Shown: piece by piece, positions 1-22,763 of the stretch
How positions within the stretch are numbered: the first letter of the stretch is position 1
How the letters are laid out: each line of letters starts with the position of its first letter
Assembly: GCA_030765605.1 (NCBI GenBank)
Contig: JAVCCG010000011.1
Location: 1-22,763 of the forward strand
DNA length: 22,763 nt
Direction of reading: 5' to 3'
From: Candidatus Alcyoniella australis
Lineage (GTDB): Bacteria; Lernaellota; Lernaellaia; JAVCCG01; Alcyoniellaceae
Translations under genes and position numbers: made by a program
The notes under the pieces: model-generated
Told to the model about the DNA's origin: nothing
The model's input: only the letters and a program-made list of their open reading frames with translations
Databases searched by the model: none

Positions 1-692
1 CGCTCTCGCGGCTGGGCGCGGACAAGATCGACTCGGGCGAGATGCCGGTGATTTTCAGCCCGGAGGTCGCGGCGCGCTTTGCCCACGACGTGGTCGGCGC
101 GCTGGACGGCGACGAAGTATTCAAGGGATCGAGCTTCTTGGGCGACAAGCTGGGGCAGCAGGTCGCTGCTCCGCTGTTCACGCTGGTCGACGATCCGACC
201 CTGGCGCGCCGCACCGGCTCGGAGCAGTTCGACGGCGAGGGCGTGGCCACGCGGCGCAACGTACTTTTCGAATCCGGCGTGCTCAAAATGTTCCTCTACG
301 ATTGCTACACCGCGCGCAAGGCCGGCACCGCGACCACGGCCAATGCGCGACGCGGCTACTCCAGTCTGCCCGGCGTGTCCGCGCACCAGCTGGTGTTGCA
401 GCCCGGAACCACGCCCAACGCCGAAATCTTCAGCAACGTCGAACGCGGGCTGTACGTCACGCGGCTGATGGGCGGACGGGCGAGCACGATCAACGGCGAT
501 TACAGCCGCGGCGCGCGCGGCGCCTTGATCGAGAACGGCAAGCTGACCCAGCCGGTGCAGGAAGTGACCATGGCCGGCAACATGCTGCAGATGCTGGCCG
601 ACATCGAGGCGCTGGGCGACCAGGCGATCTGGTACGGATCCAGCGCTGCGCCGCCGTTGCGCTTCAAACTCCTGGCGGTCAGCGGGCGCTGA
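1..692 (+). CDS. pmbA: PmbA/TldE-type metalloprotease subunit, C-terminal part (5' end outside window)
   Basis: The reading frame is open from base 3 to the TGA at 690-692, giving about 229 residues. Members of the TldD/PmbA (modulator of DNA gyrase) family are usually about 440-480 residues, so the N-terminal half lies outside the window. The visible part has features typical of the PmbA side: LGADKIDSGEMPVIFSPE at the entry, then GSSFLGDKLGQQV, LVDDPTLARRTGSEQFDGEG and GVLKMFLYDCYTARK, and near the end NGKLTQPVQEVTMAGNML. In known systems TldD and PmbA form a heterodimeric protease that trims unfolded peptides, for example microcin B17 and the CcdA antitoxin. PmbA lacks the HExxxH site carried by TldD, so a TldD partner is expected upstream. 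The next gene starts 11 bases downstream on the same strand, which suggests co-transcription. The family call is firm and the substrate is unknown. Confidence 0.9.
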   Translation, partial: LSRLGADKIDSGEMPVIFSPEVAARFAHDVVGALDGDEVFKGSSFLGDKLGQQVAAPLFTLVDDPTLARRTGSEQFDGEGVATRRNVLFESGVLKMFLYDCYTARKAGTATTANARRGYSSLPGVSAHQLVLQPGTTPNAEIFSNVERGLYVTRLMGGRASTINGDYSRGARGALIENGKLTQPVQEVTMAGNMLQMLADIEALGDQAIWYGSSAAPPLRFKLLAVSGR

Positions 693-703
693 CGCCGCGC
701 GCC

Positions 704-3400
704 ATGGACGAGGCGCCAAAGGCCCTGGGCCTGAGCTTCGCCGACGCATTGCGCCTCACCGGCGTGCGCCTGGGCGACCGCGCATTGATCGGCCCGCGCA
801 CCGTGCAGATCGACCTCACCGATCAGTGCAACAACAACTGCATCGGCTGCTGGGCGCGTAGCCCGTTTCTGCATTCCACCGACGATTACGATGGTCTGGA
901 CAAGGGCTCGTTGCCGCTGGAAAGTGTCGTTGACCTGCTCGACCAGCTACGCGAAATGCAGGTCGAACAGATTTTCCTTGGCGGCGGCGGGGAACCGCTG
1001 TGCCACCCGGACCTGATCGAGGTCGTGCGTCAGGCCAAGACGCGCGGATTCGAGGTCGTGCTCAACACAAACTTTACCCTGGCCGACGAATCAACACTCT
1101 TCGCGCTTGCAAAGCTTGAGCTGGACCTGCTGATCGTCAGCCTCTGGGCCGGGACGTCCACCACCTACGCGCGAATCCATCCCAACAAATCGGCCGACAC
1201 CTTCAAGCGCATTTGCAACACCTTGATCGCGCTCAAGGACGCCAAGCAGGCGGGCAAAGCGCGCCTGCCGCGGGTCAAGATCTACGACGTGCTGTGCTCG
1301 ATCAACGCCCACGAATTGGAAGAGATGGTGCATTCGGCCCGCGACCTGGGGGCCGAGGAGATCGACTTCGCGGTCTTCGATCCGATCCCCGGCCGCACCG
1401 GTCACCTGATTCTCACACAGCAGCAGATCGCCGAGGTCAAGCGCACCCTGGAGCACCTCGACCGGCCGCCCGGGCTCGAGATCAACGACGCGCTGCTGCT
1501 ACAGCGGCTGAGCAACGTGGACGTGGAAAAAGGCGTCTACGACAACGGCCGCATCGACACGATCCCCTGCTACAGCGGCTGGTTCTACGCGCGGATCACC
1601 ACCACCGGTCAGGTCCACTCCTGCCTCAAGAGCCACCGGATTCCCGTGGGCGAGACCGCGCAGCGGCCGTTCTGGCAGGCCTGGTACGGCGAGGGCCAGG
1701 ACGATTTTCGCCGCAACACGCTTAAGCTCGATTACACCAATCCCTACCTGGCCAAGATCGGCCACGACATCAATTTTGCACTGCCCGGCTGCTACCGTAT
1801 CTGCGACAACCTGGGGATGAACCTCGGAATCCAGCGCCTGGCCCAGTCGCTGCCCGAGATGACCCTGGGCATGCTCGAGCTGATGGAGCAGGCCGCGGCC
1901 CGCGGCGGCGAGCACGCTACACCCGAGGCGCTGCGCGGGATCTACGACCACTTCGCCCAGGTTGCGCAGGGCGGATCGGATGATCAAATTGCGGTCGAGC
2001 CCGTGGGCGACGCGAGTCCGAAGATCGAGCTTAACGTGGCTTCAATCGACGGGGCGTCCGAGCAACTGGCAAAGCTGTGCGACATTGACGTGCCGCGCCT
2101 TGATTTGTTCGACGCCAAGCTGCCCGGAGCGGCGCTGTTGGAGCATGCCAAGCTGTTGCAGCGGATCGGATCGGAGCACGGCGTGGATGTCGTCGGCCCG
2201 GATAGTGAGCTGTGCGAACTGGCGCGTGTGGTGGATCAGCGGCTGGAGCAGGGGACTGATCGCGCGGACCTGTTGCGCGGACTGGGCGCGGTGCTCGGCG
2301 GGGTCTACGCCGGGCCGTACACCCTGCATTTGGACCTGTCCAACCGCTGCGCGTCGGACTGCCGCTACTGCTGGTTCCACTCGCCGCTCTCCGCGCAACG
2401 CGACGATCCCTACCGCCTGCACGGCCGATCCAAGGACGCGCTGCTCGACATCGATTTGTTCGAGGATCTGTTGCGCGATCTGGAGCGCCTGGGCATGCCC
2501 GGCGACGTGGTGCTCTCGGGCAAGGGCGAGCCGCTGTTGCACCCCGATCTCGGGCGGATCCTCGCGGCGCTCACCGCGCGCGGTGCGTTCACCACGTTGA
2601 TCAGCGGCGGCCTGCCGCTTGAGCGCTGTGCCCAGACCCTGGTGCGCGGCGGACTGGGGCGGCTCTACGTCAGCCTCTCGGCCCCGGATGCAGCGACCTA
2701 CGCCCGGCTGCACGATTGCGCCGATCCAAAGGCCGATTTCCAGCGCATCGTACGCGGGATCGAAAAAGTACGAAAGCTTCGCGACGAGGCCGGATCAGCC
2801 AAGCCGGAGCTGGTCTCGGCCAACGTGTTGTGCGCGGCCAACGCCGAGATGCTGATCGAAATCGCAGAGCAGGCCGCGGAGTTGGGCGTCGATTTTCTGC
2901 GGCTGCAACTAATGGCGGTCGAGCCCTACAACGCCGAGCTCAAGCTTGCGCCGCAGCAGATCGAGCTGTTGCGCCGCGATCTGCCCCAGGCGTTGCGCAT
3001 TGCTCAAGACGGCGGTGTGCACTTGATGGACAACCTGGAACAGCAGCTCGAGAGCCTCAGCGAGCAAAGCGGCGACTGGTCGGCGGGCGAGTACGACACG
3101 CGGCCGTGCCTCAACGGCTGGTATTTCAGCCGCGTGTGGGCCGATGGACGGGTCAGCTTCTGCTGCATGCCGCGCATTGTCGGCGATTTGCATCAGACCG
3201 GGTTCTACGAGCTGTGGCGTTCCGAGCAGTATTGCCGCTATCGGCTGGCCGCACGCAGCATGGCGCAGCAAGGATCGATCGAAATGCTAGACGGCACGCC
3301 GCTACGCGGGCCGCAATGCGACCGTTGCCCCAACTACGAGATGAACAGCGCCATGCAGCGAATCCTCGAACAGAACGGGCTGCTGCGCTTCTTAATCTGA
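704..3400 (+). CDS. Twin radical SAM protein: two radical SAM/SPASM-like modules in tandem (898 aa)
   Basis: The open frame extends upstream inside pmbA, but similarity begins only at the ATG at 704, 11 bases after the pmbA stop. Module 1 has a canonical CX3CX2C cluster motif (Cys42, Cys46, Cys49), the GGGGEPL segment expected for SAM contact, and a cysteine-rich tail (Cys289 in IPCYSGWFYARI, Cys307, Cys363, Cys367). Module 2 repeats the plan: Cys549, Cys553, Cys556; SGKGEPLLHPDL; then Cys802 in RPCLNGWYFSRV, Cys820/821, Cys872 and Cys875. The tails resemble SPASM/twitch domains that hold auxiliary Fe-S clusters. Residues about 370-540 form a linker without a recognised fold. Such enzymes cut SAM to a 5'-deoxyadenosyl radical, and many SPASM members modify peptides. 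The substrate cannot be named. The 3' end overlaps the convergent creatininase-family gene by 9 bases. An alternative role as a tRNA or small-molecule enzyme is not excluded. Confidence 0.88.
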   Translation: MDEAPKALGLSFADALRLTGVRLGDRALIGPRTVQIDLTDQCNNNCIGCWARSPFLHSTDDYDGLDKGSLPLESVVDLLDQLREMQVEQIFLGGGGEPLCHPDLIEVVRQAKTRGFEVVLNTNFTLADESTLFALAKLELDLLIVSLWAGTSTTYARIHPNKSADTFKRICNTLIALKDAKQAGKARLPRVKIYDVLCSINAHELEEMVHSARDLGAEEIDFAVFDPIPGRTGHLILTQQQIAEVKRTLEHLDRPPGLEINDALLLQRLSNVDVEKGVYDNGRIDTIPCYSGWFYARITTTGQVHSCLKSHRIPVGETAQRPFWQAWYGEGQDDFRRNTLKLDYTNPYLAKIGHDINFALPGCYRICDNLGMNLGIQRLAQSLPEMTLGMLELMEQAAARGGEHATPEALRGIYDHFAQVAQGGSDDQIAVEPVGDASPKIELNVASIDGASEQLAKLCDIDVPRLDLFDAKLPGAALLEHAKLLQRIGSEHGVDVVGPDSELCELARVVDQRLEQGTDRADLLRGLGAVLGGVYAGPYTLHLDLSNRCASDCRYCWFHSPLSAQRDDPYRLHGRSKDALLDIDLFEDLLRDLERLGMPGDVVLSGKGEPLLHPDLGRILAALTARGAFTTLISGGLPLERCAQTLVRGGLGRLYVSLSAPDAATYARLHDCADPKADFQRIVRGIEKVRKLRDEAGSAKPELVSANVLCAANAEMLIEIAEQAAELGVDFLRLQLMAVEPYNAELKLAPQQIELLRRDLPQALRIAQDGGVHLMDNLEQQLESLSEQSGDWSAGEYDTRPCLNGWYFSRVWADGRVSFCCMPRIVGDLHQTGFYELWRSEQYCRYRLAARSMAQQGSIEMLDGTPLRGPQCDRCPNYEMNSAMQRILEQNGLLRFLI

Positions 3401-4372
3401 ATAGATGTGCAGCCAGTCTTCGACCACGTGGTTCACCGGCCGGTTGAGCAGCACGTCCTTGAGCTTCCACAGCGGCGAGTGGCCGTCGAGCCCTTTGCCC
3501 TGCTCGATGAACTGCCCGACCAGCTCGGCGCAAATGCCGATTAGGTGTTCGAGGATTTGCTCCCCTTGTTTGGCCGATGCCAGGGCCGGATAGCCGAAGT
3601 AGGTGTTGTTGCTGAAGTGCTTCAGCGCATCGAAGATCAGACGCACCGTGGCGATCCTACGGCGCGTGCTGTCGATCAGCCCTTGGCGGCCGTGCTCGGA
3701 GAACAGGAACGATCCGCTTTGCTCGCCGTCCGGATCGAGCCCCGCTGATACGCTGGAGGGCAGGTCCTGCCAGCCCTCGTCCACCAGCTCGGGCCAGAGG
3801 TGCAGGCCCAGCGAGGTCTCGACCATCCCGGCGTGACGGTCCTGGATCGTCTGCTCGCGGGTGATCTTGCGCCCCTTAGTATGTTCTACAGCCTGGAAGA
3901 AGACGTCCTCGGGAATCCGCGCCAGTACCGCGGAGAACAGCGAGATCGCGGCGCAGTCGAAGTTTTTATTCAGCCGTTCGCAGGCGTCCTCCAGAGCGCA
4001 GTTGTGGCGCGGGCCGCCGTGGAACGAGGAGAACGCCAGGCGCGCGAATCCACGTTTGGCGAACGGCAGCATGCTGTGATACGCCACGTCGCGCACCAGG
4101 GTCGGCGGGTAGCTGATCGAGCCTAGGGCCGGCACGCAGTCCGTGGCGATCGGCAGCGGCGGCGCGATCAGGAAGTTCCAGTCGGGCAGCCCCGGCGCGA
4201 CCGCATCCAGGGTGCGATCGAGCACCGCCTGGGCCTCGAACCAGTCCTGGCCCACCGGCAGATGCGGTCCATGGACCTCGATCGGGCTGATCGCGCAGCA
4301 GACCACCGTGTGGCTCGGATCGAACTCGTTTATCGCGTTATGGCTGATTTTCTCGAGCCTAAAAATGTTCAT
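3392..4372 (-). CDS. Creatininase-family metal-dependent amidohydrolase
   Basis: The protein has 326 residues. The ATG at 4372 follows a good ribosome binding site (AGAGGAG, about 6 bases upstream). Family metal ligands are visible: Glu32 and His34 in IEVHGPHLPVGQD, Asp43 of the same segment, His118 in SSFHGGPRHN, and Glu184 in HAGMVETS. The usual NGHGGN is altered to SFHGGPRHN and the C-terminal third is longer than in minimal members. The superfamily includes creatinine amidohydrolase, the formamide hydrolase ArfB of archaeal flavin synthesis, and MftE, the peptidase of mycofactocin maturation. Which branch this belongs to cannot be decided here. The gene is convergent with the twin radical SAM gene and their 3' ends overlap by 9 bases. 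Proximity to PmbA and a SPASM-type enzyme makes a peptide-processing role attractive, but this is inference. Confidence 0.85.
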   Translation of the reverse strand: MNIFRLEKISHNAINEFDPSHTVVCCAISPIEVHGPHLPVGQDWFEAQAVLDRTLDAVAPGLPDWNFLIAPPLPIATDCVPALGSISYPPTLVRDVAYHSMLPFAKRGFARLAFSSFHGGPRHNCALEDACERLNKNFDCAAISLFSAVLARIPEDVFFQAVEHTKGRKITREQTIQDRHAGMVETSLGLHLWPELVDEGWQDLPSSVSAGLDPDGEQSGSFLFSEHGRQGLIDSTRRRIATVRLIFDALKHFSNNTYFGYPALASAKQGEQILEHLIGICAELVGQFIEQGKGLDGHSPLWKLKDVLLNRPVNHVVEDWLHIYSD

Positions 4373-4410
4373 CCGCGTCTCCTCTGATGCGATTGGTATG
4401 TAACATCGGC

Positions 4411-4439
4411 AGCATAGCCCGTCGTGCGGATTGCCTCAA
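4411..4439 (-). promoter_or_regulatory. Putative sigma70-type promoter of the creatininase-family gene
   Basis: On the minus strand TTGAGG (4439-4434) is separated by 17 bases from TATGCT (4416-4411). Each box matches its consensus at four of six positions. It would leave a leader of about 30 bases before the AGAGGAG site and the ATG at 4372. Prediction by eye only. Confidence 0.35.
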
Positions 4440-4482
4440 ATCGAGCGTTCGCAAGAGGAATTGCGTTGTGTCGGTTTGGACC

Positions 4483-4511
4483 TTGCACGCTGATAATCGA
4501 TGGTCTATGGT
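4483..4511 (+). promoter_or_regulatory. Weak candidate promoter of the Bor-like lipoprotein gene
   Basis: TTGCAC and TATGGT are spaced by 17 bases, with three and four consensus matches. A start near 4518 would give a leader of about 100 bases containing the hairpin at 4553-4581. Other arrangements in this gap are possible. Confidence 0.22.
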
Positions 4512-4552
4512 GATTTCTATTCATCGCAAGATGCGGCATAAGCCATGATTTT

Positions 4553-4581
4553 CGGGCCAACGCGCAACAATGCGCGGCCCG
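4553..4581 (+). promoter_or_regulatory. Hairpin in the leader of the Bor-like gene
   Basis: CGGGC (4553-4557) pairs with GCCCG (4577-4581) and CGCGCA (4561-4566) pairs with TGCGCG (4571-4576). This gives 11 base pairs with a 3-base bulge and an ACAA loop. No T-run follows, so it is not a Rho-independent terminator. It lies 39 bases upstream of the GTG start and could affect mRNA stability or regulation. Function is unknown. Confidence 0.45.
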
Positions 4582-4620
4582 ACGCAAGACGAAAGCAAAC
4601 ACTTTGACGGAGGATACGCT

Positions 4621-5073
4621 GTGAAGAGAATCGCTATTATTTCCCTGGTACTGATCTTCGTTATGGCCGCGTTCGCCGGCTGCCACAAGCACACATATTC
4701 TGTGGGCAACGGCGCTTCGGGCGGCAAGCTGGTCTATGAGAACAACTGGACCGAGCATTGGTTCTTCGGAATCATCGGCGACACCAACGTCAACATCAAA
4801 GAGATCTGCCCCTCGGGCAACGCCACGATCCACGACGAGATCAGCTTCATCAACGGCCTGGTCGGCGCGCTGATCGGTATCATCTACTATCCCTCCACCG
4901 TGACCGTGCGCTGCGACAGCGGCCGCTCCGCGGTGATCGAGATCGATTACGATACCGCCGCGCAGATCGTCTCCGACCCGCGTTTCCTCGACTACGTCGA
5001 GGCCATGGCTCCGCAGATGCTCGAGCAGGCAATGCAGGCCCAGGTCAACGCGACGAACTACCTGTACAACTAA
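4621..5073 (+). CDS. Bor/Iss-family outer-membrane lipoprotein
   Basis: The GTG at 4621 is chosen because GGAGGA sits 6 bases upstream and because it places a lipoprotein signal peptide at the N-terminus: a KRI start, a hydrophobic core and a lipobox ending AFAGC with the lipidated Cys at 21. An ATG at 4570 is in frame but has no binding site and would bury the signal. The mature part follows the pattern of phage lambda Bor: a HTYSV start, EHWFFGIIG, a KEICPSGN segment, then FINGLVGALIGIIYYPSTVTVRC. In E. coli, Bor and Iss are surface lipoproteins linked to serum resistance. Chromosomal homologues are common in environmental bacteria and their role is unknown. The C-terminal extension of about 50 residues is longer than lambda Bor. 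The gene appears monocistronic, with a strong terminator 24 bases after the stop. Confidence 0.75.
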   Translation: MKRIAIISLVLIFVMAAFAGCHKHTYSVGNGASGGKLVYENNWTEHWFFGIIGDTNVNIKEICPSGNATIHDEISFINGLVGALIGIIYYPSTVTVRCDSGRSAVIEIDYDTAAQIVSDPRFLDYVEAMAPQMLEQAMQAQVNATNYLYN

Positions 5074-5096
5074 GATCGACAACCTTTGAACGAACA

Positions 5097-5130
5097 CGGG
5101 CGGTCGCTTCTGCGGCCGCTCGTTTTTTTT
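5097..5130 (+). terminator. Rho-independent terminator after the Bor-like gene
   Basis: An 11-base stem starting at C5097 and GGGCGGTCGC (5098-5107) pairs with GCGGCCGCTC (5112-5121) plus G5122. It uses two G-U pairs, has a TTCT loop, and is followed directly by eight T residues (5123-5130). This is the clearest terminator in the window. Confidence 0.92.
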
Positions 5131-5157
5131 GGCAACCCGACATCGGACTGATATTCT
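5129..5157 (+). promoter_or_regulatory. Putative promoter of the MscS-type channel gene
   Basis: TTGGCA (5129-5134, five of six matches) and TATTCT (5152-5157, four of six) are separated by exactly 17 bases. The -35 box overlaps the last T residues of the preceding terminator. The expected start site at about 5164 is only about 3 bases before the ATG, so the transcript would be leaderless or nearly so. Confidence 0.42.
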
Positions 5158-5166
5158 TCGTAAACC

Positions 5167-6222
5167 ATGACGCAAATGCTGCAAATCGAATTTTTCGACA
5201 ACACGCTGTTGGCCTGGGTCGCGGCCCTGGCCGTGCTGCTGCTGGGCACGGGCCTGCTGTGGCTGCTGCGTCCGCTGACCGTGCGACTGCTCGAGGGCCG
5301 CGTGGCCCGACGCCCCTCGCGCTCGCTGAAGCTGGCGCTGGAAATGGTGCGACGCACCAACTATGCGGTGCTGTTGTTCGTGGCGCTGTGGGCCGCCTGC
5401 GCGCTGCTGGTGATTCCGGCCAAGGTCCGCGGCCTGGTCGGCTCGCTGGCGATGATCATGGTCTTCGTTCAGTTCGGCCTCTGGGGCGGGGTGCTGGTCA
5501 ACAGCGGCGTACGCTCGCTGATGCTCAAGGGGCGCGACGAGACCACGGCCACCGGCCTGTCGGTGATCAGCTTCCTGGCGCGAATCGCGGTCTGGAGCGC
5601 GGTGGCGTTGCTGATCCTGGACAACCTGGGCGTGAACATCACCACCCTGGTGGCGGGCCTGGGGGTCGGCGGAATTGCCATCGGTTTGGCCGTGCAGAAC
5701 ATTTTGGGCGACCTGTTCGCCTCGTTCTCGATCATCCTCGACCGGCCGTTTGAGGTCGGCGATTTCATCATCGTCGACGAGCTGATGGGCAACGTCGAGA
5801 AGATCGGGCTCAAGACCACCCGCGTGCGCAGCCTCAGCGGCGAGCAACTGGTGTTTTCCAACGGCGACCTGCTGCAAAGCCGCATCCGCAACTACAAGCG
5901 AATGGCCGAGCGTCGAGTGTTGTTCGGCTTCGGCGTGCTCTACAGCACGCCCCTTCACAAGCTAGAGCAGATCCCGACGCTGGTGCGCGCGATCATCGAG
6001 GCCCAGGAGCGAGTGCGTTTCGACCGCGCGCATTTCAAGGAGTACGGCGACTCGTCGCTGAACTTCGAGGTGGTCTATTCCGTGCTCGACCGCGACTACA
6101 ACCTCTATATGGATATCCAGCAGGCGATCAACCTGGCGTTGTTCAAGCAGTTCGGCGAGCAGGGGATCGACTTTGCCTTCCCCACGCTCACAGTACACAT
6201 GGTTCAGCCGCCCGCTGACTAG
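5167..6222 (+). CDS. MscS-family mechanosensitive ion channel
   Basis: The protein has 351 residues. Hydrophobic segments occur near residues 15-38, 60-80, 90-115 and 135-155. They are followed at about 155-190 by the MscS pore helix and start of the beta domain: GVNITTLVAGLGVGGIAIG, then AVQNILGDLFASFSIILDRPF, here given as two adjoining pieces. The cytoplasmic cage follows with VGDFIIVDE, TRVRSL and the FSNGDLL segment. MscS channels open under membrane tension to release solutes in hypo-osmotic shock. The length and four-helix N-terminus match the small, bacterial YbdG/YnaI-like group rather than minimal MscS. No Shine-Dalgarno sequence precedes the ATG at 5167. An upstream terminator and a tight promoter make this an independent unit. 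The gene is convergent with the corA remnant. Confidence 0.9.
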   Translation: MTQMLQIEFFDNTLLAWVAALAVLLLGTGLLWLLRPLTVRLLEGRVARRPSRSLKLALEMVRRTNYAVLLFVALWAACALLVIPAKVRGLVGSLAMIMVFVQFGLWGGVLVNSGVRSLMLKGRDETTATGLSVISFLARIAVWSAVALLILDNLGVNITTLVAGLGVGGIAIGLAVQNILGDLFASFSIILDRPFEVGDFIIVDELMGNVEKIGLKTTRVRSLSGEQLVFSNGDLLQSRIRNYKRMAERRVLFGFGVLYSTPLHKLEQIPTLVRAIIEAQERVRFDRAHFKEYGDSSLNFEVVYSVLDRDYNLYMDIQQAINLALFKQFGEQGIDFAFPTLTVHMVQPPAD

Positions 6223-6253
6223 CCATACTATTCGCGACGCTTTAGCAGCAGCG

Positions 6254-6280
6254 CCGGCTATGAGCCGGTGCAAAGCTCGC
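6254..6280 (+). repeat. Intergenic repeat, copy 1 (hairpin plus GCAAAGCTCGC)
   Basis: CCGGCT-ATG-AGCCGG forms a 6-bp hairpin (6254-6268), followed by GCAAAGCTCGC (6270-6280). All 27 bases recur identically at 11203-11229. Related copies lie at 11292-11320 and, inverted, at 19755-19765 and 19859-19869. All are between genes. Confidence 0.8.
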
Positions 6281-6289
6281 GGAACTCTA

Positions 6290-6309
6290 TGGTCGTAGCG
6301 CCACGACCA
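6290..6309. other. Hairpin between convergent mscS-type and corA genes
   Basis: TGGTCGT (6290-6296) and ACGACCA (6303-6309) form a perfect 7-bp stem with a 6-base loop. The position between convergent 3' ends suits a bidirectional transcription end. No adjacent T-run supports an intrinsic terminator, although GTTTTACTTTA begins 14 bases further on. Confidence 0.4.
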
Positions 6310-6330
6310 GCGAACTGCGCGAGTTTTACT

Positions 6331-7343
6331 TTACTCCCCACCACCTCCTGGCGTGGGTTTGTCCCGGTCGCGACACAGCCAACCGCGCCGCCAGAAGAAC
6401 AGCACCATCGCCGCGGTCATCAGCGCCATCAAAGTTAGGGCGAACGGGTAGCCCCAGTACCAGCTAAGCTCGGGCATGTTCAGCGGCGAGATCTCGGGGT
6501 CGAAGTTCATCCCGTAAAGCCCGGCGATGAACGACAGCGGAATGAAGATCGTGGCGATGATCGTCAGCAACTTCATCACCTCGTTCATCCGATTGCTGAC
6601 CATCGACAGGTAGAGATCCATCAGGCCCATCGCCACTTCGCGGCTGCTCTCGATTAGCTCGATGATCTGCACGATGTGGTCGTAGGCGTCGCGCAGGTAG
6701 AGCCGGGTGACGTCCTGCACCAGCGTGCTGTCGTCGCGCATCAGCGAGCTCAGCGCCTCACGCAGCGGCCAGATCGAGCGACGTATGGCCAGCAGCTCGC
6801 CCTTTATCGTGTGGATCTGCGCGCTGTGGCTGCGTTCGGATTTATCGGCAATCTGCTGTTCGAGCACGTCCAGCTGGTCGGAGTAATGGTCCAACGCCGG
6901 GAAGTAGTGGTCGATCGCCGTGTCGAGCAGCGCGTAGGCCAGGTAGTCCGAACCGCCCAGGTGGATCTTGCGCCCCTGTCCCTTGCGAATTCGCTCGCGC
7001 ACCAGGTCGAGGAACGCGCTTTCGCGCTCGTGAAATGAGATCACGAAGTCCTTGCCGAAAAACAGGCTGACCTGCTCGTAGCCCGGCTGGGCCTGCATGT
7101 GGATCAGCGGCGTGACCATGAAGTAGTTGCTCTCGAAGTCCTCGACCTTGGCGCGTTGCGGGATGTTGACCACATCCTCCATGGCCAGCGGATAAAGCTC
7201 AAAATCCCCGGCCATTTACCGCGCTGCTGCACGATCTTCTCGAGGCTAACCTCGTTGCGCTCGATCAATTGTTCCGGACCAAAGGCGATCATTCGCAGCC
7301 TGGGCTTAGCCCAGGTCGGATCGACGATCAGCGATCCGGGCAT
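6331..7343 (-). pseudogene. corA: CorA-type Mg2+/Co2+ transporter gene with internal deletion and frameshift
   Basis: The C-terminal part reads continuously from an ATG at 7215 to the stop at 6331 (294 codons). It starts at LYPLAMEDVVNIPQRAKVEDF, given here as the first recognisable CorA segment, and ends with two membrane helices and the diagnostic YGMNF motif (near 6502-6517). The N-terminus characteristic of CorA lies upstream in another frame from the ATG at 7343: SLIVDPTWAKPRL, RMIAFGPEQLIER, then KIVQQRGKWP. The two meet at about 7205-7215. The join lacks the roughly 20-25 residues (the W-V-D-V-DGL region) normally found between KWP and the LxPLAMEDV segment. The lesion is therefore a deletion that also shifts the frame. 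A shorter protein from 7215 is conceivable, but that ATG has no convincing ribosome binding site. An assembly error is the main alternative. Confidence 0.75.
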
Positions 7344-7444
7344 CAGTCCCGGAGCTTTACGGTTTTTACTTTATCGCGTCTTGTGCCCGTCCGCCGATTG
7401 ACCCATGCCGACCCCCGACAGTTGATCGCTTACGATATATCTCG

Positions 7445-7474
7445 ATAGTATTCACCGGGCCCATTGCCCCGCAA
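7445..7474 (-). promoter_or_regulatory. Weak candidate promoter of corA in the 7344-7527 gap
   Basis: On the minus strand TTGCGG (7474-7469) and TACTAT (7450-7445) are spaced by 18 bases, with a leader of about 95 bases to 7343. The rest of the gap is AT-richer than its surroundings and shows no supported gene. Confidence 0.22.
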
Positions 7475-7527
7475 GGGAAATAATATACGTACTGAATATC
7501 AGCGGGCGATGGCGTGAAGCGTGAATC

Positions 7528-7728
7528 TCAGTCCGGCGTCGGCTCGTGGGCTTTGCGGCCGTAGACCCGCTCGTATGCTTGGCATTGGGGGCAGACGCCG
7601 CCCTCGATGCGCTTGACGAACCAGTAGGCCAGACCGCGCTGTTTGGTGCGCGCGCGGTTGCACACCGGGCAATTCACGCAACCCTGGGCCAGCTTGCGAT
7701 CGCGATCGGTGATCTGCTGCTCGCTCAT
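7528..7728 (-). CDS. Small zinc-ribbon protein (66 aa), third gene of the LolA-like/DUF1302-like operon
   Basis: The frame is open upstream to 7764, but that would overlap the preceding gene. The ATG at 7728 has GAGGGA just upstream and starts 10 bases after the TAG of the DUF1302-like gene. The 66-residue product has two CXXC knuckles, Cys20/Cys23 (CPVC) and Cys46/Cys49 (CPQC), plus an extra Cys17. These are separated by a basic aromatic stretch (RGLAYWFVKRIEGG). This spacing fits a zinc ribbon of the rubredoxin or treble-clef style. It has no signal peptide, so it should be cytoplasmic although its operon partners are exported. No function can be assigned. The tail (RKAHEPTPD) is charged and probably disordered. 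Confidence 0.75.
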   Translation of the reverse strand: MSEQQITDRDRKLAQGCVNCPVCNRARTKQRGLAYWFVKRIEGGVCPQCQAYERVYGRKAHEPTPD

Positions 7729-7738
7729 TTTTCCCTCA

Positions 7739-9325
7739 CTAGAAACTGTACTTAAGTGAGACAAAGACCTGGGAGTTCTCGCGGAAGTAGCCCTCGAGGG
7801 TATCGTCGTCGCCCCAGAGCAGGTTGGCGCCGGTGTTCAGGCGCAGGTCTTGGGTCAGGCTGAAGGAGACCAGCGGGGTGATCAGCCCGCTGATGCTACT
7901 CAGGTCGCCGACCTCGAGTTCCTCGTTGGTCGCGCCCGACGGGTCGAGAACCGTGAGCAGTGCGGCCTCGATCTTTTCGTCCATGAACGGCCGTCGCAGC
8001 AGCAGCGCCAAGTAGGTGTTGACGCGTTCGGTGAGCAGCTCGTCGTACCAGTCCAGTTGGATACTCTGGATCATTGAGCCGCCGACGTAGAACTGGCCGG
8101 AGAACAGGTGGTCGGCCTGGACCACGTAGGTCAGCCAGGTTCCCTGCTGCGGCTTGAGCTGATCGTCGTAGGTCCGGCGACCGCTGCTCACCGCCCCTTC
8201 GAACACCAGGCCCACGCCCTTGACCACGGTGGAGAAGTCGCCGCCGAAGGTATGAATGCGGTGGTACACGCCGCGCAGGGGCGGATCGAGTTTATCCAGA
8301 TCAATGTCCTGTATCGCGATTCCCGAGCCCGTCGGATCCTTGATGAACTTCAGCAGCAGCTCGACCTCGGGGTTGATGTAGAGCGTGGGGATGTAATCCC
8401 AGGTGTAGCCGTACATCAGCGAGCAATCGAGGCTGGTGAAGCTCAGCCCCAGCCGCGCCGCGCCCGAACCGTTCTGGAAGTCGTCGGCGGGCTGCTCGAT
8501 GTTGTCTGTGATCAGCTTTTCGTCGTTGAGAAAGTCGCGCAGTTCGTCGCGCCACTGGGGCACGAGGAAGTCCAGCAGCTCCTGCCACTTATCGCTTTGC
8601 ACCTGCTCGTCCAGGTAGCAAAGCAGATCCTCGAGCGGAAACTGCTGTCGCAGCAACGCCCAGTCCGCACCGATGATTTTGACCGGCGCGGGCGTGAAGA
8701 ACGGTGCATAGACCGCCTCGAAGCGCACCGGTCCGCGATACAGGTCGCCCTTGGCCGCGAGCACCGGCTCGCGCCCGTAGCCCATCTCGACGTCGAGGAA
8801 GCGCTCGAGGTCGGGCGGATTGATCACGCTGGTGGGATTGATCAAATCGGCGCGGCCCCAGCTTACAAGCTGCTGGCCGGTGCGCAACGCGCCCCAACTG
8901 CCGATGATGTCCAGGTAGCCCTCGTACAGATCGACCAAGTATTCGGTGCTCGTATCCTCGCCGTAGGCCAGGCGGTAATCGAACAACCCCGAGACCGAGG
9001 CGTAGAACGTGCGGTTGAACTGGTAGAAGCCGCGGGCGTAGGCCAAGCTGCGCCAGTCGAACACGTCCTCGGCGTCGCCCTCGTGGGACACGTCGGTGGC
9101 CATCTTGGTCAGCAGCTGCCCCTCGAAGCTGCCCTGACCCTGGCTAAACGAGCTGATGGCGCCCGCGGACGAATCGTCGGACGAGCCGCCGCCGATCAGG
9201 TCGTCGAGGCTCAGCCCGCTGGAGCCCTCGTCCTCGTCCTGGGCAGCAACGGCGCCGGACAGGCAAAGTGACAACGCCAGCGTGATCGTAATGATCAGCT
9301 GCAGCCGGGTGCCGGTCGTGGCCAA
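7739..9325 (-). CDS. DUF1302-like outer-membrane protein
   Basis: The product has 528 residues. The start is TTG at 9325, with GCGGGA about 7 bases upstream and 13 bases after the preceding stop. It has a classical Sec signal peptide (hydrophobic residues about 10-26, cleavage near AVAAQ). An acidic, serine- and glycine-rich stretch follows, then a long alternating beta-strand region ending in FVSLKYSF. A terminal Phe is the usual C-terminal signal for outer-membrane barrels. The segment ALRTGQQLVSWGRADLINPT with the following INPPDL is characteristic of DUF1302-type barrels. These are often encoded beside LolA-like proteins and RND/MMPL exporters and are thought to move hydrophobic compounds. 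The companion upstream is a LolA-like protein; no RND pump is visible here. An internal helical insert (about residues 215-270, rich in Leu, Asp and Gln) is a local peculiarity. Confidence 0.75.
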   Translation of the reverse strand: MATTGTRLQLIITITLALSLCLSGAVAAQDEDEGSSGLSLDDLIGGGSSDDSSAGAISSFSQGQGSFEGQLLTKMATDVSHEGDAEDVFDWRSLAYARGFYQFNRTFYASVSGLFDYRLAYGEDTSTEYLVDLYEGYLDIIGSWGALRTGQQLVSWGRADLINPTSVINPPDLERFLDVEMGYGREPVLAAKGDLYRGPVRFEAVYAPFFTPAPVKIIGADWALLRQQFPLEDLLCYLDEQVQSDKWQELLDFLVPQWRDELRDFLNDEKLITDNIEQPADDFQNGSGAARLGLSFTSLDCSLMYGYTWDYIPTLYINPEVELLLKFIKDPTGSGIAIQDIDLDKLDPPLRGVYHRIHTFGGDFSTVVKGVGLVFEGAVSSGRRTYDDQLKPQQGTWLTYVVQADHLFSGQFYVGGSMIQSIQLDWYDELLTERVNTYLALLLRRPFMDEKIEAALLTVLDPSGATNEELEVGDLSSISGLITPLVSFSLTQDLRLNTGANLLWGDDDTLEGYFRENSQVFVSLKYSF

Positions 9326-9338
9326 TTTATTTCCCGCT

Positions 9339-10160
9339 CTATTTCTTTTTGAACTCGGGGATCAGTTGGTTTTCGTTGGTCATGTACGGTTCGGTGAAGT
9401 AGTAGTCGTCCACGGTTACGTCGGTGCGTGAGTCGAGCACCACGATCTCGGTCTTGGTGCCGCGCTCGATAGTCTGCATCGTGGTCTTTTTGGCCGTCCA
9501 GGTGCCGTCGTCGCGCTGCTCCAGCTCGTCCACGCTGAGCTTCTTCTCCACGGTGTTCGGGTCGCCCAGTTTGTAGAAGTCGGCCTTGACCGGGATCATG
9601 CTGTCCTTGCGCACCCAGTAGACGATCTTGGAATAGCCCATGTCGTCCTCTTTGCCCGGCTTGGGCACGGTCTGGACCACGTAGCACGGTTGGCCGTCGA
9701 CGGTCTCGTCGGGCAGGCGCTTGTGGATGCCGTCGGACGAGTCGCGGCTTTGGATGTCCTTCATCGAGAAGTCCGAGCCCATGAAACTGTCGCCGGCCGA
9801 GTCGGCGTCAAAGCGTTTGAGCTTCTTGTTCCCCTTGAGGTACATCATCTGTTTGTCGTAGCCGTCGGGATTCTCGATGGCCAGGAACTTGTTGCCCCTG
9901 ATCTCCGGCGGCGCGAGAAAGACCGTGATCGCCCGGTCGATGCCGTCCTTCTTCTGAATTACGGTCAGCAGCTCTTTGGAACGGCTGCGGCCCTGCTTGT
10001 TGTAGACGATCATCTTGAGCTGAACCACACCCTCGTCCCCGAGGACTTGGCTGCTCATTGCGTCCAGGATCTGGTCGGCGGTCTTATTGGTGTCGTCCTG
10101 GGCCACGGCCCACCCAGCGATGAAAACCATCATGAATACGGCGATTGCCAAGCGGCGCAT
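9339..10160 (-). CDS. LolA-like periplasmic protein (outer-membrane lipoprotein-sorting family)
   Basis: The frame is open to 10235, but the ATG at 10160 is preferred. AAGGAGA lies 6 bases upstream and the N-terminus becomes a clean signal peptide (MRRLAIAVFMMVFIAGW, then AVAQ). The mature part, about 253 residues, opens with TADQILDAMSSQVLGDEG. It contains the LAPPEIRGNKFLAIEN and MMYLKGNKKLKRFDADSA segments and a MGSDFSMKDIQSRD motif. These are typical of the LolA-like family annotated as outer membrane lipoprotein-sorting protein. Such proteins have an open beta barrel that can hold a lipid or lipid-like ligand in the periplasm. Pairing with a DUF1302-like barrel gene 13 bases downstream suggests a two-component path across the periplasm and outer membrane. 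The ligand is unknown. It is not the housekeeping LolA, whose family is shorter. Confidence 0.82.
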   Translation of the reverse strand: MRRLAIAVFMMVFIAGWAVAQDDTNKTADQILDAMSSQVLGDEGVVQLKMIVYNKQGRSRSKELLTVIQKKDGIDRAITVFLAPPEIRGNKFLAIENPDGYDKQMMYLKGNKKLKRFDADSAGDSFMGSDFSMKDIQSRDSSDGIHKRLPDETVDGQPCYVVQTVPKPGKEDDMGYSKIVYWVRKDSMIPVKADFYKLGDPNTVEKKLSVDELEQRDDGTWTAKKTTMQTIERGTKTEIVVLDSRTDVTVDDYYFTEPYMTNENQLIPEFKKK

Positions 10161-10186
10161 GCTCAATCTCCTTGCATTGACGATCC

Positions 10187-10259
10187 AGCGATCGGACAAG
10201 AGGACATTGTACGTACCAGCCTTGCACTCTGGCAAGACGTACGCGTTATCACGATCGCT
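10187..10259. promoter_or_regulatory. Nested inverted repeats around the operon promoter (operator candidate)
   Basis: Three roughly concentric inverted repeats are present: AGCGATCG (10187-10194) with CGATCGCT (10252-10259), GTACGT (10209-10214) with ACGTAC (10237-10242), and CTTGC (10221-10225) with GCAAG (10232-10236). They bracket the promoter boxes at 10206-10235. The middle repeat overlaps the -10 box, as an operator would. A transcript-level hairpin is an alternative. Confidence 0.45.
10206..10235 (-). promoter_or_regulatory. Sigma70-type promoter of the LolA-like/DUF1302-like/zinc-ribbon operon
   Basis: On the minus strand TTGCCA (10235-10230) and TACAAT (10211-10206) each match consensus at five of six positions and are separated by 18 bases. 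The expected start near 10199 gives a leader of about 40 bases with AAGGAGA before the ATG at 10160. This is the best-matching promoter in the window. Confidence 0.55.
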
Positions 10260-10266
10260 CTGGGGG

Positions 10267-11094
10267 CTATTTCTGCGCGTCTTGCGCGTCGCGCCCCTTG
10301 AGGTGGTCCAGCACGTGGGTCAGGCCCATTCTTTTAGCCACGCGGTCCCACGATTTTTTGGGCAGCGCGGCTTTGAAAAACGGCGTGATCTTCACTGCCG
10401 CGGGCTCGAGCACGTAGAGCTTGTCTTTAACGATGGCCTTGAAGATCCGCCCGACCATGTACTCGGGAGTGACCCACGGCGTGCCTGCGGGCGGCTTGGC
10501 GCCGTCGAACATGCCGGTGGTGACGAAGCTGGGGCAGACGATGGTGAACTTGACGGTGTTGTTTTTTTCGGCCAGCAGCTCGTTGCGCAACGCCTCGGTG
10601 AAGCCGATCACACCCCACTTGCTCGCCGAGTAGCTTGTGCCGCGCGCCACACCGAGCAGACCCGCGGCCGAGGCCACGTTGACTAGGTGCCCTGCGCCGC
10701 TTTCGAGCATGTCGGGCAAAAACGCCTTGGTCATCCAGAAGATGCCCAGCAGGTTGACGTTGATGGTGTGCAGGTGTTTCTCGTCCAGTACGTCGAGGAA
10801 CATTCCGCCGTGCACCACTCCGGCGTTGTTGACCAGCAGATCGACCTTGCCGATCTGTTCGTGCACGTTGTCGCGGAACTTGTAGACCGCCTCGCGGTCG
10901 GTGATATCGAGTTTTTCCGTACAGACCTTGACGCCCTTTTGCCGCAGCAGTTCGGCTGTCTGTTCCAGCTCTTTTTCACGCACATCCACTGCGGCGATGT
11001 TCATGCCCTCGTCCGCGAGCTTGAGCGCCAGCAGGCGGCCCATGCCCATGCCCACACCGGTAATCACGGCTGTTTTTCCCTTTAAGTCCCGCAT
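10267..11094 (-). CDS. Short-chain dehydrogenase/reductase
   Basis: The ATG at 11094 is preferred over in-frame ATGs at 11106 and 11127 because GGAGG lies 5 bases upstream and the protein then starts MRDLKGKTAVITG, a normal SDR N-terminus. The product has 275 residues. It shows the Rossmann glycine motif TGVGMGMG (residues 12-19), the NNAG structural motif, Ser in NVASAAG, and the catalytic YSASK (Tyr155, Lys159). This is a classical SDR that uses NAD(H) or NADP(H). The INVNLLGIFWMTKAFLPDML segment and the positively charged tail resemble the SDR16C (retinol dehydrogenase-like) group, which act on hydrophobic alcohols or ketones. The substrate cannot be read from the sequence. It is probably a separate transcription unit from the LolA-like operon, whose own promoter lies 32 bases downstream of this stop. 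Confidence 0.88.
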   Translation of the reverse strand: MRDLKGKTAVITGVGMGMGRLLALKLADEGMNIAAVDVREKELEQTAELLRQKGVKVCTEKLDITDREAVYKFRDNVHEQIGKVDLLVNNAGVVHGGMFLDVLDEKHLHTINVNLLGIFWMTKAFLPDMLESGAGHLVNVASAAGLLGVARGTSYSASKWGVIGFTEALRNELLAEKNNTVKFTIVCPSFVTTGMFDGAKPPAGTPWVTPEYMVGRIFKAIVKDKLYVLEPAAVKITPFFKAALPKKSWDRVAKRMGLTHVLDHLKGRDAQDAQK

Positions 11095-11127
11095 GCGTGC
11101 CTCCATTGAATAAGCTGAGCGATCCAT

Positions 11128-11154
11128 CCGTATGGACCGTATGGAAATACGGTC
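11128..11154. promoter_or_regulatory. Tandem and inverted repeat upstream of the SDR gene
   Basis: CCGTATGGA occurs twice in tandem (11128-11136 and 11137-11145). GACCGTAT (11135-11142) and ATACGGTC (11147-11154) form a perfect 8-bp inverted repeat around GGAA. It lies 34-60 bases upstream of the SDR start codon, where a repressor site or leader hairpin would be expected. Confidence 0.45.
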
Positions 11155-11191
11155 TTGTTTGTATCATTTCTATAGGCCGAATGCCAGATTG

Positions 11192-11204
11192 CCCCCCCCC
11201 CCCC
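11192..11204. repeat. Thirteen-base poly-C tract
   Basis: A run of 13 C residues lies directly against intergenic repeat copy 2, about 100 bases upstream of the SDR start. Tracts this long slip during replication and are also error-prone in sequencing, so its exact length should be treated with caution. Confidence 0.85.
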
Positions 11205-11272
11205 GGCTATGAGCCGGTGCAAAGCTCGCATATCACCACGGTTGTAATACAGCGTGCCTCTCCGCGACGCGG
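11203..11272 (+). repeat. Intergenic repeat, copy 2 (longest form)
   Basis: Positions 11203-11229 are identical to copy 1 (hairpin CCGGCT-ATG-AGCCGG then GCAAAGCTCGC). The stretch 11219-11272, from GCAAAGCTCGC to CCGCGACGCGG, aligns with the reverse complement of 19816-19869. About three quarters of positions match and one indel is needed. No credible coding frame crosses it. Confidence 0.75.
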
Positions 11273-11291
11273 GGTTGGAGGCGGCTTGGAG

Positions 11292-11320
11292 CCAGCTTTG
11301 AGCCGGGGGCAAAACACGCG
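11292..11320 (+). repeat. Intergenic repeat, degenerate copy 3
   Basis: CCAGCTTTGAGCCGG followed by GGGCAAAACACGCG mirrors copies 1 and 2 with substitutions. The variant end GCAAAACACGCG (11309-11320) recurs exactly at 19773-19784. Confidence 0.55.
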
Positions 11321-11322
11321 TA

Positions 11323-11349
11323 CAGCTTGGAGCTGCACCTCAAAGGTGC
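11323..11349 (-). terminator. Paired small hairpins just after the ABC-2 permease gene (weak terminator candidate)
   Basis: GCACCT/AGGTGC (11335-11340 and 11344-11349, loop of 3) and CAGCT/AGCTG (11323-11327 and 11331-11335, loop TGG) lie 7 and more bases past the stop codon at 11356. They share base 11335, so only one can fully form. The only T-run on the minus strand is 4 bases, some distance further on, so intrinsic termination would be weak. Confidence 0.3.
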
Positions 11350-11355
11350 TGGCGC

Positions 11356-13053
11356 TTACAGCTCTTTGTTTTCCAAGGCGCGCACGCCGTGCTGCAGAAA
11401 GATCAGGCCCACTCCCAGCAGCAGCCAGACAATCCAGGCGTAGCTGGCGACGATCAGCAACAGTTGCACGCCGCTGGGCATGACGTGGCTTAGGGATGCG
11501 CTGAGCAGCAGGTAGGTCGGGTAGATTCCCACGAGCACGGTGATGCCGATCAAGGCGATGCAGGTCAGCATGTACAGAATGCTGGTCGGACTGGCCGCCA
11601 AGCGGGCGATGTTGGTCTCTTGCATGTCCGGGTAGCGCGCGCCCATGCCCACGCCGATGGCGTTGACCGAGATCGTCAGCACCAGCATTGCGCCGGTGGT
11701 AACCCAGCCCACCACCGCGTGTGTGTCCAGGAAGTGGTTGGAGAGCACGATCAGCACCAGCGAGAGCAAGGTCATCGGCACGGCCACAGAGAAGAATTTA
11801 GCTGCGACAAAGCGCTTCATCGGCAGCGGGCTGGTTTTGATCAGCCAGAAGCTACTGCCCTCGAGGCTGACCTGGGGCACCACGAAACGCACGGCCACCG
11901 CTGAGATCACAAAGGCGGCCAGCGCGAAGTTCACTGCGCCGGCGATGTTGCGGATGGAAAAGGCGTTGACTCCGTAGATGCTGAAATCGAGCACCTTGAA
12001 GTTGAACAGGTAGACCACGATCAGCGCCAGCAGCAGCAGCATTTGGGTCCACTGCACGGTCTCGCGGAAAAACGACTTGAGGTCTTTGAGCACCAGGGCG
12101 CTGTATTTCTCGCCGTAGAGCGCGGCGATGCGTTCGAGTATGCCGCCGGCCACGCGGGATCCGCTGATTCGTGCGCGGCTTCCCTCTTGGGCGCGCGAGT
12201 AGCCCTCGAAGTAGATTCGCCGCGCGACTTCGCCGCCGATTAATGCGGCGAACAGGCCCCAGGAGAAACTGACCGCAGTGAGGAATCCGGCCTCGCGGTA
12301 GTTGCCGGCCAGGGCCGCGCTGACTCCCTGGGAGGCCCAGGTTGGGGGCATAAACAGGCTCTCCTCCGTGCGCAGGGAGCCGACGAACTCGGCGAAGCCC
12401 TCGAGAATCGCCGGGTCGAAAAGCTGCTCGGGCCGCACAAAGCGGAAGAGGAAGTAGAGCACCACAACGAAGACCACGCCGAGAATCGCCAGTACGTCGT
12501 GGGCCTTCTTGGCCGGGAAGATCCGTACCAGGAACAGCGTGGTCAGCACGCCGAGCACCGAGGGCAGGATGATGAATGCCAGCAGGATCGCCGGAACCCA
12601 GGGATAGAAATGCCACGGCGCGTCCATCGCCAGGCCCAGGGAGACCAGCAGCGGGATCGCCACCAGCAACACCATCCAGCACGAGCTGATCATCGTGTCG
12701 ATCAGCCGCGCGTGGAACAGCTGCTCCATATCCACCGGCGAGGTCAGCACTAGTTCGAGATCGTCGGCAATGAAGTAGCTGCTCAGCGCCGCGAGGATGT
12801 TGGAAAAGACCAGGATCGCAAAGAACATCATGTAGGCGAAGTAGAACAGCTTTTCGATCAGGATCGGGCCGTAGATCTCGATCGCCAGCAGCTTGATAAA
12901 CAGCTCGTAAAAGCCGAACCCCAGGCCGACCTGGAAGGCGAAAGTCAGCAGGAAAAAGAAGCTGTACTTAAAGCGCTGGATCGCGCTGCCGAACAGCAGC
13001 GCGTTGTGCGCCTGGCGCATGCGCGGCCATTGAAGCAGGGTGATTACGTGCAC
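11356..13053 (-). CDS. ABC-2-type transporter permease (large putative ABC exporter family)
   Basis: The product has 565 residues. The GTG at 13053 starts 15 bases after the mlaD stop, and its ribosome binding site is weak. The protein is strongly hydrophobic with about 12 membrane segments in two halves joined by a basic cytoplasmic stretch (ARRIYFEGYSRAQEGSRARI). Near residue 95 there is a SYFIADDLELVLTSPVDMEQL segment, cited here as the family's conserved DDLELLLSSPV-like region. This matches the large putative ABC exporter permeases related to ABC-2. It has no ATPase domain. The likely partner is the ATPase at 16323-17084, four genes upstream in the same operon, because MlaF belongs with MlaE. 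Substrate unknown; this may be a lipid or polymer exporter. Confidence 0.8.
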   Translation of the reverse strand: MHVITLLQWPRMRQAHNALLFGSAIQRFKYSFFFLLTFAFQVGLGFGFYELFIKLLAIEIYGPILIEKLFYFAYMMFFAILVFSNILAALSSYFIADDLELVLTSPVDMEQLFHARLIDTMISSCWMVLLVAIPLLVSLGLAMDAPWHFYPWVPAILLAFIILPSVLGVLTTLFLVRIFPAKKAHDVLAILGVVFVVVLYFLFRFVRPEQLFDPAILEGFAEFVGSLRTEESLFMPPTWASQGVSAALAGNYREAGFLTAVSFSWGLFAALIGGEVARRIYFEGYSRAQEGSRARISGSRVAGGILERIAALYGEKYSALVLKDLKSFFRETVQWTQMLLLLALIVVYLFNFKVLDFSIYGVNAFSIRNIAGAVNFALAAFVISAVAVRFVVPQVSLEGSSFWLIKTSPLPMKRFVAAKFFSVAVPMTLLSLVLIVLSNHFLDTHAVVGWVTTGAMLVLTISVNAIGVGMGARYPDMQETNIARLAASPTSILYMLTCIALIGITVLVGIYPTYLLLSASLSHVMPSGVQLLLIVASYAWIVWLLLGVGLIFLQHGVRALENKEL

Positions 13054-13068
13054 GCCGGTGAGCCGTGC

Positions 13069-14145
13069 CTACTCGGGCTCGAGCTCCGGAACCTGCTCGT
13101 AGCGCCGGATTACCGTGCGCACCACCGACTTGAAGACTTGGCTGCGCTCAAGGCCGCCGGTGATCTTCTTGATGTCCTCGTAGATCGTCGGGTCGACGAT
13201 CAGTGCGCCCAGCGAGCCCTCGCCGCGGGCGATCTTGTCGGCGGCCAAACGCAGGTCGGCGCTGGTGACCTTGAGGTCTTCGATAATTTGCGCCTTGTCC
13301 GGATCGTAAATCAGCGAGTGCAGAGCCCCGGGCTGGGTGCGGACCGTACCCACGATTTGGCGGATGTCCTCGCTGGTGTCGGTGAGGTTGGCGATCATCC
13401 GTTCGCCCTTGTCGCTGTAGATCAGCTCGTGCAGCGTGCCCTGGCCGTGCTTGATGTCGTCTACCACCTGCTTGAGCGTGGCCACGGACTGAGCCATGTC
13501 GGAGATGATCTTGCTCTTGGTCTGGTCGTAGATCAGCGTGTGCAGGATGCCGTTGCCGGCCTTGACCTCGTTGATCATGTTCTCCAGGCCGCTGATCGCC
13601 TTGCTCAGGTCGGTCGGCGGCACGCCCTGGCCGCCCTTGATCGAGGCGGAGATCGCGTCGAGGTTGGCCAGCACCTTCTTTAGATCCCCGGTGCTCTCGC
13701 CCAGCTCGGTCAGCGGAGCGAGCATTGCTTTGGGGTCGTGGCTCTCGATGATGTCGTGTTCGTGAACGGGGGTCTTCTCCGGATTGCCCGGGATGATCTC
13801 GATGTACTTTTTGCCCAGCAGGCCCAGTGTATCGATGGTGGCCAGCGAGTCCATCGGGATGCGCGGCATGGCATCGGTGTCGATCGACATGTCGACGAAC
13901 ACGCTGGTGTCGCCGGTCTTGTCCGAGAAGCGGATGCGTTTGACCAGGCCGATGTCCACGCCCGAGAGCCGTACCTCGGCCCCCTCGGTCAGACCCATGA
14001 TATTGCCGAAGCTGGTGTGAAGCTCGCTGGTGGACTTGAACAAGCTGCTCTTGCTCGACATCGTGAGGATTACGAATACCAGCAGCACCATCACCACGGT
14101 GATGAAGATGCCGACCTTGACCTCGCTGGCCCGATTATTCTTCAT
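13069..14145 (-). CDS. mlaD: MlaD-type MCE-domain lipid-binding protein with four C-terminal repeats
   Basis: The 358-residue protein has an N-terminal membrane anchor (residues about 11-29). An MCE domain follows at about 40-120 (LHTSFGNIMGLTEGAEVRLSG, cited in part, and GLLGKKYIEIIPG), then a long helical tail. MCE proteins form hexameric rings or tubes that carry phospholipids between the inner and outer membranes. The tail is unusual: segments beginning at residues 198, 234, 271 and 308 share the pattern GxGxLHxLIYD followed by a helical stretch, with a 36-37 residue period. E. coli MlaD is only about 180 residues and lacks this. The ATG at 14145 follows AGGGAAACC, and the gap to the mlaF stop is 7 bases. 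The repeats probably extend a coiled or tube-like section spanning more of the periplasm (inference). Confidence 0.88.
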   Translation of the reverse strand: MKNNRASEVKVGIFITVVMVLLVFVILTMSSKSSLFKSTSELHTSFGNIMGLTEGAEVRLSGVDIGLVKRIRFSDKTGDTSVFVDMSIDTDAMPRIPMDSLATIDTLGLLGKKYIEIIPGNPEKTPVHEHDIIESHDPKAMLAPLTELGESTGDLKKVLANLDAISASIKGGQGVPPTDLSKAISGLENMINEVKAGNGILHTLIYDQTKSKIISDMAQSVATLKQVVDDIKHGQGTLHELIYSDKGERMIANLTDTSEDIRQIVGTVRTQPGALHSLIYDPDKAQIIEDLKVTSADLRLAADKIARGEGSLGALIVDPTIYEDIKKITGGLERSQVFKSVVRTVIRRYEQVPELEPE

Positions 14146-14152
14146 GGTTTCC

Positions 14153-14962
14153 CTACAGCTCCAGTGTGCCTTCGACGAACGAACGAATCATTGGATCGCC
14201 GGCGCGCTCGATCTCGTCGATCGACTGGACCGAGTGGATCTGGTGTTCCCAGAGCATGGCGATGCGATTGCTGACGAAGAACGCGCTGGGCATGTCGTGC
14301 GTCACCACGATGCTGGTCACTCCCAGCTTACGCTGCATTTGCACGATTAGTTCATTGATCCGCCGCGTGTTCGACGGGTCCAGGCCGGTCGTCGGCTCGT
14401 CGTAAAGGATAACATCGGGCTCGATGGCGATCGCGCGCGCCAAGCCGACGCGCTTTTTCATCCCGCCGCTGAGCTCGGCAGGCATCATCTCGCCCACGCC
14501 GCGGAGGCCGACCATCTCCAGGTCGCGCTCCACGCGCTGCACGATCTGCTCCTCGGGCAGCTTGAGGTGCTCGCGTAGCGGATAGGCGATGTTGTCGAAG
14601 ACGCTCATCGAGTCGAACAGCGCTGCGCCCTGGAACAGCATGCTGATCTGACGCCGCACCGCGATCAGTCCGTCCTCGTCTATCGCTGCAATGTCCTGGT
14701 CCTTGAACCAGATGCTGCCCGCGTCGGGCTTCATCAGCCCCATCAGCAGCTTGAGCATTACGCTCTTGCCCGTTCCCGATCCGCCGATGATCGTGATCGT
14801 CTCGCCGCGGCGGATCGTCAACGACATCCCGCTGTACACCACGTTGCTGCCAAACGCCTTGTCCACGCCCTCGAAGCGGATTACCGGTTCGCCGTTTTCG
14901 CCTGCGCCGGCAACGGCGCGGGAGGCCGGCATCGGGATCGCGGAGTCGACTGCGGTAGTCAT
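14153..14962 (-). CDS. mlaF: MlaF-type ABC transporter ATP-binding protein
   Basis: The product has 269 residues. Walker A is GGSGTGKS (residues 60-67), the signature is LSGGMKKR, Walker B and following residues read VILYDEPTTGLDP, and the switch His is in VVTHDMPSAF. The extra acidic IDEIERAGDPMIRSFVEG tail is typical of MlaF/Ttg2A ATPases. It energises the MlaE permease for phospholipid transport at the inner membrane. The start codon follows the mlaE stop with one base between (TGAGATG), so translation is probably coupled. An N-terminal extension of about 25 residues rich in Ala, Pro and Gly precedes the ABC domain and is probably disordered. Confidence 0.93.
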   Translation of the reverse strand: MTTAVDSAIPMPASRAVAGAGENGEPVIRFEGVDKAFGSNVVYSGMSLTIRRGETITIIGGSGTGKSVMLKLLMGLMKPDAGSIWFKDQDIAAIDEDGLIAVRRQISMLFQGAALFDSMSVFDNIAYPLREHLKLPEEQIVQRVERDLEMVGLRGVGEMMPAELSGGMKKRVGLARAIAIEPDVILYDEPTTGLDPSNTRRINELIVQMQRKLGVTSIVVTHDMPSAFFVSNRIAMLWEHQIHSVQSIDEIERAGDPMIRSFVEGTLEL

Positions 14963-14963
14963 C

Positions 14964-15767
14964 TCACAACACCAGGAACAGCTTGGTCAGGAAGAAGTCG
15001 GTGACGAAGATGAAGATCAGGCTGACCACCACCGTGCGCGTGGTCGACTGGCCCACGCCCTCGGTGCCGCCGGAGGTGGTCATCCCGCGGTGGCAGGCGA
15101 TCATTACGATGCCGAAGCCGAAGACGTAGGTCTTGGCCAGTCCGGAGAATACGTCGGCGAAATCGAGCCCCTGGCTGACGTCGCTGATGTAGGTTCCGGG
15201 GTTGATCCCCATCTCGTAGACGCTGATGATCAGCCCGCCGATGATTCCCAGAAGGTCGGCGAGCAATGTCAGCATCGGCAGCGCGATCAGCATTGCCCAC
15301 AGCCGCGGCACGATCAGTTTCTTAATCGGGTCGGCGCCCAAGGCGCGGATCGCGTCGACCTGTTCGGTGACCTGCATCGAGCCGATCTCGGCGGTGATCC
15401 CGGCGCCCACGCGGCCGCCGACGACCACGCTGGTGAGCACCGGTCCCAGCTCGCGGGTGATCGAGAGCGCGACCACGATGCTGACGTATTCTTTGGCGCC
15501 GAAGCGCTCGAGCCCCACGGCGAACTGCAGGGCCATCACGAACCCGGTGAACAGCGCGGTGAGCAGCGCAATCGAGATCGAGCGCACGCCGAGGTACTCG
15601 ACCTGTTTGACGATCTCGGCAAACTCGACCGGACGCCGGAACATGTTGCGTACGCTCTGGCCGCACAGCACCCAGAACGATCCCATCTCCTCAAAGGAGT
15701 TGATTACCCGCCGACCCAGGTTGGCGAAAAATTTATTTTCGACGTTTCCGTTGGTTTCGACGCTCAC
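14964..15767 (-). CDS. mlaE: MlaE-type phospholipid ABC transporter permease
   Basis: The frame is open upstream to 15875, but that part overlaps the lipoprotein gene and has no family similarity. The GTG at 15767 lies 2 bases after that gene's stop and gives a normal-length 267-residue MlaE starting VSVETNGNVENKFF. Family hallmarks are present: RPVEFAEIVKQVEYLG near the start, GRVGAGITAEIGSMQVTEQ, then VDAIRALGADPI (the EQVDA coupling element), and five or so membrane segments ending FFLTKLFLVL. MlaE forms the membrane core on which MlaF and the MlaD ring assemble. The order here is E-F-D, compared with F-E-D in E. coli. No MlaB (STAS) or MlaC gene follows. Confidence 0.92.
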   Translation of the reverse strand: MSVETNGNVENKFFANLGRRVINSFEEMGSFWVLCGQSVRNMFRRPVEFAEIVKQVEYLGVRSISIALLTALFTGFVMALQFAVGLERFGAKEYVSIVVALSITRELGPVLTSVVVGGRVGAGITAEIGSMQVTEQVDAIRALGADPIKKLIVPRLWAMLIALPMLTLLADLLGIIGGLIISVYEMGINPGTYISDVSQGLDFADVFSGLAKTYVFGFGIVMIACHRGMTTSGGTEGVGQSTTRTVVVSLIFIFVTDFFLTKLFLVL

Positions 15768-15769
15768 GT

Positions 15770-16309
15770 TCAATCCGTGCGCCGGGCGTGGAAGTCGGTG
15801 ACGAATTCCTCGAACTCGACCAGCTGGTCTGCGAAGTAGTCGGGGTGCGCCGCAAAGCACAGGTCGTAGATGCACGAGTCGATCTGCACCACGTAAATGC
15901 AGATCTGTATCGGCGCGCCGTCGAGCTGAGCCTGCAGCTCGGTGCGCAGCGCGGTGCGGCCGTCGATCACCAGCTCCTCCTGCTTGACGATCACGCGGTG
16001 AGTGAAGTCGACCAGCAGGTGGTTGGTCAGCGCGACCAGCGGGATGCGGTTCTCGATCTCGCAGGTGGCGTTGGCCAGGATCGAGCTGCCGTTGGCGCGG
16101 TTGATATAGACGTGGTCCGCGTCGGGCAGGCGGTAGCGCTGCCAGTCATCGCCCAGCTTGCCGACCTCGTAGTCGGTCAGCCCGGCGCGGCCGGCGGAGA
16201 TCACGCCGAAGTGGTTGGTGCTCCCCGCGCATCCGGCGAGCAGCAGCGCCAACACCAGCAGCGTGGGCAACCCGCGCGTTACGATCTGTTTATTGGGCAG
16301 CGTCAACAC
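15770..16309 (-). CDS. Hypothetical lipoprotein in the Mla/ABC operon
   Basis: The product has about 179 residues with a lipoprotein signal ending LLLAGC (Cys27). GAGGAGG precedes two possible starts: GTG at 16309, very close to the site, and the adjacent in-frame TTG at 16306, which has better spacing. The mature domain is a mixed alpha/beta sequence with paired cysteines (CEIENR, CIYVVQIDSCIYDLC). It has no family I can name, although the general look recalls small DUF1795/PsbP-like lipoproteins. Its position directly before mlaE suggests a periplasmic or outer-membrane accessory of the lipid transporter, perhaps where MlaA or MlaC would act in other species. That role is inference only. 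Confidence 0.75.
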   Translation of the reverse strand: MLTLPNKQIVTRGLPTLLVLALLLAGCAGSTNHFGVISAGRAGLTDYEVGKLGDDWQRYRLPDADHVYINRANGSSILANATCEIENRIPLVALTNHLLVDFTHRVIVKQEELVIDGRTALRTELQAQLDGAPIQICIYVVQIDSCIYDLCFAAHPDYFADQLVEFEEFVTDFHARRTD

Positions 16310-16322
16310 GGCCTCCTCTAAA

Positions 16323-17084
16323 TCAGAACTTGAGCGGCGGCGGCTCCCCGCCGATTTCGTCCTCGTCGGCCCCGGTCAGATCGAGGAAGATCGCCTCGAG
16401 CCGTTCGGGCCCGCCCGCGCGCTGTCTGAGCTGTTCCAGGGTTCCGCTTTCGATCAGCTCGCCTTTGTGGATGATGCCCACGCGGTCGCAGACTTCCTCG
16501 GCCACCTCAAGGGTGTGAGTGCTCATGAACACGGCCAGGCCGTCGTCGGCCAGGCGGCGGAAGATGCGCTTGACCAGCCGCGCTCCCTTGGGGTCCAGGC
16601 CGACCATCGGCTCGTCGACGATCAGCACCTTGGGCCGGTGCAGCAGCGCCACGCTCATCACCAGCCGCTGCTTCATCCCGTGGCTGTAGCTTTCGACCAG
16701 CTCGCCGGCCCAGTCGCGCAACTCGAACAGCTTGAGCAGCTCCACGGCCCGGGGGCGCCACTCGCGCTCGTCGATGCGGTACAGCCCGGCGATGAACTGC
16801 AGAAACTCCATGCCCGTGAGCTTGCCGTAGACGTAGGGCCGGTCGGGGATGAAGCCGGTGATCGCCTTGGCCGGCGTGGGATCGCGCGCGATGTCAAAAC
16901 CGTTGATGGTCACCTGGCCCGAGGTCGGGCGCAGCAACCCGGCCATGATTTTGATCGTCGTGGTTTTGCCCGCGCCGTTGGGGCCCAGAAAGCCGAAGAC
17001 CTCGCCCTTCTCGATAGTGAGGTTGAGGTCCTTGACCGCGACCACGGAGGAATATTGCTTGCGCAGATTGACCGCGCGGATCAT
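16323..17084 (-). CDS. ABC transporter ATP-binding protein (ABC-2/exporter type)
   Basis: The frame is open upstream to 17927, but the region before 17084 is a shadow of the transglutaminase gene. The ATG at 17084 overlaps that gene's stop as ATGA. The 253-residue product has Walker A GPNGAGKT (34-41), a YSHGMKQR signature in place of LSGGQ, Walker B VLIVDEPMVGLDP and the switch His in MSTHTLEVAEE. The YSxGMxQR signature is usual for ATPases that drive ABC-2-type permeases, as in multidrug, polysaccharide and sodium exporters. The matching permease is most likely the last gene of the operon (11356-13053). The acidic C-terminal tail (GADEDEIGGEPPP) is poorly conserved in the family. Confidence 0.9.
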   Translation of the reverse strand: MIRAVNLRKQYSSVVAVKDLNLTIEKGEVFGFLGPNGAGKTTTIKIMAGLLRPTSGQVTINGFDIARDPTPAKAITGFIPDRPYVYGKLTGMEFLQFIAGLYRIDEREWRPRAVELLKLFELRDWAGELVESYSHGMKQRLVMSVALLHRPKVLIVDEPMVGLDPKGARLVKRIFRRLADDGLAVFMSTHTLEVAEEVCDRVGIIHKGELIESGTLEQLRQRAGGPERLEAIFLDLTGADEDEIGGEPPPLKF

Positions 17085-18589
17085 TTCACGTCCATGACTT
17101 CGATACGTACTTTTCCCATAATTTGGATCAGGTCCACCTGCTTGTCCAGGTCTCCTTCGAGCAGCTTGATGTGCGTGGCGTCGGCCGGGAACTGGCCGAA
17201 GGTCGGCTCGATCGCCACCCAGCGGCCGACCCAGACCGCGGGCCAGGCGTGATAGTAGAACGCCCCCTGGTGATAGACCAGGCCCACGAGCACCCGCGCG
17301 GGGATTCCCGCTGCCCGCGCCAGGGCCACGGTAAGCACGGTGTGCTCGTTGCAGTCGCCCTTCTTGATGATCAGCACGTCGTAGGCCGAGGGGATCGAAG
17401 TCACCGGTTCCTTTTTCAGATTGTCGTGGACCCAGTCGTTGATTTTGCGCGCGGCGCGCAGCGGATCGGTCTGGTCGCCGATGATGTCCTTGGCCGCGTT
17501 GCGGATCGCCGGATGGTCGGACTGGATCATCGCCGTGGCGGCCAGGTCCGCGGTCAGCTCCTCGCCGCGGTAGGGCAAAATGTAGGGATCCTGAATTTCG
17601 TCCAGGTTCTCGATCTGTACCGTGATCAGCTCGCCGAACTCCGCGCGCTGACGCCAATCGTTGAGCGGATAGGTGTCGAAGGGCACGCCCGCAATTTTGA
17701 CCTGCATTCGTTCGGCCTTGCGCGGGTTGGGGATCTCGGTGCTCACCGGCACGGCCATCTCGCGCACCAGGTCCAGCGAGGCGCTGTCGTCCCAGCCCTC
17801 GCCCAGGGCCTTCTCGCGGCTCTCGCGCACGGTGAGGAATGTGTCGGTTTCCTCGCGCAGGCTGTTGCCCCGCTCGTCGATCCAGGAGTCGATGGCGATT
17901 CCCTTGTAGTCCCACTGCAAGTGCCACACGCGCAGGGTCTTGCCGCCGTCCTCGACGTTTTCCAGGCCCAGGGCCTGGACGGTGATCGTCTCGTTGCTCA
18001 TGGTCGAGGGGTCGAAGAACGGCAGCTCGTAGCTCTTGCCCTGCTCAAGCCCGAGGGCCAGCAGCCGGTCCATGATGTTCAGCTGCATCGCCGGGGCCTG
18101 GTCGAGATCGATCGTCTCCTTGCGCGTGGTGCCGCCGCCGGTCTCGATGTTGAGCAGGATCTTATTTCCATCCTCTACCCGGCCGTCGAGCTTGAACTTG
18201 ACCAGATCGGAGATCATCTCGAACTGGAAGTAGCGCAGCAGGTAGTCCGCGTCGGTGATCGCGCGGGTGTCGGTGCGGATCGTCTGGGTCGAGCCCTGGA
18301 CGTTGATTTTCATCCGGCCGCTCTCGGAGAACAGCCAGCCCGAATCCAGCTGCTTCTTGGAGGTCACCGAGTAGCCGATTTTGACCAGCCGGTCGTTGGT
18401 CTTGTCCTTGTAGTACATGCCCATCCAGCTCTCGTCGCCGGAAAGCGCCGAGGAGCCGTACGACCCGCCGACGACCGGATCGGTCGCAGCAGCGCGTTCG
18501 CGCACGATCATCAGCGCGGTCATCGCCACCCAGAACAGCACGATCGAAATTTTGACTAATCCGGGACGTTTGGACCTGGAAAAACTCAT
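17081..18589 (-). CDS. Transglutaminase-like membrane-anchored protein
   Basis: The 502-residue protein has one N-terminal signal-anchor (about residues 12-28). A large beta-rich region follows to about 360, then a transglutaminase-like core. The Cys413 nucleophile sits in KKGDCNEHTVLTVALARAAG and His447 in YYHAWPAVWVG. The position usually held by Asp in the V-D-P-T motif is Glu461 (VAIEPTFGQFPADATHIKL). Bacterial members act as peptidases or amidases on envelope proteins rather than as cross-linkers. The ATG at 18589 has AAAGG about 8 bases upstream. It is the first gene of a seven-gene operon and overlaps the ABC ATPase by 4 bases. Pairing of such proteins with an ABC-2 exporter suggests that it processes or senses the exported material (inference). 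Confidence 0.85.
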   Translation of the reverse strand: MSFSRSKRPGLVKISIVLFWVAMTALMIVRERAAATDPVVGGSYGSSALSGDESWMGMYYKDKTNDRLVKIGYSVTSKKQLDSGWLFSESGRMKINVQGSTQTIRTDTRAITDADYLLRYFQFEMISDLVKFKLDGRVEDGNKILLNIETGGGTTRKETIDLDQAPAMQLNIMDRLLALGLEQGKSYELPFFDPSTMSNETITVQALGLENVEDGGKTLRVWHLQWDYKGIAIDSWIDERGNSLREETDTFLTVRESREKALGEGWDDSASLDLVREMAVPVSTEIPNPRKAERMQVKIAGVPFDTYPLNDWRQRAEFGELITVQIENLDEIQDPYILPYRGEELTADLAATAMIQSDHPAIRNAAKDIIGDQTDPLRAARKINDWVHDNLKKEPVTSIPSAYDVLIIKKGDCNEHTVLTVALARAAGIPARVLVGLVYHQGAFYYHAWPAVWVGRWVAIEPTFGQFPADATHIKLLEGDLDKQVDLIQIMGKVRIEVMDVK

Positions 18590-18619
18590 GTGAAAACCTT
18601 TGCTACGCTACGGCATCAG

Positions 18620-18648
18620 ACCTTATTCAATACCATCGGGATTGTCCA
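18620..18648 (-). promoter_or_regulatory. Candidate promoter of the seven-gene transglutaminase/ABC/Mla operon
   Basis: On the minus strand TGGACA (18648-18643, five of six matches) is followed after 17 bases by TAAGGT (18625-18620, three of six). The leader would be about 20-25 bases and would include the AAAGG site. The weak -10 box keeps confidence low. Confidence 0.3.
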
Positions 18649-18717
18649 GCATGGGTAGTATACGCCCGTACACTGCGTTGCAGCGGTCGAATTACGACGG
18701 GTTCGGGACGCGGAACC

Positions 18718-18746
18718 TTGACCTGTGCCGAGGATCGTCCTAACTT
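18718..18746 (+). promoter_or_regulatory. Candidate promoter of the UbiA-family gene
   Basis: TTGACC (18718-18723, five of six matches) and TAACTT (18741-18746, three of six) are spaced by 17 bases. The start site at about 18753 would lie just before the tandem ATGs at 18758 and 18761, again nearly leaderless. It would lie downstream of the alternative GTG at 18725. Confidence 0.3.
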
Positions 18747-18757
18747 CTCTGGCGCTG

Positions 18758-19693
18758 ATGATGACGAATAAGCTCAAACTCTACTGGGAATTTTGTCGGC
18801 CATTCACCCTGATTCCGCCTGCCGTGGGCATGATCTCCGGCGGGCTGACCGGCCTGGGCGCGATCACGCCCGACGCCGGGCGCTTGGTCAGCTCGTGGGG
18901 CGACGGCCCGGGGATGATCGCCGCGCGGATCGTGGCCGGTGGACTGATGGCGATGTTCCTCAACGGCTTCAGCAATACGCTGAACCAGATCACCGACATC
19001 AAGCTCGATCTAATCAACAAGCCCGACCGGCCGCTGTGCGACGGCCGAATGCAGCGCAACGAGGCCTGGGTCTTGACCCTGGTGCTGCTGGCGGTGGCGT
19101 TGGGCCTGGCGCTGTTCGTCGGCTGGCAATGCCTGATGATCGTGGCGATCACCTCGGTGTTCACCTGGAGCTACTCGGCCAAGCCGCTGTGGATGAAGAG
19201 CCGCGGGATCTGGGCCAACCTGACCATCGCCATTCCGCGCGGCGTTCTGCTCAAGGTCTGCGGCTGGAGCGCGGTCAAGGGGATCTTCACCGCCGAGCCG
19301 TGGATCATCGGCAGCGTGTTCGGCCTGTTTCTGCTCGGCGCCTCGACCACCAAGGATTACGCGGATATCCAGGGCGACAGCGCCGGCGGCTGCCGCACGC
19401 TCCCGGTAATCTACGGCGTGCGCACCAGCGCCTACATGATCAGCCCGTTTTTCGTGCTGCCTTTTATCTGGCTGATCGTGGGCACGCAGCTGGGCCTGTT
19501 CACCGGCGATCCGCTGATCCTCACCTGCCTGGGCGCGCTGCTCGCGCTGTGGGGCGTGTGGGTCGTGGCCGGGATTCTCAAGGACCCCGAGGCACTGGCC
19601 GGCAAGGAAAACCACCCCTCCTGGACCCACATGTACCTGATGATGCTCACCCTGCAATTCGGCTTCGCCCTGGCTTACCTGGTCCACATCTAA
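18758..19693 (+). CDS. UbiA-family prenyltransferase
   Basis: The ATG at 18758 gives 311 residues. ATG 18761 is equally possible, and a GTG at 18725 is in frame but less likely given the promoter position. There is no Shine-Dalgarno sequence. The first Asp-rich motif NQITDIKLD (Asn76, Asp80, Asp84) is followed by NKPDRPL. The second, KDYADIQGD (Asp200, Asp203, Asp207), is followed by RTLPVIYG. Both bind the Mg-diphosphate of a prenyl donor. About eight to nine membrane helices are visible. UbiA enzymes attach prenyl chains to aromatic rings (ubiquinone, menaquinone, tocopherol, chlorophyll) or to glycerol phosphate. The acceptor cannot be told from these motifs. A polyprenyl diphosphate synthase, the likely donor-maker, follows on the same strand. 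Confidence 0.9.
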   Translation: MMTNKLKLYWEFCRPFTLIPPAVGMISGGLTGLGAITPDAGRLVSSWGDGPGMIAARIVAGGLMAMFLNGFSNTLNQITDIKLDLINKPDRPLCDGRMQRNEAWVLTLVLLAVALGLALFVGWQCLMIVAITSVFTWSYSAKPLWMKSRGIWANLTIAIPRGVLLKVCGWSAVKGIFTAEPWIIGSVFGLFLLGASTTKDYADIQGDSAGGCRTLPVIYGVRTSAYMISPFFVLPFIWLIVGTQLGLFTGDPLILTCLGALLALWGVWVVAGILKDPEALAGKENHPSWTHMYLMMLTLQFGFALAYLVHI

Positions 19694-19715
19694 CCTGAAC
19701 CGGTCAAACTTGGTT

Positions 19716-19745
19716 TTGACAAGAGGATTGGCTAGCCCGCATTAT
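19716..19745 (+). promoter_or_regulatory. Candidate promoter upstream of the diphosphate synthase gene
   Basis: A perfect TTGACA (19716-19721) is followed after 18 bases by CATTAT (19740-19745, four of six). It lies 22 bases after the ubiA-family stop. The transcript would carry a leader of about 200 bases containing the repeats at 19755-19869 before the diphosphate synthase ATG. Confidence 0.38.
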
Positions 19746-19754
19746 TCATTAGGG

Positions 19755-19787
19755 GCGAGCTTTGCAGTGCCCGCAAAACACGCGGGC
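19755..19787. repeat. Intergenic repeat, mixed-orientation copy 4 with hairpin
   Basis: GCGAGCTTTGC (19755-19765) is the inverse of the copy 1/2 core. It is followed by GCCCGC (19769-19774) pairing with GCGGGC (19782-19787). This hairpin plus core has the same plan as copy 1 read on the other strand. GCAAAACACGCG (19773-19784) matches degenerate copy 3. Confidence 0.6.
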
Positions 19788-19815
19788 GAACCAAGCACAT
19801 GGTGCAACGACGCTT

Positions 19816-19869
19816 GCCGCGACGCGGAGAGGTTCGTTGATTAACGACCAAGGTGTACGCGAGCTTTGC
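19816..19869 (-). repeat. Intergenic repeat, copy 5 (inverted relative to copies 1 and 2)
   Basis: Read on the minus strand it begins GCAAAGCTCGC at 19869 and ends near CCGCGTCGCGG. It aligns with 11219-11272 with about three quarters of positions matching. It lies in the 264-base gap between the ubiA-family and diphosphate synthase genes. Confidence 0.7.
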
Positions 19870-19957
19870 TGCGGCCCAAAGACGCTGGTTGCGAGCAGAT
19901 TGTGCGTCGTAGTAGAAGCACCATGAGTAATACGGGCTGATGTGCAGCCGAGGTAGT

Positions 19958-20842
19958 ATGGAGTTCGATATCCAAAAAGATCTGGCGATAAAACGCCGCA
20001 TGATCGAGCAGGCGCTGCAGGACAACCTGCCGGGCGGCGAGCAGGTCCCGGCGGTGTTGGCCGACGCGTTGCGCTACGCGGCGATGGGCGGCGGCAAGCG
20101 CTTGCGCCCGGCGCTGTGTCTGGCCGCGGCCCAGGCGTTGGGACACGATCAGCAGCAGGTGCTTCCCGCGGCCTGCGGTGTGGAGTTCGCCCACACCAGC
20201 TCGCTGTTGCTCGACGACCTGCCGTGCATGGACGACCACGCTACGCGGCGCGGCAAGGCCACGACCCACAAGGTCTTCGGCGAATCCAACGCGATTCTGG
20301 CGGCGATGTCCGCTCTGAGCCACGGTTTCGAGCTGGTGGCACTCAACGCGAGGCAACTCCAGGCGCCGGCCGACGCGATACTGGCCGCGATAAACGAGCT
20401 GGGTCAGGCTGTGGGAGCGGCCGGGCTGTGCGGCGGCCAGCAGCTGGACTTGGTCAGCCAGACAGAAGAGGTGGACCTCAATACTTTGCAACAGATCCAT
20501 CGCCAGAAGACCGGCCTGCTGTTCGTGGCCGCAGTGGCGATTCCTGCATTGCTGCTGGGTGCGGAAGAGCAGATCGTCGACGCCCTGCGCTCGTACGCCC
20601 GGCGACTGGGCCAGGCGTTTCAGATCAGCGACGATATTATCGACGTGGCCGAGGACCGCGCATTCGAGGCGCCGGTACGGCACTTAAGCGGAGGCAACCT
20701 GGCGGGCATGCTCGGCATCCCCGCGGCGCGCGGCCTGGTCAACGACCTGATCGCCTCGGCCAAAGAGGATGTAGAGCCTCTGGGCGAAGCGGGCCGAACC
20801 CTGATCGAGCTGGCCGAGCTGATCCGCGCGCGTAACGACTGA
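19958..20842 (+). CDS. ispA: Short-chain polyprenyl (farnesyl/geranylgeranyl) diphosphate synthase
   Basis: The ATG at 19958 has GAGGT 3 bases upstream and yields 294 residues starting MEFDIQKDL. An in-frame ATG at 19940 lacks a binding site. The first Asp-rich motif is DDLPCMDD (86-93), the bacterial form with two residues inserted, followed by RRGKATTHKVFGE. The second is DDIID (225-229) in QISDDIIDVAED. GGGKRLRP near residue 45 and the length are typical of IspA-type farnesyl synthases; some geranylgeranyl synthases look the same. It condenses isopentenyl diphosphate with allylic diphosphates in the cytoplasm. Residues about 3-5 before the first Asp motif (SSLLL) do not fix product length with confidence. 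It is followed 14 bases later by the radical SAM gene. Confidence 0.92.
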   Translation: MEFDIQKDLAIKRRMIEQALQDNLPGGEQVPAVLADALRYAAMGGGKRLRPALCLAAAQALGHDQQQVLPAACGVEFAHTSSLLLDDLPCMDDHATRRGKATTHKVFGESNAILAAMSALSHGFELVALNARQLQAPADAILAAINELGQAVGAAGLCGGQQLDLVSQTEEVDLNTLQQIHRQKTGLLFVAAVAIPALLLGAEEQIVDALRSYARRLGQAFQISDDIIDVAEDRAFEAPVRHLSGGNLAGMLGIPAARGLVNDLIASAKEDVEPLGEAGRTLIELAELIRARND

Positions 20843-20856
20843 ATGTGAAGGATTAA

Positions 20857-22080
20857 ATGGAACGCGACCTGAGCCGCAACCCCGCACTGCTCAAGCTCGA
20901 GCTGTACTGCAAGGGGATGCGCATCGACGATAGTTGTAAACGGCTGGACGATGACGGTCGGCCGATTTTGCGCACCCGCGCCGGACTGGGCTCCGGGCTT
21001 GAGCTGGTGCTGCCCCACGGCCTGTGGACCAACGTCCCGGTGCTCGAGAAGTTCGCCCATACCAGCCCGTTTGCACTGGTCCATCGCGATGGCGAGTATT
21101 TGATCGAGCGCGACGGGAAGCCGGTGAGCAGCGTTCAGATCCCGCCCGAGCCCGCGTTCTACCGCCGTTTGACGTCCAGCGGACGGCTGATGAGCCGCGT
21201 GGGCGTGCTGCAGGGAACCTACCTCGGGATCTACCCCACCGGGATCTGCGCCCACTGGCTTCGCGAGCCGCGGGTCAACTGCACGTTTTGCTCGGTGGGG
21301 CTCAACCTGGGCAATCAGGAGGAGCAGGAGAAGTCGATCCAGGAGGTGGTCGAGACCACCCTGGCCGCGATGGAAGAGGTGGGCATCACCTACGTACATT
21401 TCAACACCGGCTACTACGATGGCGACACATATCTGGACGAGCTCGAGCCGTTCATCAAGGCGGTCAAGCGCGAGACCGGGCTGCTGATCGGCGTGCAGAC
21501 ACCGCCGCACCCCGACCTCAAACGCTACGACCGGCTGCGGCGGATGGGCGTAAATCAAGTCAGCTTCTGCTTTGAGCTGTGGGACCGCGACTGCTTTGTC
21601 AAACAATGCCCGGGCAAGGCCGAGAAGGTCGGCATTGAGCGCTACCTCGACGCCATCGCCTATTGCGCGCCGATTTTCGATACCACCAACGGCGAGATCA
21701 TCGCCGGGCTCGAGCCGGTGGCCACGACCCTCGAGGCCGTCGAGTGGATCACCGACGTGGGCGCGATTCCAACGGTCTGCGTGTTCCGGCCCCTGCGCGG
21801 AACAGACCTGGAGGATCATCCTCCGCCGGACTCCGAAGAACTGATCCCGGTCTTCAAGCGGCTCTACGAATCTTGCATGGAAAAGAAGCTGCCGCTGGGC
21901 ATCGCGCCGAACATCAACGTCTCGATCATCCTCAAACCCGAGGAGTGCCGTTGGTTCAGCGACGACCCGGGCCGCTTCTGGAAGCAGGATCTCAAGGCGT
22001 TGTTAATGCGGCAGGCGCTCAAGGGACTGCTCGGAGTTCAACAACGCCGGGCATGGCTGTATCGTAGGATCGGAATCTGA
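20857..22080 (+). CDS. Radical SAM protein with atypical CX10CX2C cluster motif
   Basis: The 407-residue product starts at the ATG at 20857, with GAAGGA 5 bases upstream. The only suitable cluster site is Cys131, Cys142 and Cys145 in GICAHWLREPRVNCTFCSVG, which is CX10CX2C rather than CX3CX2C. Long first spacings are known in other radical SAM families, such as CX9CX2C in Elp3. Downstream are a YVHFNTGYYDGDTYLDEL segment, a PPHPDLKRYDRLRRMGVNQV strand-helix, and an ELWDRDCFVKQCPGK stretch that resembles the back half of radical SAM TIM barrels. The first 115 residues form a separate beta-rich domain of unknown type. There is no SPASM-like tail. Genes for prenyl diphosphate synthesis and prenyl transfer lie upstream and a zinc-ribbon gene follows 7 bases later. 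Substrate unknown. Confidence 0.85.
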   Translation: MERDLSRNPALLKLELYCKGMRIDDSCKRLDDDGRPILRTRAGLGSGLELVLPHGLWTNVPVLEKFAHTSPFALVHRDGEYLIERDGKPVSSVQIPPEPAFYRRLTSSGRLMSRVGVLQGTYLGIYPTGICAHWLREPRVNCTFCSVGLNLGNQEEQEKSIQEVVETTLAAMEEVGITYVHFNTGYYDGDTYLDELEPFIKAVKRETGLLIGVQTPPHPDLKRYDRLRRMGVNQVSFCFELWDRDCFVKQCPGKAEKVGIERYLDAIAYCAPIFDTTNGEIIAGLEPVATTLEAVEWITDVGAIPTVCVFRPLRGTDLEDHPPPDSEELIPVFKRLYESCMEKKLPLGIAPNINVSIILKPEECRWFSDDPGRFWKQDLKALLMRQALKGLLGVQQRRAWLYRRIGI

Positions 22081-22087
22081 GGATGGA

Positions 22088-22763
22088 GTGGCCGGCAAGC
22101 GCATAACCTGTCCAGACTGCGGCAATAAAATCCCGGTCGAACGTCCGGGACAGGTGGTGGTCTGCGATAACTGCGGCAAGAAGCTCAAAGTCGCGGCCAA
22201 GAAAAAACCGCCGCACCCGGCCGAGGCGCCGACGATTGCGCCCAAAAGCGCGGCCCCTCCCGCGGCCCAACCCCAGCCCAAGCTCGCACCCGAGACGAAC
22301 GCTGCGAGCAAAGGCGGGGACACTCCCGCGCCGCCGCCCGATCCGCTGACCATGCCCGGCGGCATTAAGCTCGAGCCGGTGGAACGGGTGCTCGAGCGCA
22401 CCACGGACAGCCACGGACAGCTCGAGGCCGACCAGAGCGCTCGCCTTGATCCGCTGACCATGCCGCCGACTGCGGCCTCGTCAGCAGTCAGCCCCTTCGA
22501 ACATTTCGGCGAGCAGTTCGAGGAAGGCGACGTGGGCGAGATCAAGACGATGTCCGGCTTCGACCCGGGACGCGTCGACGACGCCGCGCTTTCGGCGCAG
22601 GTCGGAGGGCTGCGCGACATCGATCCGACGGGGATCCAGGACAGCTCATCGGCACAGATCGGCGGCCTGGAAGACATTATTCAACTCCAGACAAAGCGCG
22701 CCGAGACCGACGCAGTCGAGGTCGACGAGGCCGACCTGAGCGCGTACGACCATCCCGAGCAGC
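22088..22763 (+). CDS. Zinc-ribbon protein with long low-complexity region (3' end outside window)
   Basis: The start is GTG at 22088, with GAGG (22079-22082) overlapping the stop of the preceding gene. The frame stays open to the window end (225 codons). The N-terminus is an MJ0042-like zinc ribbon: CPDCGNKIPVERPGQ, then CDNCGKKLKV. A Pro/Ala/Lys-rich disordered stretch follows, then acidic segments. Short internal repeats are visible: DPLTMP twice (positions about 22336 and 22450) and SAQVGGLRDI / SAQIGGLEDI (about 22594 and 22654). Proteins of this design in deltaproteobacteria often carry a membrane segment or a further domain beyond this region, but that part is not in the window. Its function is unknown. 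The overlapping ribosome site suggests translational coupling with the radical SAM gene. Confidence 0.8.
   Translation, partial: MAGKRITCPDCGNKIPVERPGQVVVCDNCGKKLKVAAKKKPPHPAEAPTIAPKSAAPPAAQPQPKLAPETNAASKGGDTPAPPPDPLTMPGGIKLEPVERVLERTTDSHGQLEADQSARLDPLTMPPTAASSAVSPFEHFGEQFEEGDVGEIKTMSGFDPGRVDDAALSAQVGGLRDIDPTGIQDSSSAQIGGLEDIIQLQTKRAETDAVEVDEADLSAYDHPEQ

Follow-up and report, generated by a model that had tools for sequence, protein, structure and literature searches.

A conserved radical SAM protein of Candidatus Lernaellota with two twitch-type modules of probably separate ancestry

The window (the whole stretch of DNA that was analysed, 22,763 nucleotides) comes from a draft genome of 4.29 Mb that is 98% complete. 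Near its left end lie the 3' end of a TldE/PmbA gene (42-692; Pfam, 249 bits) and, in a different frame, a gene for a fused double radical SAM/twitch protein of 898 amino acids (704-3400, + strand), identified by its single open frame, by Pfam and by orthologues in five further genomes. The same frame stays open upstream to the window edge, amounting to 1132 amino acids in all. ATG704 is the most plausible start codon, because the TldE/PmbA stop lies 11 bp before it and the start regions of the orthologues agree with it. Pfam recognizes two Radical_SAM stretches in the protein (jointly 5e-35), the second at residues 545-692, and one SPASM domain in the C-terminal (C) half (802-855). An earlier interpretation made from the letters alone (the sequence-only reading) had described two complete radical SAM modules in one chain of 898 residues, and on this point the frame, the Pfam matches, the structural models and the orthologues agree.

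The N-terminal (N) module (residues 12-385; 737-1858, +), a radical SAM barrel with a twitch tail, is delimited by its AlphaFold2 model, its structural match to BlsE and its place in a tree clade with 100/100 support. Its CxxxCxxC motif (C42, C46 and C49; 827-850, +), the predicted SAM-binding 4Fe-4S site, is invariant in 72/72 modules of the family alignment. The first part of its tail, C289-x12-G302-x4-C307 (1568-1624, +), is invariant in the six orthologues and nearly so family-wide, and the second, C363-x3-C367 (1790-1804, +), is evident from the orthologue and family alignments. A poorly conserved linker follows (approximately residues 386-455; 1859-2068, +), which differs in length among the orthologues and is modelled with a pLDDT under 50. 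Beyond it, approximately residues 456-530 (2069-2293, +) align weakly to the N-termini of stand-alone enzymes of the C type and X type; matches from other genomes start within this region, which is modelled, at low confidence, as helical. The C module (residues 531-898; 2294-3397, +), again a barrel with a twitch tail, is supported by a six-strand model, a match to BlsE and Pfam. Its CxxxCxxC motif (C549, C553 and C556; 2348-2371, +) and the two parts of its tail, C802 ... C820, C821 (3107-3166, +) and C872-x2-C875 (3317-3328, +), were placed by the same orthologue and family alignments.

Fourteen cysteines (42/46/49, 289/307/363/367, 549/553/556 and 802/820/872/875) are invariant in the six orthologous fusions, as is C821, a fifth cysteine in the tail of the C half. 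The six cluster cysteines lie exactly where they had first been noticed, and their invariance places the two-module pattern far from chance. Both halves also retain a G-x-G-[E/D]-P motif in 6/6 orthologues. Invariant cysteines, Pfam, six-strand barrels and matches in the PDB thus all identify each half as a radical SAM protein. The suggestion that both copies stayed catalytically plausible fits this conservation, every radical SAM and twitch cysteine being kept in the six orthologues, and both modules are plausibly active.

The two cysteine-rich tails had been called SPASM-like. Their positions hold, PCYSGWFYARI beginning at P288 (Cys 289) and PCLNGWYFSRV at P801 (Cys 802); the SPASM assignment does not. 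SPASM domains are defined by a seven-cysteine C-terminal motif, C...GX4C...CX2CX5CX3C...C, and two auxiliary clusters, and this full motif is absent from both tails, which have four cysteines in common, despite the Pfam SPASM match in the C half. A twitch domain is a shortened SPASM domain with a single auxiliary cluster, for which BtrN supplies four cysteines as ligands (PMC9012708). Four conserved tail cysteines per half, the candidate ligands for one cluster, correspond to this truncated form, so both halves are of the twitch type and the chain should carry four clusters in total, as judged from the cysteine pattern. BtrN itself, a twitch radical SAM dehydrogenase of 2-deoxy-scyllo-inosamine, resembles each half in its fold and in its single, four-cysteine auxiliary cluster (PMC9012708) but has only one module.

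Modelled alone by AlphaFold2 with 31 sequences, the N half reached a pLDDT of 93.8 and a pTM of 0.92; the full-length model, built from an alignment limited to six sequences, is for that reason poor in the region of the N tail. The model of the C module has six barrel strands, with a pLDDT mostly of 80-95 across the barrel, and the second half, whose barrel the sequence-only reading had left to structure prediction, does have one. The halves were compared through the alignment of each to the same PDB chain, 7vob. BlsE is the top structural match of both (N half, Z 27.7 over 303 residues at 2.8 A; C half, Z 26.6 over 305 residues at 3.0 A), followed by DesII (Z 25.4 and 24.3, respectively) and then by SkfB (Z 24.6 and 22.2), SuiB and PqqE; BtrN is less similar than BlsE (Z 20.5 and 18.7). 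BlsE is a cytosylglucuronate decarboxylase and DesII a TDP-sugar ammonia-lyase, both thus acting on sugars, while SkfB is a maturase of ribosomally synthesized and post-translationally modified peptides (RiPPs). For the N half, DesII and SkfB differ by under 1 Z. Moreover, BlsE and DesII are single enzymes whose NCBIfam models score the halves far under cut-off (BlsE, 31.8 and 23.5 bits of 400; DesII, 34.9 bits of 450 for the N half). A match between predicted folds and BlsE or DesII would not in itself prove a sugar substrate.

The same two modules occur in a single frame of 912-1183 amino acids in five of the six other genomes of the class (G001, G002, G003, G004 and G006). With the source genome, the fusion is found in six of seven class genomes (FEN-1099, Candidatus Lernaellota); one orthologue lies on the public contig PMZC01000276.1, labelled 'Deltaproteobacteria bacterium isolate fen_1099'. 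FEN-1099 has been equated with the proposed phylum Candidatus Lernaellota (2026; PMC13248872). The seventh genome, G005, is 77% complete and carries an N half alone (L045, from 9525), interrupted by a frame break; no C half was found in this draft. The broken N half is either a draft error or a decaying copy, and the link between the modules may not be essential or the draft may be faulty. A search of 386 genomes spread over many families gave no further case of the pairing. A scan of genome contigs with a single protein as the query gave no matches, and an alignment-based scan yielded 17 loci, none with this fusion outside FEN-1099, by a short-pattern method that can miss members. A search of plasmids returned weak partial matches only. 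Because the one-frame fusion recurs in separately assembled genomes, assembly error is ruled out: the fusion is real, and the concern that two adjacent genes had been merged in assembly does not apply.

The sequence-only reading had taken the two modules for a likely internal duplication and asked whether they are sisters in a radical SAM tree. They are 26% identical (23-29% within single proteins), as compared with means of 58% between orthologous N halves and 53% between orthologous C halves, and each half is nearer to separate proteins than to its partner. A maximum-likelihood tree of 72 modules places them on separate branches. The N halves (clade 100/100) group with modules fused to GT1, carbamoyltransferase or B12-radical SAM domains and with tandem modules; the C halves group with stand-alone enzymes, one of them from G193, and with the X and Y paralogues (branch 100/99). 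Forcing the halves to be sisters costs 241 log-likelihood units (AU test, p = 4.6e-44). In the best tree the stand-alone enzyme from G193 nests inside the C-half group; an alternative uniting all C halves stays acceptable (AU test, p = 0.29). By tree and AU test, internal duplication is ruled out. That the gene is the product of tandem duplication, or an artefact of assembly or annotation, might be read from the like fold and similar motifs of the halves, and is extremely improbable given the rejection of sister halves and the presence of the fusion in six separately assembled genomes. As far as its phylogeny can tell, the gene is instead an end-to-end fusion of two old paralogues, which is also consistent with the N-terminal region of a C-type enzyme being kept inside the fusion.

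No named family exceeds its cut-off among the listed matches to the window protein. Whether searched whole or as separate halves, the protein scores highest in NCBIfam against TIGR04317, a radical SAM maturase of tungsten enzymes, which is thus the nearest named sequence family. A role in maturing tungsten or another metal cofactor would fit this match and the occurrence of AFOR-type tungsten enzymes in four of seven class genomes, the source genome among them. However, the score of 171 bits (96 and 79 for the halves) is well under the cut-off of 380, and the distribution of the fusion does not track AFOR enzymes: G001 and G003 (99% complete) carry it with no AFOR match, and AFOR genes and fusion lie on different contigs. 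We regard this role as decidedly improbable. Models of CofG and CofH were absent from all 22 C-half matches and from the best 25 of 40 N-half matches. PADLOC matches to viperin (70 bits) were read as the common radical SAM core only, and a defence function was rejected.

The fused gene has no conserved neighbours across the class, and there was no glycan gene among the neighbours examined. In the window a creatininase-family gene (3392-4372, -) is convergent with it, and in G002 and G006 only, a third radical SAM/SPASM gene overlaps its stop by GTGA (G006 and G002: L040 6237-7271, +; L041 7590-8624, -). With TldE/PmbA ending 11 bp ahead of the start codon and the creatininase-family gene downstream, the locus invites comparison with mycofactocin: the protein could be a RiPP maturase whose two sites introduce a pair of crosslinks or oxidations into a single ribosomal peptide, which TldE/PmbA and the creatininase would then process. 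The positions of SkfB, SuiB and PqqE, next after BlsE and DesII in the structural ranking, also point this way. We consider such a role unlikely, since neither neighbour lies beside the fusion in the other genomes examined, the creatininase scores 45.8 bits against an MftE cut-off of 172, the Pfam search of the window protein gave no PqqD/RRE match, and the region preceding the C module is modelled, at low confidence, as all-helical, unlike an RRE.

It may also be asked whether only one half is catalytic, with the other serving as an electron relay, a chaperone or a substrate-docking domain in an intramolecular pseudo-dimer. The fold common to both halves and the faster evolution of the C half (53% identity among C halves vs 58% among N halves) are compatible with this arrangement, which is nevertheless doubtful, as 6/6 orthologues retain the radical SAM and twitch cysteines and the G-x-G-[E/D]-P motif in each half, with no decay of either site. 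An intramolecular pair of like domains, as the sequence-only reading had also envisaged, is conceivable, but the signature residues retained past strand six of the barrel differ between the halves and make it less likely: the N half has D226-P-I-P-x-R-T232 (DPIPGRT, 226-232, in the window protein) and the C half A738, E740, Y742 and N743. Radical SAM barrels usually bind substrate just past this strand, and these half-specific invariants suggest that each site probably catalyses a step of its own.

We therefore favour, with a probability of about 55%, the view that the gene is an ancient fusion, passed on by vertical descent, in which two complete radical SAM enzymes of the twitch type, from different branches of the same family, would carry out successive steps on a carbohydrate-like substrate. 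Sequence and model give each half its own predicted SAM-cleaving site, a (beta/alpha)6 barrel of its own and four conserved residues that could ligate one auxiliary cluster. Each half would cleave its own SAM and abstract a hydrogen atom, and the all-cysteine auxiliary cluster would, in the way proposed for BtrN, accept the electron from the substrate. The halves might then act in turn on different positions or intermediates of a single pathway, like the domains of FbiC. FbiC, whose total length is similar to that of the window protein, offers a precedent that makes successive modification plausible. This FO synthase, composed of CofG and CofH, likewise has two radical SAM domains per chain and uses two 5'-deoxyadenosyl radicals (PMC11917521). 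Its functions exist as separate polypeptides in other organisms and are split in archaea (PMC11917521). Unlike FbiC, the window protein carries a twitch tail on each half.

The nature of the substrate, for which a nucleotide sugar or a lipid-linked glycan may be suggested with less confidence, is a reading that rests on paralogues and fold, since the neighbours of the fused gene include no glycan gene. In addition to BlsE and DesII as top matches, it draws on the nearest paralogues, which are encoded among glycan-building genes or form fusions with them. Next to genes for an ABC-2 exporter and a Wzt-like ATPase, the parts of a Wzm/Wzt glycan exporter, lie those for the X and Y paralogues of the C half and for one further radical SAM/SPASM protein. 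Relatives of the N half at a single locus, L009, share it with NAD-dependent sugar epimerases and a full carbamoyltransferase; these are fusions of GT1 to radical SAM/SPASM and of the N-terminal part of a carbamoyltransferase to radical SAM/SPASM (1387-4107 and 4736-7426, +).

Further fusions of two or three related SPASM/twitch modules per chain were found in Omnitrophota, Calescamantes and G383. Two modules are fused at L122 and L125 and three at L123, L127 (4936-9222, +) and L131, while two modules are joined to a B12-radical SAM protein at L113 (758-5353, -) and to a radical SAM domain at L132 (3736-8253, +). According to the tree, these arose separately from the window fusion: the first modules cluster close to GT-fused relatives and the second ones with those fused to carbamoyltransferase, and neither kind falls in the branch that contains the window protein's C half. 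Related modules are also encoded by separate genes that overlap by GTGA (L115, around 8121; L121, around 1066), in G193 and in the record of a Methanosarcinales archaeon, where the overlap likely represents translational coupling before fusion. Proteins encoded side by side in one lineage and joined as domains in another usually serve one pathway, and these neighbouring and fused modules lend support to successive action, more so for the family than for the window protein.

A literature search on tandem or fused radical SAM/SPASM proteins returned nothing on this architecture, many papers being outside its reach. The architecture is well supported, and two radical SAM domains per chain are already known from FbiC; the pairing of two twitch radical SAM enzymes in a single chain seems to be a novel variant. 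Radical SAM chains with two active sites are rare, FbiC being one documented case. The phylum-wide fusion of non-sister modules and the independent fusions with two, three and four sites suggest that the family often works in fixed succession. A broader and more tentative possibility is that the protein belongs to undescribed radical SAM assembly chains of candidate phyla, which would modify a glycan by consecutive radical reactions, using two to four sites per polypeptide or overlapping genes. If so, fusion would replace the diffusion of reactive intermediates. The fused, overlapping and separate versions form a natural contrast for testing the channelling of intermediates, and these proteins offer entry points to the surface-glycan chemistry of Lernaellota and Omnitrophota.

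Two other radical SAM genes of the source genome deserve mention. On another of its contigs (G000, C119), L010 (1953-7997, -) encodes a protein of 2014 amino acids whose four Radical_SAM domains are accompanied by two or more B12-binding domains and a single SPASM/twitch tail; relatives with frames of 1544-2106 amino acids occur in 6/6 other class genomes. In the window, a gene for a variant radical SAM protein (20857-22080, +; NF045502, above cut-off) directly follows UbiA prenyltransferase and polyprenyl synthase genes (18725-19693 and 19940-20842).
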